Shown piece after piece: positions 1 to 64,000 of a DNA stretch of 64,000 nucleotides. The stretch is from the NCBI RefSeq assembly GCF_001969385.1, contig NZ_CP014796.1, positions 3,985,501 through 4,049,500 of the forward strand. Reading direction: 5' to 3'. The stretch's first letter is position 1; the number at the start of each line of letters is the position of its first letter. The position numbers were made by a program, and so were the translations under genes. Origin of the DNA: Salipiger profundus (lineage in GTDB: Bacteria; Pseudomonadota; Alphaproteobacteria; Rhodobacterales; Rhodobacteraceae). Below the pieces are notes generated by a model. It saw only the letters and a program-made list of their open reading frames with translations, did no database searches and had not been told where the DNA came from.

Positions 1-1130
1 ACCATCAGCGAGGGCCGGCGTTCGTAATGGGCCTGCGCATCGAGATACTGGCTGAAGTCGCGCTCGCGCTGCACCAGCCCGAAGGAGCGCGGCGCATGCG
101 CCCCGAGATAGGAGCTCGCGAGCCGCGGCGGGTTCTTGAGTTGCCGGTAAAAGGTCGTTTCGCCGACGTTCAGGACAAGCGCCGAACTGTCGTGCACCGC
201 CGCGCGGTAGTCGTGGAAATTCCCGGGGTCGCTGCCGTCGAAGAGGAACATCGAGGTCAGCGGCGAGATACCGAGCTGCTCGACGTCATTGCGCAGGAAG
301 AGCCGCGCCGTGACCTCCATCGTGGTGTTCGCCCCCGGGGTGATGACGAAGCGGTAGGCACCGGTCACCGACTGGCTGCGCAGCGCCGCGTAGAGGGTCA
401 CGCTGCCCGCGCCATCCGCCGGGCGTTCGATCCAGAACTCGGTGAAGCGCGGGAATTCCTCGCCCTCGGCGACGCCTGTGTTCACCGCGAGACCGCGCGC
501 ACTGATCCCGTACAGGTTGTCACGCCCCAGCGCCCGGAAGTAGCTTGCACCAAGGAATGCAACGAGCTCGTCGTAGACATCGGCGCGGTTGAGCTGGTTC
601 TGCAGCCGGAAGCCGGCGATGCCGGGCATCACCAGATCCTCCGGCACGTCGCGCTCGAGCGAGGAATAATCGAAATCGCGGGTCGAGAAGATCATCGGGA
701 TGGCGCGACCGTCGACCAGCTCGTTGATGACCACCGGCTCCTTGAAGAGCCAGCCGAGATGGAACGGCTGCAGGTGAAACTGCGACTTCTCGTTCTCCCG
801 CCAGCGGGCGTGATCCTCGCGGAAGCGGACGCGCTGGTATTGGTCGTAGTCGAGTTCGGCGAGAAAGCCCTCGATGCTGTCTCGCTCACCCGGCTCCTGC
901 TTGCTTGCCGCGCGCATCCGCTCGGTCAGCATGTCGAAGCTGAAACTTTCGCCGGGTTCCGGCTGCGGCTGCTCACCCTGTTCGTCCTGGGCACGCACGG
1001 CGGCAGGCAACATCACCCCGCCCATGCTCGCCCCGAGACCGGCAAGTGCCGCCCGCCGGGTCAATCCGCGCGAGCGGATCGCGCCGACGCGTGATCGAGC
1101 TGAAAAATCGAAATATTTTTCTGAAGTCAT
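1..1130 (-). CDS. Periplasmic glucan biosynthesis protein, OpgG/OpgD (MdoG) family, 3' end beyond window
   Basis: The reading frame starts at the ATG at 1130 and runs off the left edge, giving about 376 codons of a family usually near 500-550 residues. The N-terminus carries a twin-arginine signal (LTRRAALAGLGASMG) followed by a cleavage-like VRAQ, so Tat export to the periplasm is likely, as known for OpgD. The mature part has MdoG-type stretches such as FHLGWLFKEPVVIN, DFDYSSL, GFRLQNQLN and PLTSMFLFDG. The family builds or modifies osmoregulated periplasmic glucans. OpgG and OpgD cannot be separated here because the C-terminal half is missing; the Tat signal favours OpgD-like export. Confidence 0.85.
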   Translation of the reverse strand, partial: MTSEKYFDFSARSRVGAIRSRGLTRRAALAGLGASMGGVMLPAAVRAQDEQGEQPQPEPGESFSFDMLTERMRAASKQEPGERDSIEGFLAELDYDQYQRVRFREDHARWRENEKSQFHLQPFHLGWLFKEPVVINELVDGRAIPMIFSTRDFDYSSLERDVPEDLVMPGIAGFRLQNQLNRADVYDELVAFLGASYFRALGRDNLYGISARGLAVNTGVAEGEEFPRFTEFWIERPADGAGSVTLYAALRSQSVTGAYRFVITPGANTTMEVTARLFLRNDVEQLGISPLTSMFLFDGSDPGNFHDYRAAVHDSSALVLNVGETTFYRQLKNPPRLASSYLGAHAPRSFGLVQRERDFSQYLDAQAHYERRPSLM

Positions 1131-1353
1131 TGATCCGTCCGTCTAACTCGATGCAACGATATGAGTTTAATTTAGCGGAAAACCATCCCTCGGAACCGGC
1201 ATGCGCGCTCTTTCGCTCATGCAGCAACACGGTTTCGTCAGCTCACCGCCCGCGCGAACCAAACCCCTGAATTCGCAGGGGGTTCCCATCGGCCTTCTCT
1301 TGCCGACCGTTGTGCAGTTTCTTGCAAGTTCTCGCGTCAGTTGCGCCTTGAAA

Positions 1354-1370
1354 CGCCCGAAAACCGGGCG
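1354..1370 (-). terminator. Candidate terminator after the bph operon
   Basis: A perfect 6-bp stem (CGCCCG / CGGGCG) with a 5-nt loop lies 17 nt beyond the stop of the PAS gene. On the minus strand it is followed only by GTTTCAA-like sequence, so the T-run is weak. The rest of 1131-1386 holds no convincing gene and should include the promoter of the glucan gene. Confidence 0.35.
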
Positions 1371-1386
1371 GGGATCACATCTGATG

Positions 1387-1989
1387 CTACCCGTCGTCAG
1401 GCACCACGATGCGCGACAACGCCTCGACCGTCCGCTCCGCGCGTCCCGCCGCTTCCCGGAGCCCCTTGGCAATCTCGGTCATCGCCTCGTCGTCCGAAAT
1501 CCGTTCGAGAAGCCGCGCGCTGGACGCATTCACATTGGCCACGTTCGAGATGGCATGGGCGGCCTCGCGCAGGGCTTGCATCACCTCGGCGTTCTCGGTC
1601 GTGCGCGCCCGTGACAGGTCAGTCACGGCAAGGGCAAGCGAAACGACCTGCCCGGACTGTTCGAAAGGAGCGATGTCGACATCATGGGCGTTCTCGGGTG
1701 TCTCGCCGGCTCGTGGCAGCGCCTCGGTCACAGCCTCGCCGGATAGGGCACGCTCGAGCGCGGCGCGAGCCGCCTCGCGATGCGACCCGTCCCAGAGCGT
1801 CGACCAGGGCTGCGAGATCACCTCGTCGCGGGTCGCTGACAGACGCTCGAGACCGCCGCGATTGATGGCAACGACACGGCCCGTGCGGTCAATCACCATC
1901 GCGCAGACCGATGCCCGCTCGGCCAGTTGCCCGAGAAGCTTGGACGCGATGCCGGCGCCCATCTCGCTGTCACTCAGAATCAGAGTCAT
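1387..1989 (-). CDS. PAS-domain protein of the phytochrome operon
   Basis: Predicted 200 residues, starting at ATG 1989; a GTG two codons upstream is an alternative. Residues about 20-130 look like a PAS sensor fold (ASVCAMVIDRTGRVVAINRGGLERL, then a WSTLWDG segment). The last 70 residues are helical (EVMQALREAAHAISNVANVNASSARLL) and resemble a histidine-kinase dimerisation helix without a clear H-box or ATPase domain. It is last in the bphO-bphP unit, 62 nt after bphP, so it probably takes part in the same light or stress signalling. No catalytic domain is visible and its partner is unknown. A GAGGT-N8-ACCTC inverted repeat (2007-2024) lies in the gap before it. Confidence 0.75.
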   Translation of the reverse strand: MTLILSDSEMGAGIASKLLGQLAERASVCAMVIDRTGRVVAINRGGLERLSATRDEVISQPWSTLWDGSHREAARAALERALSGEAVTEALPRAGETPENAHDVDIAPFEQSGQVVSLALAVTDLSRARTTENAEVMQALREAAHAISNVANVNASSARLLERISDDEAMTEIAKGLREAAGRAERTVEALSRIVVPDDG

Positions 1990-2057
1990 TGCCACACCCA
2001 GATTGTGAGGTGTGATTATACCTCAGGGCAAATGGGAGGTTAAGCCGCCATTTTCGC

Positions 2058-4664
2058 TCAACCTTCCTTGGTCGGAACCTTTGATATCGCCTTTTTCAGC
2101 GCGGTTTCGAGAGAGCTTGCCGAGAACGGTTTCTGCACCACGCCACAGGGTGGATAGGTCTGGGCCAATTCCTCGATCTCGCCGTAGCCGGTGGCGAGGA
2201 TGATCGGCACACCCGCCTTGTAGAGGCGCTCCGCCACGGGCAGCGACTGCTCGTCCCCGAGGTTCACGTCGAGCACGGCGAAATCCACGTTGTTGTCATC
2301 GAGCCAGGTCATCGCGGCGGTCACCGACGAGGTGATCTTGACGTCGCTCGCGCCGAGATCCTCGAGGATGCCCGCCGCGTCCATCGCGATGATGAGCGTA
2401 TCCTCGAGCACCAGCCCCTGCCCCTTGAGCCCGAGCGAGCCGTCCGCCTCGACCACCGCGGCCGGCTCCTGCGTCGCAGCGGCGGCGGCTTCCCCCTCGG
2501 CCTGGTAGCGGATGCTCGAAATCGCCGTGGGCGGCAGCCGGAAATGCGCCTCGAGCCCGGTCATCTTGTAACAAACCTTGGCATCGCCGCGCAGTTCATG
2601 CGGGATCGAGCCCTCGATGATCATGCTGCCGAACCCGCGCCGCTTGGGCGGGGTCACCGGCGGGCCCCCGCGCTCGAGCCAGTCGATGAGGACACCGCCG
2701 CTGCTGTCCTCTGCAACCTTCACCTCGACGCGCCCCGACTTGTCGCAGAGCGCCCCGTACTTGATCGAGTTGGTGGCCATCTCGTGCAGCACCAGCGCCA
2801 TCGTGGTGAAAGCCTTCGAGTTCACGAAGACCTCGGGTCCGTCGATGATCACACGGTCCATCTTGTGGTCGGCGTAGGCCTCGAACTCGCATTCGATCAG
2901 CGAGGTCAGCGATGCCGGCTCGTATTGCTCGGCGGTCAGCTGGTCATGCGCGCGGCCGAGCGCCTGGATGCGCCCGTCGAGATTGGCGGTGAATTCCTCG
3001 AGCGTCGAGGTCGAGGCGCGCGACTGTGCAAGGAGTCCCCGCATGAGGTTGAGGATGTTGCGCACCCGGTGGTTCAATTCCGAGATCAGCAGTTGCTGCT
3101 GCTGCTGGTTGCGCTCTCGCTCGTCGTTCGCAGCGTCGGTCATCTTGAGGAAGACCTCGAGCAGGATCATGCGCAGTCGCTCGGCCGAATGCATCTCCTG
3201 CGGCGCCCACGGGATGCTGCGACCGCTGACGGTCTCGCGCCAGACCTCGAAGCTCTTGCGCGGTGTCAGCCTCTCGCCGTTCGGGCCTGCCGTCACAGGC
3301 TTGCGCGGATCACCGGCCCAGCTCACCGTCTCCTCGATCTGGCGGCGGACGAAGACAAGGTAGTCGCGCGGCCGCTTCGAGATCGGAATGGCGAGGATCC
3401 CGGCAGCACGACCGCCGAAATCGCGGGCCCGGGGAAAGACCTTCTCGAGGCGGTCCGTCGCGTAGACCTCTTCGCCGATCGACCGGTCGAGGAACTGGGC
3501 AATGGCGCGGAATTCCTCTTCGGTCGGGGCAAGCCCGGTCGCGTGAAAGGTTTCGTCCTCATAGAGCACGAGCCCGTCGTGCGCGATGACCGAGCCGATG
3601 TCCTCGGACACCGAAAGCAGGCTCTCGGCCATGGGGCGACCGTCGGCCATGTAGCCCATCAACCGGGTCTGAAGCCGGCTCGTGTCCTCGACCGCGCGCT
3701 TGCGCAGCTCATCCTCGAAGCGTGACAGCTCGTAGGAGAACATGTGCGCGAACATCTCGAAGGCGGTGCGGCGCTCGTAGTCGATATAGAGCGGAGTGTG
3801 GTTGTGGCAGGCAAACAGCCCCCAGAGCTCACCGTCCTTCATGATCGAGACCGACATCGAGGCGCCGACGCCCATGTTCTTGAGGTACTCGATATGAATG
3901 GGCGACACCGCGCGGGTCACCGCCAGCGACAGGTCGAGCGGCTCTCCGTCCAGCGTGGTGCCGGGCGAAATGGCGCTGCCGGGGTCGTCCACGTCGGCGA
4001 TGAGCCGCAACAGCGACCTCGTGTAGAGCTTGCGGGCCTGCGCGGGGATGTCCGAGGCCGGGAACATGAGGCCGTCGTAGACGCTCTGCGAATCCTTGCG
4101 CCGCTCGGCAATGACCTTGCCGGACTGGTCCGGCTGAAACTGGTAGACCATGACGCTGTCGAAGCCCGAAAGCTCCTGCAGGCCGCGCGCCGCCGCCATC
4201 GCCAGCGCGGCGAGATCACCGTCGCGCTTGAGCGCGGAAATCTGCGGATAGACATCGGACATCACGTCGCGGCCGCGCGGACCGGACTTCGGCTCGAACT
4301 CGACGATCAGCAGGTTTCCCGAGCCGTGCACCGACACGTCGAACGCGCGCCCGTTCGCGCGCATCGCGACGTTGAAGAGCCGGATCGCACCGCCCGGCTC
4401 ATCGAGCAGCCGCATGTTCTGCCGGATGCGTTCGTATCCGTCCGAGACGATCAGCCCCCTGAGTGGCGCGCCGATCGCGTCCTCCGCGGCAATGCCCAGG
4501 ATGCTCTCGAGATTCTCCGAGGCATGCTGGACGATCCAGTCCGACGAGAGCGCCAGCAGCGCGCCGTAGGATTGCACCCGCCCCAGCTGGTGGATGGGTT
4601 CGCGGTCGCAGTTGGTCAGGTCCACGCTCTGCCCGGGCGCGTGTCTGGACGGCTCAGAAGTCAT
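2058..4664 (-). CDS. bphP: Bacteriophytochrome HWE histidine kinase fused to a receiver domain
   Basis: 868 residues in the order PAS (about 20-130), GAF (150-310), PHY (330-510), HWE-type kinase (530-720) and receiver (750-860). Cys19 in TNCDREPIHQLGRVQSYG is at the position where bacteriophytochromes bind biliverdin. The GAF motif FPASDIPAQARKLYTRS and the PHY tongue motif TPRKSFEVW are present. The kinase has the H-box ELNHRVRN, NSIKYGAL and WLERGGP typical of HWE enzymes. The receiver keeps the acidic pair, AVLDVNLGD, ATGYG and VQKPFS, so it should be phosphorylatable. It senses red/far-red light using biliverdin made by the upstream heme oxygenase (12-nt gap). HWE kinases in alphaproteobacteria often feed the PhyR general stress response; that link is inferred here. 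Confidence 0.95.
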   Translation of the reverse strand: MTSEPSRHAPGQSVDLTNCDREPIHQLGRVQSYGALLALSSDWIVQHASENLESILGIAAEDAIGAPLRGLIVSDGYERIRQNMRLLDEPGGAIRLFNVAMRANGRAFDVSVHGSGNLLIVEFEPKSGPRGRDVMSDVYPQISALKRDGDLAALAMAAARGLQELSGFDSVMVYQFQPDQSGKVIAERRKDSQSVYDGLMFPASDIPAQARKLYTRSLLRLIADVDDPGSAISPGTTLDGEPLDLSLAVTRAVSPIHIEYLKNMGVGASMSVSIMKDGELWGLFACHNHTPLYIDYERRTAFEMFAHMFSYELSRFEDELRKRAVEDTSRLQTRLMGYMADGRPMAESLLSVSEDIGSVIAHDGLVLYEDETFHATGLAPTEEEFRAIAQFLDRSIGEEVYATDRLEKVFPRARDFGGRAAGILAIPISKRPRDYLVFVRRQIEETVSWAGDPRKPVTAGPNGERLTPRKSFEVWRETVSGRSIPWAPQEMHSAERLRMILLEVFLKMTDAANDERERNQQQQQLLISELNHRVRNILNLMRGLLAQSRASTSTLEEFTANLDGRIQALGRAHDQLTAEQYEPASLTSLIECEFEAYADHKMDRVIIDGPEVFVNSKAFTTMALVLHEMATNSIKYGALCDKSGRVEVKVAEDSSGGVLIDWLERGGPPVTPPKRRGFGSMIIEGSIPHELRGDAKVCYKMTGLEAHFRLPPTAISSIRYQAEGEAAAAATQEPAAVVEADGSLGLKGQGLVLEDTLIIAMDAAGILEDLGASDVKITSSVTAAMTWLDDNNVDFAVLDVNLGDEQSLPVAERLYKAGVPIILATGYGEIEELAQTYPPCGVVQKPFSASSLETALKKAISKVPTKEG

Positions 4665-4676
4665 GCGATGTGTCTT

Positions 4677-5237
4677 TCATGGATTGGCCTGCGCGGTCGC
4701 CGCCTGCTCGAACAGGGCAAAGCCCGCGAGTGTATCGTCGGTGATGCGGGTGCCACGGTCGGATCCGGGCTCGACGGCGTCGAGCATGTCGCAATGGCGC
4801 CGCCACAGCAGCGGCAGCGGACCGGCGCGAAAGAAAGCGGGCGTCGCCTGCCCGTTCCCGTAGAAACTGCGCCGCATCGTCTCGCTGCCAAGACGCGATC
4901 CCAGCACGAGATAGTCGACGGCAAGCGGATCGAGCGGACGCGACGGAGAGATCGAGGCGGTCTCGCGGCGCATCGCGGCGAGGTCTGCCGCAAGCCGTTT
5001 CAGGAGATCGGACAACACGGCGCCCGACAGCACACCCGGTGCCGGCCCGCATCCCTCGCGCAGCGCACCGAGCGCTGCGCCCTGGGTCGACAGGAACCAG
5101 CCGAGATGCCGCTCGGGCGACTCGAGGAATGGCCGGAAGCTCTCTTCGGCGGCGTCATGCGCCTGCCGGGAGTCATGGCGAAGCATGTGCCGGAACGAGG
5201 TTTTCGTTCCGGTGGAGGTCTTGTCGATCGTGTCCAA
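4677..5237 (-). CDS. bphO: Biliverdin-producing heme oxygenase
   Basis: About 186 residues, similar in length to bacterial heme oxygenases. The N-terminal motif LRHDSRQAHDAAEESF supplies the proximal heme histidine. The enzyme opens heme to biliverdin, the chromophore of the phytochrome encoded immediately downstream. The first codon of the open frame is TTG at 5237; no ATG lies upstream in frame, and the next internal ATG (5186) would cut close to the heme motif, so TTG is preferred but uncertain. A GGAAC-N16-CGTT promoter sits 54-78 nt upstream. Confidence 0.88.
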   Translation of the reverse strand: MDTIDKTSTGTKTSFRHMLRHDSRQAHDAAEESFRPFLESPERHLGWFLSTQGAALGALREGCGPAPGVLSGAVLSDLLKRLAADLAAMRRETASISPSRPLDPLAVDYLVLGSRLGSETMRRSFYGNGQATPAFFRAGPLPLLWRRHCDMLDAVEPGSDRGTRITDDTLAGFALFEQAATAQANP

Positions 5238-5290
5238 AAGGTGGAAAGCCCGTTCGCGTAGCGCGTTGTCCCTAGTCGTCGAATACGCAT

Positions 5291-5315
5291 AACGCGAGGG
5301 ACAAAAAGAGGTTCC
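5291..5315 (-). promoter_or_regulatory. EcfG-type (general stress sigma factor) promoter of bphO-bphP
   Basis: Read on the minus strand, GGAAC (5315-5311) is followed by exactly 16 nt and CGTT (5294-5291). This matches the consensus known for the alphaproteobacterial general stress sigma factor EcfG. The expected transcript start near 5285 leaves a leader of about 48 nt before the bphO TTG. The same stretch overlaps one arm of an 8-bp inverted repeat, TTGTCCCT (5266-5273) and AGGGACAA (5297-5304). Confidence 0.6.
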
Positions 5316-5377
5316 CGCCGTTGTTCATTTTTTCTTAACTTCTTTCGGCATCCACATCCCGAGCACCGGCCAGTCGC

Positions 5378-6022
5378 TCAACCCGCATCCGCCAGTTCCG
5401 CGACCAGCTCTGCCGTGGTGATCTGGCGGCAGTATCCCCGGATCGCGCGCAGAGAGCTGTCCTGCCGCTCCTGCGTGTAGGTCAGGCAGGCGTCGGTGAC
5501 CTGCGTCACGAGGTAGCCGAGATCGCAGGCATCGCGGATCGCGCTTTCGACGCATTGATCTGTGACCAGTCCGCAAAGGACCAGCTGACGGACGCCGAGA
5601 TTGCGCAGGATGTAGTCGATATGCGTCGACACGAACACCGACGACGAGCTTTTCGGCAGCACGATCTCGTCGCCCTCCGGGGCGATCTCGTCGATGACCT
5701 TGCCGTCCCACGACCCCTTGGGCACGTTGAAGCCGGTGATCTTGTAATCAAGACTGCGGTCCCGGCCATCGAGCGTCAGGCTCTCGATCGTGGTATACAT
5801 GACCTCGACCCCGGCCGCGCGACAGGCGCGCTGAACCGCCTGCATGTTGGGAATGGTCTCGGCCTCGAGCCGCTCGAGGAAGCTGCCGTAGGTCTCGGCA
5901 AAGGCGGCATCCGAGAGCCCGGCGAACTCGGCCCCCTCGCGGCGCGCGCTGAAATTCTGAACGTCGATGAAGAGAACGGCGGATTGCGCCGGAACAAGCG
6001 GCACGTCGCGGGTAAGGCTCAT
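5378..6022 (-). CDS. Isochorismatase-family cysteine hydrolase
   Basis: 214 residues from ATG 6022. The fold signature is clear: AVLFIDVQNF near the N-terminus carries the catalytic Asp, and LVLCGLVTDQCVESAIRDA carries the catalytic Cys preceded by the usual cis-peptide segment. Members hydrolyse amides or vinyl ethers such as N-carbamoyl compounds, nicotinamide or isochorismate; the substrate is not readable from sequence. The ATG overlaps the stop of the N-formylglutamate amidohydrolase gene by 4 nt, implying translational coupling, so a role in breaking down a nitrogen-containing compound is likely. Confidence 0.88.
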   Translation of the reverse strand: MSLTRDVPLVPAQSAVLFIDVQNFSARREGAEFAGLSDAAFAETYGSFLERLEAETIPNMQAVQRACRAAGVEVMYTTIESLTLDGRDRSLDYKITGFNVPKGSWDGKVIDEIAPEGDEIVLPKSSSSVFVSTHIDYILRNLGVRQLVLCGLVTDQCVESAIRDACDLGYLVTQVTDACLTYTQERQDSSLRAIRGYCRQITTAELVAELADAG

Positions 6023-6786
6023 GCGGAAGTCTCCATGAGAAAGGGGCGGAAGATGTGGGCGAGCCGCGTGGTCCAGAGCGCCTGCCCCGAAGCCTCGCGG
6101 ATGTGGTCGTTGCGGATCTCGACAAGACTGTGCGGCAGACCGCTCGGCTCGGCATGACGCGGCACGAACCAGTCCGAGGCCGCGTCGACGTCGTAGGGCT
6201 GGTTGAGCCCGATCGTCAGATCGCCGGAAAGCGCCTGAAGCGCCCGCGCCAGCCGCTCGGAGGTCGCGCGGTCCTCGCGGAAGAGGAAGCCTGCGTCCCA
6301 TGCGCGCGGCTGCCCGTCGCGCATCCGGGGCGTGTAGCTGTGGATCGAGAAGGTCGCCCGCAGCCCCGACCGTGCCAGCTGTCGCGCAACCGCCTCCTGG
6401 AACGGCGTGAATATCTCGTCGATGCGCGCCCGCCGCGCGGCCTCGGAGAGTGCGTGGTTGCCGGGCACGGGGCGCGCGTCGCTTACCTCGGGCATCGCGT
6501 CGGGTGCCTCGGGCGGACGGTTGCAGTCGATCACCAGCCGGCTGTAGCGCTGCAGCACCGCCGGGGCGTCGAGCGCGAGCGCAAGGCGCCGGGCGAGTGC
6601 GGCGGCGCCGATGTCCCAGCCGATGTGGTCGTCGAGATCCGCCTGCGTCAAGCCGAGCCGCCCGAGCCGCGCCGGCACCGCCTGCCCCGCGTGTTCGCAG
6701 ACCAGCAGCAGCGGTGCCCGGCCCTTGGGATTGACCAGTTCGACCGGCGCCGGATCTTCCGGCCCAAGCAGGTTCTCCGAACTCAT
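6019..6786 (-). CDS. N-formylglutamate amidohydrolase-family protein
   Basis: 255 residues from ATG 6786; further in-frame upstream sequence lacks family similarity. Motifs of the family are LLLVCEHAGQAVP (metal-binding His/Glu), DDHIGWDIGA, YSRLVIDCNRPP, TFSIHSYTPRM and LVEIRNDHI. Classical members release formate from N-formylglutamate in histidine degradation, but many act on other N-acyl amino acids. No hut genes are nearby; instead it is coupled to a cysteine hydrolase and lies opposite an RpiR regulator and a glutamine-synthetase-like gene, which suggests catabolism of a different amide or gamma-glutamyl compound. Confidence 0.87.
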   Translation of the reverse strand: MSSENLLGPEDPAPVELVNPKGRAPLLLVCEHAGQAVPARLGRLGLTQADLDDHIGWDIGAAALARRLALALDAPAVLQRYSRLVIDCNRPPEAPDAMPEVSDARPVPGNHALSEAARRARIDEIFTPFQEAVARQLARSGLRATFSIHSYTPRMRDGQPRAWDAGFLFREDRATSERLARALQALSGDLTIGLNQPYDVDAASDWFVPRHAEPSGLPHSLVEIRNDHIREASGQALWTTRLAHIFRPFLMETSA

Positions 6787-6917
6787 GGTGTTGCCGCCGC
6801 GCAAGACAAATGGCGCCCGCCGCCTTGAGTTCTGCCGGTTGCGGGACCTGTCGCAACCATCGTTCCCGTGCACCGTTTGCCTTTATTCATGCTGCGTCGA
6901 CGCATGACGATCCATTT

Positions 6918-6959
6918 TCATGTGCATCCATTATTTCCCGTTTGACATGATATTTTCAA
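6918..6959 (-). promoter_or_regulatory. Promoter and candidate operator of the amidohydrolase operon
   Basis: On the minus strand TTGAAA (6959-6954) and AATAAT (6935-6930) are spaced by 18 nt, close to sigma-70 consensus. An inverted repeat TCATGT (6918-6923) / ACATGA (6945-6950) spans the -10 region and is a plausible site for the divergently encoded RpiR regulator. A 12-bp palindrome TGCGTCGACGCA lies at 6893-6904 in the leader. Confidence 0.45.
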
Positions 6960-6992
6960 AAAGAGATCGTCAAGCGCGAATGGAGAGGTCCG

Positions 6993-7841
6993 ATGCAGGT
7001 CAAAGAGCGCCTTGATCGAATTGCCGACGAAATGACCGCTGCCGACAGGCGGATCGGCACGGCGTTGCGCCTAGACTACCCGTTTGCCGGGCTGCTGCCG
7101 ATCCAGGAGCTCGCGCAGAAGACCGGCACTTCGGCGCCATCGATCTCGCGCTTCGTGACCAAGCTGGGCTTCCAGGGTTTCCACGAATTCCAGCGCAGCC
7201 TGATCGACGAGTTGAAGGAGGGCGAGCGCTCTCCCGTCGATCTGCAGCGAACGGCGCAGCCGGTCGAGGGCGCCTATCTCGCGAGTTTCCTCGCCCGCTC
7301 GGCGCAGGTGATGCAGGAGGCGCCGACAGCCATCCCCGAGGCTCAGTTCGAGCGCATTTGCGCCCTGCTCGCCGACCCCCGCCGCGCGGTCTTCGTGCTG
7401 GGCGGACGGATGAGCGACACCGTTCTCGGCTTCATGTCCCGCCACCTGCGTCAGGCCCGCGACAAGGTGCACCACCTGCCCGCCGACCCCGAAAGCTGGC
7501 CCGACGACCTGCTGCGCATGAAGCCGCGCGACGTGCTCTTCATCGCCGATTTCCGTCGCTACCAGAAAAGCCTCGAGCGGCTCACCGAACGCGCCGTGCG
7601 CGACCGGCGGGTGCAGGTTGTGGTGATGACCGACCGCTGGCTCTCGCCATGCTCGGCCCATGCGAGCGAAGTGCTCGCGGTGCCGATCGAGAACGGCACG
7701 CTCTGGGACACCTACACCGGCGCCTTCGCGCTGATCGAGGCGATCTGCACGCGGATCGCAGACACCAACTGGACGACCACCAAGACGCGCATCGAGGCAT
7801 GGGATGCCATGCGCCTCGATTTCGGAGACAGCGACCCATGA
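6993..7841 (+). CDS. MurR/RpiR-family transcriptional regulator
   Basis: 282 residues. The N-terminal 75 residues form the HTH_6 winged-helix region with the phrase LAQKTGTSAPSISRFVTKLGFQGFHEF. A SIS sugar/phospho-ligand domain follows (FVLGGRMSDTVLGFMSRHL; VLFIADFRRY). Regulators of this family respond to phosphosugars or amino-acid-type metabolites. It reads away from the amidohydrolase operon and overlaps the next gene by 4 nt (ATGA), so it probably controls both arms of the cluster. Confidence 0.92.
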   Translation: MQVKERLDRIADEMTAADRRIGTALRLDYPFAGLLPIQELAQKTGTSAPSISRFVTKLGFQGFHEFQRSLIDELKEGERSPVDLQRTAQPVEGAYLASFLARSAQVMQEAPTAIPEAQFERICALLADPRRAVFVLGGRMSDTVLGFMSRHLRQARDKVHHLPADPESWPDDLLRMKPRDVLFIADFRRYQKSLERLTERAVRDRRVQVVVMTDRWLSPCSAHASEVLAVPIENGTLWDTYTGAFALIEAICTRIADTNWTTTKTRIEAWDAMRLDFGDSDP

Positions 7842-9150
7842 TTTCTGATCCCCTCGTATTCGCCGCCACCTCGGACATCGCCGGCAAGATGCGCGGCAAG
7901 GCCTTTCCCCTGTCGCACGTCGAGAAACGCAGCGGGCGCGGCGTCGGCTGGACCCCCACCAACGTGCAGATCACCTGCTTCGACGCCATCGCCGAAAGCC
8001 CCTTCGGCGCGCTCGGCGACCTGCTGCTGGTGCCCGACGCCGACACCATGGCCACGGTCGATTTCGACGACGCCGGCCCGGTCGAGCGGATGGCGATCGG
8101 GGACATAACCAATCTGGACGGGGCGCCTTGGGCCTGCTGCACCCGCTCGATCCTCAAGCAGGCGCTGGCCCGGCTGAAGCGGGTCGCCGGGCTCGAGCTG
8201 ATAGCGGCCTTCGAGCACGAATTCCAGTTCCGGCCGACCATGACCGCGCCCGGGCAAGCCTACACCTTGCAGGGCTTCACCCGCCGGCGCGCCTTTGCCG
8301 AGGCGCTCATGGCGGCGCTCGCGCAGGCCGGGCTCGGGCCCGATACCTTCATGAAGGAATACGGCCCCGACCAGTACGAGATCACCGTGACCCCGACCCG
8401 GGGCGTCACCCCCGCCGACCAGGCGGCGCTCTTGCGCGAGATCACCCGCATGACCGCCGCGCGGGTGGGTGAACAGGCGACCTTTGCGCCGATCCTCGAT
8501 CCCGAAACGTCGGCAACGGCGTGCACATCCACATGAGCTTTGTCGACGAGACCGGCGCCCCGGCCACCTACGATCCCGACCACCCGGCGGGCATGTCACC
8601 GGTGACCGGCAGCTTCATCGCCGGGGTGCTCAAGTATCTCGACAGCATCCTCGCGCTGACCGCGCCCTCGGATGTCTCCTACCTCCGGCTCACGCCGCAC
8701 CGCTGGAGCGCCGCCTACAACAACCTCGGCTTCCGCGACCGGGAGGCTTCACTGAGGATCTGCCCGGTAACCGCGACCGACCCCGAGAGCATCGCGAAGC
8801 AATACAATTTCGAATTCCGCGCGGGCGATGCGGCGGCCTCGCCGCACCTCGCGCTGGCTGCCATCGTTCACGCCGGATGCCAAGGGATCGAGGACGCGCT
8901 GCCGATCCCCTCCGTCACCGAGGAGGACCTCTCGACCCTGCCCCCGGCCGAACTCGAGGCGCGCGGCTACGCCCGGCTGCCGCAGACGCTGGCCGAGGCG
9001 CTGGAGCGGTTCGCCGCCAATGCGACCGTCACCGGCTGGTTCCCCGAGGGTTTCGCCGAGGTCTACCTCGCCCACAAGAAGGGCGAGCTGGCCTGGCTGC
9101 GGGACATGGACACCGCCGCGCGCTGTGCCGCCTACGGCACCACCTACTAG
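7838..9150 (+). pseudogene. Glutamine synthetase-like gene interrupted by a one-base frameshift
   Basis: The N-terminal frame runs from ATG 7838 to a stop at 8536 (AFEHEFQF, FMKEYGPDQYEITVTP), and the C-terminal frame resumes around 8509 with the conserved GNGVHIHMSF and continues to 9150 (SYLRLTPHRWSAAYNN; FEFRAGDAAASPHLALAA). Joining them needs one extra base near 8508 (reading ETVGNGVHIH), giving about 437 residues, normal for GS-III/gamma-glutamylamide-type enzymes. Either a genuine inactivating deletion or a sequencing error is possible. Such enzymes ligate glutamate to ammonia or an amine. The gene is coupled to the RpiR gene by a 4-nt overlap. Confidence 0.85.
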
Positions 9151-9211
9151 CCGCGCCGCTCTGCCACCGCGCTGCCGAAGGAGTGCGCTTTGCCGCGAAA
9201 GCTTTGAAAAA

Positions 9212-9240
9212 CCACGCCTGCTCAGGGGCGCGTGGCCTTT
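9212..9240 (+). terminator. Candidate terminator of the RpiR/GS-like unit
   Basis: CCACGC (9212-9217) pairs with GCGTGG (9230-9235) and is followed by CCTTTTC. The stem is short and the T-run modest. Confidence 0.5.
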
Positions 9241-9292
9241 TCGTTCGGGCCCGAAACCGCCATATTCCGCCAGACGAGATGGAGGACAGGGC

Positions 9293-9352
9293 ATGAGACA
9301 GGCGCCGACGCCTAAGGAAGACGACAAGATCACCGGAGTGGCGCGAAAGTGA
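9293..9352 (+). CDS. Possible 19-codon leader ORF coupled to the permease
   Basis: An ATG at 9293 follows a strong GGAGG (9281-9285) with a 7-nt gap and encodes 19 residues ending in a TGA at 9350-9352. That stop overlaps the GTG start of the next gene (GTGA). The arrangement fits translational coupling, but a coding role for such a short frame is unproven. Confidence 0.35.
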   Translation: MRQAPTPKEDDKITGVARK

Positions 9353-10392
9353 CGCTATCGTTGCGCCAATTCGCCTATTTCGTCGCGCTGATGATCATGT
9401 TCGGCTGGCTTCTGCACGTCGGCAAACCGGTGCTGCTGCCGGTGCTGATCGCGATGATCGCGCTCTACATCCTGTCGAACGTGACCGACCGGCTGGGCGC
9501 GATGCCGTTGATCGGACGGCTGCCCGCGACGCTGCGCCGTTTCATGGTGCTCGCGGCCTTCACGGTTGTTCTGGTCCTGCTCGTTCTCTACGTGGCCGAG
9601 ACCTTCACCCAGGTCGCGACCGTTCTGCCGCGCTACGATTCAAACCTCGACGCGCTGGCAACCCAGCTTGGGCTGCTCATGCATCTCGAGGACGAACCGA
9701 CCTGGGCCACGGTGCGGGCCGCGACCATCGACCAGTTCCAGATCCAGTCCTACATCGGGCCGATCCTCGCCTCGGTGCGCGGCTTCGGAGGCACGCTGTT
9801 TCTCGTCGTGCTCTACGCCGCGTTCTTCATGGCAGAGCGCGCGCGGATGGCCGAGAAGCTGGCGCTGGCCATCGGCGATCCGGGCCGCGAGAGCCGCACG
9901 CTGGCCCTGCTCGCCCGCATCAACGCGCGGGTCGGCAATTACCTGTCGGTCAAGACCGTGGTGAACGTGGTGCTGGGGACGATCTCCTTCGGCATCCTGC
10001 TGCTCTTCGGGATCGACTTCGCGCTGTTCTGGGCCATCCTGATCGGACTGCTGAACTACATCCCCTACATCGGCTCGATGATCGGGGTGCTGTTCCCGAT
10101 CCTGCTGAGCCTCGCGCAGTTCGGCTCGTTCCCGCTGGCGGCCGCCGTCGCCTCGGCGCTGACCGTGGCGCAGCTTTTCGTCGCGGGCTACCTCGAGCCG
10201 CGGATGATGAGCCGGGCATTCAACCTCAGCCCCTTCGTGGTGCTCTTCGCGCTGGCGTTCTGGAGCGCGCTCTGGGGCCTGCCCGGCGCGGTGCTCGCGG
10301 TGCCGCTGACCGCGAGCCTCATCATCGTCATGGCCGAGATCGACGCGACCCGCCCGGTGGCGATCATGCTGTCGGCGACCGGAAAGGTCTGA
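9349..10392 (+). CDS. AI-2E/PerM-family transporter
   Basis: 347 residues starting at GTG 9349, with GGAG 10 nt upstream. About seven to eight hydrophobic segments are visible, with the hallmark PerM stretch of the family near residues 215-260 (LLNYIPYIGSMIGVLFPILL) and a long extracytoplasmic-type loop at 75-150. Family members include the AI-2 exporter TqsA, sodium/proton antiporters and putative permeases of unknown substrate, so transport of a specific compound should not be assumed. The start overlaps a short upstream frame with a strong ribosome-binding site. Confidence 0.88.
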   Translation: MTLSLRQFAYFVALMIMFGWLLHVGKPVLLPVLIAMIALYILSNVTDRLGAMPLIGRLPATLRRFMVLAAFTVVLVLLVLYVAETFTQVATVLPRYDSNLDALATQLGLLMHLEDEPTWATVRAATIDQFQIQSYIGPILASVRGFGGTLFLVVLYAAFFMAERARMAEKLALAIGDPGRESRTLALLARINARVGNYLSVKTVVNVVLGTISFGILLLFGIDFALFWAILIGLLNYIPYIGSMIGVLFPILLSLAQFGSFPLAAAVASALTVAQLFVAGYLEPRMMSRAFNLSPFVVLFALAFWSALWGLPGAVLAVPLTASLIIVMAEIDATRPVAIMLSATGKV

Positions 10393-10398
10393 GCCCGC

Positions 10399-10710
10399 TC
10401 AGTCGAGCACCTGCACCGCGTCGAAGATCTCGAGCTCGGGCGGCCCGAGATACATGCCCTCGGAGCTTTTCGCGCCCTTGTGGGCGGCGCGGAAGGCCTC
10501 GGATTTCGTCCAGTCGCGAAAGCTCGCCTCGTCGGCCCACACGGTGTGCGAGGCATATAGAACGTGGTCTTCGTGCACCGGCCCCTTCATCAGCGCGAAG
10601 CTCTTGAAGCCCGGCACCGATTTCAGGTGACTGTCGCGGGCAGCCCACATTTCTTCGAACTCTGCGGCGCGTTCGGGCACGACCTTGAAGCGGTTCATGG
10701 TCAGATACAT
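10399..10710 (-). CDS. Antibiotic biosynthesis monooxygenase (ABM) domain protein
   Basis: 103 residues forming a single ferredoxin-like ABM domain: MNRFKVVPERAAEFEEMW, PGFKSFALMKG, YASHTVWADEASFRDW. Relatives include HmoA/IsdG heme-degrading monooxygenases and small quinol monooxygenases. The phrase RFKVVPERAAEFEEMW is closest in style to the heme-degrading HmoA-like group, but no heme gene adjoins it, so the substrate remains open. It converges with the AI-2E gene, the stops being 6 nt apart. Confidence 0.8.
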   Translation of the reverse strand: MYLTMNRFKVVPERAAEFEEMWAARDSHLKSVPGFKSFALMKGPVHEDHVLYASHTVWADEASFRDWTKSEAFRAAHKGAKSSEGMYLGPPELEIFDAVQVLD

Positions 10711-10790
10711 CGCATCTCTCCTGCGGCGGGTTGTGAATTCTTGTCGTCCCGCCCTATCTAGGGGCGAAAGGCGACATGCGGAGGCGACCC

Positions 10791-11495
10791 TTGCAGATTC
10801 TCGTGGGGCTGGGCAATCCCGGCGGCAAATATGCGAAGAACCGGCACAACATCGGCTTCATGGCCGTGGACCGGATCGCCGAGGACCACGGCTTCGGCCC
10901 GTGGCGCTCGCGCTTTCAGGGCGAAGTGAGCGAGGGCCGGCTCGGCGGCGACAAGGTGCTGCTGCTGAAACCCGGCACCTACATGAACCTCTCGGGTCAG
11001 TCGGTCGGCGAGGCGATGCGCTTCTTCAAGCTCGAGCCCGGCGACGTCACCGTCTTTCACGACGAACTCGACCTCGCGCCGGGCAAGTGCCGGGTGAAGA
11101 TGGGCGGCGGTCATGCCGGCCACAACGGCCTGCGCTCGATGCACCAGCACATCGGCGAGGCCTACCGCCGCATCCGGCTGGGCATCGGTCATCCCGGTCG
11201 CAAGGAGGCGGTCGCGGGCTACGTGCTGCACGACTTCGGCAAGGCCGACGAGGACTGGCTCGACGACCTGTTGCGCGGGATCTCGGACGGTGCCGACGCG
11301 CTTATGCGCGGCGACACCAACGGCTTCCAGAACGCCGTCGCGCTCCGCGTGGCCCCTGCGCGGTCGTCGAAGACCACGAAGCCGGAGACAAAGGCCGATG
11401 TGCCGAAGCCCGCGGCGAAAGCGCCCGAGGCCGAGACCAAACCCGAGGACGACCAGCGCTCGCCGCTGCAGAAACTCGCCGACCGGTTCCGCTGA
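10791..11495 (+). CDS. pth: Peptidyl-tRNA hydrolase
   Basis: 234 residues. The enzyme frees tRNA from prematurely released peptidyl-tRNA. Family motifs are intact: ILVGLGNPG at the N-terminus, RHNIGF with the catalytic His, [19 protein letters not shown] and [12 protein letters not shown]. The TTG at 10791 is preferred because GGAGG lies at 10780-10784 with a 6-nt spacer and the conserved protein start follows directly; an in-frame ATG at 10776 is the alternative. The last 40 residues are a charged, Lys/Glu/Pro-rich tail common in alphaproteobacterial Pth. Confidence 0.95.
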
Positions 11496-11556
11496 GCCCG
11501 GCCCACTGGACAGCGCGCCGAGGGTTTGTCAGGCTCACCGCCCAAGGAGATGCGCC

Positions 11557-11928
11557 ATGATCCGCAAGGACCCCGCAGTCAACGTTCTCGGAGAGCCGCT
11601 TGTCGGCTGTTCCGCCGACCCGGTCACCGGCTTTTTCCGGGACGGTCATTGCAACACCTGCGCCGAAGATGCCGGCAGTCATACGGTCTGCGCGATCATG
11701 ACCGCCGAGTTCCTCGCCTACTCGGCCTATGTCGGCAACGACCTGTCGACGCCGCGCCCAGAGTTCCGCTTTCCGGGCCTGAAGCCCGGCGATCGCTGGT
11801 GCCTCTGTGCCGCGCGCTTTCTGCAGGCGCATGACGAGGGCTGCGCGCCCGACGTGGCGCTGGATGCGACCCACGTCCGTGCGCTCGAGATCGTGCCGAT
11901 GGACGTGCTCAAGAGCCACGCCGCCTGA
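11557..11928 (+). CDS. DUF2237 family protein
   Basis: 123 residues with the dense conserved pattern of this family: NVLGEPLVGCS, TGFFRDGHCNTC, HTVCAIMTAEFLAYS, GNDLSTPRPEFRFPGLKPGD and RWCLCAARFLQA, plus THVRALEIV. The several conserved Cys and His residues suggest metal binding, but no function is established. It follows pth by 61 nt on the same strand and may be cotranscribed. Confidence 0.85.
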   Translation: MIRKDPAVNVLGEPLVGCSADPVTGFFRDGHCNTCAEDAGSHTVCAIMTAEFLAYSAYVGNDLSTPRPEFRFPGLKPGDRWCLCAARFLQAHDEGCAPDVALDATHVRALEIVPMDVLKSHAA

Positions 11929-11946
11929 GAGCCCGCCCGTAGGGTA

Positions 11947-12825
11947 TCAGGCCCGCGCCATGCGGCGTCCCGGCAGCGCCTCGTCGAAGATCAGCCACAT
12001 GCCAGAGCCCACCACGAGCATCACGCCCACGAGGGTGCCCGCGGTCGGAAGCTCGCCGAAGCCCCACCAGCCGATCGCGACCATCCAGACGAACTGCAGG
12101 TTCATCAGCGGGGTTGCGACGTAGGCCGGCAGCAGCCGCAGCGCCTCGACCGAGAGCCAGCGCGCGGCAAACAGAAAGACGGCATACCCCGCGACCCAGC
12201 CAAGATCGGCAAGCGGCATCGGCGTCCAGACGAACGGCAGCGCCGCGGCCATCACGAGCATGACCGCGAGGTTCGGCCAGAACACCTGCGCGAGCGGGAC
12301 CCGCTCGATCCGCGCGATGCGACGCGCGGCCACCATCGAGCCGGTCCCCGTCAGCGCGGCAAAGAGCGCCCAGAGATGGCCCGCGTCGAGCGACAGCCGC
12401 CCCGCCGGCATCAGGCAAAGCACGCCGCCCGCACCGAGCAGTAGCGCGGTCCAGGTCGCTGGCCGCACGCGCTCGCCCAGCACCGGTCCCGACAGCGCCG
12501 CCGCGATCAGCGGCATGAGCGCGATGAAGACGAAGACATCCGCGAAGGGCAGCAGCCGGAACGCCTGGAAGAAACCGATGGCGGCACAGACCGTCAGCAC
12601 CGCCCGCACCGCCATGGTGCCGGGAGACCGCGTCGAAAGCCCCGCGCCCTGCCCCCGCGCCGCGAGCAGCGACAGCGCGATGACAAGCCCCGAGGACAGC
12701 GCGAAGAGCTGCGGCGCCGCGTAGCCTCCGGCGATCAGCTTGGTGATCCCGTCCGCCGCCGCGATGGCGCCGGTATAGAGCGCGACGAGCGCGGCGCCCG
12801 TCAGTGCGGCCCTTCGTGTGTTCAT
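11947..12825 (-). CDS. DMT-superfamily (EamA) transporter, putative exporter of the repeat-protein locus
   Basis: 292 residues with ten predicted membrane helices arranged as two EamA halves (first half ends near LCLMPAGRLSL; second half contains WPNLAVMLVMAAALPF and PLMNLQFVWMVAIGWWGFGE). EamA proteins usually export amino acids or small metabolites. Its ATG overlaps the stop of the 353-residue gene by 4 nt, so the two are translationally coupled and the exporter is a third member of the repeat-protein operon. Substrate unknown. Confidence 0.85.
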   Translation of the reverse strand: MNTRRAALTGAALVALYTGAIAAADGITKLIAGGYAAPQLFALSSGLVIALSLLAARGQGAGLSTRSPGTMAVRAVLTVCAAIGFFQAFRLLPFADVFVFIALMPLIAAALSGPVLGERVRPATWTALLLGAGGVLCLMPAGRLSLDAGHLWALFAALTGTGSMVAARRIARIERVPLAQVFWPNLAVMLVMAAALPFVWTPMPLADLGWVAGYAVFLFAARWLSVEALRLLPAYVATPLMNLQFVWMVAIGWWGFGELPTAGTLVGVMLVVGSGMWLIFDEALPGRRMARA

Positions 12826-13883
12826 GGCCGACCTGCCCGGGCGAAGCCCTGGAAGAACGCATCGAAATGGGCGGACTGGTCGGCCAGCGCATCGACGATA
12901 TCGCGGGTTAGCGGCGAGAGCCGTGCGCCCAGCCGGGCGCGGGTTGCCTCCCAGTCGGGACGGCGTTCGCTGCCCTCGGCGAACAGCGCCTCGGAGAGTT
13001 CGCGCAGCGGGGCCACCTGCCGGTCGGCGCGCGAGAAGCGCATCCGCGAGGCCACCAGCGGCTTGCGGAACGGCGCGTTGCCGATGGTGGCCGCGTGCCA
13101 GTTGCAGACGAGGAAATCGTGGTAGTCGTCGGCGATCGCCACATCGTCGCCCCCCTCGACCTCGAAGAGATGTGTCTCGCGCTCGAGCCAGCCGGTCCAG
13201 AGCGCCGGGGCGGTTTCGCCCGCGTGATGGAGGGCGATGCAGATCTCGGCCAGCAGGTCCGAGTTCTGCTCAAGAAATGCGAGGTTGCCGGCGAAATGCA
13301 GGCTGGTGATGGCATCCCGGTCAAGTCCGGGGTCGCGCCGCCCGTATTCGCTGAGGTAGAAGACGATATGTGTCAGTTCGTAGGCGGCTTTCTTGTTCGG
13401 CAGCGCGAAGGTCGCCGACCGCGCGCAGAACCGGCGCAGCCGCTCGACGAGGTCGGGCTCTGCCGGACCCGCCGCGCCACGGCGCGCAAGCAGCCGGATT
13501 GCCTCCATTCGCTGCAGATCCGAGAGCTCCTGTTCCGCGAGGCCCTGCCGCGCCACCTGTTGCGCCAGCCGCGCGCCGGTGTCGCCGGGCATCCCGAGGT
13601 CCTCGAGATCCAGCGTCATCGACAGCAGGAAGCGGTAATACTGCGGGAAGAAGGCCATGCGGTCCTCGACAGTGTCGTAGAAACCATCCAGGACGTCGAG
13701 CGCCGTGCCGGGCACATCGGCCCCCGTGCACTCGAGGATGTTGAGAAGCTCGGCGTTCTCCTTGAGCCAGAACACGTCATCCTCGCGGCGCCTGCAGGTC
13801 GCGAAGCAGCTGAGCAGAGCGGCCGCGCCGGTTTCGGGCGTGGCGATGCGGGTCTTCGGGCTGAGCGCGATAACGTTGGTCAT
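12822..13883 (-). CDS. Uncharacterised 353-residue helical protein linked to the FTSGA-repeat gene
   Basis: I do not recognise a characterised family. The sequence is almost entirely alpha-helical and has no signal peptide or membrane segment, so it is probably cytosolic. Around residues 165-185 the phrase KKAAYELTHIVFYLSEYGRRD is followed at 190-215 by LHFAGNLAFLEQNSDLLAEICIALHHAGET. THxVFY..(D/E)YG patterns remind me of alpha/alpha-toroid proteins of some Streptomyces families, a resemblance from memory only. Conserved-looking His pairs (TH, HH, YHDF, WHAA) could bind metal. It lies between the repeat protein (74-nt gap with a strong hairpin) and the exporter (4-nt overlap). A modifying or maturation role for the repeat protein is an inference. 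Confidence 0.7.
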   Translation of the reverse strand: MTNVIALSPKTRIATPETGAAALLSCFATCRRREDDVFWLKENAELLNILECTGADVPGTALDVLDGFYDTVEDRMAFFPQYYRFLLSMTLDLEDLGMPGDTGARLAQQVARQGLAEQELSDLQRMEAIRLLARRGAAGPAEPDLVERLRRFCARSATFALPNKKAAYELTHIVFYLSEYGRRDPGLDRDAITSLHFAGNLAFLEQNSDLLAEICIALHHAGETAPALWTGWLERETHLFEVEGGDDVAIADDYHDFLVCNWHAATIGNAPFRKPLVASRMRFSRADRQVAPLRELSEALFAEGSERRPDWEATRARLGARLSPLTRDIVDALADQSAHFDAFFQGFARAGRP

Positions 13884-13908
13884 TCTGGCCTCTCCTGTCC
13901 TTTCGCGC

Positions 13909-13936
13909 GCGGGCGTCTCATCCCCAAGACGCCCGC
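13909..13936 (-). terminator. Intercistronic hairpin between the repeat gene and the helical-protein gene
   Basis: A perfect 10-bp stem, GCGGGCGTCT (13909-13918) with AGACGCCCGC (13927-13936), has an 8-nt loop and no T-run on the minus strand. Such a hairpin can protect or partly terminate the upstream message, allowing the repeat gene to be expressed above its downstream partners. Confidence 0.55.
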
Positions 13937-13957
13937 TGCAATGTCATCCGGCGGCGA

Positions 13958-14845
13958 TCACGCGCCGGAGGTGAAAAGGCCGGTAGCCTCGCCGGCTGCG
14001 GCACGGGTCGCCTGCGGTGCGGCACCCGAGGTGAAGGCACCCGTGGCCTCGCCTGCTGTCACGTCCGAGCGGGTCGGCGCGGCGCCGGAGGTGAAGAGCT
14101 CGACCGCGTCGCCGCGCATCGCTTCGCTGCTGGTCGGCGCGGCACCCGAGGTGAAGGCGCCCGTGGCCTCGCCTGCGGTCACGTCCGAGCGGGTCGGCGC
14201 GGCGCCGGAGGTGAACAGCTCGACCGCGTCGCCGCGCATCGCTTCGCTGGTGGTCGGTGCGGCACCCGAGGTGAAGGCACCCGTGGCCTCGCCCGCGGTC
14301 ACGTCCGAGCGGGTCGGCGCGGCGCCGGAGGTGAAGAGCTCGACCGCGTCGCCGCGCATCGCTTCGCTGGTGGTCGGTGCGGCACCCGAGGTGAAGGCAC
14401 CGGTGGCCTCGCCTGCGGTCACGTCCGAGCGGGTCGGCGCGGCGCCGGAGGTGAACAGCTCGACCGCGTCGCCGCGCATCGCTTCGCTGGTGGTCGGTGC
14501 GGCACCCGAGGTGAAGGCGCCCGTGGCCTCGCCTGCGGTCACGTCCGAGCGGGACGGTGCGGCGCCGGAGGTGAACAGCTCGACCGCGTCGCCGCGCATA
14601 GCTTCGCTGGTGGTCGGTGCGGCACCCGAGGTGAACAGGCCCACGGCCTCGCCGAGTGCGGTTTCGGTCCGACGCGGCGCGGCACCCGAGGTGAAGAGCG
14701 CCATGCCATCGCCCATCAGCGTATCGGCCGAGCTGGTCGGTGCGGCACCGGAGGTGAACATCTCGCAGCCATCTCCGCCGAACAGATCGGCGCCGCGAGT
14801 ATCAACGAAATCTTCAGAAATCAGCTGCTTGAATTGAGCGGTCAT
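13958..14845 (-). CDS. Repetitive FTSGA protein, possible multi-core precursor peptide
   Basis: 295 residues from ATG 14845 with AAAGGGG 6 nt upstream; a start 14 codons earlier is possible but has no such site. A 29-residue N-terminal segment (MTAQFKQLISEDFVDTRGAD, then a GGDGCEM end with the only Cys) precedes 14 copies of FTSGA(AP). Copies are spaced 20 residues apart, 21 for the first. Units alternate between two types, FTSGAAPTTSEAMRGDAVEL and FTSGAAPTRSDVTAGEATGA, and the protein ends exactly after a final FTSGA. Apart from the leader it has no Cys, His, Lys, Trp or Tyr, and there is no membrane segment or Sec signal. Third-position GC is very high on this strand, supporting coding. Function unknown; leader plus repeated core resembles multi-core peptide precursors, but a structural or disordered protein is equally possible. 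Confidence 0.75.
   Translation of the reverse strand: MTAQFKQLISEDFVDTRGADLFGGDGCEMFTSGAAPTSSADTLMGDGMALFTSGAAPRRTETALGEAVGLFTSGAAPTTSEAMRGDAVELFTSGAAPSRSDVTAGEATGAFTSGAAPTTSEAMRGDAVELFTSGAAPTRSDVTAGEATGAFTSGAAPTTSEAMRGDAVELFTSGAAPTRSDVTAGEATGAFTSGAAPTTSEAMRGDAVELFTSGAAPTRSDVTAGEATGAFTSGAAPTSSEAMRGDAVELFTSGAAPTRSDVTAGEATGAFTSGAAPQATRAAAGEATGLFTSGA
14036..14635. repeat. Five tandem 120-bp units inside the FTSGA gene
   Basis: Ten consecutive 20-codon units fall into five nearly identical 120-bp copies, differing by a handful of mostly silent changes (for example Ser/Thr variants at two positions). The wider, diverged 60-bp periodicity extends from 13961 to 14758. The regular length and high identity point to recent unequal expansion, so copy number is likely to vary between strains. 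Confidence 0.95.
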
Positions 14846-14921
14846 CGGGAACCCCTTTACTGTTTGATCCTGCCCTTTCGGCACCAACAGGGTTTCCTCT
14901 TGCGGCTGTTTCTGACAATAT

Positions 14922-14984
14922 AGTTTCTTGCTAAGGTTGAGTTATACACGAGTTACCCACACGCAGAGAGACTGACAAGAAACT
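14922..14984 (-). promoter_or_regulatory. Structured upstream region of the FTSGA operon
   Basis: The 321-bp gap 14846-15166 is markedly more AT-rich than its surroundings and holds no gene. It contains a perfect 9-bp inverted repeat, AGTTTCTTG (14922-14930) and CAAGAAACT (14976-14984), 54 bp apart centre to centre. Between the arms are TTATACACG (14942-14950) and TTACCCACA (14953-14961). No strong -35/-10 pair is obvious; TATAAC and TATATT hexamers on the minus strand are possible -10 elements. Confidence 0.4.
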
Positions 14985-15166
14985 GAAACTCCGAGCCTAA
15001 ACTGAATAATTCACAGAATAAAAATTTCTGTGGATAGTTTTTCTGCGCCCATTGATCACCGGCCAGACCTCCGATAGACAGCCCGAATCGCCGGCGAATC
15101 CAGAGCGCGCCCTTGCCCCCCGGCGGCGCCTGAGCGATAGCGGGGCCAGCTTGACGGAGGGCCCAA

Positions 15167-15949
15167 ATGAAGATCGCGACCTTCAACATCAACGGCATCA
15201 AGGCGCGGATCTCCGCGCTGACGGACTGGCTCGAAGAGGCCCAGCCCGACGTGGTTCTCCTGCAGGAAATCAAGTCGGTGGATGAGGCCTTCCCCCGAGA
15301 GGCCCTCGAAGACCTCGGCTACCAGGTCGAAACGCACGGTCAGAAAAGCTTCAACGGCGTCGGCATCCTGTCGAAGCTGCCGCTCGAGGACGTCACGCGC
15401 GGCCTGCCGGGCGACGACAGCGACGAGCAGGCCCGCTGGATAGAGGCCACCGTCGTCGGCGAGCATCACGCGCTGCGGCTCTGCGGGCTCTACCTGCCAA
15501 ACGGCAACCCGGCACCGGGCCCGAAGTACGACTACAAGCTCGCCTGGATGGCCCGGATGGAAGAGCGGGCCCGCGCCCTGCTGGCCGAGGAGATGCCGGC
15601 GCTCATGGCGGGCGACTACAACGTCATCCCGCAGGCCGAGGACGCCGCGAAACCGGAGGCCTGGACCGAGGACGCGCTGTTCCTGCCCGAGACGCGGGCT
15701 GCCTTCCGGCGGATCGTGAACCTCGGCTTCACAGAGGCGTTCCGGGCGCGCCATCCCGGTCCCGGGCATTATTCCTTCTGGGACTACCAGGCCGGTGCGT
15801 GGCAGCGGAACAACGGCATCCGCATCGACCATTTCCTGCTCAGCCCGCAGGCCGCCGACCTGATGACCGACGTGCAGATCGATCGCGACATCCGTGGTCG
15901 CGAAAAGCCCTCGGACCACGTGCCGGTCTGGGTCGACCTCGCGCTCTGA
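15167..15949 (+). CDS. xthA: Exodeoxyribonuclease III
   Basis: 260 residues, the normal length. It cleaves at abasic sites and removes 3' blocks in base excision repair. Signature motifs are ATFNINGIKAR (metal-binding Asn), VVLLQEIKS (catalytic Glu), LYLPNGNP, GDYNVIP, YSFWDYQAGAW, RIDHFLLS and the terminal KPSDHVPVWVDL with the catalytic Asp-His pair. It stands alone with about 320 nt of non-coding DNA upstream. Confidence 0.95.
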   Translation: MKIATFNINGIKARISALTDWLEEAQPDVVLLQEIKSVDEAFPREALEDLGYQVETHGQKSFNGVGILSKLPLEDVTRGLPGDDSDEQARWIEATVVGEHHALRLCGLYLPNGNPAPGPKYDYKLAWMARMEERARALLAEEMPALMAGDYNVIPQAEDAAKPEAWTEDALFLPETRAAFRRIVNLGFTEAFRARHPGPGHYSFWDYQAGAWQRNNGIRIDHFLLSPQAADLMTDVQIDRDIRGREKPSDHVPVWVDLAL

Positions 15950-16036
15950 CCGTTTCGCGGCCGCCGCGCTGCTTGCACCATGGCGGCACGCGGCTTACAT
16001 CTGTGGCGAACAGCAAACCAGTGGAGACCACGCGCA

Positions 16037-16279
16037 ATGGCCATTGAAGCGACGGAGATCGAGCAGCTCATCCGGGCCGCCTTTCCCGATGCCAAGATCA
16101 ACATCACCGACCTCGCGGGCGACGGCAACCACTACGCCGCCGAGGTGATCGACGAGAGCTTCCGTGGCAAGAACCGCGTCCAGCAGCAGCGCGCGGTCTA
16201 CGCGGCGCTCAAGGAAAAGATGGCCGGCAGCAACGGCGCGCTTCACGCGCTGGCGCTGACCACCAAGGCCCCGGACTGA
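16037..16279 (+). CDS. BolA/IbaG-family protein
   Basis: 80 residues starting at ATG 16037 (MAIEATEIEQLIRAAFPDA). The family core is present: HYAAEVIDESFRGKNRVQQQRAVY followed by ALKEKM and HALALTTKAP, with the helix-turn-helix-like segment and a conserved His. BolA proteins bind [2Fe-2S] clusters together with monothiol glutaredoxins. The CGFS glutaredoxin gene follows 76 nt downstream, a classic pairing for iron-sulfur trafficking or iron sensing. Confidence 0.92.
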   Translation: MAIEATEIEQLIRAAFPDAKINITDLAGDGNHYAAEVIDESFRGKNRVQQQRAVYAALKEKMAGSNGALHALALTTKAPD

Positions 16280-16355
16280 CCGGACCCACGGACCACGGAC
16301 CGCCCCTCGGGCGGCATCGGCGAGCGCGGGGCATCCGCGCACATAGGAGACAGAC

Positions 16356-16718
16356 ATGACCGACGCGAAGACGCAGATCGACGAAACGGTGAAAAGCAAC
16401 GACGTGGTGCTCTTCATGAAGGGCACCAAGACCATGCCCCAGTGCGGTTTCTCGAGCCGCGTGGCGGGCGTTCTCAACTACATGGGCGTCGAGTTCACCG
16501 ACGTGAACGTGCTCAGCGACGATGCCATCCGCCAGGGGATCAAGGATTACTCCGACTGGCCGACCATCCCGCAGCTCTACGTGAAGGGCGAGTTCGTCGG
16601 CGGTTGCGACATCATCACCGAGATGACCCTGTCGGGCGAGCTCGACCAGCTCTTCGACACCAACGGTGTCGAGTTCAACAAGGAAGCAGCGGAGAAGATC
16701 CGCGAAGCGAACGCCTGA
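16356..16718 (+). CDS. grxD: Monothiol glutaredoxin, Grx4 (CGFS) type
   Basis: 120 residues. The active site is MPQCGFSSRV with a single functional Cys, preceded by VVLFMKGTK and followed by WPTIPQLYVKGEFVGGCDI, all standard for Grx4/GrxD. It carries or transfers [2Fe-2S] clusters with glutathione and BolA. An AGGAGA ribosome-binding site lies just upstream, and a strong terminator follows 23 nt after the stop. Confidence 0.96.
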   Translation: MTDAKTQIDETVKSNDVVLFMKGTKTMPQCGFSSRVAGVLNYMGVEFTDVNVLSDDAIRQGIKDYSDWPTIPQLYVKGEFVGGCDIITEMTLSGELDQLFDTNGVEFNKEAAEKIREANA

Positions 16719-16741
16719 GGCGACGCCGCTTCAAAGACACG

Positions 16742-16769
16742 AAAAGCGGGCCGCTCGGCCCGCTTTTTT
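16742..16769 (+). terminator. Rho-independent terminator after grxD
   Basis: AGCGGGCC (16745-16752), loop GCTC and GGCCCGCT (16757-16764) form a perfect 8-bp stem followed by TTTTT. Flanking A/T pairs extend the stem, so it may work on both strands. Confidence 0.9.
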
Positions 16770-16840
16770 ATTTCCAACCAAGATATCGCGGCGCGGGTCG
16801 GCCACCTGGAAACCCGCCGGTGCAGCGAAGGTGCGGAGCC

Positions 16841-17290
16841 TCAGCTGTTCGGATCCTCGTAGACACCCTGTTCCTTCAGCGCGTCGATGACCTCTTTCGG
16901 CATGTAGGTCTCGTCGTGCTTGGCAAGGATCTCGGAGGCGACGAAGGTGCCGTCGACATACTTGCCGGTGCCGACCATGCCCTGGTTCTCGGCGAAAAGA
17001 TCGGGCAGCACGCCGGCGAAGACCACGGGCACGGTGGCGCCGCCGTCGGTCACGTTGAAGCGGATCTCGTGCCCCTGTCCGCGCACGAGGGAGCCCCCCT
17101 CGACCAGCCCGCCGATGCGGAAGGTCTCGTTCGGCGCGGGCGGCTCCTGCATGACCTGGCTTGGCGAGCGGAAGAAGTTGATCCCGTCGCGCATCGCGTA
17201 TCCGACGAGCCCCGTGGAGATCACGAGCGCCACGGCGGCGAGCGCGACGACCTGGATACGGCGCTTCTTCTTCAGCGACTTGAGCGACAT
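16841..17290 (-). CDS. ccmE: Cytochrome c maturation heme chaperone CcmE
   Basis: 149 residues with a short basic N-terminus, one membrane anchor (VVALAAVALVISTGLVGYAM) and a periplasmic OB-fold. The covalent heme-binding His lies in EILAKHDETYMPKEV, also with the following Tyr, as in other CcmE. It holds heme from CcmC and delivers it to CcmF/H for cytochrome c assembly. The other ccm genes are not adjacent. Confidence 0.95.
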   Translation of the reverse strand: MSLKSLKKKRRIQVVALAAVALVISTGLVGYAMRDGINFFRSPSQVMQEPPAPNETFRIGGLVEGGSLVRGQGHEIRFNVTDGGATVPVVFAGVLPDLFAENQGMVGTGKYVDGTFVASEILAKHDETYMPKEVIDALKEQGVYEDPNS

Positions 17291-17420
17291 GGCTTCTCCT
17301 CCTGACGTGACTTCGCCGCCTGTGTGTGCGGGTGCCAGACTATACCATATGGCATTCGGCGGGGTGCATGTAAGTGAGCGAGATCAAATTGCGGCGCACT
17401 GACGCGGTCACAACGCCGCG

Positions 17421-18233
17421 TCACGCCGGCTCGAAGGTGATCTGGCGGCGCAGGAACCGGGTCGCATGGCCCGACACCTTGGCCGGGTTGCCCGTGGTGA
17501 GGAACCGCGCCTCCGTCCCGGGCCCGAGCATGTGGGGATGGCGCTTGAGGTAGTCGGCCAGCGACTCGGCCACGAGGTTGGCCTGCGAATAGACCGATAC
17601 ATCGGCGCCGAGCGCGTCCTGGAAGACCTCCTGCAGAAGCGGGTAATGGGTGCAGCCGAGGATCGCCGCGTCGGGCTTCGGCATCTTGCGCTTCAGCGCG
17701 TCGACATGGCTGCGCACCAGCGCCTCGGCGAGGATCATGTCGCCCTCCTCGATGGCATCCACGAGCCCGCCGCAGGCCTGCGCCTCGACATCGACGCCGA
17801 TGGCGCGGAATGCCAGCTCGCGCTGGAACGCGCGGCTGCTCACCGTGGCGGGCGTGGCGAAGAGCGCGACGTGCTGCACGCCCACCTCGCGCGGCGGCGA
17901 GTTGTCGCCCCACTGCCGTTCGGTCAGCGCCTCGATCAGCGGCACGAAGACACCCAGCACCCGCTTGCCCGGCGGAATCCAGTTTTCCTGCATCCGCCGG
18001 AGGGCCGCGGCGCTCGCGGTGTTGCAGGCCAGGATCACGAGATCGCAGCCGGCGTCCCAGAGGCGTTCGACCGCAGCGGTGGTCAGCTCGTAGATGTCGT
18101 CGGCATCGCGCACGCCGTAGGGCGCATGGGCGCTGTCGGCGAAATAGACGAAGGGAACGTCCGGCAGCCGCTTGCTCACCGCGTCGAGCACCGTGAGCCC
18201 GCCCAGCCCCGAATCGAACACACCCACTGCCAT
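17421..18233 (-). CDS. murI: Glutamate racemase
   Basis: 270 residues. The enzyme makes D-glutamate for peptidoglycan. Both catalytic cysteines are in their motifs, [15 protein letters not shown] and [12 protein letters not shown], with [14 protein letters not shown] at the N-terminus and [11 protein letters not shown] following. The gene stands alone between ccmE and the indolepyruvate oxidoreductase. Confidence 0.95.
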
Positions 18234-18338
18234 CGGCCTGCCTCCCGCCTTGTCGCGCGCGGCGCGCGAGTCGCGCGCCGCTTTCTTCCGCTCTTACGGG
18301 GCTTTGCCGCGGAAATCCATTGCGACCGTCGGCGCAGC

Positions 18339-21300
18339 CTACTCGGCCGCCTGCGTCAGCGGAGCACCGCCCTGCCGGATGACCGAGAGCAGTTCCTCGC
18401 GGCGTTTCGAGGCCTCGCGCTCGTTTGCCTCCTTCACCGGACCGAAGCCCCGGATTGTCAGGGGAAGCCGCGCCAGCGCGATGGCGGCCTCGGTGGTTTC
18501 GGGCGTCAGCAGCGGCAGGATCTCGTCCATGTCGCGCTCGTACTGCGCGATCAGCGCCCGCTCCATCCGCCGCTCGGTGGTGCGGCCGAACGGGTCGAGC
18601 GGCGTGCCGCGCAGCCCCTTCAGCTTCGCGAGGATCCCGAAGGCGCGCAGCATGCCCTCCCCATACTGCTTCTTCACCGGGCGCCCGTCCGGGCCCTCCT
18701 TCGACATCACCGGGGGCGAGAGGTGGAAGTTCATCCGGAAGCCTTCCTCGAAGGTTTCCGAGGCCTTCCTGCGGGTCTCGAGATGCAGCCGGGCGACCTC
18801 GTATTCGTCCTTGTAGGACAGGAGCTTGTGGTAGCCCTCGGCGACCGCCTCGCGCAGGCTAGGGTCCTCGATCCGGTCGAGCATCCGGCGATAGCGACGC
18901 GCCAGCCGCTTGTTCTGGTAGGCGGTCAGATGCTCCTCGCGGAAGGCGATCTTCTGCTCGGGCGTCTTCGGCTTCTCGACCACGTTGGGGGTCACGATAC
19001 GTTCGGCCTCTTCCGGGTGCAGCATCGCCCAGCGTCCGATCTCGAAGGCCCGCAGGTTCTTTTCGACCGCCGCGCCGTTCAGCTCGACCGCCTTGGCGAT
19101 GGCGTCATGCGGCACCGGAACCAGCCCCTGTTGCCAGGCCGCGCCTAGGATCATCATGTTCGAGAAGATCGAGTCCCCAAGCGTCGCGCGCGCCAGCTCG
19201 GTCGCGTCGAAGAGCTGGACACGATCCTGCATCCGCGCCTCAAGAGCGAGCCGCAACCTGTCGGCAGGCAATGCAAATTCCGTGTCACGGGTGAAGTCGC
19301 CGGTGATGATCTCGTGACTGTTGACCACAGCGCCCGTGCGCCCGGACCGGGTGAGCCCCAGCGTCTTGGCCCCGGCACTGACCACGAGGTCGCCGCCGAT
19401 GAGCGCGTCGGCCTCGCCGATGGCCACGCGCACCGCCGAGATGTCCTCGGGGCGGTTGGCAACTCGCAGGTGGATGTGCACGGCGCCGCCCTTCTGGGCG
19501 AGCCCCGCCATCTCCATCATGCCCGCGCCAAGCCCGGCGATCTGCGCCGCCTGCGCGAGCACCGCGCCGATGGTCACCACGCCGGTTCCGCCGACGCCGG
19601 TGATCACCAGGTTATGCGTGCCGTCGATCTGCGGCAGCGTCGGCAACGGCATGTCGGGCAGCTTCAGCTCGGTCGTGGCGGACTTGCGCAGCTTCGCGCC
19701 CTCGAGGGTCACGAAGGATGGGCAGAACCCCTTGAGACAGGAGAAATCCTTGTTGCAGCTCGACTGGTCGATGGCCCGCTTGCGGCCAAGCTCGGTCTCT
19801 TCCGGCACGATGGCAACGCAATTGGACTGCACGCCGCAATCGCCGCAGCCCTCGCAGACGTCGGTGTTGATGAAGACGCGCTTGTCAGGGTCCGGGAAGG
19901 TGCCGCGCTTGCGCCGGCGTCGCTTCTCGGCGGCGCAGGTCTGGATGTAGACGATGGCCGAAACGCCCTCGAGCGTCGCATAACGCGACTGCACGTCTTC
20001 GAGCTCGGAACGTTCATGGGTTTCAACGCCTTGCGGGAAGCCCTTCAGGTCCACCTCTTCCTTCTCGTCGTAGACCACGGCGACATTCTGCACGCCCATC
20101 GCCACCAGTTCATGCGCGATGCGGTCGGCCGTAAGGCCGCCTTCGTTGGCCTGTCCGCCGGTCATGGCGACGGCGTCGTTGTAGAGGATCTTGAAGGTGA
20201 TGTTGGTGCCCGCTGCCAGCGCCGCGCGGATCGCCTGCACGCCGGAGTGGTTGTAGGTGCCATCCCCGAGGTTCTGGAATACGTGCTTGCGGGTCGAGAA
20301 CGGTGCCTCGCCGATCCAGTTGGCGCCTTCGCCGCCCATGTGGGTGAAGCCCGAGGTCTCGCGGTCCATCCACTGCACCATGTAATGACAGCCGATGCCC
20401 GCGTAGGCACGGCTGCCCTCGGGCAGCTTGGTCGAGCTGTTGTGTGGACAGCCGGCGCAGAAATACGGAAGCCGCGCGGCGATGTCTTCGGCGTTATCGG
20501 ATTTACGCGCCTCATCAAGGCTTTGCATCGCGGCCTTGAGGCGATCTGTGGTGCGGCCTTCTTCCAGCAGGATGGCGCCCAGACGCTCGGCGATCATCAC
20601 CGGGTCGAGCGCGCCCTGCGTCGGGAACAGTTCGGGGCCGTGCATCGTGCCGGCGCCGCCGCCCTTGTGCCAGCCCCAGACGCGGCGGCCGCGGCGGTCG
20701 TCGAAGATCGCCTCCTTGACCTGCACTTCGATCAGCTTGCGCTTTTCCTCGACCACGACGATCAGGTCGAGCCCCTCGGCCCAGTCGTGAAACCCCTTCA
20801 TGTCGAGCGGGAAGACCTGTCCCACCTTGTAGGTGGTGATGCCCAGCCGTTCGGCCTCGGCCTCGTCGATGCCCAGCAGCGACATCGCGTGCACGAGATC
20901 GAGCCAGTTCTTGCCGACCGAGACGAAGCCGATCTTCGCACCGGGCTTGCCCCAGACGCGCCGGTCGATGCGGTTGGCGTGCGAGAATTCCTCGGCGGCG
21001 AAGCGCTTGAAGTCGATGATCCGCCGCTCCTGCTCGTGCGGCGTGTCACCGAGCCGGATGTTGAGCCCGCCCGGCGGCATGTCGAAATCGGGCATCACCA
21101 GCGACATGCGATCGGGACGCCCGTCGACGACCGCCGTCGCCTCGACCGTATCCTTCATGGTCTTGAGACCGACCCAGACGCCGGCAAAACGCGACAGCGC
21201 GTAGCCGTAGACGCCGTAGTCGAGGATCTCCTGCACGCCCGCAGGCGAGACAACCGGCATGTAGGCATCGACCAGCGCCCATTCGGACTGGTGCAGCACG

Positions 21301-21761
21301 GTCGAGCTTTCGCCGGTGTGATCGTCGCCCATTGCCATGAGCACGCCGCCGTGCTTCGAGGTGCCGGCCATGTTGGCGTGGCGCATGACGTCGCCGGAGC
21401 GGTCGACGCCCGGCCCCTTGCCGTACCAGAGGCCGAAAACCCCGTCGAACTTGCCTTCGCCGCGCAGCTCGGCCTGTTGGCTGCCCCAGAGCGCCGTGGC
21501 GGCGAGATCCTCGTTCAGGCCTTCCTTGAAGAGCACGTCGCTCGCCGCGAGGTGTTTCGCGGCGCGGGTCATCTGCATGTCGACGGCACCGAGCGGAGAG
21601 CCTCGGTAGCCCGTCACGTATCCGGCGGTATTGAGCCCCGCCGCTCGGTCGCGGGCCTTCTGTATCAGCATCAGGCGCACGAGGGCCTGGGTTCCGTTCA
21701 GCAGGACCGGGCTGCGGTCCAGGTTGAAGCGGTCTTCGAGCGTGATTTCCTGCTTGGTCAT
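18339..21761 (-). CDS. Fused indolepyruvate ferredoxin oxidoreductase (IorA-IorB type)
   Basis: 1140 residues, the length of the alpha/beta-fused enzymes common in alphaproteobacteria. It oxidatively decarboxylates aryl-pyruvates (or related 2-oxoacids) to acyl-CoA using TPP and ferredoxin. The N-terminal TPP-domain start (SPVLLNGTQALVRLML, GYRGSPLG), a cluster-binding stretch (NTDVCEGCGDCGVQSNC) and the gamma-type domain (VITGVGGTGVVTIGAVL) are all visible. It is transcribed away from a LysR-type regulator across a 165-nt gap with a candidate operator, suggesting direct control. Confidence 0.93.
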   Translation of the reverse strand: MTKQEITLEDRFNLDRSPVLLNGTQALVRLMLIQKARDRAAGLNTAGYVTGYRGSPLGAVDMQMTRAAKHLAASDVLFKEGLNEDLAATALWGSQQAELRGEGKFDGVFGLWYGKGPGVDRSGDVMRHANMAGTSKHGGVLMAMGDDHTGESSTVLHQSEWALVDAYMPVVSPAGVQEILDYGVYGYALSRFAGVWVGLKTMKDTVEATAVVDGRPDRMSLVMPDFDMPPGGLNIRLGDTPHEQERRIIDFKRFAAEEFSHANRIDRRVWGKPGAKIGFVSVGKNWLDLVHAMSLLGIDEAEAERLGITTYKVGQVFPLDMKGFHDWAEGLDLIVVVEEKRKLIEVQVKEAIFDDRRGRRVWGWHKGGGAGTMHGPELFPTQGALDPVMIAERLGAILLEEGRTTDRLKAAMQSLDEARKSDNAEDIAARLPYFCAGCPHNSSTKLPEGSRAYAGIGCHYMVQWMDRETSGFTHMGGEGANWIGEAPFSTRKHVFQNLGDGTYNHSGVQAIRAALAAGTNITFKILYNDAVAMTGGQANEGGLTADRIAHELVAMGVQNVAVVYDEKEEVDLKGFPQGVETHERSELEDVQSRYATLEGVSAIVYIQTCAAEKRRRRKRGTFPDPDKRVFINTDVCEGCGDCGVQSNCVAIVPEETELGRKRAIDQSSCNKDFSCLKGFCPSFVTLEGAKLRKSATTELKLPDMPLPTLPQIDGTHNLVITGVGGTGVVTIGAVLAQAAQIAGLGAGMMEMAGLAQKGGAVHIHLRVANRPEDISAVRVAIGEADALIGGDLVVSAGAKTLGLTRSGRTGAVVNSHEIITGDFTRDTEFALPADRLRLALEARMQDRVQLFDATELARATLGDSIFSNMMILGAAWQQGLVPVPHDAIAKAVELNGAAVEKNLRAFEIGRWAMLHPEEAERIVTPNVVEKPKTPEQKIAFREEHLTAYQNKRLARRYRRMLDRIEDPSLREAVAEGYHKLLSYKDEYEVARLHLETRRKASETFEEGFRMNFHLSPPVMSKEGPDGRPVKKQYGEGMLRAFGILAKLKGLRGTPLDPFGRTTERRMERALIAQYERDMDEILPLLTPETTEAAIALARLPLTIRGFGPVKEANEREASKRREELLSVIRQGGAPLTQAAE

Positions 21762-21807
21762 GTGCGCCTCCCAACGCTCATCACTTGGGCAATATAGCTC
21801 GATATTA

Positions 21808-21824
21808 GGTCAAATATGTTGACC
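21808..21824. promoter_or_regulatory. Candidate LysR operator between the indolepyruvate gene and its regulator
   Basis: GGTCAA (21808-21813) and TTGACC (21819-21824) form a perfect inverted repeat with a 5-nt spacer and fit the T-N11-A pattern of LysR boxes. It lies 47 nt upstream of the oxidoreductase start and 103 nt upstream of the regulator start. Confidence 0.5.
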
Positions 21825-21926
21825 TTGATAGGAATTTTTTCGGGAAATCAGGCTGTCACGAAAGGATAGGTTCCTTATTAGGCATTGTGTCGTATACATG
21901 GCCCGAAATTCCGAATTGGTAACGTT

Positions 21927-22832
21927 ATGGACTGGGACAAGCTAAGGATCTTTCACGCCGTCGCGGACGCCGGCAGCCTCACGCATGCGGGGGATGCACT
22001 GCATCTGTCGCAGTCGGCGGTGTCCCGGCAGATACGCGCGCTTGAGGAATCGCTGAACACCACACTCTTCCACCGCCACGCGCGAGGGCTGATTCTCACC
22101 GAGCAGGGCGAACTGCTGTTCGACGCGACCGCCGCCATGGTGAAGCGGATCGACGCCGCCACCGCGCGCATCCGCGACAGCGAGGAAGAAGTGTTCGGCG
22201 AACTCAAGGTGACCACCACGCACGGCTTCGGCGTGCTGTGGCTCGCCCCGCGCCTCACCAAGCTCTACGAGAAGTATCCCGACCTGCGCGTCGACCTGAT
22301 GCTCGAGGAACGGGTGCTCGACCTGCCCATGCGCGAGGCCGACGTGGCCATCCGCATGAAGGAGCCGAGCCAGGCGGACCTCATCCGCAAGCGGCTCATG
22401 TCGATCCGGATGCGCATGTATGCCGCGCCGCAGTATATCGCAGAGCGCGGCATGCCCGGATCGCTCGACGAGCTGTCGACCCACCGGCTGATCTGTCAGA
22501 ATCCGGCCTCGTCGCAGGTCGCGGCGGGCAAGCTGCTGGTGCAGGAGCTTCTGACCTACGACATCCAGACAGCGCTCACGGTGAACAACTACTTCGGCGT
22601 GCTGCAGGCGGTGGTCGCGAACCTCGGTATCGGCGTGCTGCCCGACTACATCATCGAGGATTTCCCCTCGGTCGTGCGGGTTCTCCCCGAGATCGAAAGC
22701 AACGAGGTGCCGGTGTTCCTCGCGTACCCCGAGGAACTGCGTCATTCCAAGCGCGTCGCCGCCTTCCGCGACTTCGTGCAAGAGGAAATCTTCGCGCATC
22801 GACGCCAACTTAGGGCGATGGGAGCAGACTGA
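21927..22832 (+). CDS. LysR-family transcriptional regulator
   Basis: 301 residues from ATG 21927 (MDWDKLRIFHAVADAGSLTH). The winged HTH includes LHLSQSAVSRQIRALEE, followed by the two-lobed effector domain (DLRVDLMLEERVLDLPMREADVAIRM). An upstream in-frame ATG at 21885 would add 14 residues without family similarity. It faces the indolepyruvate oxidoreductase gene, its probable target; the ligand is unknown. Confidence 0.93.
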   Translation: MDWDKLRIFHAVADAGSLTHAGDALHLSQSAVSRQIRALEESLNTTLFHRHARGLILTEQGELLFDATAAMVKRIDAATARIRDSEEEVFGELKVTTTHGFGVLWLAPRLTKLYEKYPDLRVDLMLEERVLDLPMREADVAIRMKEPSQADLIRKRLMSIRMRMYAAPQYIAERGMPGSLDELSTHRLICQNPASSQVAAGKLLVQELLTYDIQTALTVNNYFGVLQAVVANLGIGVLPDYIIEDFPSVVRVLPEIESNEVPVFLAYPEELRHSKRVAAFRDFVQEEIFAHRRQLRAMGAD

Positions 22833-22902
22833 GTTCGCGCTAAAAGTGTGAGCCATGCGCCACACGCATGCCGGGAATGCTGCCTCTGCGGCACGTTATC
22901 CC

Positions 22903-22930
22903 TTGATCGACTCAGAACTGATAACATATT
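22903..22930 (+). promoter_or_regulatory. Sigma-70-like promoter of the candidate small RNA
   Basis: TTGATC (22903-22908) and CATATT (22925-22930) are spaced 16 nt apart. Transcription would begin near 22937. Immediately upstream (22876-22893) is a motif that recurs at 26317-26334. Confidence 0.5.
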
Positions 22931-22936
22931 CGGCAC

Positions 22937-23020
22937 ATGAAGCTTGAAGCGCCCGAGTGCGCATCATCTTCATACCTCCCTGTTGGACTTCGGCCGAGCT
23001 TTGTGCTCGGCCTTTTTTTT
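22937..23020 (+). ncRNA. Candidate trans-acting small RNA of about 84 nt
   Basis: A promoter-like element, no coding frame and a strong terminator bracket this segment. The 5' part can fold as GAAG...CTTC enclosing GCGC/GCGC; a single-stranded CATACCTCCCTGTTGGAC follows, containing an anti-Shine-Dalgarno-like CCUCCC; the 3' end is the GGCCGAGC/GCTCGGCC terminator (22992-23012) with eight Ts. Size, CCUCCC loop and terminator resemble the alphaproteobacterial alpha-r8 (MmgR, 'suhB' RNA) family as I remember it, but I cannot verify the match. Confidence 0.5.
22992..23020 (+). terminator. Rho-independent terminator of the small RNA
   Basis: Perfect 8-bp stem GGCCGAGC / GCTCGGCC (22992-22999, 23005-23012), 5-nt loop and eight Ts. 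Confidence 0.92.
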
Positions 23021-23071
23021 GGTCGTAACGCATCCGGATTCCTGGGTAGTCTGAGGCGGAACGGAGGAACG

Positions 23072-23938
23072 ATGTCAGCGCAAACAGGACCCGGCCCGAA
23101 CGACGCTCAGCAACGCTTCTGGAGCGAGGGTCCCGGCCGCCACTGGGTCAGGCTTCACCGGGAACTCGACGTGCTGCACGCGCGGCTCACGGACATCATC
23201 CTTGATGCCGCTGCCCCGCAACCCGGCGAGCGAGTGGTCGACATCGGCTGCGGCGCCGGCGCGATCGCGATCGCGGCGGCGCAGCGTGTCGGCCCGTCGG
23301 GTCATGTGCTCGGGCTCGATATCTCGGAACCGCTTCTCGAGGTCGGACGCGACCGGGCCGCCGAACTCGACACCTGCGCGCCGGACTTCGCACTCGCGGA
23401 TGCGCAGATCTGGGCCCATGAGGGCGCACCGTTCGATCTTTGTGTCTCGCGGATGGGGCTGATGTTCTTTGCCGACCCGGTTGAGGGCTTCGCCAACATC
23501 CTGACGCATCTGCGCCCCGGGGGCCGGCTGGTGTTCGCTGCATGGGCGGCCGCCGAACACAACGCGTGGTTCCACGTCGCCTCAGAGGAAGCGGCGGCGC
23601 GGCTTGGCCCGTCCGAGCCCGGAGACCCGCACGCCCCCGGCCCGACCGCATTCGCGGACCGCGCCCGCGTGGCCGACCTGCTGGCCCGCGCCGGCGCAAC
23701 AGAAATAGGGTCACGGGAAATCGACACCACGCTCACCATGCCCGGCGGCGCGGCCGAGGCGGCGGCGCTTGCCCGCCACGTCGGCCCCGTCGCGGCACAG
23801 CTTCGCGCCAAGGAGGGCTCGGACGAGGACGCACAGGCCATCCTCGCGGCCGTCGAGCGCCGTTTCGCGCAATGGGAAGACGCGCGGGGGTGTCACATCC
23901 CTGCCCGGATCAATCTTTTCCATGCGATCCGACCCTGA
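23072..23938 (+). CDS. Class I SAM-dependent methyltransferase
   Basis: 288 residues from ATG 23072 with GGAGGAACG upstream. Motif I is VVDIGCGAGAIAIAAAQRVG, followed by VLGLDIS (motif I post region), FDLCVSRMGLMFFADP (motif II) and LRPGGRLVFAAW (motif III). It resembles ubiquinone/menaquinone-type C-methyltransferases in layout, but the substrate cannot be told and neighbours do not help. Confidence 0.88.
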   Translation: MSAQTGPGPNDAQQRFWSEGPGRHWVRLHRELDVLHARLTDIILDAAAPQPGERVVDIGCGAGAIAIAAAQRVGPSGHVLGLDISEPLLEVGRDRAAELDTCAPDFALADAQIWAHEGAPFDLCVSRMGLMFFADPVEGFANILTHLRPGGRLVFAAWAAAEHNAWFHVASEEAAARLGPSEPGDPHAPGPTAFADRARVADLLARAGATEIGSREIDTTLTMPGGAAEAAALARHVGPVAAQLRAKEGSDEDAQAILAAVERRFAQWEDARGCHIPARINLFHAIRP

Positions 23939-24013
23939 GAGAGCCCCACGGCCTCTTCCCCCTGCGCCGCCCTTGCCGTAAAGAGCGGCCAAGTTTGCCA
24001 GAGGGGAATGAGA

Positions 24014-26173
<2,160 letters not shown>

Positions 26174-26310
26174 CCGGTCAAGCCAAGGACCGGGGCAATT
26201 TCCCCGGCTTCCCGGTGCGATAGCGTCGCTCCGGGTGCAATCTCCCGCAGGTGCATCAGGCATGTTGCAGGGAAACCTCCATTTCCGCGGGAGGTCGGGC
26301 AAACGGGAAA

Positions 26311-26334
26311 TGCCGCAATGCTGCCCTTGCGGCA
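26311..26334. promoter_or_regulatory. Inverted-repeat element in the purL-LysR gap
   Basis: TGCCGCAA (26311-26318) and TTGCGGCA (26327-26334) are perfect 8-bp arms with an 8-nt spacer. Its right part, AATGCTGCCCTTGCGGCA, recurs with one swapped pair of bases upstream of the small RNA (22876-22893). The rest of the 300-nt gap 26174-26473 contains a CCGGGG/CCCCGG hairpin at 26190-26207 just after purL and no gene. Confidence 0.45.
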
Positions 26335-26473
26335 ATGACACTCCCGGACCTAGGCTGGTTTCCATATTGAACCGCCCTAGTTGATTTTCCGCCACAGCCA
26401 TTTTCCAGTATGCCGCACGTTTCGTTGCGCGGCCCCTTTCCCACCGTGTCCGAACTGGAAGAGAACGCACGAG

Positions 26474-27334
26474 ATGAACAACTGGGATGATCTGCGCTTT
26501 CTGGTCGCGCTGTCGAAAACCGGAACGATGACCGCGGCGGCGAAGAGCCTCGGCACCAATACCGCAACGGTATCGCGCCGGATCGAACGGCTTTCGGAGT
26601 CGCTCGGGATGCCCGCGTTCGTGAAGACCTCCGAAGGCTGGCGCCCCTCCGAGGCCGTCGCCTCGCTCATCCAGCTTGCCCAGAGCTTCGACGGCGAGTT
26701 GCAGGCCACGCTCAACAGCCAGGCGGTGGATTCGGACGCGGAGCCGGTGACCATCAGCATCGGCAGCCTGCCCGTGATCAGCGCTCTCGTGCTCTTCCCG
26801 GGGCTGAAGCAGCACGGCAGCCGGCTGTCCGGCGTGAAGCTGAACTTCTCCGATCGCGTGTTCAAGGAGGGCCTCGGCGAGCACGACATCGTGCTGCAAT
26901 ACGCCCGCCCCGCGCAGGGACGCATCATCGCGCGCAAGGTCGGCAGCATGAGCTACCAGCTCTATCGCTTCGTCGACACACCTGCCGGAGAGGACTGGGC
27001 CGGTCTCGGCGAAGGCCATGACGATGCCGAGGTCATGCGGATCGGGCACAGCACCTTTGGCCGCGCCCCGCGTTTGCGGGTCGACAGCATCATGGCACTC
27101 TACCGCCTGATGCAGACCACGCGCCTGCCCGGACCGCTGCCCGATCTGCTGGCCGAAAGCGACCCCGAGCTTGTCCCGCTCGATCCGACCCAGCCCGGGA
27201 ACATGCAGGAATGCTGGCTGTTCTTCCACGAGAGCCGGCGCAACGACCCCGGCATTCGCCGTGCGGTCGATTGGGTGACGCATTGCTTCGAGCAGCTGAA
27301 CACCGTCAACATGCCCGGCACCACCAAGATCTAG
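26474..27334 (+). CDS. LysR-family transcriptional regulator
   Basis: 286 residues from ATG 26474 (MNNWDDLRFLVALSKTGTM). The HTH reads TAAAKSLGTNTATVSRRIERLSESLG, a variant typical of the LysR subgroup with short C-terminal domains. No divergent partner is present; purL lies upstream on the same strand and a convergent carboxypeptidase follows. Two inverted-repeat elements upstream may be autoregulatory. Target unknown. Confidence 0.88.
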   Translation: MNNWDDLRFLVALSKTGTMTAAAKSLGTNTATVSRRIERLSESLGMPAFVKTSEGWRPSEAVASLIQLAQSFDGELQATLNSQAVDSDAEPVTISIGSLPVISALVLFPGLKQHGSRLSGVKLNFSDRVFKEGLGEHDIVLQYARPAQGRIIARKVGSMSYQLYRFVDTPAGEDWAGLGEGHDDAEVMRIGHSTFGRAPRLRVDSIMALYRLMQTTRLPGPLPDLLAESDPELVPLDPTQPGNMQECWLFFHESRRNDPGIRRAVDWVTHCFEQLNTVNMPGTTKI

Positions 27335-27430
27335 CCAGCCTCCTTCGCGCCCGCCGCTCTGGAAAAAGCGCCAAGCACCCGGCATCAGCCAGCCGATCCG
27401 GCGGCGCCCGTGCGCCGGCCGGGGTCTAGC

Positions 27431-28906
27431 TCACAGGCTGTAGATCGTCCCGAACTTCGCCTCGAGGTAGTCGAGCAGAGGGGCCTCGGTCGGTGCGTCG
27501 CCGCAGGCTCGCTGGATGACCTCGCGCGGGGCGAAGAGCCCCCCGAACTGCTGGACGTTGTCGCGCAGCCATGCGGTTGCCGCCCCAAGGTCACCCGCCG
27601 CCATCTGCGCGTCGAGATCGGGCACATCGCTGCGCAGGGCCTTGTGCAGGCAGCCCGCGTAGACGTTGCCGAGGCTGTAGGTCGGGAAGTAGCCGAACAG
27701 CCCGGCCGACCAGTGGACATCCTGCAGCACCCCGTCCGAGGGCTTGTCCACGGCAAAGCCGAAGTCCGCGAGGAACCGCTCGTTCCAGGCATCTTCGAGA
27801 TCGTCGACCTCGAGCGCCCCGGCAATCAGCGCCCGTTCTAGGTCGAAACGCAAGAGCACGTGCAGGTTGTATTGCACCTCGTCGGCCTCGGTGCGGATAT
27901 AGCCGTTCTTCACCCGGTTCACGGCAGCATAGAAGGCATCCGCATCCGCAAGCCCGAGATCGCCGAACTGCTCGGTCATCCGGGCGTAGAGCCACGAGGT
28001 AAAGGCGCGAGACCGGCCGATCTGGTTCTCGTAGATGCGGCTCTGGCTCTCGTGCACGCCCATCGAGACACCCTGCCCCAGCGGCGTGAATCGGTAGCTG
28101 CGACGGACCGCCTGCTCATAGGCGGCGTGGCCGACCTCGTGGATCGTGGAATAGAGACAGTTGAACGGATCGAGCGCGTCGGTGCGCGTGGTGATCCGCA
28201 CATCGTCGGCCCCGCCCGATGTGAACGGATGCACCGACTTGTCGAGCCTCCCGCGCGCCATCTCGTAGCCGAAGGTCTTTGCGACGGTGCGGGCCAGCGT
28301 CATCTGCGCCTGCTCGTCGAAGGTCCCCTGCAGCGCCGGTGGCTGCGGCCGCTCGAGCACCGCCTGCCGCAGCGCCACGAGGCGCGGGCGCAGCGCGCCG
28401 AACATCTCCGAGAGCTGTGCTGCGGTTGCGCCCGGCTCATAGTCGTCGAGGAGCGCGTCATAGACGTCGCCACCATCGGCGAGCGCCGCGCCTTCCTCGC
28501 GCTTGAGGCGCACGACCTCCCGCAGGGTCGGCGCAAAGGCGGCGAAATCATCGTCGGCGCGGGCCTCGGCCCAGACGCGATGCGCCCGGCTCGTGAGCCG
28601 CGCCAGCGCGCTGGCGAGGTCCGCGGGCACCCGCCGTGAACGGTCGTAGGTCCGGCGGATCTGGCGGACCATCGCCGCGCCCTCGTCGTCGAGATCGCCC
28701 GGGTCGATTACCGCGAGCCACTCGCCGACCCGCGGATCGGTGCGGCGCGCGTGCAGCATCGCCTCCATCACCGCCATTTCGTCGGCCCGCTGCTCGCCGG
28801 CGCCCGGTGGCATCATCACCTCCTGGTCCCAGCCGAGGCGGCCCGCCACCTGCGCCAGAGCCCCGGTGTCACGCTCGAATTGCATGAGGTCCTGGAATGC
28901 GCTCAT
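27431..28906 (-). CDS. M32-family (Taq-type) metallocarboxypeptidase
   Basis: 491 residues from ATG 28906, the usual family size. The zinc site is IHEVGHAAYEQ (HExxH) with the later Glu in VHESQSRIYENQIGRS, and the start has the family phrase GWDQEVMMPPGAGEQRADEMA. It removes C-terminal residues from peptides in the cytosol. The start overlaps the stop of the heme A synthase gene by 4 nt, so the pair is translationally coupled; no metabolic reason is evident. Confidence 0.93.
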   Translation of the reverse strand: MSAFQDLMQFERDTGALAQVAGRLGWDQEVMMPPGAGEQRADEMAVMEAMLHARRTDPRVGEWLAVIDPGDLDDEGAAMVRQIRRTYDRSRRVPADLASALARLTSRAHRVWAEARADDDFAAFAPTLREVVRLKREEGAALADGGDVYDALLDDYEPGATAAQLSEMFGALRPRLVALRQAVLERPQPPALQGTFDEQAQMTLARTVAKTFGYEMARGRLDKSVHPFTSGGADDVRITTRTDALDPFNCLYSTIHEVGHAAYEQAVRRSYRFTPLGQGVSMGVHESQSRIYENQIGRSRAFTSWLYARMTEQFGDLGLADADAFYAAVNRVKNGYIRTEADEVQYNLHVLLRFDLERALIAGALEVDDLEDAWNERFLADFGFAVDKPSDGVLQDVHWSAGLFGYFPTYSLGNVYAGCLHKALRSDVPDLDAQMAAGDLGAATAWLRDNVQQFGGLFAPREVIQRACGDAPTEAPLLDYLEAKFGTIYSL

Positions 28907-30048
28907 CGTGCCGTCCCCCGGATGGATTGCGCTTTCGGATATTGCGCGCCGAAGCGGGCGCGGATGATCAGCACCCAGAGCACCACGGCGCCGACCTGAT
29001 GGGTGATCGCGATGTGCAGCGGCGCGATGTAGATCACCGTGAAGATGCCAAGCACCACCTGCACCAGCAGCATCGCCATGACGGCGTTGAAGCGGAAGCG
29101 GGTGTCGGCATTGGCGGACTTGCGCGCCCGCAGCCAGGTCACGATGCCGAAGATGAAGAGCAGGTAGCCCGCCATCCGGTGCATGAACTGTACCAGCCCC
29201 GGGTCCTCGAAGAAGTTGCGCCACACCGGCTGCAGGTCGAACGGCTGCGGCGGGAAGAAACCGCCCGCCATAAGCGGCCAGTCGGTGTAGGTGCGGCCCG
29301 CGTCGATGCCCGCCACCAGCGCGCCGAGCAGGATCTGCAGGAAGGCGAAATGCATGAGCCCGGTGCCCATCGAGAACAGCTTGGCCTCGCGCCCGCGTCG
29401 CGCCTGCATCAGGTCACGCTCGGAACGGCCCAGCTGGAAGACATACCACGCGATCAGACCGAGGATGACGAAGGCAAGCCCGAGGTGCGTCGCCAGCCGG
29501 TAGGAGGCGACGTCGAGCATCTCGCCCTCGAGCCCCGAGGCCACCATCCACCAGCCGATCGCGCCCTGCAGCCCGCCGAGCGCGCCGAGGCCCAGCAGCC
29601 GCGGCGCCCAGCCCGTCGGGATCTTGCGCGCCACGAGAAAGCCGAAGAACCCCAGCGCCCAGACGAGGCCGATCACCCGCCCGAGCTGCCGGTGGCCCCA
29701 TTCCCACCAGTAGATCGACTTGAACTCTTCAAGCGTCATCTGGTTGTTCTGCAACTGGAATTCGGGGATCTTCTGGTAGAGCGCGAATTCCATCTGCCAG
29801 TCGGTCTGGCTGAGCGGCGGCAGCGCACCGGTGAGCGGCTTCCACTCGGTGATGGACAGACCGCTGTCGGTAAGCCGGGTGAGCCCCCCCACCGCGATCA
29901 TCACCATGACCAGCGCGAAGATCAGCATGAGCCAGATCCGGATGGCGCCGCGTGCCCCGCCGCGCCCCTTGTCGATCATGCCGCCCGCGGGCGTTGCCTT
30001 GGGCTGTTCGGCGCCCACTTCCTCGAAGAGCTTGCGCTTTTCGGCCAT
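28903..30048 (-). CDS. ctaA: Heme A synthase (COX15/CtaA)
   Basis: 381 residues with eight predicted membrane helices. It oxidises the heme O methyl group to give heme A for aa3 oxidase. Family landmarks are GGLTRLTDSGLSITEWKP, YWWEWGHRQLGRVIGLVW and the C-terminal FMHRMAGYLLF and ITHQVGAVVLW carrying heme-ligand histidines. No other cox genes adjoin it. Confidence 0.95.
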   Translation of the reverse strand: MAEKRKLFEEVGAEQPKATPAGGMIDKGRGGARGAIRIWLMLIFALVMVMIAVGGLTRLTDSGLSITEWKPLTGALPPLSQTDWQMEFALYQKIPEFQLQNNQMTLEEFKSIYWWEWGHRQLGRVIGLVWALGFFGFLVARKIPTGWAPRLLGLGALGGLQGAIGWWMVASGLEGEMLDVASYRLATHLGLAFVILGLIAWYVFQLGRSERDLMQARRGREAKLFSMGTGLMHFAFLQILLGALVAGIDAGRTYTDWPLMAGGFFPPQPFDLQPVWRNFFEDPGLVQFMHRMAGYLLFIFGIVTWLRARKSANADTRFRFNAVMAMLLVQVVLGIFTVIYIAPLHIAITHQVGAVVLWVLIIRARFGAQYPKAQSIRGTAR

Positions 30049-30156
30049 GCCTGTCTCTCTCCTTGAACCTCGCGGACGATAGGCCCGGCCCGGACGCGCT
30101 TCAACCCCGCGCCGGCCCGCCGGCCGGGGCGTCTCGCCGCAGTCCGCGCGCCCCGG

Positions 30157-30900
30157 TCAGCCGCGTTCCTTCCAGCGCACCATCTGGCGCATGATCCCGT
30201 GCAGCGTGCGCACGTCCTCGCGGGTGAGCGGCATCCGGCTCCAGAGGTTGCGCAGCGTCAGCTTCATCGCCGGTGCCTTGTGCTCGGGGAAGAAGAAGCC
30301 GGCCTCGTCGAGCCGCTCCTCGTAGTGCTCCGCGAGCTTCTCGACCTCGATGGCGCTGGCCCATTCCGCCCCCGCCAACTCGTCGCGGCGGCCTTCGACC
30401 GCCCCGCTCGCCCGGCGCCACTCGTAGCCGCAGAGCAGCACGCATTGCGCGAGGTTCAGCGACGGAAACTCGGGGTTCACCGGCACCGAGATGATGGCAT
30501 TGGCCTGCGCCACGTCGGCGTTCTCGAGCCCGGCCCGCTCGGGGCCGAACATCACCGCCACGCGCCCGCCCGCCGCGATCCGCTCGGCGGCCTCGCGCAT
30601 CGCCTCTTCCGGCGAATAGACCGGCTTGGTCATGCCACGCTGCCGCGCCGTTGTGGCGAAGACGAGATCGCAGTCGCCCACGGCGTCGGCCACCTCGTTG
30701 CTCAGCACCGCGTCATCGAGCAGCCGCCCCGCCCCCGAGGCCATGGCCACCGAAGACGGGTTCGGCCAGCCGTCGCGCGGCGCGACCAGCCGCATCCGGT
30801 CGAGCCCGAAATTCCACATCGCCCGCGCCGCAGCCCCGATGTTCTCGCCCATCTGCGGGCGCACGAGCACGAATGCGGGCTGTCTCTCTTCGCTGGGCAT
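30157..30900 (-). CDS. trmJ: tRNA (cytidine/uridine-32-2'-O)-methyltransferase TrmJ-type
   Basis: 247 residues of SPOUT methyltransferase. Motifs 1-3 read RPQMGENIGAAARAMWNFG, VAVMFGPERAGLENADV and INV-type PEFPSLNLAQCVLLCGYEW, the knot that binds SAM. It 2'-O-methylates position 32 of several tRNAs. A short C-terminal helical extension as in TrmJ is present. A paralogous SPOUT rRNA methylase is less likely given the conserved RPQMGENIG start. Confidence 0.9.
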   Translation of the reverse strand: MPSEERQPAFVLVRPQMGENIGAAARAMWNFGLDRMRLVAPRDGWPNPSSVAMASGAGRLLDDAVLSNEVADAVGDCDLVFATTARQRGMTKPVYSPEEAMREAAERIAAGGRVAVMFGPERAGLENADVAQANAIISVPVNPEFPSLNLAQCVLLCGYEWRRASGAVEGRRDELAGAEWASAIEVEKLAEHYEERLDEAGFFFPEHKAPAMKLTLRNLWSRMPLTREDVRTLHGIMRQMVRWKERG

Positions 30901-30957
30901 GGGGCCTCCTTGTTCTGCGCCGTCTCAGTAAGCGCCCCGCAAAACAAGGGCAAGCGG

Positions 30958-30990
30958 GCATCTTCTGGCCAGAAATATCCCCGCCGGAGG
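30958..30990 (-). repeat. Partial copy of a dispersed intergenic element
   Basis: On the minus strand the sequence GGCGGGGATATTTCTGGCC followed by AGAAGATG matches the 3' part of the longer element at 38278-38340 (CCGAGGTATTTGTGG, then AACCGGAGAAG). It sits between trmJ and the TfoX-like gene. Confidence 0.4.
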
Positions 30991-31038
30991 CATCCGCCCT
31001 CTATGCTGGGCGCGACGGCCTGAAACGGAGCCCTGCCC

Positions 31039-31368
31039 ATGCCACATGACGAAGGTCTTGCCGAGCTCCTGCGCGAGGATCTCGCCGAGGTGGCGCAACT
31101 GCGCGAGATCGCGATGTTCGGCGGTCTGTGCTTCACCACGCAGGGCCACATGATCTGCGGCACCTTCCGCGACCATGTGCTCTACCGCGTCGGCAAGAGC
31201 GCCATGGCCACAGCCCTCGCGCTTCCGCACACCGACCGGATGCGCATGGGGGCCCGCACCATGGGCGGCTTCGTCACCCTCGGCGCCCCGGACGTGGCCG
31301 ACGACGCCCTGCGCGCGCGGCTCACCGCCATGGCGCTGGACTTCGTCGCGACCCTCGATCCGAAATGA
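31039..31368 (+). CDS. TfoX/Sxy N-terminal domain protein
   Basis: 109 residues covering only the TfoX N-terminal domain: REIAMFGGLCFTTQGHMICG, VLYRVGKSAMATALALPHT and MGGFVTLGAP. In Vibrio and Haemophilus TfoX/Sxy activates competence with CRP, but stand-alone N-domain proteins are widespread and mostly uncharacterised. Start ATG 31039 is preceded by GGAGC; the thiamine-phosphate-synthase-like gene follows 69 nt downstream. Confidence 0.85.
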   Translation: MPHDEGLAELLREDLAEVAQLREIAMFGGLCFTTQGHMICGTFRDHVLYRVGKSAMATALALPHTDRMRMGARTMGGFVTLGAPDVADDALRARLTAMALDFVATLDPK

Positions 31369-31437
31369 CCCGAGCAACCCCTTGGCAGCACTGGGACTCC
31401 CGGGATATAGACCCCCAAGTTTGAAGGAGCCCCAGCC

Positions 31438-32058
31438 ATGGCCGAGACCGATCAGCCCCAGCTCTACCTGATCACCCCGCCGGAATTCGACCTCTCGGAG
31501 TTCCCCGAGCGGCTCGACGCCGTGCTCGACAGCGCCGAGATCGCCTGCATCCGGCTGTCGCTCGCCACCCGCGACGAGGACCGCATCATGCGCGCCGCCG
31601 ACGCCGTGCGCGAGGTTGCGCACCGGCATGACATCGCGCTGGTCATCGACACGCACGTGGTGCTGGCGCAGCGGCTCGGGCTAGACGGGGTGCATTTGAC
31701 CGACGGGTCGCGCTCGGTGCGCCATGCGCGCAAGGAACTGGGCGGCGATGCCATCGTCGGCGCCTTCTGCGGCGCATCGCGGCACGACGGCATGACCGCG
31801 GGCGAAAGCGGCGCCGACTACGTCTCCTTCGGCCCGGTCGGCGGCGCCTCGCTGGGCGACGGCACGCTGGCCGAGCGTGAGCTTTTCGCCTGGTGGTCCG
31901 AGATGATCGAGGTGCCGGTGGTGGCCGAGGGCGGGCTGACCCCGGAACTGGTCTCCGAGCTGGCCCCCGTCACCGACTTCTTCGGCATCGGCGAGGAAAT
32001 CTGGTCGCAAGACGACGCCCCGGCGGCCCTGAAGGCCCTCATCGACGCGATGGGCTGA
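31438..32058 (+). CDS. Thiamine phosphate synthase-like protein
   Basis: 206 residues, TIM-barrel of the ThiE superfamily: QLYLITPPEF, CIRLSLATRDE, ALVIDTHVVLAQRLGLDGVHLTDG, GADYVSFGPVGG and VPVVAEGGLTPEL. Compared with classical ThiE some pyrophosphate-binding residues look altered (for example IDTHVVLAQ in place of NDxxxLA), so it may be a paralog of changed function, as in TenI. No other thi gene adjoins it. Confidence 0.8.
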   Translation: MAETDQPQLYLITPPEFDLSEFPERLDAVLDSAEIACIRLSLATRDEDRIMRAADAVREVAHRHDIALVIDTHVVLAQRLGLDGVHLTDGSRSVRHARKELGGDAIVGAFCGASRHDGMTAGESGADYVSFGPVGGASLGDGTLAERELFAWWSEMIEVPVVAEGGLTPELVSELAPVTDFFGIGEEIWSQDDAPAALKALIDAMG

Positions 32059-32066
32059 GCCGCGGC

Positions 32067-32891
32067 TCAGCCGCCGGCCGGATGGGCGCTGCGCACCTGC
32101 GCCTCGAGGTGCGCGGCCAACGTCTTGCGGTTCGGATGATCGTCGACCCGCACGGGCGGATGGTAGACCACCTCGACCCGGCCGCCCCTGGGGGCGGCCA
32201 GCAGCTTGAGCAGGTGTGGCCCGAAATCCATGTCGCCCCACCAGCCGTGGAATCGCGGATCCTCGCCGCCCGGCGCGTGGTAGACGACCGTCACCGCCTG
32301 TATGCGCGCCTCGTGCCGCAGCCCGTCCGAGAAGAACGCCGCGAAGAGCGTCGGCTTGAACGGCAGGATGCGCTGGCCGTCGGTCGAGGTGCCCTCGGGG
32401 AAGAACAGCAGGCGGTGACCGTGCAGGAGCCGTTCCTCGAACAGCTGTTTCTGATCCCCCGCCGCGCGCGGATCGCGCGAGATGAAGACCGTGCCCGTCG
32501 CCCGCGCCAGCCAGCCGATGAACGGCCAGTTCGCCACCTCGGCCTTCGAGACGAAATAGACGTTGCGGCGGGCGTTCAGCACGAAGATGTCCAGCCACGA
32601 GCTGTGGTTGGCCACCATCGCGCCCGGGCCCGGCATGGTCGGGCCGCGAGTGTCGAGCGACAGGCGCAGGATCACGAGCGCGGCCCGCGACACCCATTGC
32701 GTGATCCATGGCGTCACCGGGCGCCGCTGACCGCAGAGCGGGCGCTCGACCAGCCGCAGCACCAGCTTTGCCAGAAGTCCGATCAGGAGAACCAGCGCCA
32801 GCAACCCGCCGCGAAGCACTGCGCGCAGCCACCCGATGGCACAGATCCGCGTCTCGGGCGGCTCCGCGCCGCGCCAGGTCGGCCCGGTCAT
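32067..32891 (-). CDS. olsA: Lysophospholipid/lyso-ornithine-lipid acyltransferase
   Basis: 274 residues with an N-terminal membrane segment. The PlsC signature NHSSWLDIFVLNA (H-x4-D) and the second motif FFPEGTSTDGQRILPFK are complete. It acylates a lyso-lipid at the membrane. The ATG overlaps the olsB stop by 4 nt, which points to the second step of ornithine lipid synthesis rather than general phosphatidate synthesis; the latter remains an alternative. Confidence 0.85.
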   Translation of the reverse strand: MTGPTWRGAEPPETRICAIGWLRAVLRGGLLALVLLIGLLAKLVLRLVERPLCGQRRPVTPWITQWVSRAALVILRLSLDTRGPTMPGPGAMVANHSSWLDIFVLNARRNVYFVSKAEVANWPFIGWLARATGTVFISRDPRAAGDQKQLFEERLLHGHRLLFFPEGTSTDGQRILPFKPTLFAAFFSDGLRHEARIQAVTVVYHAPGGEDPRFHGWWGDMDFGPHLLKLLAAPRGGRVEVVYHPPVRVDDHPNRKTLAAHLEAQVRSAHPAGG

Positions 32892-33646
32892 GCGCGGCCC
32901 CGCGTGTAGACACCGGCGGCCTTGGCGTTGAGCCGGGCGGTGTCCATGATAAGGCAGATGTCGGTGGTGTTGAAATCATGGTCGACGAAGGCGCCCTCGC
33001 CCACCATGCCGCCAAGCCGCAGGTAGCCCTTGATCAGCGCCGGCACGTCGCGCATCGCCGCGCGCCGGTCGATCTCGGGCTCGGGGATCAGGTCCATGCG
33101 CTGGAACCGGCGCGAACGCACGCGCAACGGCTCGGGCGCGAGATGGCGGTGATGCAGCAGTGACAGCGGCTCGGCAATTCGGCGCACGTCGGTGCCGTGG
33201 AAGGACGCCGTGCCGAAGAGGATTTCGATGCCATGTTCGGCGACGTAGTCGGCGAGCGCAGCCCAGAGGTGCATCATCGCGGTGCCGCCGCGATAGTCCG
33301 CATGCAGGCAGGATCGCCCCAACTCCAGCAGCCTGCGCCCCGAGGTCCTCAGGGGCGCCAGGTCGTATTCGTCCTCGGAGTAGAACTGCCGGGCCGCCCT
33401 GGCCTGGTCGTCGCGCAGCAGCCGGTAGACACCGACGACGGCATCGTCACGACACCCGTCGGTCAGGATGAGGTGATCGAAGAACGGGTCGAAACGGTCG
33501 CGTTCGAGCCGCGCCTCGTGGTCGACCATCGCGCCGGAGCCGCCCAGCTCCTCGACGAAGACCTCGTAGCGCAGACGTTGCGCCGCCACGAGATCGGCCT
33601 CGTCGCGGGCCAGCCGCACCGTGAACTTCGTCTCGTCCAGCGCCAT
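32888..33646 (-). CDS. olsB: L-ornithine N-alpha-acyltransferase (OlsB-like)
   Basis: 252 residues of the GNAT-like hemolysin/OlsB family: LVAAQRLRYEVFVEELG, VVGVYRLLRD, LLELGRSCLHADYRGGTAMMHLW and YLRLGGMVGEGAFVDHDFNTTDICLIMD. It attaches a 3-hydroxy fatty acid from ACP to ornithine. Together with olsA it completes ornithine lipids, membrane lipids used by many marine alphaproteobacteria under phosphate stress. A CtrA-like box lies 108 nt upstream. Confidence 0.9.
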   Translation of the reverse strand: MALDETKFTVRLARDEADLVAAQRLRYEVFVEELGGSGAMVDHEARLERDRFDPFFDHLILTDGCRDDAVVGVYRLLRDDQARAARQFYSEDEYDLAPLRTSGRRLLELGRSCLHADYRGGTAMMHLWAALADYVAEHGIEILFGTASFHGTDVRRIAEPLSLLHHRHLAPEPLRVRSRRFQRMDLIPEPEIDRRAAMRDVPALIKGYLRLGGMVGEGAFVDHDFNTTDICLIMDTARLNAKAAGVYTRGRA

Positions 33647-33753
33647 GTCGTCTCCCGTTCTGCCGGTAAGCCGTTCTTACTGCCCTGACGCCACGAGGAA
33701 AACCGGTTTTGCGAGGCACGCCATCCCCTGCGCCCGCGCCAGCCCCCTACGCG

Positions 33754-33768
33754 TTAACCATTCGTAAA
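33754..33768. promoter_or_regulatory. CtrA-like box upstream of olsB
   Basis: TTAACCATTCGTAAA reads TTAA-N7-TAAA and includes the extended CtrA half-site TTAACCAT. One base departs from the TTAA-N7-TTAA consensus. It lies 108 nt upstream of olsB and 17 nt beyond the stop of the DUF3553 gene. Confidence 0.4.
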
Positions 33769-33784
33769 CCACTGGCGGTTAGCC

Positions 33785-33967
33785 CTAGTCCTCGATCACC
33801 GGCATCAGGGTGACACGGCTTCCGTCGATCACGACCTTGCCTTCCTCGCGGAAGTTGACGGTGATGCGGCCGGCGATGTTGGATTGCACCTGACCGGTGC
33901 CCCAGTCGGGCCGTTCGGGATGCATGACAAGCATGCCGGGTTCGAGTAACGCGTTGAGTTCGTCCAT
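33785..33967 (-). CDS. DUF3553 small protein
   Basis: 60 residues starting at ATG 33967 (MDELNALLEPGMLV). The single domain has the family phrase GMLVMHPERPDWGTGQVQS and ITVNFREEGKVVIDG, a Tudor/CarD-like small beta-barrel also found at the C-terminus of some UvrD helicases. It is divergent from chpT with only 28 nt between start codons, so the two promoters must overlap coding DNA. Function unknown. Confidence 0.85.
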   Translation of the reverse strand: MDELNALLEPGMLVMHPERPDWGTGQVQSNIAGRITVNFREEGKVVIDGSRVTLMPVIED

Positions 33968-33995
33968 GTGCCCTGATGTCCTTGAGGAGCTTTCG

Positions 33996-34598
33996 ATGTC
34001 CAACGATAGTGCGAGAATAGCCACTCTGGTAGGGTCGCGGCTCTGTCACGATCTCGTCAGCCCGGTGGGCGCCATCTCGAACGGGCTCGAGCTGATCGCG
34101 CTGGCGGGCGCGCCGGGCCCCGACGAGATCGGCCTGATCGAGCAGAGCTGCGCGTCGGCCACGGCGCGGATCAACCTTTTCCGGGTGGCGTTCGGCCATG
34201 CCTCGCTCGATCAGCAGGTCAGCGCGCGGGAGGCGGCAAAACTTCTCTCCGACTACTGCCTCGGCAGCCGGCTGCAGATGGACTGGCAGGTGCAGGGCGA
34301 CAGCCAGCGCACCGATGTGCAGTTGGCCTGCCTTGCCGCGCTCTGTTGCGAGACCGCGCTGCCCCTCGGCGGTCGGGTCCAGATCACCGAGTCCGGGGGC
34401 CGATGGCGCATCACCGCAACCGGACAGCGCCTTGCGACGGAACCGGTCCTCTGGTCGATGCTCGAGACGGCCCAGATCCCGCCCGACCTCAGTGCCGCGC
34501 GCGTCCAGTTCGCCTGCCTCGCGATGCTTGCGCCCGAACGCGGGCGCAAGCTCACGTCGCAATTCGGCGACGCGGCAGCCTCGATCGAGATCGCCTGA
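33996..34598 (+). CDS. chpT: Histidine phosphotransferase ChpT
   Basis: 200 residues from ATG 33996 with TTGAGGAGC upstream. His18 in the helix GSRLCHDLVSPVGAISNGLELI is the phospho-accepting residue; the C-terminal part is a degenerate HATPase-like fold, as in Caulobacter and Brucella ChpT. It relays phosphate from CckA to CtrA and CpdR. CtrA-like boxes occur elsewhere in the window (33754, 46192). Confidence 0.93.
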   Translation: MSNDSARIATLVGSRLCHDLVSPVGAISNGLELIALAGAPGPDEIGLIEQSCASATARINLFRVAFGHASLDQQVSAREAAKLLSDYCLGSRLQMDWQVQGDSQRTDVQLACLAALCCETALPLGGRVQITESGGRWRITATGQRLATEPVLWSMLETAQIPPDLSAARVQFACLAMLAPERGRKLTSQFGDAAASIEIA

Positions 34599-34608
34599 CG
34601 CCGCAGGG

Positions 34609-35874
34609 TTACGCCCGAACGGCGCCGTCGGCACGCACCACGTATTTGAACGAGGTGAGCTGTTCGGCCCCGACCGGCCCGCGCGCATGCATCTTGCCGG
34701 TGGCGATGCCGATCTCGGCACCCATGCCGAACTCGCCACCGTCGGCGAACTGCGTCGAGGCGTTGACCATCACGATGGCGCTGTCGACCCGCTCGATGAA
34801 GCGGTCGATGGCGGCCTCGTTCTCGGCGAGGATGCAGTCGGTGTGATCCGAGCCATACTGCCGGATATGCGCAATCGCCGCGTCCTCGTCCTCGACGACG
34901 CGGGCCGCGATGATCCGGTCGAGATACTCGCGCCCCCAGTCGTCGTCAGAGGCTGGCACCGTGCCCTCGACCGATTGCAGCGCCGCATCGGCGCGCACCT
35001 CGACCCCGGCGTCGATCAGCGCGCGAATCACGTCGCGCCCCAGGGTTTCGGCCACGTCGCGATGGATCAGCAAGCATTCGGCCGCGCCACAGATGCCGGT
35101 GCGGCGGGTCTTGGCGTTCATCACCACCTTCAGCGCCTTGTCCGGATCGGCAGAGACGTCGATATAGACGTGCACGATGCCCTCGAGGTGGGCGAAGACC
35201 GGCACCCGCGCATCGCGCTGCACCAGACCGACAAGCCCCTTGCCGCCGCGCGGCACGATCACATCGACGTAGTCGGTCATGGTCAGCAGCGCGCTCACCG
35301 CCGCCCGGTCGCGGGTCGGCACAAGCTGGATCGCATCCTCGGGCAGGCCGGCGGCGCGCAGCCCCTCGACCAGGCAGGCGTGGATCGCGTGGCTGGAATG
35401 GAAGCTCTCGGAGCCGCCGCGCAGGATCACCGCGTTGCCCGACTTGAGACAGAGCGCGCCGGCGTCGGCGGTCACGTTGGGCCGGGATTCGTAGATTACG
35501 CCGACCACGCCGAGCGGCGTGCGCACCCGCTTGATGTGCAACCCCGTGGGGCGGTCCCACTCGGTGATGACCTGGCCCACCGGATCGGGCTGGGCGGCGA
35601 TCGCGCGCAGCCCCTCGACGATGCCGGCGATCCGGTCCTCGGTGAGCGTGAGGCGATCCATCATCGCGTCGCTCAGACCCTTGTCGCGGCCGAAGTCGAG
35701 ATCCTGGGCGTTCGCCTCGACGATCGCGCCGCGGTTCGCCCAGACCGCATCGGCGGCAGCCTCGAGCGCCTGCGTCTTCCGCTCTGGCGGGGTGAAGGCG
35801 AGCTCTGCGGCGGCAGCCTTTGCCCGGCGGCCGATTTCGGTCATGACGGCGGGAATGTCGCTCATGTCGTTCAT
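34609..35874 (-). CDS. proA: Glutamate-5-semialdehyde dehydrogenase (gamma-glutamyl phosphate reductase)
   Basis: 421 residues, standard length. It reduces gamma-glutamyl phosphate with NADPH in proline synthesis. The catalytic Cys lies in [15 protein letters not shown], and [35 protein letters not shown] and [13 protein letters not shown] are family motifs. It is downstream of proB on the same strand with a 169-nt gap. Confidence 0.96.
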
Positions 35875-35989
35875 CGCTGTTCACCCATCTGGTGCGGTTG
35901 CAAGGAGCCCCCTTATAGCGACGGTCCGGCGGCGACGACAGGGTCGAAATGCACCCCGCTCCGCACTGTCCGCTGAACGGCGCGCAACC

Positions 35990-36017
35990 TCGTAGGGTAG
36001 GTGTTCAACCCACCTTT
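35990..36017. repeat. Short palindromic intergenic element (GTAGGGTAGGTG type)
   Basis: CGTAGGGTAGGTGTTCAACC followed by CACCTTTCG can fold as GGTAGGTG/CCCACC with a TTCAA loop. I associate similar GTAGGGTGGGT...ACCCACC elements with many bacterial genomes. It lies just upstream of the proB stop in the proB-proA gap. Confidence 0.35.
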
Positions 36018-36043
36018 CGCCTGCTCCTCACCGCCGGTGTGGC

Positions 36044-38512
<2,469 letters not shown>

Positions 38513-38546
38513 GCTTTTCCAGCCGGAGCGTGCATCGGGGCAGTGG

Positions 38547-38623
38547 TGGCGCGGTTGACGGGGCTCGAACCCGCGACCCCCGGCGTGACAGGCCGGTACT
38601 CTAACCATCTGAGCTACAACCGC
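38547..38623 (-). tRNA. tRNA-Asp (GTC), second identical copy
   Basis: Identical over all 77 positions to the copy 34 nt away, also with an encoded CCA. The tandem arrangement implies a single precursor transcript. Confidence 0.96.
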
Positions 38624-38924
38624 TCACTGCCTCCGGGGTGCAGCCCCGAATGTGGAGGCCCTTCTAGGCGGGGGACTTTGCCCCGTCAAGCGCTTTCGTC
38701 ACCCCGACCTGCGCATTTTTTCAAGAAATTTGCGGAGCCCCTTCAGGCGGGCTCGGAACGACCCCGCCAGCGCGGGCGCAAAATCGAATTCTCCTTCAGC
38801 GGCAAGGTTTTGCGGAAGCATCTTGCTGGCAGCGCCCGAGCCGCGACGGCGCGATCCGGCCGCGCTGAGGGCACTTTTCGCCGTTTGCAGCCTGAACGTG
38901 GCACGCGATGACCTGACGGAAGGC
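38624..38924. other. Gene-free gap between the tRNA pair and the hypothetical gene
   Basis: About 300 nt without a credible frame. It should hold the tRNA promoter; no clear -35/-10 pair, terminator or repeat stands out. Confidence 0.5.
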
Positions 38925-39233
38925 CTAGCGCGCGTAGCCGTCGCCCCGGACTTTTGCCGCTAGCTCCTGTTTGGCCCTTGAAAGGCGCGCGTCGGCAGAA
39001 GGGTTTTCGCCGTCGACCGGGCTCGTCAGGGTCGTTGCCAATCCTTCGAGTTCCGCGGAAAGCAACATCATTCGCGTGACGCTCGCACGGGATTCGTTGC
39101 GTGCGGCCTCGTAGCCTGCCCGTTCCGTGAGTGCCGCGGCGGTCCGCAGAAGGGCAGCCGCACTCCCCTTGCCGGACAGCGCCAGAGCCGCACCGAGCAA
39201 CTCCTCCAGCAATTTCTCGCAATTGTGTGTCAA
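38925..39233 (-). CDS. Hypothetical small alpha-helical protein
   Basis: 102 residues from a TTG at 39233 with GGGGGAG about 7 nt upstream. The sequence (LLEELLGAALALSGKGSAAALLRTAAALTERAGYEAARNES) is Ala/Leu-rich, helical and soluble; no family is recognised. It is isolated between the tRNA genes and a gene-free region. Coding is supported by the frame length and ribosome site only. Confidence 0.5.
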   Translation of the reverse strand: MTHNCEKLLEELLGAALALSGKGSAAALLRTAAALTERAGYEAARNESRASVTRMMLLSAELEGLATTLTSPVDGENPSADARLSRAKQELAAKVRGDGYAR

Positions 39234-39693
39234 GGAAACTCCCCCAGTTCGTTACCCACCCCATCGCGGCGGCCGTGCAGATTGCGCGACGGCCATGTCA
39301 CTCATTGCACCGAAGCGGTGCAGACAGTGGCGCTTCGATGCGCCCGTTCGGCTGCACGGCGTCGCATCGTCCAGTTCGACAACCCATCCCCGGTCGCGGA
39401 AGCTCGCAGTCTGCTGCTGGCTCCACCCCAAGAAAACCACGTTGAATTCGACCTGATCCCCCCGAGCGGCTTTCATGGAGCGCAAACGAACGCGCCGCTA
39501 AACCAAGGCGTAACACATTCGCGTATATATATGAACGACTGCATTTCGACGTGGCGTCGCAATTGAGGCGCAACTGCAACGCGTGATTTTGCGTTGCCCG
39601 CGTCGCTGACGCCATTAAGCATCAGAAGGTCTTGAAACATCATGAAATTGCGGGCATTCGTCCGCTGTTTCGTCTTTTCGGAAAGTTGCACCG
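39234..39693. promoter_or_regulatory. Gene-free upstream region of the LytTR gene
   Basis: The 460-nt stretch is less GC-rich than its neighbours; short frames on both strands lack family similarity or ribosome sites. It includes a TATATATATG tract (39523-39532) and an inverted repeat GCAACGC (39576-39582) / GCGTTGC (39591-39597) with an 8-nt spacer about 100 nt before the LytTR gene, a possible autoregulatory site. Confidence 0.4.
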
Positions 39694-40548
39694 TTGTCTG
39701 GAGTCCTGCATCTCGACCTCAATTTGCGCGCGAGCACGCTCGAACGGATCGAGATCAGTGCTGCGCAATTCATGGACCTTTTCCGCCATCGCCTGTCGTG
39801 GAGATACTTCGGGCTGTCACTGACGATTCTGCTCGCCACCGATCCGGCAGAGCTGACGGGAACACTGTCGTTGCCCGTATACGTTGCCACATGGGTCGGC
39901 GCCTTCGGCCTTTACCTGGCGCATCAAACGGCCCTGATCCTGCTCCTGGCAAGCCTTCGCAGGCTATTTCCCACGCCGGCGTTCTACTGGCCCTTTCTCA
40001 CAATCGGCGCCTTCGTACCGACCCTGGTCGTTGTCGAAAACGTCCTCGACGCCTTTTCGAACGCGCAGGCATCCGCCATCGTCATCGGGCGGGTCGCCTA
40101 TATCGCGCTGACCGTTCTGGTGCTGGAAACAATCTATCAGCGGTTCGTTCTGCCGCGCATTCTCGAACAGTCCGAGCAACCTGCGGCCGGCAGTGGGGGT
40201 CCGGAGATGGAAACATCGCAGCAGGACGCAAGGGTGTTGCACGTCGGCGGCGCCACGCTGGCCTTCGATGAGATTTCGGTGATCGAGGCGCGCGAGCATC
40301 ACGTGCATCTGCGGACTACCGACGGCACGCAGGTCCATCGGGCGCGACTGTCCGATATCGTGGCGCAGACATGCCCTGACGACGGCCTGCAACCTCATCG
40401 GTCTTGGTGGGTCTCCCGCAGCTCGGTGCGCGAGCTTGGCCGTGAGGACGGAAAACCGGTGCTCTGGCTGACCGATGGCACTTCGGTCCCGGTGGCTCGC
40501 GGCCGGCTCGAGGACGTGCGCGACTGGGTCGAACGCTATCTGGGGTGA
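39694..40548 (+). CDS. Membrane-bound LytTR-domain transcriptional regulator
   Basis: 284 residues from TTG 39694; an ATG 26 codons later (39772) is an alternative start. Four hydrophobic segments occupy residues about 38-150 (FGLSLTILLATDP, VYVATWVGAFGLYLAH, ALILLLASLRRLF, FLTIGAFVPTLVVV and VIGRVAYIALTVLVLE). A cytosolic LytTR DNA-binding domain follows (ISVIEAREHHVHLRTTDGTQVHRARLSDI, HRSWWVSRSSVRELG). No histidine kinase is adjacent, so it may sense a membrane signal directly. Target genes unknown. Confidence 0.85.
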   Translation: MSGVLHLDLNLRASTLERIEISAAQFMDLFRHRLSWRYFGLSLTILLATDPAELTGTLSLPVYVATWVGAFGLYLAHQTALILLLASLRRLFPTPAFYWPFLTIGAFVPTLVVVENVLDAFSNAQASAIVIGRVAYIALTVLVLETIYQRFVLPRILEQSEQPAAGSGGPEMETSQQDARVLHVGGATLAFDEISVIEAREHHVHLRTTDGTQVHRARLSDIVAQTCPDDGLQPHRSWWVSRSSVRELGREDGKPVLWLTDGTSVPVARGRLEDVRDWVERYLG

Positions 40549-40634
40549 TCCGGACCGGCCGGCCTTTACGCGAGCGGGCTCATTTCCTATATAATCGCTC
40601 AGGTTACAGGCAGACAGCAGACAGAGGACTGGCC

Positions 40635-40991
40635 ATGCAAGACGCACCGCTCGAAGGCGCACCGCTTATCGCGCCCTCCAGTACCGAGCACCCGCTCTAC
40701 GCCGCGGCCGTCGAGGCTTGCCGCTCGGTCTACGATCCCGAGATCCCGGTGAATATCTACGACCTCGGGCTGATCTACACCATCGACATCGACGCGGAGA
40801 ACATGGTGAAGATCACCATGACGCTCACCGCGCCGGGCTGCCCCGTTGCCGGCGAGATGCCGGGCTGGGTTCAGGATTCCGTGGGCGCCGTCCCGGGAGT
40901 GAAGGACGTCGACGTGGACATGGTCTTCGATCCGCCTTGGGGCATGGACATGATGACCGACGAAGCCCGGCTCGAACTGGGCTTCATGTAA
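40635..40991 (+). CDS. SufT-like MIP18/DUF59 Fe-S assembly protein
   Basis: 118 residues from ATG 40635. The DUF59 core is VYDPEIPVNIYDLGLIYTI, KITMTLTAPGCPVAGEMP (conserved Cys) and VDVDMVFDPPWGMDMMTDEARLELG. It helps insert iron-sulfur clusters into target proteins. In Rhodobacterales it commonly ends the suf operon; here the other suf genes are not visible, but an A-type carrier gene follows 2.4 kb downstream. Confidence 0.9.
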   Translation: MQDAPLEGAPLIAPSSTEHPLYAAAVEACRSVYDPEIPVNIYDLGLIYTIDIDAENMVKITMTLTAPGCPVAGEMPGWVQDSVGAVPGVKDVDVDMVFDPPWGMDMMTDEARLELGFM

Positions 40992-41086
40992 CCCGCTGAC
41001 GGGGCCGACGACGGGGGTCGCGGCCCCTTTCGCAGAATTTCACGCCGGCGGCGGAACAGAAGCGCCACATCCGCCGTTTATGGGCG

Positions 41087-42751
41087 ATGCTGCGCTATAT
41101 TCAGATTCTCCTATTCGCGCTTGGCGCCCTGTGGATGACCCAGGCCGCGAACGCTCAATCGGGCTCCGATCCCGGCATCGGCCGCTGGTACGAGGTCGAG
41201 TTGGTCAATCCCGGACTCGCCGACGCGCCCCGGAACATCGACCGTTCGACCCCGCGGTCGAGCCTCGAGAGCTTCATGTTTCGTGCCGATGCCGAAGACT
41301 GGGACGGCGCGGCGCACATGCTCGACCTTTCTTCGGTCGAGCCGTCGAAACAGGCCGAAGTCGGCCCCGAGCGCGCCGAGCAGTTCGCGACGCTGCTCGA
41401 CAGGAAGATCATCATCGACTGGTACGACCTGCGCGACCGCCCCGATGGCGTGGATGCGCGCAGCGCGGATGCCCCCATGGCCGGCGAGCCGCGCCGTTCG
41501 CTCCTGCTGTGGTACGTGAAGCTGGGCGACCGGCCGGTGCCGATCCGCATCAACCGCGTCAAGCCGGCGGTTGGTGAGCCCGTGTGGCTGGTCTCGCAGC
41601 AGACCGTGAAGGCACTACCGGCACTGGCCGAAGCCTACGGGCCGACGGAGCTTGAGAAGATGCTGCCGCAGCCTCTTCGCGAACGGGCGTTCTGGGGCCT
41701 GCGCTGGTGGGAGGTCGTCGGCTTTCCGCTGGTCCTGCTGGTGACCGGGCTCGTCGCCTATGTCACCAATCAGCTGATGTCGCGTGGTCTGAACCGGACC
41801 CACCGCGACTCGCCAACTTCGATGCTCGTTGCGCTGCGGGCGCCGATCACCCTGGCCGTGACCACGCTCACGCTGTCTCTGCTGACCAGCAAGGTCTTCG
41901 TCTTCTCCGGACGGATCGACACGGTCCTGTCACCACTGATCATCCTCGGCTTCGTCGTGGCGGCGCTCTGGATGATCGTCAACGTGGCCGACGTGATCCT
42001 GACCCGGCTCGTCAACTTCGACGACGAGAAGCTGTCCGAGATGGGCGAGGGCATGGAGCAGCGTCGCAACATCGCGACGCGGATTTCGGCTCTCCGGCGC
42101 GCCGTGATCGTGATCGTCGTGCTGATCGGGGCCGGCATCACCATCAGCGAGGCCAGCGTCATGCGCTCGCTCGGGATCTCGCTGCTGGCGTCTGCGGGCA
42201 CCGCGACGATCATTCTCGCCTATGCCGGGCGCAACGTTCTGACCAACATCATGGCGTCGCTGCAGATCGCGCTCAACAAGTCGGCGCGCATCGGCGACAA
42301 GCTGATTTTCCGCGGCAGCTACTGCACCGTCGAGCGCATTCACTTCACCTTCGTGCAGCTTCGCATCTGGACCGGCAAGCGTCTGGTCGTGCCGGTCGTG
42401 GACTTCGTGGCCGAGCCGTTCGAGAACTGGACCATGACCGATCACTTCATGATCGAGCTCATCGAACTGAGGCTGTCACACCGGGCCGACGTCACCCCGC
42501 TGCGCGAGAAATACTACGAACTCATCGAAGGCATGGAGCTCGTGCCGGACCGCGACGACAGCAAGGGCGTCTACGTGACAGAGCACGACGTGTTCGGCCA
42601 GACCGCGCTCTTCATGGTGCCCTGCCCCGACCCGAATGTCGCCTGGACCCTCGCATGCGAGATGCGCGAAGAACTGCTCAAGGTTGCGCGCGAACTCGAC
42701 GACGGCGCCACGGCCGTCTTCCCCGAGGTCACACCGGCGCAGTCGACCTGA
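41087..42751 (+). CDS. MscS-family mechanosensitive ion channel
   Basis: 554 residues with a cleavable signal peptide (MLRYIQILLFALGALWMTQA, cleavage near ANAQS), a periplasmic domain to about residue 195, and four membrane segments. The last, pore-lining helix reads ASAGTATIILAYAGRNVLTNIMASLQIALN, followed by the MscS beta domain (IGDKLIFRGSYCTVERIHF; VVPVVDFV). It opens under membrane tension and releases solutes on osmotic downshock. The N-terminal extension is longer than E. coli MscS. Confidence 0.9.
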   Translation: MLRYIQILLFALGALWMTQAANAQSGSDPGIGRWYEVELVNPGLADAPRNIDRSTPRSSLESFMFRADAEDWDGAAHMLDLSSVEPSKQAEVGPERAEQFATLLDRKIIIDWYDLRDRPDGVDARSADAPMAGEPRRSLLLWYVKLGDRPVPIRINRVKPAVGEPVWLVSQQTVKALPALAEAYGPTELEKMLPQPLRERAFWGLRWWEVVGFPLVLLVTGLVAYVTNQLMSRGLNRTHRDSPTSMLVALRAPITLAVTTLTLSLLTSKVFVFSGRIDTVLSPLIILGFVVAALWMIVNVADVILTRLVNFDDEKLSEMGEGMEQRRNIATRISALRRAVIVIVVLIGAGITISEASVMRSLGISLLASAGTATIILAYAGRNVLTNIMASLQIALNKSARIGDKLIFRGSYCTVERIHFTFVQLRIWTGKRLVVPVVDFVAEPFENWTMTDHFMIELIELRLSHRADVTPLREKYYELIEGMELVPDRDDSKGVYVTEHDVFGQTALFMVPCPDPNVAWTLACEMREELLKVARELDDGATAVFPEVTPAQST

Positions 42752-42811
42752 TCCTTGCGCCCGCCCCTGCTCTCGGTCACGCTCGCCCGTGAGCGGGAGC
42801 CGGAGGAACGC

Positions 42812-43375
42812 ATGGCATCAGAGAAGGACAGGATGATCGCCGGCGAGCTCTACCTGCCCGGAGACTCCGAGCTGGTGGCAGACCGCAAACGGGCGCAATC
42901 GCTCATGCGGGCCTACAACGACACGATCATGGGAGACGCGGCGCGCGGCGACCTGCTTGCGGCGCTGTTCGGCAGCTGCGCCGCCGATGCCGCGGTGCGG
43001 GCGCCGGTCTACGTGGATTACGGCTACAACATCCACATCGAGCACGGGGTCTTTCTCAACTATGGCTGCGTCCTGCTAGATGTCTGCGCGATCCGCATCG
43101 GCGCCGGCACGCAGGTCGGCCCGGCGGTGCAGATCCTCACCGCCGACCATCCGCGCGACCCCGAGACCCGCGCCTCGGGGCGCGAGTTCGGCCGGGCGAT
43201 CTCGATCGGCCGCAATTGCTGGATCGGCGGCGCGGCGATCCTGCTGCCGGGCGTCACCGTGGGCGACGACGCGGTGATCGGTGCGGGCGCCGTGGTGACC
43301 CGCGACGTCGCGCCCGGCACCACGGTCGCGGGAAACCCTGCACGCCCGCTTGTGTCATCTGCCCCGAATGCTTAG
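42812..43375 (+). CDS. Maltose/galactoside-type O-acetyltransferase
   Basis: 187 residues from ATG 42812 with CGGAGGAACG upstream. An N-terminal Mac domain (KDRMIAGELYLPGDSEL) precedes the left-handed hexapeptide beta-helix: VYVDYGYNIHIEHGVFLNYG, VGPAVQILTADHPRDP with the catalytic His, and IGRNCWIGGAAILLPGVTVGDD. It transfers acetyl from acetyl-CoA to a sugar. The substrate is not evident. Confidence 0.9.
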   Translation: MASEKDRMIAGELYLPGDSELVADRKRAQSLMRAYNDTIMGDAARGDLLAALFGSCAADAAVRAPVYVDYGYNIHIEHGVFLNYGCVLLDVCAIRIGAGTQVGPAVQILTADHPRDPETRASGREFGRAISIGRNCWIGGAAILLPGVTVGDDAVIGAGAVVTRDVAPGTTVAGNPARPLVSSAPNA

Positions 43376-43402
43376 ATTCCCGGTTCGACAAGGAGACAAC
43401 GC

Positions 43403-43783
43403 ATGTTCGGCATTCCAGGCAAACAAGCCGTCACCATGACCCCGGCCGCCGTGACACAGGTGCGCAAGCTGATGGAGCGCGATGGACGCGCGGGGCTGCG
43501 CATCGGCGTCAAGAAGGGCGGCTGCGCCGGCATGGAATACACCATGGAGTTCGTCGACGAGGCGGACAAGAACGACGAGATCGTCGATCAGGACGGTGCG
43601 CGCGTGATGATCGCGCCGATGGCACAGATGTTCCTCTTCGGCACCGAGATCGACTACCAGACGTCGCTGCTCGAATCCGGGTTCCACTTCAACAACCCGA
43701 ACGTGGCCGACGCCTGCGGTTGCGGCGAATCGATCAAGTTCAAGGACGTCGAAGAGCTTCAGGCAGAGCGCGGCGACCTCTGA
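43403..43783 (+). CDS. A-type iron-sulfur carrier (HesB/IscA/SufA family)
   Basis: 126 residues. Conserved cysteines occur in GGCAGMEY and in the C-terminal CGCGES, the arrangement that binds [2Fe-2S]/[4Fe-4S] clusters for delivery to apoproteins. Together with the DUF59 gene upstream it represents cluster trafficking. SufA and ErpA cannot be separated by sequence alone. A GGAG ribosome site lies 10 nt before the start. Confidence 0.93.
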   Translation: MFGIPGKQAVTMTPAAVTQVRKLMERDGRAGLRIGVKKGGCAGMEYTMEFVDEADKNDEIVDQDGARVMIAPMAQMFLFGTEIDYQTSLLESGFHFNNPNVADACGCGESIKFKDVEELQAERGDL

Positions 43784-43874
43784 CAGCAGACCTGTTCGCG
43801 CAAACTCTCCCGCGGCACCTTGACGTTGCCGCGCGGCCCCCGATGATGGGCGCGACGCGACAAAGGGAGTGACC

Positions 43875-44612
43875 ATGCGCAAGAAACTCGCCGCCGGAAA
43901 CTGGAAGATGAACGGCCTCTCCGAGGCGCTGTCCGAGCTTTCCGGCATGGAAGAGGCCGCCAAGGGCGACGCCGAAGTGCTGATCTGCCCGCCCGCCACA
44001 CTGGTCGCCGCCGCAGCCGGCGCCGCGTCGGGAATCGCCATCGGCGGTCAGGACTGCCACGCGGCAGCTTCGGGCGCCCACACCGGCGATATCTCGGCAA
44101 CGATGCTGAAGGACGTGGGCGCAAGCTACGTGATTCTCGGCCACTCCGAGCGCCGCACCGACCACGACGAACACGACGAGGACGTGCGGGCAAAATGTGC
44201 CGCCGCGTGGGAGGCCGGTCTGAGCGTCGTGCTCTGCGTCGGCGAAAGCCTCGACGAGCGCGAGGCCTCGAACACCCTCGACATCATCGGCGGCCAACTC
44301 GCCGGCTCGATCCCCGACGGCGCAACCGGTCATAACCTCGTGGTGGCCTATGAGCCGATCTGGGCCATCGGCACCGGCAAGGTTCCGACCAATGACCAGA
44401 TCGGCGAGGTGCACGACTTCATGCGCGCCCGCCTCGAGAAGCGGTTCGGCGAAGGCGTCGGCCGCTCGGTCCGCCTGCTCTACGGCGGCTCGGTGAAGCC
44501 CGGCAACGCCTCCGAGATCTTTGCGGTCTCAAATGTCGACGGCGCGCTTGTCGGGGGCGCCTCGCTGAAGGCGTCGGACTTCGTGCCGATCATCGAGGCG
44601 CTGAACGGCTGA
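43875..44612 (+). CDS. tpiA: Triosephosphate isomerase
   Basis: 245 residues from ATG 43875, chosen because AGGGAG (43864-43869) is at the right distance; an in-frame GTG at 43869 overlaps it. It interconverts glyceraldehyde-3-phosphate and DHAP. Catalytic residues are Lys in AAGNWKMNG, His in ILGHSERR and Glu in [13 protein letters not shown], with the phosphate loop [10 protein letters not shown] strong terminator follows. Confidence 0.97.
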
Positions 44613-44640
44613 GACGCCCTTCGAATGTTTGAACATGGAA

Positions 44641-44672
44641 ACGGCCGGACAATCTGTCCGGCCGTTTTCGTT
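44641..44672. terminator. Terminator between tpiA and the RTX gene
   Basis: ACGGCCGGAC (44641-44650), loop AATCT and GTCCGGCCGT (44656-44665) form a perfect 10-bp stem with TTTCGTTTC after it; the A-rich flank on the other side (GGAAACGG) suggests weak function for the convergent RTX gene as well. Confidence 0.88.
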
Positions 44673-44691
44673 TCGGGGCGATGCGCTGCAA

Positions 44692-46158
44692 TCAGACGAA
44701 GTTGAACAGGTCCGCCGTCATGTCACCGGCAAACAGCGCCGGCTCGCCCGCGCCGCTGTCGAGCGAGATCGTCAGGTCGCCGGCGGTGATGAAGAGCGGC
44801 CCGTAGGTGTCGAATTTCTGGAACGTCAGATCCTCGAACCCACCGTCGAAGCCCACGAAGGTCAGCACGTCGGTGCCCAGTTCGAAATCGAGCACGGTAT
44901 CGGTTTCCGGGCTGTCGAAGACGTTGAACACGAAGACGTCCGCTCCGTCGCCGCCCACCAGCGTGTCCGAGCCGAAACCGCCGTTGAGCGTGTCGTCGCC
45001 GGCGCCGCCGCGCAACAGGTCGTGACCCGCGCCGCCGCCAAGGTAGTCGTCGCCGCCCTCGCCGTAGATCGTGTCGGCGCCATAGCCGCCGCCCACCGCG
45101 TCGTTGCCGTTGCCCGCGAAGATCAGGTCCTGGCCGGCGCCGCCGCCGAGGCTGTCGTCGCCCGAGCCGCCGTTGATCGTGTCGTCGCCGGTCACTCCGC
45201 CGATGGTCGAGTCGCCCGCCTCGTCGATGATGAGGTCGTTGCCGGCGCCGCCCGAGGCGACGTTGTCGCCCGACCCGAGAAGGATGATGTCGTCACCGCC
45301 GCCACCGCCGACGATGTCGTTGCCGTCGCCGGCCTCGATCGAATCGCTGCCCTCGCCGCCGCCGATCTGGTCGTTGCCGCCCTCGCCGAACACCGTGTCG
45401 TCGCCGTTCGAGGCCGCGATCACGTCGCCCCGGTCGCCGCCGAGCACCACGTCATCGCCATCGCCCGCAAGGATGCTGTCGGAGCCGCTGTCACCGAGCA
45501 GCGTGTCGTTGCCCGCGCCGCCTTCGAGACGGTCCGGCCCGTCGAGCGCCCAGATGACATCGTCGCCGGCGGTGCCCTGCAGCAGGTCGCCGCCGTCTGT
45601 GCCGATGATGAGGTTGGTATCCGGCGCGTAGGAATCGGCGAGTGCGTCGAGGTCGTAGGCGTCGGGAAAATCTGCCGGATCGACCGGGTCGAGATCGACG
45701 TTCAGCCCGGAGACCTGCCCCCAGAGATCGTTGGCGTCTGCAGCCGACATGTTCTCCGACAGCGCGTCGCCCCCAAGCTGGATGATCGCGTAGTTATAGG
45801 TATCGGGATCGGCCGCGAGCCCGTAGGAGACCACGAGGAAATTCGCCTCGAACTGGTCGTTGTCGCCCCAGATCCAGGTGTTTTCGCTGATCGACAGGCG
45901 GGTGCCGACCTCTCCGATGTCGACGGTAGTCCCGCCGTCGGTGATCGCCACTTCGGTCAGCCAGCCCGAGAGGGTCGCCGCGCCCGCAAGACTGAGGTCC
46001 GATCCGAGCACCCGGGTGCTCTGCTCGGGGTCTATGGAGAAATCCCAGTTGCCGATGGTCCCGATCTCGAGGGTCTGGCTGCTGAGGTCGATCTCGGGTG
46101 CGAGACCGCCATCGAAATACCATTCAAGAAGAAGAGCGTCGAAGCTGTAATAGGGCAT
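44692..46158 (-). CDS. RTX (hemolysin-type calcium-binding repeat) protein
   Basis: 488 residues, acidic. Residues about 1-180 form a beta-rich N-terminal domain (VSYGLAADPDTYNYAIIQLGG) without a recognised enzyme fold. From about 185 to 410 many GGxGxDxxx nonapeptides (GGAGNDTLLGDSGSDSI, GGAGHDLLRGGAGDDTLNGG) bind Ca2+ as a beta roll. The C-terminus (DTVLDFELGTDVLTF) resembles the uncleaved signal of type I secretion substrates. It is presumably exported through an HlyBD-type system encoded elsewhere. The function of the N-terminal domain is unknown. Its promoter holds a perfect CtrA box. Confidence 0.9.
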   Translation of the reverse strand: MPYYSFDALLLEWYFDGGLAPEIDLSSQTLEIGTIGNWDFSIDPEQSTRVLGSDLSLAGAATLSGWLTEVAITDGGTTVDIGEVGTRLSISENTWIWGDNDQFEANFLVVSYGLAADPDTYNYAIIQLGGDALSENMSAADANDLWGQVSGLNVDLDPVDPADFPDAYDLDALADSYAPDTNLIIGTDGGDLLQGTAGDDVIWALDGPDRLEGGAGNDTLLGDSGSDSILAGDGDDVVLGGDRGDVIAASNGDDTVFGEGGNDQIGGGEGSDSIEAGDGNDIVGGGGGDDIILLGSGDNVASGGAGNDLIIDEAGDSTIGGVTGDDTINGGSGDDSLGGGAGQDLIFAGNGNDAVGGGYGADTIYGEGGDDYLGGGAGHDLLRGGAGDDTLNGGFGSDTLVGGDGADVFVFNVFDSPETDTVLDFELGTDVLTFVGFDGGFEDLTFQKFDTYGPLFITAGDLTISLDSGAGEPALFAGDMTADLFNFV

Positions 46159-46191
46159 GACAGGCCATCCGGTGTGGGAAACTGCGAAACG

Positions 46192-46206
46192 TTAAGACTT
46201 TGTTAA
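46192..46206 (-). promoter_or_regulatory. Perfect CtrA box upstream of the RTX gene
   Basis: TTAA (46192-46195), 7 nt and TTAA (46203-46206) match the CtrA consensus TTAA-N7-TTAA exactly. It lies 33 nt upstream of the ATG, where it could overlap the -35 region. Confidence 0.65.
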
Positions 46207-46365
46207 CGCGTCAAGCAAGCGTTCCCGCATTGCCCCGACCTACTCTCAACCCTGCGGGCGACAGTCCCGTGATCCTCTCCGGGATTGTTCTCGCTTTCGC
46301 TGGCCCGCGCCAATTTCTCCTTCGAATCGAACCGCGTGCCGCCCGCCCCTGCCCGAAAAGCGAAG

Positions 46366-46396
46366 CGGCCCGCCCTCCGGACAGGAAGGCGGGCCG
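46366..46396 (-). terminator. Candidate terminator of dctPQM
   Basis: CGGCCCGCC (46366-46374) and GGCGGGCCG (46388-46396) make a perfect 9-bp stem with a 13-nt loop, 40-70 nt after the dctM stop. On the minus strand it is followed by CTTCGCTTTT. The remaining non-coding DNA of 46207-46435 shows nothing else. Confidence 0.6.
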
Positions 46397-46435
46397 TGGG
46401 ATCTGGCAGCGGCATCCCGTGCCGCCGTGACCGGA

Positions 46436-47812
46436 TCAGCGGGTGATGATCTCCGGCCCCATGAAGGTGGTCGGCAGCCAGGTCGAGAGCACCGGGATGT
46501 AGGTCACCATGATGAGGAACACGAAGAGCACCGCGAGGAACGGCAGCGCCGCGCGCACCACGGACATCATCGGCATGCCGGCCACGCCCGAGGTCACGAA
46601 GAGGTTCAGGCCCACCGGTGGCGTGATCATCCCGATCTCCATGTTCACCACCATGATGATGCCGAGATGGATCGGGTCGATGCCGAGCTCGATGGCGATG
46701 GGGAACACCAGCGGTGCCACGATCACCAGGAGGCCCGAGGGCTCCATGAACTGCCCGCCGATCAGCAGGATGACGTTCACGATCACCAGGAACATCACCG
46801 GGCCGAGGCCGGCGTCGAGCATCGCCGCCGCGATCTGCTGCGGGATCTGCTCGTCGGTCAGCACGTGCTTGAGGATCAGCGCGTTGGCGATGATGAACAT
46901 CAGCGTGATCGTCAGCTTGCCGGCGTCGAACAGCGTGTCGCGCGTGTCGCGGTGGAAGAACGCGGTGACCAGCGCGATGGGCTTGCGGATCAGCGGCACG
47001 TTCGGCGCACCGTCCCGGCCCGCGAGCGGCCCCATGTCGCGATAGACGAAGTTCGCGATCAGGAAGGCGTAGACGGCGGCGACCGCGGCGGCCTCGGTCG
47101 GGGTGAAGATGCCGCCGTAGATGCCGCCCAGGATGATGATGATGAGGAACAGTCCCCAGAGCGCCTCGCGACCGGCGGAAAAGACCTCGCTCCAGCCCAT
47201 CCATTCGCCTTTCGGCAGGTTGCGCACACGGGCGATGATGTAGATCGTCGCCATCAGCATGGTGCCGGCCATCAGGCCCGGGATGACGCCTGCGAGGAAC
47301 ATCCGTCCCACCGACACGTCGGTCGCCGAGGCGTAGACCACCATCACGATCGACGGCGGAATGAGGATGCCCAGCGTGCCGGCGTTGGCAATGACGCCCG
47401 CGGCGAAATCCTTGCTGTAGCCCACCTGCCGCATGCCTGCGATGACGATGGAGCCGATGGCCACCACGGTCGCCGGCGACGACCCCGAGAGCGCCGCAAA
47501 GAGCATGCAGGCAAAAACGCCGGCGATGGCGAGACCGCCGTGCATGTGACCGACAAGCGCGATCGAGAAGCGGATGATCCGTCGCGCCACGCCGCCCGTC
47601 GACATGAACGACGAGGCAAGGATGAAGAACGGGATCGCCAGCAGCGTGTAGTGCCCGGCCATGGCCTGGAAGAAGCTCTGCGCCACCGAGGCAAGCGAGG
47701 TGTCCGACAGCACCAGCAGGAAGATGATCGACGACAGGCCGAGCGAGACCGCGATCGGCACGCCGATCAGCATCAGGCCCACGACGGAGACGAAAAGAAG
47801 AAGCACGTCCAT
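46436..47812 (-). CDS. dctM: TRAP transporter large permease (DctM family)
   Basis: 458 residues with about twelve membrane helices, the ion-translocating subunit. Family phrases include LALIGVPIAVSLGLSS-like start, FFILASSFMSTGGVARRIIRF, GSSPATVVAIGSIV, IPPSIVMVVYASATDVSVGRMFLAG and the C-terminal MNLQFV-type ITPPVGLNLFVTSG. It completes the dctP-dctQ-dctM set (5-nt gap to dctQ). C4-dicarboxylate is the most likely cargo because dctBD are nearby. Confidence 0.93.
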   Translation of the reverse strand: MDVLLLFVSVVGLMLIGVPIAVSLGLSSIIFLLVLSDTSLASVAQSFFQAMAGHYTLLAIPFFILASSFMSTGGVARRIIRFSIALVGHMHGGLAIAGVFACMLFAALSGSSPATVVAIGSIVIAGMRQVGYSKDFAAGVIANAGTLGILIPPSIVMVVYASATDVSVGRMFLAGVIPGLMAGTMLMATIYIIARVRNLPKGEWMGWSEVFSAGREALWGLFLIIIILGGIYGGIFTPTEAAAVAAVYAFLIANFVYRDMGPLAGRDGAPNVPLIRKPIALVTAFFHRDTRDTLFDAGKLTITLMFIIANALILKHVLTDEQIPQQIAAAMLDAGLGPVMFLVIVNVILLIGGQFMEPSGLLVIVAPLVFPIAIELGIDPIHLGIIMVVNMEIGMITPPVGLNLFVTSGVAGMPMMSVVRAALPFLAVLFVFLIMVTYIPVLSTWLPTTFMGPEIITR

Positions 47813-47817
47813 CTGGA

Positions 47818-48507
47818 TCAGTCCTCGCGGTTCATGTGGGCGACGTCATCGATGGCGTCTTCGGCCTCGTGACTGACGATCAGGCTGTCCTGGCGGCCGG
47901 TGAAGATGCGCACGCCCGCCTGGATGAAGCGGAAGAGCAGCAGCGCGGCGCCGAGCGGCAGCATGGCGTAGGGAATGAACCGCGGCAGCTTCTCGTAGGC
48001 GTCGCCGTAGTTGATGAGCGGTTCAATGAAGCGCAGCCAGTCGGGCATCGGGATGTCGACGACCTCGTACCACGAGCGGTAGGAGGTGCGTTTCATCTCC
48101 TCGAAGCCGGTGGGAAACCAGCGGCCGGTGGTCTGCGGCAGGTTGGCGAAGTTGGCCCAGTAGTCCCAGGCGCCCTTGAGCAGCAGCGCGGCGTAGAAGA
48201 TGCAAACAACAGCAGCGACGATGGCGAACACCCGACGCACTCCGTGCGGCACGATGCTGATCACCGCGTCCACCCCGAGATGGGCGGTGACCTTCACGGC
48301 GTAGCTGATGCCGAAGAGCACGAGCCAGGCGAACAGGATGGTCGTCGCCTCGAGGCCCCAGATCAGGCCGGTGTTGAAGATGTAGCGCAGCACCACGTTC
48401 ACGAAGGTGATGAGCGTCATCAGCCCGAGGATGACCGCGATGGCCGTCTCCTCGAACTCGTTCACGAAGCGGCCCAGCATGGACGGGCCGTGCGAATGAC
48501 TGGACAT
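47818..48507 (-). CDS. dctQ: TRAP transporter small permease (DctQ family)
   Basis: 229 residues with four predicted membrane helices (IAVILGLMTLITFVNVVLRY, GLEATTILFAWLVLFGISYAVK, VFAIVAAVVCIFYAALLLKG, FIPYAMLPLGAALLLFRFIQ). Between helices 3 and 4 is an unusually long periplasmic loop of about 65 residues. DctQ pairs with DctM in the membrane. It is separated from dctP by a 112-nt gap holding a strong hairpin. Confidence 0.92.
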   Translation of the reverse strand: MSSHSHGPSMLGRFVNEFEETAIAVILGLMTLITFVNVVLRYIFNTGLIWGLEATTILFAWLVLFGISYAVKVTAHLGVDAVISIVPHGVRRVFAIVAAVVCIFYAALLLKGAWDYWANFANLPQTTGRWFPTGFEEMKRTSYRSWYEVVDIPMPDWLRFIEPLINYGDAYEKLPRFIPYAMLPLGAALLLFRFIQAGVRIFTGRQDSLIVSHEAEDAIDDVAHMNRED

Positions 48508-48568
48508 CCTGTCCCCCCTATGGATCGCGGAGGCGCCGCCCCCGGTATGTCATCAGGATATGCGAAGA

Positions 48569-48598
48569 GGTCCGGCCCCCTGTCCCGGGAGCCGGACC
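48569..48598 (-). terminator. Intercistronic hairpin after dctP
   Basis: GGTCCGGC (48569-48576) pairs with GCCGGACC (48591-48598) across a 14-nt loop. Without a T-run it probably stabilises the dctP message and lets the abundant binding protein outnumber the permease. Confidence 0.55.
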
Positions 48599-48619
48599 CG
48601 ACGTGTCAAGGCGTCGGGA

Positions 48620-49630
48620 TCAGCCCTGAACTTGCGAGTTGATCGCCTGCGCGGCGTCGATGTTCTCCTGGCCGACGTCGTCGGTGAACTGCTCCCAGAC
48701 CGGCTTCATCGCCTCGACCCAGGCCTCGCGCTGCTCGGGGCTGAGCTCGCGGATGGTGGCGCCGGCATCGAGCACCGCCTGACGGTTCTCTGCGTCGACC
48801 TCGGCGATGGCCGCGTTGCGGTCCGCAGTCACCTCGTCGACGATGGTGCCGAGCTGCTCGCGCACGTCGTCGGGCAGGCTGTCCCACCAGTCGGCCGAGG
48901 TCACGACCATGTAGTCGAGCACACCGTGGTTGGTCTCGGTGATGCCGTCCTGCACTTCGAAGAACTTCTGGCCGTAGATGTTCGACCAGGTGTTTTCTTG
49001 CCCGTCGACAACGCCGGTCTGCAGGGCGCCGTAGACCTCGGAGAAGGCCATCGGCTGCGGGCTGGCGTCGAGCGCCTCGAACTGCGCCTTGAGCACTTCC
49101 GACGGCTGCACGCGGAACTTGAGGCCGGCGGCGTCACCGGGCACCTCGAGCGGCTTGTTGGCCGACATCTGCTTCATGCCGTTGTGCCAGAAGCCAAGGC
49201 CGAGCAGGCCGCGACGGACCATCGATTCCTTCATCGCCTGGCCGGTTTCCGAGTTCTGGAACTGGTCGACGGCATCCATGTTCACGAACATGAACGGCAG
49301 GTCGAAGATGCGGAACACCTTGGTGAACTGCTCGAACTTCGACAGCGACGGCGCGGCCATCTGGACGTCGCCGTTCAGCATCGCCTCGAGGACCTGGTCG
49401 TCGTTGTAGAGCGTCGAGTTGGGGTAGACCTCCATGCAGGCCTTGCCGTCCATCTCCTCGTTGACGCGCTCCTGCAGCAGCGACGCGGCGATGCCCTTGG
49501 GGTGCTTGTCGGTGTTGGTGACGTGGCTGAACTTGATGACGATCTCGCCGTCGTCACAGGCGGCCATCGCTCCGTTGGCACCGGCGGTCAGCGCTGCTGC
49601 AGCCACGGCGGTCATCAGAAAGGTCTTCAT
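48620..49630 (-). CDS. dctP: TRAP transporter substrate-binding protein (DctP family)
   Basis: 336 residues from ATG 49630 with GGGAGGAT upstream. A signal peptide (FLMTAVAAAALTAGANGAMA) directs it to the periplasm. The mature protein has the DctP core: IKFSHVTNTDKHPKGIAAS, DGKACMEVYPNSTLYNDDQ, LGFWHNGMKQMSANKPLE, GLKFRVQPSEVL with the substrate-carboxylate Arg, and QENTWSNIYGQKFFEVQ. The Arg and the neighbouring dctBD suggest malate/succinate/fumarate, not proven. Confidence 0.95.
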   Translation of the reverse strand: MKTFLMTAVAAAALTAGANGAMAACDDGEIVIKFSHVTNTDKHPKGIAASLLQERVNEEMDGKACMEVYPNSTLYNDDQVLEAMLNGDVQMAAPSLSKFEQFTKVFRIFDLPFMFVNMDAVDQFQNSETGQAMKESMVRRGLLGLGFWHNGMKQMSANKPLEVPGDAAGLKFRVQPSEVLKAQFEALDASPQPMAFSEVYGALQTGVVDGQENTWSNIYGQKFFEVQDGITETNHGVLDYMVVTSADWWDSLPDDVREQLGTIVDEVTADRNAAIAEVDAENRQAVLDAGATIRELSPEQREAWVEAMKPVWEQFTDDVGQENIDAAQAINSQVQG

Positions 49631-49741
49631 TGGGTATCCTCCCGAGTGTCTGGATGTTCGGGACCCGCTCCCCTGCGGGCCCTTCGCCAGACACAAGACA
49701 GCCATGCAGAAAATGCATCAAGAGGATGCGAGGCGCGCGTG

Positions 49742-49771
49742 AAGATATGTCTTAAAATACAATATTATCAA
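49742..49771 (-). promoter_or_regulatory. Putative sigma-70 promoter of dctPQM
   Basis: On the minus strand TTGATA (49771-49766) and TATCTT (49747-49742) are 18 nt apart in an AT-rich block; transcription would start near 49735. I found no GG-N10-GC sigma-54 promoter in this gap. An ATGCA-N5-TGCAT repeat lies at 49704-49718 in the leader. Confidence 0.4.
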
Positions 49772-49822
49772 TCAGATGAACATCAGACGACCATTCCGGC
49801 CCCGACACCGGAGACCCGAACG

Positions 49823-49872
49823 GTGCGAAACTTCGCACATCGCATACCGGCATATGTGCGGATTTCCGCACA
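49823..49872. promoter_or_regulatory. Tandem palindromes upstream of dctP, candidate DctD activation sites
   Basis: GTGCGAA-AC-TTCGCAC (49823-49838) and TGTGCGGA-TT-TCCGCACA (49855-49872, 18 bp) are both perfect and share the GTGCG half-site. Their centres are 33 bp apart, about three helical turns, and would sit near -96 and -129 relative to the proposed start. This matches the layout known for DctD upstream activating sites in Rhizobium. Confidence 0.65.
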
Positions 49873-49896
49873 GTGCTGCCCCGACTCGCGCCAATC

Positions 49897-52158
49897 TCAG
49901 CGGGTGCAAAGCTCGCGCGGGCGGTTGCCGTAGGGCTGGAAGGTACAGTCCGAGGCGCGAAACGACCGGTAGGCACGTTCGCAGGCCGACACGTTGCAGT
50001 TGCCTGCGGCACGCGCCCCGCCGCCGGACGTGTCCTGCTGCAAGGCATTTACCACGTCGCGGGCCGACACCCGCTGACCATTGAGTGCCCGGCCCAGGAG
50101 CGTCTCGACCGCGCTAGAGCGACCACCGCTGGCCGAAGGTCGAGGCGCCGGGGCTGCAACGGCCCGTGCTGGTTCAGGAAGATCGGAGAGTGTTTCGGGG
50201 CGCGCCTGCGGGCTCGGCATGTCCGACGCAACGATCTCGGGCGCGGCGTCCTCGGGTTCGGCAGTGCCGTCTGGGACTTCCTCCGGCGCACCCTGGAAGA
50301 AGGCCGTGAAGATCTCGGCAGGCAGCGAGCCGCCGGTCACTTCGTCCATGGGGCTGTTGTCGTCATTGCCGACCCACACGCCGACCACGAGATCCCCTGC
50401 CCAGCCGATGAACAGCGCGTCGCGGTAATCCTGGCTGGTGCCGGTCTTGCCCACGGCGCCCGGCACGGCCCCGGCGGCCTGCCCGGTACCATCGGTGACC
50501 ACCGCGCGCAGCATGCCGGTCATCGTGCCGCGATGCTCCAGCAACTGCGCGGCACGCCCCTCGGGCTCGGGATCGCCCCACTCGAACGGATGGAAGTCCA
50601 TGTCGCGCCCCGACACCCCGGCGAGCCCCCTCGCCTGCACCGGCGCGCGCCCGCTGGCGATGGCCGCGTAGGCTTCGGTCATGTCGAGCAACGTCACCCC
50701 CGACGCCCCAAGCGCCAGCGCGGGCGTTTCGCTCAGCTCGGCCTCGATACCAAGGGCGCGGGCGGTCTCTGCCACGGCGTCAATGCCCAGGGTCCGGGCA
50801 AGCTGGACCGTGGCGGCGTTCATCGACTCCACGAAGGCCACGGCCATCGCAACGTCGCCATGGAATTTGCCGTCGAAATTCTGCGGAGCATAGCCGTCGA
50901 TGTCTACAGGACGGTCGGAGATCGCATCCTCGGGCCGCATGCCCCGTTGCAGGGCCGTGAGGTAGACGAAGGTCTTGAAGGTCGACCCCGGCGCGCGCAG
51001 GGCATCGGTGGCGCGGTTGAATTCGCTTTGCGCGTAGTCGCGACCGCCCACCATGGCCGCAACCGAGCCGTCGCCGCGCAGCGCGACGAGCGCCGCCTCA
51101 TAGGCGCGGTCTCCCAGAACGGATGCCACGGCGTTCTCTGCCGCGACCTGCAGGCCGGGGTCCAGCGTCGTGCGCAGCGTTACGGCCCCGTCAAGCGTCG
51201 CGGTCATCGCATCGGCCTGCCCTTTTACCCAGTCAGCGAACCAGCCGCCATAGGGCGCCCGGCCACGCTGCGGTGACATGGTGGCAAGCTCGATACGGGC
51301 GGCATTGGCCACGCCTGCATCGATCCGGCCCTGATCCTCCATGAGGTCCAGCACCAGCGCCGCCCGGTCGCGCAGCGCATCGGGGGCGCTGAACGGATTG
51401 ATCTCGGACGGCGCGCGGATGATCGCCGCAAGCGCCGCAGACTGCGCCAGCGACAGGTTCGCGGCGGAGGTGTCGAAGTAGATCCGCGCGCCCGCCCCGA
51501 CCCCGGTGGCCCCGGCGCCCATGTAGACGCGGTTGAGATAGGCCTCGAGGATCTCGTCCTTGGTGAAGCTGTCTTCCATCTGGGCCGCCAGTCGCGCCTC
51601 GCGCAGCTTGCGCATGTAGGATTTCTCGGGGGTGAGGTAGCTGATCTTGACCAGCTGCTGCGTGATCGTGCTACCTCCCTCGACGATACCGTCCGAGACC
51701 ATGTTGCGCATGCCGGCGCGCAGGATGCCGCGCAGGTCCACACCGCCATGCTCGCGAAAGCGCTGGTCCTCGAGGGCGATCACCGCCTCCTGCAGATGCG
51801 CCGGAATGCGGTCGAGCGTCACGTATTCACTGGTCACGCCATGGGCGAGGTACAGCGGGTTGCCGACCGCATCCTCGAAGTCCAGCTCGGCAGGCATGGC
51901 GGCTTGAGCTGCGGCAAGATCGGGCTTCGTGGCGATCCATGCGCCCGCACCGCCAACCACCAGGATGCCAAGCGCCGCACCTAACACCAGCGGCAGTCTG
52001 CCTCGGCCATGTCGGCCACCCCATCCCGGCCCCCTCGACAGCGACTTGACCTTGTGGCCCCCACGACGGGCGGCACTGCCGAAACGGGACGCAAGGTTGC
52101 GGAACTGGCTGGGGTCGGGCTTTTTCACGGCGATCCTGGCTCTGGCTGTGGACGTCAT
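49897..52158 (-). CDS. Class A penicillin-binding protein (PBP1-type) with cysteine-rich C-terminal tail
   Basis: 753 residues from ATG 52158. One membrane anchor (LPLVLGAALGILVVGGAGAWI) precedes the glycosyltransferase domain (EDQRFREHGGVDLRGILRA, GGSTITQQLVK, EARLAAQMEDSFTKDEILEAYLN) and the transpeptidase domain with SxxK in PGSTFKTFVYL, SxN in ESMNAATVQL and KTG in VGKTGTSQDY. It polymerises and cross-links peptidoglycan. The last 35 residues, after a Pro/Ala linker, have four Cys and the phrase ACERAYRSFRASDCTFQPYG, resembling BA14K-type tails. It lies between dctP and dctD on the same strand. Confidence 0.93.
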   Translation of the reverse strand: MTSTARARIAVKKPDPSQFRNLASRFGSAARRGGHKVKSLSRGPGWGGRHGRGRLPLVLGAALGILVVGGAGAWIATKPDLAAAQAAMPAELDFEDAVGNPLYLAHGVTSEYVTLDRIPAHLQEAVIALEDQRFREHGGVDLRGILRAGMRNMVSDGIVEGGSTITQQLVKISYLTPEKSYMRKLREARLAAQMEDSFTKDEILEAYLNRVYMGAGATGVGAGARIYFDTSAANLSLAQSAALAAIIRAPSEINPFSAPDALRDRAALVLDLMEDQGRIDAGVANAARIELATMSPQRGRAPYGGWFADWVKGQADAMTATLDGAVTLRTTLDPGLQVAAENAVASVLGDRAYEAALVALRGDGSVAAMVGGRDYAQSEFNRATDALRAPGSTFKTFVYLTALQRGMRPEDAISDRPVDIDGYAPQNFDGKFHGDVAMAVAFVESMNAATVQLARTLGIDAVAETARALGIEAELSETPALALGASGVTLLDMTEAYAAIASGRAPVQARGLAGVSGRDMDFHPFEWGDPEPEGRAAQLLEHRGTMTGMLRAVVTDGTGQAAGAVPGAVGKTGTSQDYRDALFIGWAGDLVVGVWVGNDDNSPMDEVTGGSLPAEIFTAFFQGAPEEVPDGTAEPEDAAPEIVASDMPSPQARPETLSDLPEPARAVAAPAPRPSASGGRSSAVETLLGRALNGQRVSARDVVNALQQDTSGGGARAAGNCNVSACERAYRSFRASDCTFQPYGNRPRELCTR

Positions 52159-52231
52159 GGACCAATCCGTCACCGCCCAGGTAGTTCCCGCCAATGTTCG
52201 GACGCGCCGCGCTGTGGCGAAATTCTGCCGG

Positions 52232-53458
52232 CTATCGGAACGCCTCGGCCTTCAGCCCGTATTTCGCCAGCTTGTCGTAGAAGGTCTTGCGCGGAAGCTT
52301 CAGCATCTCGGCGGCGGCGCTCGCCTGTCCGCCGGTGCGGCGCAGCGCGTCGGCCAGCAGCGAGCGCTCCACCTGCGCCAGCCGCTCGCTGAGACCGAGC
52401 CCCTCGTCGCTCGCGTCCTTCTCGCCAAGCCCGAGCACGAAGCGCATCGCCGCCGACATCAGTGAGCGCGCGTTGCCCGGCCAGTCCCGCGCGATGAGCC
52501 CCGCGATCATCTCCTCGCCGATCTCCGGCTCGGGCAGGCCCGACTGCTCGGCGGCCTGCGCGACGTAGTGGCGAAACAGCACGGGAATGTCCTCGGGGCG
52601 CTCGGACAGGGCCGGGATGCGCAGCTGCATCACCTCGAGCCGGTAGAAGAGTTCTGCCGAGAAGCCGCCCGCCTCGACCTGGGCCCCGAGATCCTCGACC
52701 GTGCCCGCGATCAGACGGGCCCCGCCCGCCTCCAGCGCATCCTGCAGCGCCATCTGCGTGTCCATCGGCAGCTGGCCGATCTCGTCGAGGAACAGTGTCC
52801 CGCCGGCGCAGCCCTGCCACAGCTCCGACAGGTCGTCGCGCGAGAGCCCCGCCGCCGAGCGCTTCTCGAACGCTCCCTTGGCGCGCGAGGAACACAGGTG
52901 CACGACCTCGGCGACCTTGGGAATACCCGAGCCGCGCGCGCCGCGGATGAGCACGTCGGTGCCTGCCCGTGCCGCCGCGCGAGCCTGCGCGCGCAGACTC
53001 TCGGACTGAGGCGAGATGCCGAAGATCATGCGTGCCGCCGGGTCGCCGGTCTCGAGCTGGGCCTTGAGCCTGCGGTTCTCCAGCACCAGCGAACGGGTCC
53101 GCAGCGCCCGTTCGATCACCGAGATCAGCTCGGCCGGCGCGCAGGGCTTCTCGAGGAAGTCGAAGGCGCCCGCAGACATCGCCCGCACCGCCATCGGGAT
53201 GTCGCCCTCGCCGGTGAGCAGGATCACCGGCAGCTCGGCGTCCTGTTCGTGCGCGTAGTCGAGCAGGTGGAAGCCGTCGCGCCCCGGCATGCGGATGTCC
53301 GAGACGATGACACCCTCGAAGCGCGGGCCGATCCGGTCCTTGGCCTCGACGAAGCTGCCGGCGGTGATCGCGTCGAACTCGGCAAGCTCGAGCGTCTGGC
53401 CCAGCGCCTCGCGCACCGCCGCGTCGTCATCGACCAGAAGCACCCTGCGCACGCTCAT
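52232..53458 (-). CDS. dctD: DctD-like response regulator with degenerate AAA+ domain
   Basis: 408 residues: receiver (VLLVDDDAAVREALGQTLELA, phospho-Asp in VIVSDIRMPGRDG, LLTGEGDIPMAVRAMSAGAFDFLEKP), central AAA+ domain and Fis HTH (GGQASAAAEMLKLPRKTFYDKLAKYGL). The order and DctD-style linker LRTRSLVLENRRLKAQ are clear. The central domain keeps Walker B (GGTLFLDEIGQLP) and the arginine-finger region (FYRLEVMQLRIPALSERPEDIP), but Walker A reads GARGSGIPKV instead of GExGTGKE and the GAFTGA loop is deleted. It cannot be a normal sigma-54 activator. Its 4-nt overlap with dctB shows they are translated together. Confidence 0.9.
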   Translation of the reverse strand: MSVRRVLLVDDDAAVREALGQTLELAEFDAITAGSFVEAKDRIGPRFEGVIVSDIRMPGRDGFHLLDYAHEQDAELPVILLTGEGDIPMAVRAMSAGAFDFLEKPCAPAELISVIERALRTRSLVLENRRLKAQLETGDPAARMIFGISPQSESLRAQARAAARAGTDVLIRGARGSGIPKVAEVVHLCSSRAKGAFEKRSAAGLSRDDLSELWQGCAGGTLFLDEIGQLPMDTQMALQDALEAGGARLIAGTVEDLGAQVEAGGFSAELFYRLEVMQLRIPALSERPEDIPVLFRHYVAQAAEQSGLPEPEIGEEMIAGLIARDWPGNARSLMSAAMRFVLGLGEKDASDEGLGLSERLAQVERSLLADALRRTGGQASAAAEMLKLPRKTFYDKLAKYGLKAEAFR

Positions 53459-55212
53459 GCCATTTCCTCCGCCTGAAGCAGTTCCACCGTGAAGAGCGCC
53501 CCGCCCGCGACGTTCTCGCCGCGCAGCCGCCCGCCGAAGCCCTCGACGATGCCATGTGAGATCGACAGGCCCAGGCCCATGCCCTCGGCCGCACCGACCT
53601 CCTTGGTCGAGTAGAACGGATCGAAGATACGCGACGGGTCGGCGATGCCCGGCCCGGTGTCGCGTACCGTGAGAAACGCCATTCCCAACGAGTCGTCGCG
53701 GGCGATACGGATGGTGAGGCACCGCGTCTCGCACTCTGCCATCGCGTCCATCGCGTTCGACAGCAGGTTGATCACCACCTGCCCCAGCCGGACCTCGCCC
53801 GCCATCACGACGGTCGCCCGTTCGGGCCGCTGCCAGTCGATCCGCGTGCCGGTCTCGGCAATACGGGGCCCCAGCACCTCGAGCGCGCTTTCCACCACCG
53901 CCGCCAGCCCTACGCGCCGCGCGGGCTCGGGCTCGGCCTTGGCAAAGGCGCGCAGGTTCTTGATGATGCGCCCCATGCGGTTCGCCATGTCCGAGATGCG
54001 CCCGAGGTTCTCGGCGGCGCGCTCGGCCTTGCCGCGTTCGAGGAAGGCGGTGCCGTTCTCGGCGAAACTGCGGATCGCCATGAGCGGCTGGTTCAATTCG
54101 TGGCTGATGCCGGCACTCATCTTGCCCAGCGCGGACAGCTTCGAGGCCTGCACGAGATCCGCCTGCGCCCGCTTCAGCGCGGCCTCGGCCTCCTGCCGTT
54201 CGGCGATCTCGCGGCGCAACGCGACGTTGCTCTGCTCGAGCGCCCGGGTCCGGGCCGCAACACGGTCCTCGAGCTCGAGGTTGGCCTCGGCCAGCGTGCG
54301 GCGCCGTTCCAGCCCCAGCCACAGCAGCGCCCCGAAGAACAGCACCACCGAGGTCACCACGGCGGACTGCAGCGCCGCGACGCGCATGGTCGGCATCACG
54401 TCGGCCAGCAGCACGCCAGTCATGCCGATGACCGGCAGCGCGGTCTCGAGCCGCAGCGCGCGAGGCGGGACGTAGGACGACAGGCGCTGCACCGAGACGG
54501 TATGCCCCCCGGGATGGCGCAGCGTCACCTCGTAGCTCGTGCCGTCGGGGCTCAGCAGCGCGTCGCCGTTCTTTCGCCAGCCCAACAGCTCGGAGCGGTT
54601 GGTCACGAAAATCTCGCCCGAGGCATCGGTGAAGAAGACCGCCGGCAGCGAGCCGCGCCAGTCCTGTTCGAGACCCGCCACGTCGACGGCGACGATCAGC
54701 GCGCCCCGCACCCGCCCGTCCGGTCCGAAGCTGGGCGCGGCGTAGTAGAAGGCCCGGTCGATGCCGTTCGGTCCTGCGCCGTGCGAGACGCCCAGCGCCC
54801 CGTCCATGGCACGCGCAAATGGGCCGGCTTGCAGAACGTGCGACGGCAGGCCGGGCGCGGAGGCGGCAAGTGTCTCACCACTACGGTCCACGTAGGCCGC
54901 GAGCACCGCGCCCGACCGGTCGGCCGCGCGCAGGAGCATGGCATCCGCCGTTTCGCGCGACCCTCCTTCGTGGAGGGCGGCAAGCGCCGGATGATCGGCG
55001 GTCAGCACCGCGAATTCCCGAAAGCGCTGGAGCTGCGTGACAAGCCGGTCAGAGGCCAGTTCCAGGTCGCTCTGTCCCCGTGCCGCGAGCGGGTCGAGCC
55101 CCTGCAGGTAGGCCTGCCGCCAGACGCCCAGCGCCAGCGCCGCCGTGACGACGAGAGCCAGCGCGATCAGCGCGGCGCGGTTTCGGGATGCGGGAACCAT
55201 CGCGTTCCACAT
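53455..55212 (-). CDS. dctB: DctB-type C4-dicarboxylate sensor histidine kinase
   Basis: 585 residues from ATG 55212 (an ATG at 55200 is the alternative). Two membrane helices (near residues 12-30 and 275-300) enclose a periplasmic double-PDC sensor domain. A coiled linker (LEDRVAARTRALEQSNVALRREIAERQEAEAAL) leads to the kinase: H-box SAGISHELNQPLMAI, N-box VINLLSNAMDAM, G1 RDTGPGI, F FDPFYSTKE and G2 GMGLGLSIS. It senses dicarboxylates and phosphorylates DctD, encoded immediately downstream. Confidence 0.93.
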   Translation of the reverse strand: MWNAMVPASRNRAALIALALVVTAALALGVWRQAYLQGLDPLAARGQSDLELASDRLVTQLQRFREFAVLTADHPALAALHEGGSRETADAMLLRAADRSGAVLAAYVDRSGETLAASAPGLPSHVLQAGPFARAMDGALGVSHGAGPNGIDRAFYYAAPSFGPDGRVRGALIVAVDVAGLEQDWRGSLPAVFFTDASGEIFVTNRSELLGWRKNGDALLSPDGTSYEVTLRHPGGHTVSVQRLSSYVPPRALRLETALPVIGMTGVLLADVMPTMRVAALQSAVVTSVVLFFGALLWLGLERRRTLAEANLELEDRVAARTRALEQSNVALRREIAERQEAEAALKRAQADLVQASKLSALGKMSAGISHELNQPLMAIRSFAENGTAFLERGKAERAAENLGRISDMANRMGRIIKNLRAFAKAEPEPARRVGLAAVVESALEVLGPRIAETGTRIDWQRPERATVVMAGEVRLGQVVINLLSNAMDAMAECETRCLTIRIARDDSLGMAFLTVRDTGPGIADPSRIFDPFYSTKEVGAAEGMGLGLSISHGIVEGFGGRLRGENVAGGALFTVELLQAEEMA

Positions 55213-55287
55213 AGCAAGCCGCCGCCGCTCAGGGAAGCGCGGCCGATCCGCTTGCCAGCCGTTTGCCGGCGGGGCAGTGTCACGGCC

Positions 55288-56460
55288 ATGCAGCGCTTTT
55301 CCCAGTCCCCGACCGATCCCGACTTCGTGCAGAACCCCTACCCGTTCTACGACCGGATGCGTGCCTCGGGCGATCTCGCCTGGTGGGACGAGTATGACAC
55401 CGTCTGCGCCACCTCGCACCGCGCGGTGCATGCGCTGCTGCGCGACCGCCGCTTCGGACGCGAGATCCCCGCCGAGCTCGCTCAGCCCGTGCCGCCGCAT
55501 CTCGCACCCTTCTACGCCATCGAGAACCACTCGATGCTCGAACTCGAGGCGCCACGTCACACCCGGTTGCGCGGGCTCGTGCTGCGCGCCTTCACCACCC
55601 GGCGGATCGCCGGGCTGGGGCCCGAGATCGCGACCCTGTCCCATGCGCTGATCGACGCCTTCCCCGACGGTCCCTTCGACCTGCTCGACCGCTTCTGTCA
55701 GCCCTTGCCGGTGATCGTCATCTCGCGGCTTCTCGGCGTGCCAGACGAGATGGCGCCGCAGCTTCTCGGCTGGTCGAACGCCATGGTCGCGATGTACCAG
55801 GCGCGCCGCACACGCGAGATCGAGGACAACGCCGCGCGGGCCGCCTCGGAGTTCAGCGCCTTCCTGAGGGATTACGTCGAGGCCCGCCGCAGGACCCCGG
55901 GCGACGACCTGCTGTCACAGCTCATCGCGGCGGAGGAGGCCGGAGAGCGGCTTTCGACCGACGAGTTGATCGCCACCTGTGTGCTGTTGCTGAACGCCGG
56001 ACACGAGGCAACGGTGCACACCATGGGCAACGGCATCCGGACGCTGCTGGAGACCGGCCACGGCATCACCGCCGAGACCGCCGCCCCGGTCACCGAAGAA
56101 ATCATGCGGCACGATCCGCCGCTGCATCTTTTCACCCGCCACGCCTACGAGGAGGTCGAGGTGTTCGGCCACCGCTTCCGGCGCGGCGACACGGTGGCAC
56201 TGTTGCTGGGGGCGGCGGGCCGCGACCCCGAGGTTCACGCCGACCCGGCGCGGTTCGACCCGGGAAGGACCAGCACTGCCCACCATGCCTTTGGCGGCGG
56301 GCCGCATTTCTGCGTCGGTGCGCCGCTCGCCCGGCTGGAATTGCAGACCGCCCTGCCCATCCTCTTCGAGCGATGCCCGACCCTGCGGCTGGCCGAGCCC
56401 GCGCGCTATGCGGATCTTTACCATTTTCACGGGCTCGAGACGCTGGTCGTCACGACCTGA
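55288..56460 (+). CDS. Bacterial cytochrome P450
   Basis: 390 residues from ATG 55288. The heme-thiolate loop is AFGGGPHFCVGAPLARLE, the I-helix has LLNAGHEATVHTMGN and the ExxR motif lies in TEEIMRHDPPLHLF. It belongs to the soluble class I P450s that need a ferredoxin and reductase; no such genes adjoin it. The substrate is unknown. It is divergent from dctB with a 75-nt gap and no obvious shared operator. Confidence 0.93.
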   Translation: MQRFSQSPTDPDFVQNPYPFYDRMRASGDLAWWDEYDTVCATSHRAVHALLRDRRFGREIPAELAQPVPPHLAPFYAIENHSMLELEAPRHTRLRGLVLRAFTTRRIAGLGPEIATLSHALIDAFPDGPFDLLDRFCQPLPVIVISRLLGVPDEMAPQLLGWSNAMVAMYQARRTREIEDNAARAASEFSAFLRDYVEARRRTPGDDLLSQLIAAEEAGERLSTDELIATCVLLLNAGHEATVHTMGNGIRTLLETGHGITAETAAPVTEEIMRHDPPLHLFTRHAYEEVEVFGHRFRRGDTVALLLGAAGRDPEVHADPARFDPGRTSTAHHAFGGGPHFCVGAPLARLELQTALPILFERCPTLRLAEPARYADLYHFHGLETLVVTT

Positions 56461-56474
56461 GGGACTGGCCGTGC

Positions 56475-56768
56475 TCAGCTCTTGCGGTCGGAATGCCCGA
56501 GGTCGCGCTCTGGTTCGATTACGTCGCGCAACCGCTGCTTGATCTCCTTGGGCTCTGGAAAACCGCCGTCGCGCTTGCGTTCCCACAGGAGCGTGCCGTC
56601 GACGGAAATCTCGTAGACACCCCCGTAACCGGGCACCAGCGTCACGCCGCCCAGCGCCTCTCCGAAGGTCTGCAACAGTTCCTGTGCCATCCATCCGGCC
56701 CGCAACAGCCAGTTGCAGCCGGTGCAGTAGGTGATGCTCACGCGTGGTTTGTCTTTCGTCTCGGTCAT
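56475..56768 (-). CDS. SelT/SelW/SelH-family redox protein
   Basis: 97 residues from ATG 56768. The thioredoxin-like CxxC is SITYCTGCNWLLRAGWMAQEL, followed by GGVYEISVDGTLLWERKRDGGFPEPKEIKQRLRDVI; the selenocysteine of animal SelW is Cys here. The family (Rdx) probably works in redox signalling or cysteine redox repair; no substrate is known. It converges with the P450 gene (14-nt gap). Confidence 0.9.
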   Translation of the reverse strand: MTETKDKPRVSITYCTGCNWLLRAGWMAQELLQTFGEALGGVTLVPGYGGVYEISVDGTLLWERKRDGGFPEPKEIKQRLRDVIEPERDLGHSDRKS

Positions 56769-56826
56769 GCGCCGCATCCTGCCCGATGCCACCGGGCGCG
56801 ACAATGCACCAAAGAAAGCTGACGCC

Positions 56827-57282
56827 TCAGACCGGCAGCGCCGTGGTCGCCTTGATCTCTTCCATGGACAGCAGTGCCGTCACGTTGTGCACCTTCACCT
56901 CCGAGATGAGCGCCTGGTAGAAGACATCGTAGGCCCGGGCGTTCGCCACGCGCACCTTGAGGATGTAGTCGATATCCCCGGCGAGCCTGTGCGCCTCGAG
57001 CACCTCGGGACGCGAGCGCACCGCGTGCAGGAACCTTGTCTGCCAGTCGGAATCGTGCTCGGAGGTGCGGATCAGCACGAAGAAGCAGGCCTCGAAGCCG
57101 AGCTTGTCGGGATCGGCCACCACGATCTGCGGACCGATCACCTCGGCCTCGCGCATCTTGCGAATCCGGTTCCAGACCGGGGTCTTGGATGACCCCACGG
57201 CACGGGCGATCTCGTCGAGCGAACGTCCCGCGTCGCGCTGCAGTTCGCGAAGGATTTTCCGGTCGGTGGCGTCGAGCTGCAT
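56827..57282 (-). CDS. Lrp/AsnC-family transcriptional regulator
   Basis: 151 residues: N-terminal HTH (LDATDRKILRELQRDAGRSLDEIARAVGSSKTPVWNRIRKMREAEVI) and C-terminal RAM ligand domain (AHRLAGDIDYILKVRVANARAYDVFYQ). It reads away from cobA of the sulfur assimilation operon across a 152-nt gap with an inverted repeat, so regulation of sulfate reduction is a reasonable inference. The effector is unknown. Confidence 0.92.
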   Translation of the reverse strand: MQLDATDRKILRELQRDAGRSLDEIARAVGSSKTPVWNRIRKMREAEVIGPQIVVADPDKLGFEACFFVLIRTSEHDSDWQTRFLHAVRSRPEVLEAHRLAGDIDYILKVRVANARAYDVFYQALISEVKVHNVTALLSMEEIKATTALPV

Positions 57283-57316
57283 CGGTTTTCCCCTAATCCT
57301 GCCTCACGTAGACGAT

Positions 57317-57344
57317 GTTCCATACCACGGCTCCGGGGTGGAAC
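57317..57344. promoter_or_regulatory. Candidate operator between the Lrp gene and cobA
   Basis: GTTCCA (57317-57322) and TGGAAC (57339-57344) are perfect arms with a 16-nt spacer, with further ACC/GGT pairing inside. It lies 35 nt upstream of the Lrp start and 91 nt upstream of cobA. A TATATT -10-like hexamer for cobA is at 57393-57398. Confidence 0.4.
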
Positions 57345-57434
57345 AAATGTCTTAATGAAAGCCCCCGGCTAGCGAGAAAGGGGGACAACGTTCTATATTC
57401 ATGAGGACACTCACCCACACCGGAGCTGCCCCCA

Positions 57435-58238
57435 ATGGCACGATCCCCCATCCTCCTGAGCCAGGGCCATGTGGCCTTCGTCGGCGCCGGTCCCGGCGAC
57501 CCCGAGCTTCTCACCATGCGGGCGGTTCGGATGATGGAATGTGCCGACGTGATCCTGCACGACGCGCTGGTGCCCGCCGACATCCTCGCCGTGGCCGGCG
57601 ACAGCGCACGGCTCGTGCCGGTCGGCAAGCGCGGCTTCGGCCCCTCGATGAAGCAGGACGAGATCAACGCCCTCATCATCGAGCACGCGCTGGGCGGAGC
57701 CCGCGTCGTGCGGCTCAAGTCTGGCGATCCCGGCATCTTCGGGCGGCTCGACGAGGAAACCCAGGCGCTGGAAGCCGCGGGCATTCCCTATCACGTCACC
57801 CCCGGGCTGACGGCCGCATCGGCCGCGGCGGCCGGCATGGGCGTCTCGCTCACCAAGCGCGGGCGCAACAGCGACCTGCGCCTGCTGACCGGCCATGACG
57901 TGAAGGGCTTCGCCGAGCAGGACTGGCGCACGCTGGCCCGCCCCGGTGCCGTCGCCGCCATCTACATGGGCAAGCGCGCCGCGCGCTTCCTGCAGGGCCG
58001 CCTGATGATGCACGGCGCCCACCCCGACACCCCGGTGACGGTCGTCGAGAACGCCTCGCGCGCCGACGAGCGTCACCTGCCCGCCACGCTCGCCACGCTG
58101 GCCGCCGATCTCGACGCGGCCGCGCTCGACGGTCCCGCCGTGCTGCTGCTCGGCCTCGCCCCTCAGGCGAGCGTCGCAAGCCGCATCGCCGCCGAGGCCG
58201 CGGCCCGTGGCGCCACCGAACACGCCGCAGCGCGGTAA
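57435..58238 (+). CDS. cobA: Uroporphyrinogen-III C-methyltransferase
   Basis: 267 residues. It makes precorrin-2, the precursor of siroheme for sulfite reductase and of cobalamin. Motifs are VAFVGAGPGDPELLTMRAVRMM, DVILHDALV, VRLKSGDPGIFGRLDEE and YHVTPGLTAASAAAAGMG. Only the SUMT part of CysG is present; no dehydrogenase/chelatase domain follows. It heads an operon with cysI and cysH. Confidence 0.94.
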   Translation: MARSPILLSQGHVAFVGAGPGDPELLTMRAVRMMECADVILHDALVPADILAVAGDSARLVPVGKRGFGPSMKQDEINALIIEHALGGARVVRLKSGDPGIFGRLDEETQALEAAGIPYHVTPGLTAASAAAAGMGVSLTKRGRNSDLRLLTGHDVKGFAEQDWRTLARPGAVAAIYMGKRAARFLQGRLMMHGAHPDTPVTVVENASRADERHLPATLATLAADLDAAALDGPAVLLLGLAPQASVASRIAAEAAARGATEHAAAR

Positions 58239-58263
58239 TGCACGCAAGACAGGAGACCTCCTG

Positions 58264-58563
58264 ATGCCCAAAGCCTTCACACCCAAAGTCGTCACCGCCA
58301 ACGCGTTGCTCGAGGGTGACGTCATCTACCTTGCCGCCGACGACCGCTGGGTCCGCAGCCTCGAAGAGGCGGAAGTGCTCACCGACGAGGCCGTCGCGCA
58401 GGTTCGCCTGCTCGCCGCACAGGCGCGCAGCGCCGAGGCGGTCGGCGTCTACCTCGCCGATGTCGCGCCCACCGACGCGGGCCCCGAGCCCACCCATTTC
58501 CGCGAGGCGTTCCGGGCCAAGGGCCCCTCGAACTACGCCCACGGCAAACAGGAAACCGCCTGA
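58264..58563 (+). CDS. DUF2849 protein of the sulfite reductase operon
   Basis: 99 residues from ATG 58264 (MPKAFTPKVVTANALLEGDVIYLAADDRW). The family is small, uncharacterised and found mainly in alphaproteobacterial cysI operons. The N-terminal half is beta-rich and the C-terminal half ends in a conserved AFRAKGPSNYAHGKQE. Possibly an electron-transfer or assembly helper for sulfite reductase; this is inference from position. Confidence 0.85.
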   Translation: MPKAFTPKVVTANALLEGDVIYLAADDRWVRSLEEAEVLTDEAVAQVRLLAAQARSAEAVGVYLADVAPTDAGPEPTHFREAFRAKGPSNYAHGKQETA

Positions 58564-58629
58564 GCGGCGCAGACCCCACTCGGAAAGATTTGCAAATTCC
58601 CCACGCGGATTTGCGGGAGACAAGACCAG

Positions 58630-60303
58630 ATGTATCGCTACAACGACTTCGACGCCGCCTTCGTGGCCGAGCGCAACCGTCAGTTCCGCCAGCAGGTCGA
58701 ACGCCGCATCGCCGGCCATCTGACCGAGGATGAATTCAAGCCGCTGCGCCTGATGAACGGGCTCTACCTGCAGCTGCACGCCTACATGCTGCGCGTCGCC
58801 GTGCCCTATGGCACCCTGAACAGCGCGCAGATGGACCAGCTCGCGCTGCTGGCCGAGAAGTGGGACAAGGGCTACGGCCATTTCACCACGCGCCAGAACA
58901 TCCAGTACAACTGGCCCGAGCTGCGCGATATCCCCGACATGCTCGACGCGCTGGCCGAGGTGGGGATGCATGCCATCCAGACCTCGGGCAACACGATCCG
59001 CAACGTGACTGCCGACCATTTCGCCGGTGCCGCCGCCGACGAGGTCGCCGATCCGCGCCCCGTGGCCGAGCTGCTGCGCCAGTGGTCCACCGACCACCCG
59101 GAGTTCCAGTTCCTGCCGCGCAAGTTCAAGATCGCCGTCACCGGTGCCGAGAACGACCGCGCCGTCATCAAGGCGCATGACATCGGCATCCAGGTCGTCG
59201 AGAAGAACGGCCAGATCGGCTACCGCGTGCTGGTGGGCGGCGGACTTGGCCGCACGCCGATGATCGGCAAGGAGCTCGCGAGCTTCGTGCCGCAGGACGA
59301 CCTGCTGCCCTTCGTCGAGGCAACCGTCTCGGTGTGGAACCTGCTCGGCCGTCGCGACAACAAGTACAAGGCGCGGATCAAGATCACCGTGCACGAGCAC
59401 GGCATCGACGAGATCCGCTCGCTGGTCGAGACCCGCTTCGAAGAGACCAAGCAGGCGTTCAACGGTGCCGACCTCGCGCTCTTCGAGGAGATCAAGGCGC
59501 AGTTCGCGCCGCCGGCGTTCCGCAACGCGCCCACGGATGTCTTCGACGCGGCCTACGCGACCGACCCGGTCTTCCAGGCCTGGGCCGACAGCAACCTGAC
59601 CGCGCACAAGGTGGACGGATATGCCATCGCGCAGATCAGCCTGAAGGCGCATGGCGAAACCCCCGGCGACGCGACCGCCGACCAGATGCGCGTGATGGCC
59701 GACATCGCGCGCCGCTTCGGCCACGACGAGCTGCGCATCAGTCACGAGCAGAACGTGGTGCTGCCGCACGTCCACAAGTCGGACCTGCCGGCGATCCACA
59801 AGATCCTCAAGGCCAACGGGCTCGCCACCGCGAACATCGGCATGATCTCGGACATCATCGCATGCCCGGGCATGGATTACTGCGCGCTGGCCACGGCCCG
59901 CTCGATCCCGATCGCGCAGGAGATCGCCACCCGCTTCGACGAGCTGAAGACCGAGAAGGACATCGGCGAGCTGAAGATCAAGATCTCGGGCTGCATCAAC
60001 GCCTGCGGCCACCACCACGTGGGCCACATCGGCATTCTCGGCCTCGACCGCGCGGGCGTGGAGAACTACCAGATCACGCTGGGCGGCGACGCCACCGAGA
60101 CCGCGAGCCTTGGCACCCGCACCGGGCCCGGCTTCTCGGCCGAGGAGATCGTGCCCGCCATCGAACGCATCGTCAGCGCCTACCTCGAGCATCGCGAAAG
60201 CCCCGAGGAGACGTTCCTGCAGACCTACCGACGCCTCGGTATGGCGCCCTTCAAGACGGCGCTCTACGGCGAGGAGGCCGGAAAAAAAGCAAGGGCAGCC
60301 TAG
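58630..60303 (+). CDS. cysI: Sulfite (or nitrite) reductase hemoprotein
   Basis: 557 residues, ferredoxin-type siroheme/[4Fe-4S] reductase. The cluster and siroheme Cys are in IIACPGMDYCALATA and KISGCINACGHHHVGHIGILG, and the two ferredoxin-like halves are recognisable (YGHFTTRQNIQYNWPEL; HDELRISHEQNVVLPHV). Position next to cysH and cobA indicates sulfite as the substrate. The downstream fpr product may supply electrons through ferredoxin. Confidence 0.94.
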   Translation: MYRYNDFDAAFVAERNRQFRQQVERRIAGHLTEDEFKPLRLMNGLYLQLHAYMLRVAVPYGTLNSAQMDQLALLAEKWDKGYGHFTTRQNIQYNWPELRDIPDMLDALAEVGMHAIQTSGNTIRNVTADHFAGAAADEVADPRPVAELLRQWSTDHPEFQFLPRKFKIAVTGAENDRAVIKAHDIGIQVVEKNGQIGYRVLVGGGLGRTPMIGKELASFVPQDDLLPFVEATVSVWNLLGRRDNKYKARIKITVHEHGIDEIRSLVETRFEETKQAFNGADLALFEEIKAQFAPPAFRNAPTDVFDAAYATDPVFQAWADSNLTAHKVDGYAIAQISLKAHGETPGDATADQMRVMADIARRFGHDELRISHEQNVVLPHVHKSDLPAIHKILKANGLATANIGMISDIIACPGMDYCALATARSIPIAQEIATRFDELKTEKDIGELKIKISGCINACGHHHVGHIGILGLDRAGVENYQITLGGDATETASLGTRTGPGFSAEEIVPAIERIVSAYLEHRESPEETFLQTYRRLGMAPFKTALYGEEAGKKARAA

Positions 60304-60307
60304 ACGC

Positions 60308-61099
60308 ATGACCTTTCAACTTTCCGCAAATACGGCCGCTGGCGGAAGCCCGGCGCGCAGCGCTGCGGAGCTTGCGGACCTGCGCGCCCGCGTCGATGCG
60401 CTGAACACACGCTACCGTCACCACGGGGCCGTGTCGGTGCTCGAGGGCGCGCTGCGCGACCCCGAGGCCGGCAACATCGCGCTGGTCTCGTCCTTCGGGG
60501 CCGAGTCGGTGGCGCTGCTGCACCTCGTGGCGATGATCGACCGCAAGACTCCGGTGCTGTTCATCGACACGCGTCTGCTCTTCGCCGAGACGCTGGCCTA
60601 CCAGCAGGACGTGGCCGAGCGGCTGCACCTCGAGAACGTGCGGGTGATCCGCACCGACGAGGCGGTGCTGAACGCCCAGGACCCGGACGACGACCTGCGC
60701 CAGCGCAGCACCGACGCCTGCTGCGCGCTGCGCAAGACGCTGCCGCTCGAGCAGGCGCTCGACGGCTACGACGGCTGGATCACCGGCCGCAAGCGCTTCC
60801 AGTCGTCGACCCGTGCCGCGCTCGAGTTCTTCGAGCTCGAGGACGAGACCGGCCGGATCAAGGTGAACCCGCTCGCGCACTGGGCCCCCGAGGACGTGCG
60901 CGCCTACATGGACGAGAACCGCCTGCCCCGGCATCCGCTGGTGTCCAGGGGCTACCCGTCCATCGGCTGCGCGCCGTGCACCTCGCCGGTGAAGCCGGGC
61001 GAAGATCCCCGCGCCGGTCGCTGGCGCGGCGAACAGAAAGAGGAATGCGGCATCCATTTCGTCAATGGCCGCATGGTGAGACAAGGACCGAGCACATGA
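60308..61099 (+). CDS. cysH: Adenylylsulfate (APS) reductase, CysH family
   Basis: 263 residues from ATG 60308. The two Cys pairs, TDACCALRK and GCAPCTSPV, bind a [4Fe-4S] cluster and mark APS-type rather than PAPS-type reductases; the catalytic Cys is in KEECGIHF. The PP-loop-like SSFGAESVALLHL and TGRKRFQS are present. Reduces activated sulfate to sulfite for cysI, 4 nt upstream. Its stop overlaps the next ATG by 4 nt. Confidence 0.95.
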   Translation: MTFQLSANTAAGGSPARSAAELADLRARVDALNTRYRHHGAVSVLEGALRDPEAGNIALVSSFGAESVALLHLVAMIDRKTPVLFIDTRLLFAETLAYQQDVAERLHLENVRVIRTDEAVLNAQDPDDDLRQRSTDACCALRKTLPLEQALDGYDGWITGRKRFQSSTRAALEFFELEDETGRIKVNPLAHWAPEDVRAYMDENRLPRHPLVSRGYPSIGCAPCTSPVKPGEDPRAGRWRGEQKEECGIHFVNGRMVRQGPST

Positions 61100-61479
61100 G
61101 CATCCTCGTGACCGACAAGGGCTTCACGGCCGACGACTGGACGCAGGGCTACGAGAGCGCGAGCGCGCTCGACCTGGCCTCCGACACCGATCCCGCCGCG
61201 CTGGAGATAGCGCCGCAGGTCGAGATGGTCCGGATCGACTTCCCGAGCTTCTCCGACGGGCGCGGCTTCACGCTGGCGCGGCTGCTGCGCCTGCGCGGCT
61301 ACCGCGGCCGGCTGCGTGCCAAGGGCCACGTGATCGCCGACCAGTATGCGATGGCGCGGCGCGCGGGCTTCGACGAGGTCGAGATTTCCGACGAGCTTGC
61401 CGCCCGGCAGCCCGAGGAAGACTGGCTGTTCCGCGCGAATTGGCAGCAGCACGACTACCAGAGCCGCCTGCGCGGTTGA
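61096..61479 (+). CDS. DUF934 protein of the sulfur assimilation operon
   Basis: 127 residues from ATG 61096, overlapping the cysH stop. Family landmarks are FPSFSDGRGFTLARLLRLRGYRG, LRAKGHVIADQYAMARRAGFDEVE and the terminal NWQQHDYQSRL. DUF934 proteins are nearly always next to sulfite reductase genes; they may be an accessory subunit or electron-transfer helper, which is unproven. Confidence 0.88.
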   Translation: MSILVTDKGFTADDWTQGYESASALDLASDTDPAALEIAPQVEMVRIDFPSFSDGRGFTLARLLRLRGYRGRLRAKGHVIADQYAMARRAGFDEVEISDELAARQPEEDWLFRANWQQHDYQSRLRG

Positions 61480-61525
61480 GTCATCTTTCAATTCTACCAA
61501 TGACGCTCTAGAAAGGGACTCGGGT

Positions 61526-61545
61526 TTCGTTTGTCTACAAACGAA
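61526..61545. promoter_or_regulatory. 20-bp palindrome upstream of fpr
   Basis: TTCGTTTGT-CT-ACAAACGAA has perfect 9-bp arms around a 2-nt centre, 30 nt before the fpr start. It is AT-rich and not a terminator, so it is most likely a dimeric repressor or activator site. Confidence 0.6.
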
Positions 61546-61575
61546 TTCTGCGGTATGCACGACCGGCGGAACCCG

Positions 61576-62451
61576 ATGAGATCAGCCATGACCGAGATGA
61601 GCCCCGTGACCGACACCCAAGCGACCCAAGCCGACGCGCCCAAGAAGATGGTGCTGCCCGACGCCCAGACCGTGACCGAGGTCAAGCACTGGACCGACCG
61701 CCTGTTCTCGTTCCGCGTGACCCGGCCCGCGAGCCTGCGCTTCCGCTCGGGCGAGTTCGTGATGATCGGCCTGATGGGCGATCCGAACCCCGACACCGGC
61801 AAGCAGAAGCCGCTGCTGCGCGCCTACTCCATCGCTTCGCCCTCCTGGGACGAGGAGCTCGAGTTCTACTCGATCAAGGTGCAGGACGGCCCGCTGACCT
61901 CGAAGCTGCAGCACATCCAGCCCGGCGACCAGATCATCCTGCGGCCCAAGCCCGTCGGCACGCTGGTGCATGACGCGCTTCTGCCCGGCAAACGGATCTG
62001 GTTCTTCTCCACCGGCACCGGTTTCGCGCCCTTCGCCTCGCTGCTGCGCGAGCCGCAGACTTACGAGGATTACGACGAGATCATCATCACCCACACCTGC
62101 CGCGAAGCCGGCGAGCTGCAGTATGGCGCCGATCTGATCGAGAGCCTCAAGACCGACGAGCTGCTCAACGAGGTGATCGGCGAGGGCTTCTGGAAGAAGA
62201 TCAAGTACTACCCCACCACCACGCGCGAAGAGAGCGCGAAGATGGGGCGGATCACCGACCTGATGCGCTCGGGCGAGGCCTTCGAGGATCTCGGCGTCGC
62301 GCCGATCAACCCCGAGACCGACCGCGCGATGATCTGCGGCAACCTCGCCTTCAACCTCGAGCTCAAGGAAATGCTCGAAGGCTACGGGCTCGAGGAAGGT
62401 GCGAACTCGGATCCCAAGCAATACGTGGTCGAGAAAGCCTTTCTCGACTGA
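61576..62451 (+). CDS. fpr: Ferredoxin-NADP(+) reductase
   Basis: 291 residues from ATG 61576 (GCGGA upstream); ATG 61588 (MTEMSPV) is an equally good alternative. FAD motif LLRAYSIASPSW, NADP motif FFSTGTGFAPFASLL and the C-terminal KQYVVEKAFLD ending without a Trp are typical of bacterial FPR of Rhodobacter type. It exchanges electrons between NADPH and ferredoxin/flavodoxin, used in oxidative-stress defence and possibly to feed sulfite reductase. Confidence 0.94.
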   Translation: MRSAMTEMSPVTDTQATQADAPKKMVLPDAQTVTEVKHWTDRLFSFRVTRPASLRFRSGEFVMIGLMGDPNPDTGKQKPLLRAYSIASPSWDEELEFYSIKVQDGPLTSKLQHIQPGDQIILRPKPVGTLVHDALLPGKRIWFFSTGTGFAPFASLLREPQTYEDYDEIIITHTCREAGELQYGADLIESLKTDELLNEVIGEGFWKKIKYYPTTTREESAKMGRITDLMRSGEAFEDLGVAPINPETDRAMICGNLAFNLELKEMLEGYGLEEGANSDPKQYVVEKAFLD

Positions 62452-62477
62452 GACCCTCGTGGACCCACACGCGATGA

Positions 62478-62514
62478 GAAAGGCCCGCACCCCCGGTGCG
62501 GGCCTTTCTTTCTT
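62478..62514 (+). terminator. Rho-independent terminator after fpr
   Basis: GAAAGGCCCGCAC (62478-62490) pairs perfectly with GTGCGGGCCTTTC (62496-62508), loop CCCCG, followed by TTTCTT. Confidence 0.92.
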
Positions 62515-62586
62515 CATGGGATCTGCCGGTTGCGCCGCGGGCCGGTCCTGCGCGTGCGACCGGGCACCGCGACGGAAGGCGCCGGC

Positions 62587-63192
62587 TCAGGCCTCCAGGG
62601 CGGCGTCGGCGGGATGCGCATCGATCCAGAGCAGCTGGTTCAGGAAGAACATGCTGAGAGCGACGGCGGTGTAGAACGACATCCCCTGCAAGCCCGGCAG
62701 GTTGAAGATGGACCCGACGACGAAGGGATTGAGAAGGCTGATCCCGACGAAGACGGACAGGCCGAGCACGGCCAGCAGGCAGCCAGCAGCGCGGCTCGCG
62801 GGCCCGAGGCTGAGCATCAGCGTCAGTGACGCAAACATGATCCCGACGCTCGTTGCCGGCGACATGAAATCCCGCGACGATAGTGCAACAGGATCATCGA
62901 GCCCCTCTGCGGCGACCTGCAGCAGCATCTGGCTTCCCATGGCCACGGCGGCGGCCGTCAACGCCGCTCCGATGGCGACGGGCCGGGCCCTGTGCCATGA
63001 CCGGGTTGTCAGACCGAGGCCAAGGAAAAGCAGCCCGATGCAGAGGGCGGTCGACGGAACGGTGCCATACTGGTTTTCACCATTCCGGACCAAGGTCTGA
63101 TCATCCGTCAGCCAGCCCGCAATCACCAGCAGCATCCAGAAGGCTCCTGCCAGCGACAGGACGAAGACAAGTTGTCTTTTGACGTTTCTCAT
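62587..63192 (-). CDS. Uncharacterised six-helix membrane protein
   Basis: 201 residues from ATG 63192 (MRNVKRQLVFVLSLAG); an in-frame ATG at 63228 is also possible and neither has a strong ribosome site. Six hydrophobic segments are visible, with short loops and a hydrophilic pocket near NGENQYGTVPSTALCIGL. It may resemble the N-terminal sensory half of membrane signalling proteins, but no output domain follows. No family is recognised; it converges with fpr. Confidence 0.65.
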   Translation of the reverse strand: MRNVKRQLVFVLSLAGAFWMLLVIAGWLTDDQTLVRNGENQYGTVPSTALCIGLLFLGLGLTTRSWHRARPVAIGAALTAAAVAMGSQMLLQVAAEGLDDPVALSSRDFMSPATSVGIMFASLTLMLSLGPASRAAGCLLAVLGLSVFVGISLLNPFVVGSIFNLPGLQGMSFYTAVALSMFFLNQLLWIDAHPADAALEA

Positions 63193-63454
63193 CACGCCCG
63201 GGCACCCCATGTTCGAAACTGGTTGCATGATTTAACGTGGTCGGTGGATTCGGCGCAATATCGGCTTTGCACGAAAGCGCGCGACCTTTTGGCCTGCCCG
63301 CCCCGGACAGGTCTCCGTCAGCGGCCGGTCAACCGCTCCGTAACAGCCGGGCAACGGAAATCGACCCTTGCAGGTGCGGATTTGGCGCTTGAAACAGGGC
63401 CGTTGCAAGTTTATTTTGCACGCTCAAAGCATTCACGGAATAAGGACCGATACC

Positions 63455-64000
63455 ATAGCCCGCAGACCTCACAACGCGCCTCCCACGCGCGACACCGGCC
63501 CCCGAGTCAACGACCGTATCCGGGCCCCGGAAATTCGTCTGATCGGCGCCGAAGGCGAGAACCTCGGCGTCCAAACGCCCCGGCGTGCCATGGAGCTTGC
63601 CGAGCAGGCGGGGCTCGATCTCGTCGAGATCTCGCCCAACGCGAACCCGCCTGTCTGCAAGATCATGGATTTCGGCAAGTTCAAGTACGAGCAGCAGAAG
63701 CGCGAGTCCGAGGCGAAGAAGAAGCAGAAGATCATCGAGGTCAAAGAGGTCAAGTTCCGTCCCGGCACGGACACGCATGACTACGATGTGAAGATGCGCA
63801 ACGTGCTGAAGTTTCTCGAAAAGGGCGACAAGGTGAAGATCACCCTGCGCTTCCGCGGCCGCGAGATGGCGCACCAGAACCTCGGGCGCGAGCTGCTCGA
63901 GCGCGTCGCCGAAGACGTGAAGGAACTGGGCAAGGTCGAGAACATGCCCAAGATGGAAGGCCGCCAGATGATCATGATGATCGGCCCCGTCGCCAAGTAA
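63455..64000 (+). CDS. infC: Translation initiation factor IF-3
   Basis: 181 residues ending exactly at the window edge with TAA. The N-domain ([22 protein letters not shown]), lysine-rich linker ([17 protein letters not shown]) and C-domain ([19 protein letters not shown]) are complete. The conserved protein start (ARRPHNAPP) follows an ATA at 63455 that has AAGGA (63442-63446) 8 nt upstream. No ATG or GTG lies in a sensible position. Non-AUG starts on infC let IF-3 repress its own translation, as with AUU in E. coli. Confidence 0.93.

Follow-up and report, generated by a model that had tools for sequence, protein, structure and literature searches.

Dikaritins, borosins and cyanobactins derive from multi-core RiPP precursors, in which a leader precedes short cores that recur with spacers in between. 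Another established pairing is that of FxSxx-COOH peptides with the radical SAM enzyme FxsB. For lasso peptides, MslH, the MS-271 epimerase, is described as having two His/Asp pairs and as performing acid/base epimerisation of a ribosomal peptide, within a calcineurin-like fold with Ca(II) (PMC10406935). DUF6895 is called a lasso-peptide epimerase family in the title of a recent paper (Shi et al., ACS Catal. 2026). Our literature search covered the family names; DUF6902, PF21843 and PF21836 were unmentioned in the papers searched, and DUF6895 appeared in one of them, in a reference title. Here, we analyse a locus in which a DUF6902 gene follows the gene of a highly repetitive protein. We lean towards the view that it is a new multi-core RiPP-like system with DUF6902 as its predicted peptide epimerase.

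The window is a 64,000-nt stretch of Salipiger profundus (NZ_CP014796.1, 3,985,501-4,049,500, forward strand), and all coordinates below are positions in it. Three genes lie on the minus strand in the order repeat gene, DUF6902 gene and EamA gene. They encode a repeat protein of 295 aa (13958..14845), a DUF6902 protein of 353 aa (12822..13883) that is predicted to be a peptide-modifying enzyme, likely an epimerase, and an EamA (DMT) transporter of 292 aa (11947..12825; Pfam EamA, 2e-14). The EamA and DUF6902 genes overlap by 4 nt. The three-gene layout proposed in an earlier note on this DNA is borne out. Outside the unit, a divergent gene on the plus strand (15167..15949), which we take to be exonuclease III (xth)-like, marks the fixed locus. 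Beyond EamA, at 10776-11928, there are genes that are presumably pth- and DUF2237-like.

The repeat gene starts with the ATG at 14845. It encodes a leader of 29 residues (MTAQFK..., 14759..14845, minus strand), and the Phe of the first core is residue 30. There are 14 F-T-S-G motifs, and these belong to 14 FTSGA cores, spaced mostly by 20-21 residues, the last of which is exactly C-terminal (13961..13975, minus strand). The earlier note had the unit as FTSGA(AP) in 14 copies behind this leader. The leader and the 14 copies of FTSGA hold, whereas AP is absent after the last copy; FTSGA is therefore the invariant unit. The repeats are free of Lys and His, as had been claimed, since the only Lys of the protein is in the leader and there is no His at all. 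Tandem Repeats Finder reports a period of 120 bp with 5.2 copies, 96% match and a score of 1158, and therefore the repeat is not a chance pattern. No NCBIfam model matches the protein at E<=1, and a PDB search by sequence gave zero matches at the same threshold. The Pfam matches are all under their cut-offs and no stretch passes on its own against PHROGs; both were taken as composition noise. Though the letters of the FxSxx-COOH peptides fit FTSGA at the free C-terminus, a partner of the FxsB radical SAM type was rejected. FxsB gave no match over the cut-off in any of 41 genomes and no match in the genome of the window itself, and the precursor is without an NCBIfam match; matches below the cut-off occur in 18 of the 41 genomes and likewise in 11 of 14 control genomes.

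The repeat gene is tightly linked to DUF6902. Our locus set consists of 80 loci from named records, the best 80 of 294 relatives, and in 76 of these a script found a repeat ORF just upstream on the same strand. Frame reading added three loci with FISWS, FTCGL and FTNWC cores, giving 79/79 testable loci; one locus with only 88 nt of upstream sequence (L110) is outside this count. Across 198 genomes sampled from the family, 55 have DUF6902. A profile built from 31 repeat tails beside DUF6902 matches 50 of these 55 and none of the 143 others, as obtained by comparing the two lists. By its origin, this profile would overlook arrays whose cores are unlike those it was made from, as it did with three two-copy forms. 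Profile-visible arrays are absent without DUF6902 in the sampled genomes. Among the five genomes missed by the profile, three (G041, G174 and G099) have short two-copy forms just upstream when read by eye, one (G139) is truncated at the end of its contig, and in the last (G039) no repeat gene was found. With the two-copy forms counted, co-occurrence is 53/54 testable DUF6902 genomes. The earlier note had asked whether the repeat gene and the helical gene co-occur in other genomes, and on both counts they do. In two genomes, a second contig also has a profile match (G027:C6 and G053:C31), from either a split assembly or a second array. A plasmid search with DUF6902 gave nothing at E<=0.01; a further search gave eight plasmid matches, of which all but H2 and H6 were examined. 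The contig of one locus (L093) is labelled Enemella evansiae (Actinomycetota), while the locus groups with the Roseobacter type, so that the assembly is probably mislabelled or mixed. In the more distant DUF6902 loci L152 and L153, repeats of STSSF type lie just upstream.

The cores differ between species and are nearly uniform within a protein. There are 20 core types among 80 rows (79 loci from the best 80 of 294 relatives, plus the window), and on the DUF6902 tree their distribution takes 25 changes, compared with 53.5 when the labels are shuffled. Within one protein, the commonest core makes up 94% of the copies on average (75 proteins, L037 left out); 57 of these arrays are pure and 18 have deviating copies. 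The commonest core is present in 4-20 copies in 74 of 77 proteins, the other three being left out for N stretches, and the overall copy number across precursors is 2-20 when two-copy forms are included. Two precursors have two different recurring cores (FCSWS/FSSLS in L087 and FTSGS/FTTSA in L105), and that of L131 is mixed (FTTGL/FTTSC). The first Lys is at leader position 6 in 62 of the 74 relatives scored, and a stretch G-(D/E)-x-x-x-(M/L/A) precedes each core. The array ends exactly on the commonest core in 50 of 75 proteins. This includes all 37 proteins of the FTSGS, FTSGL and FTSGA types, whereas none of the 20 SWS-type proteins end on the core and most of them have a short tail after it.

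Codon differences between the copies indicate where selection acts. At core positions +1 to +4, 96-98% of these differences are synonymous, compared with 67% at position 0, where residues other than F also occur, and 12-39% at 13 of the 16 positions that flank the core. Exceptions among the latter are Gly -6 (99%), +5 (57%) and Pro +6 (81%). These values are from 72 of 77 proteins, five having been dropped for N stretches or fewer than four units, and they pool copies of the same protein, which are not independent. Because codons differ while residues stay, the uniformity of the cores reflects more than recent DNA duplication. The core, rather than the spacer, is under selection in the repeat proteins. 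We therefore give very little credence to a drifting low-complexity repeat that has no core function and is homogenised by recombination. Such a process would account for the blocks that are near-identical tandem DNA, but homogenisation alone would equalise the synonymous sites too, and here the cores differ in codons and hardly in residues. In the 198 genomes sampled, profile-visible arrays were also not found apart from DUF6902.

A change of core can affect all copies at once. For example, L094 has six FSSGS cores and L101 has seven FTSGS cores, so that every core is switched, while the leaders are almost the same and three spacers are identical. In L094 the codons vary at the switched core position, and the two DUF6902 proteins are identical at all but 16 of 357 residues. 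The same uniformity would be expected of a multivalent ligand, in which unmodified binding motifs dock on DUF6902 or another receptor and form a scaffold, since one partner pocket that reads all cores would keep them uniform. Uniform cores in each protein, variation between species and the variable copy number and spacing all fit this explanation, and the 73 residues that are invariant in 46 DUF6902 sequences would fit a binding groove as well. However, two copies suffice, small genes of varied composition accompany the DUF6895 relatives in other phyla, and the kinship to a reported epimerase family points to catalysis. We consider the multivalent ligand unlikely, but worth keeping in mind.

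The spacing of the cores bears on whether the protein is a structural polymer, which the earlier note had offered as its alternative. On this view it would form a beta-solenoid or be amyloid-like at the cell surface, and DUF6902 would be its chaperone. The period is mostly 20 or 21 residues, and AlphaFold2 draws two strands per repeat, both of which fit such a polymer. However, this model is of low confidence (pLDDT 55.8), and the spacing is 8, 13 or 17 residues in 14 of 74 proteins. Because these other spacings and two-copy forms occur, the structural polymer is disfavoured, and we regard it as improbable.

The partner of the repeat protein, left unassigned by the earlier note, has a family name, PF21843 (DUF6902; Pfam, E 1.2e-155), and also reaches PF21836 (DUF6895; E 1.4e-22, 80.8 bits, cut-off 23.8). 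Neither name comes with a function in Pfam. Reciprocal matches between the two families are weak. On these profile matches, DUF6902 belongs to the DUF6895 superfamily as a remote homologue. Four residues, H172, D209, E213 and H255, are common to 11/11 DUF6902 and 9/9 DUF6895 aligned rows. In a further DUF6895 protein read by eye (L154), the His and acidic residues are kept and Tyr 254 is not. The genome without a repeat gene, which is the only testable one of the 55 in this respect, has a DUF6902 (L127) with the substitutions H172Q, D209L, E213R, Y254L and H255T. In this single case, the loss of the partner and the loss of the conserved residues coincide.

We suggest that epimerisation is the most likely chemistry, because DUF6902 is related to DUF6895, a reported epimerase family, and the superfamily keeps both the His pair and the acidic pair. 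The relation between the two families is remote, and the chemistry of DUF6902 may be different. Its model is nearly all helical, and Foldseek found nothing for it at E<=0.001. Matches of low significance are to folds that we take to be alpha/alpha toroids, and such a match carries no chemistry. This resemblance would suit a multi-core precursor on which DUF6902 performs another reaction, e.g., cyclisation or prenyl-type transfer, though we think this rather doubtful. Lasso cyclase genes were not noticed in the neighbourhood of DUF6902.

The exporter is a less constant member of the unit. EamA follows DUF6902 in 64 of the 80 loci (best 80 of 294 relatives) and has no match in the other 16, namely L039 and 15 rows of a Marivita group with an erpA-like gene close behind DUF6902. 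EamA is thus common yet dispensable, and it is not supported as a constant part of the unit. In 75 of these 80 loci, the unit is bordered by the divergent exonuclease-like gene; for the other five, the available upstream sequence is 1,019 nt or less. A pair of genes that we take to be erpA- and dgt-like is present in 65 of the same 80 relatives, and the downstream flank in the window seems rearranged. Of 12 genomes examined among the 143 without DUF6902, 11 have the exonuclease and erpA-like genes together on one short stretch, separated by 36 to about 1,350 nt. In five of these the gap is at most about 440 nt, so that the site is in effect empty; in the others, further genes may lie between the two. 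Among the neighbour clusters that were assigned, none was recognised as a protease gene. A defence-system reading was rejected, with no PADLOC match at E<=0.1.

The intergenic region upstream of the repeat gene has sites that resemble DnaA boxes. In the window (14846-15166), there are two sites with one mismatch each. Relative to the last base of the repeat-gene ATG, CTATCCACA (15029..15037, minus strand) begins 195 nt upstream and TTACCCACA (14953..14961, plus strand) 119 nt upstream. Over this and 74 orthologous regions (75 of 81 scored, 6 dropped), 152 sites are at most one mismatch from TTATCCACA, against a mean of 5.6 in shuffles that preserved base composition only. At least one site is present in 63 of the 75 regions, and the sites mostly start at near-constant distances of about 190, 168 and 115 nt upstream of the last base of the start codon. 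The 12 box-free regions comprise four of an Alloyangia/S. mangrovisoli group and eight of an FTSGL/FVSGL group. In 12 genomes taken from the first of the 143 without DUF6902, the 450 bp beside xth have no box up to one mismatch; therefore, the boxes seem to belong to the unit. The same box has been used to find chromosome origins (PMC6699656). An origin as the source of the boxes is disfavoured, given their absence from these 12 genomes and the lack of a clear skew switch at the box region in the window. The sites may point to cell-cycle-linked expression.

Taken by sequence, the locus has a leader with repeated cores, a linked partner gene and selection on the core, as in multi-core RiPP systems, and it is predicted to work like one, as a two-gene and often three-gene system. 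The DUF6902 partner would be the modification enzyme. The proposal of a multi-core modified peptide is partly supported. It gains from the pairing, the core codon selection, the core switching and the DUF6895 homology, and loses the constant EamA. The product looks like a repeated peptide of an undescribed kind, probably modified, with a sequence that depends on the species. In our proposed mechanism, the locus would make a multi-core precursor and its maturation enzyme. DUF6902 would bind the precursor via the leader and/or the stretch before each core and would change each core, most probably by acid/base epimerisation of one residue to a D-amino acid. A host protease may then free the units, EamA, where present, may export the peptide, and the freed units could act as a strain-specific small peptide. 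More speculatively, this could be a new class of ribosomal peptide in the marine Roseobacter group, with many identical pentapeptides containing D-amino acids cut from one precursor, DUF6902 as the epimerase, unison core switching as for a strain-specific signal, and DnaA-tied expression. If the proposed mechanism holds, DUF6902 gains a function, and a barely described epimerase superfamily extends from lasso peptides to multi-core precursors. In addition, the lock-step core change between close species is a natural experiment in which repeated peptides evolve together with their reader.

Among the known systems, DUF6895 comes close to DUF6902, with a homology of 80.8 bits and common His and acidic residues. 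A small gene is directly upstream of DUF6895 in 6 of the 10 other DUF6895 loci examined (L124, L125, L132, L133, L134 and L150), while the upstream genes of the other four (L135, L136, L137 and L154) do not directly fit this pattern. The six small genes are from other groups and phyla and share a motif loosely, with two copies in L125 and L150; possibly, they are further precursor families. The difference is that the partner of DUF6902 is a many-copy precursor. The two His/Asp pairs of MslH could find a counterpart in the His pair and the acidic pair of DUF6902, though its calcineurin-like Ca(II) fold differs from the nearly all-helical model of DUF6902. The precursors of dikaritins, borosins and cyanobactins resemble the repeat protein in having a leader and repeated short cores with spacers, and these systems use different enzymes. 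In the DUF6902 precursors, by contrast, the cores switch together between closely related species.
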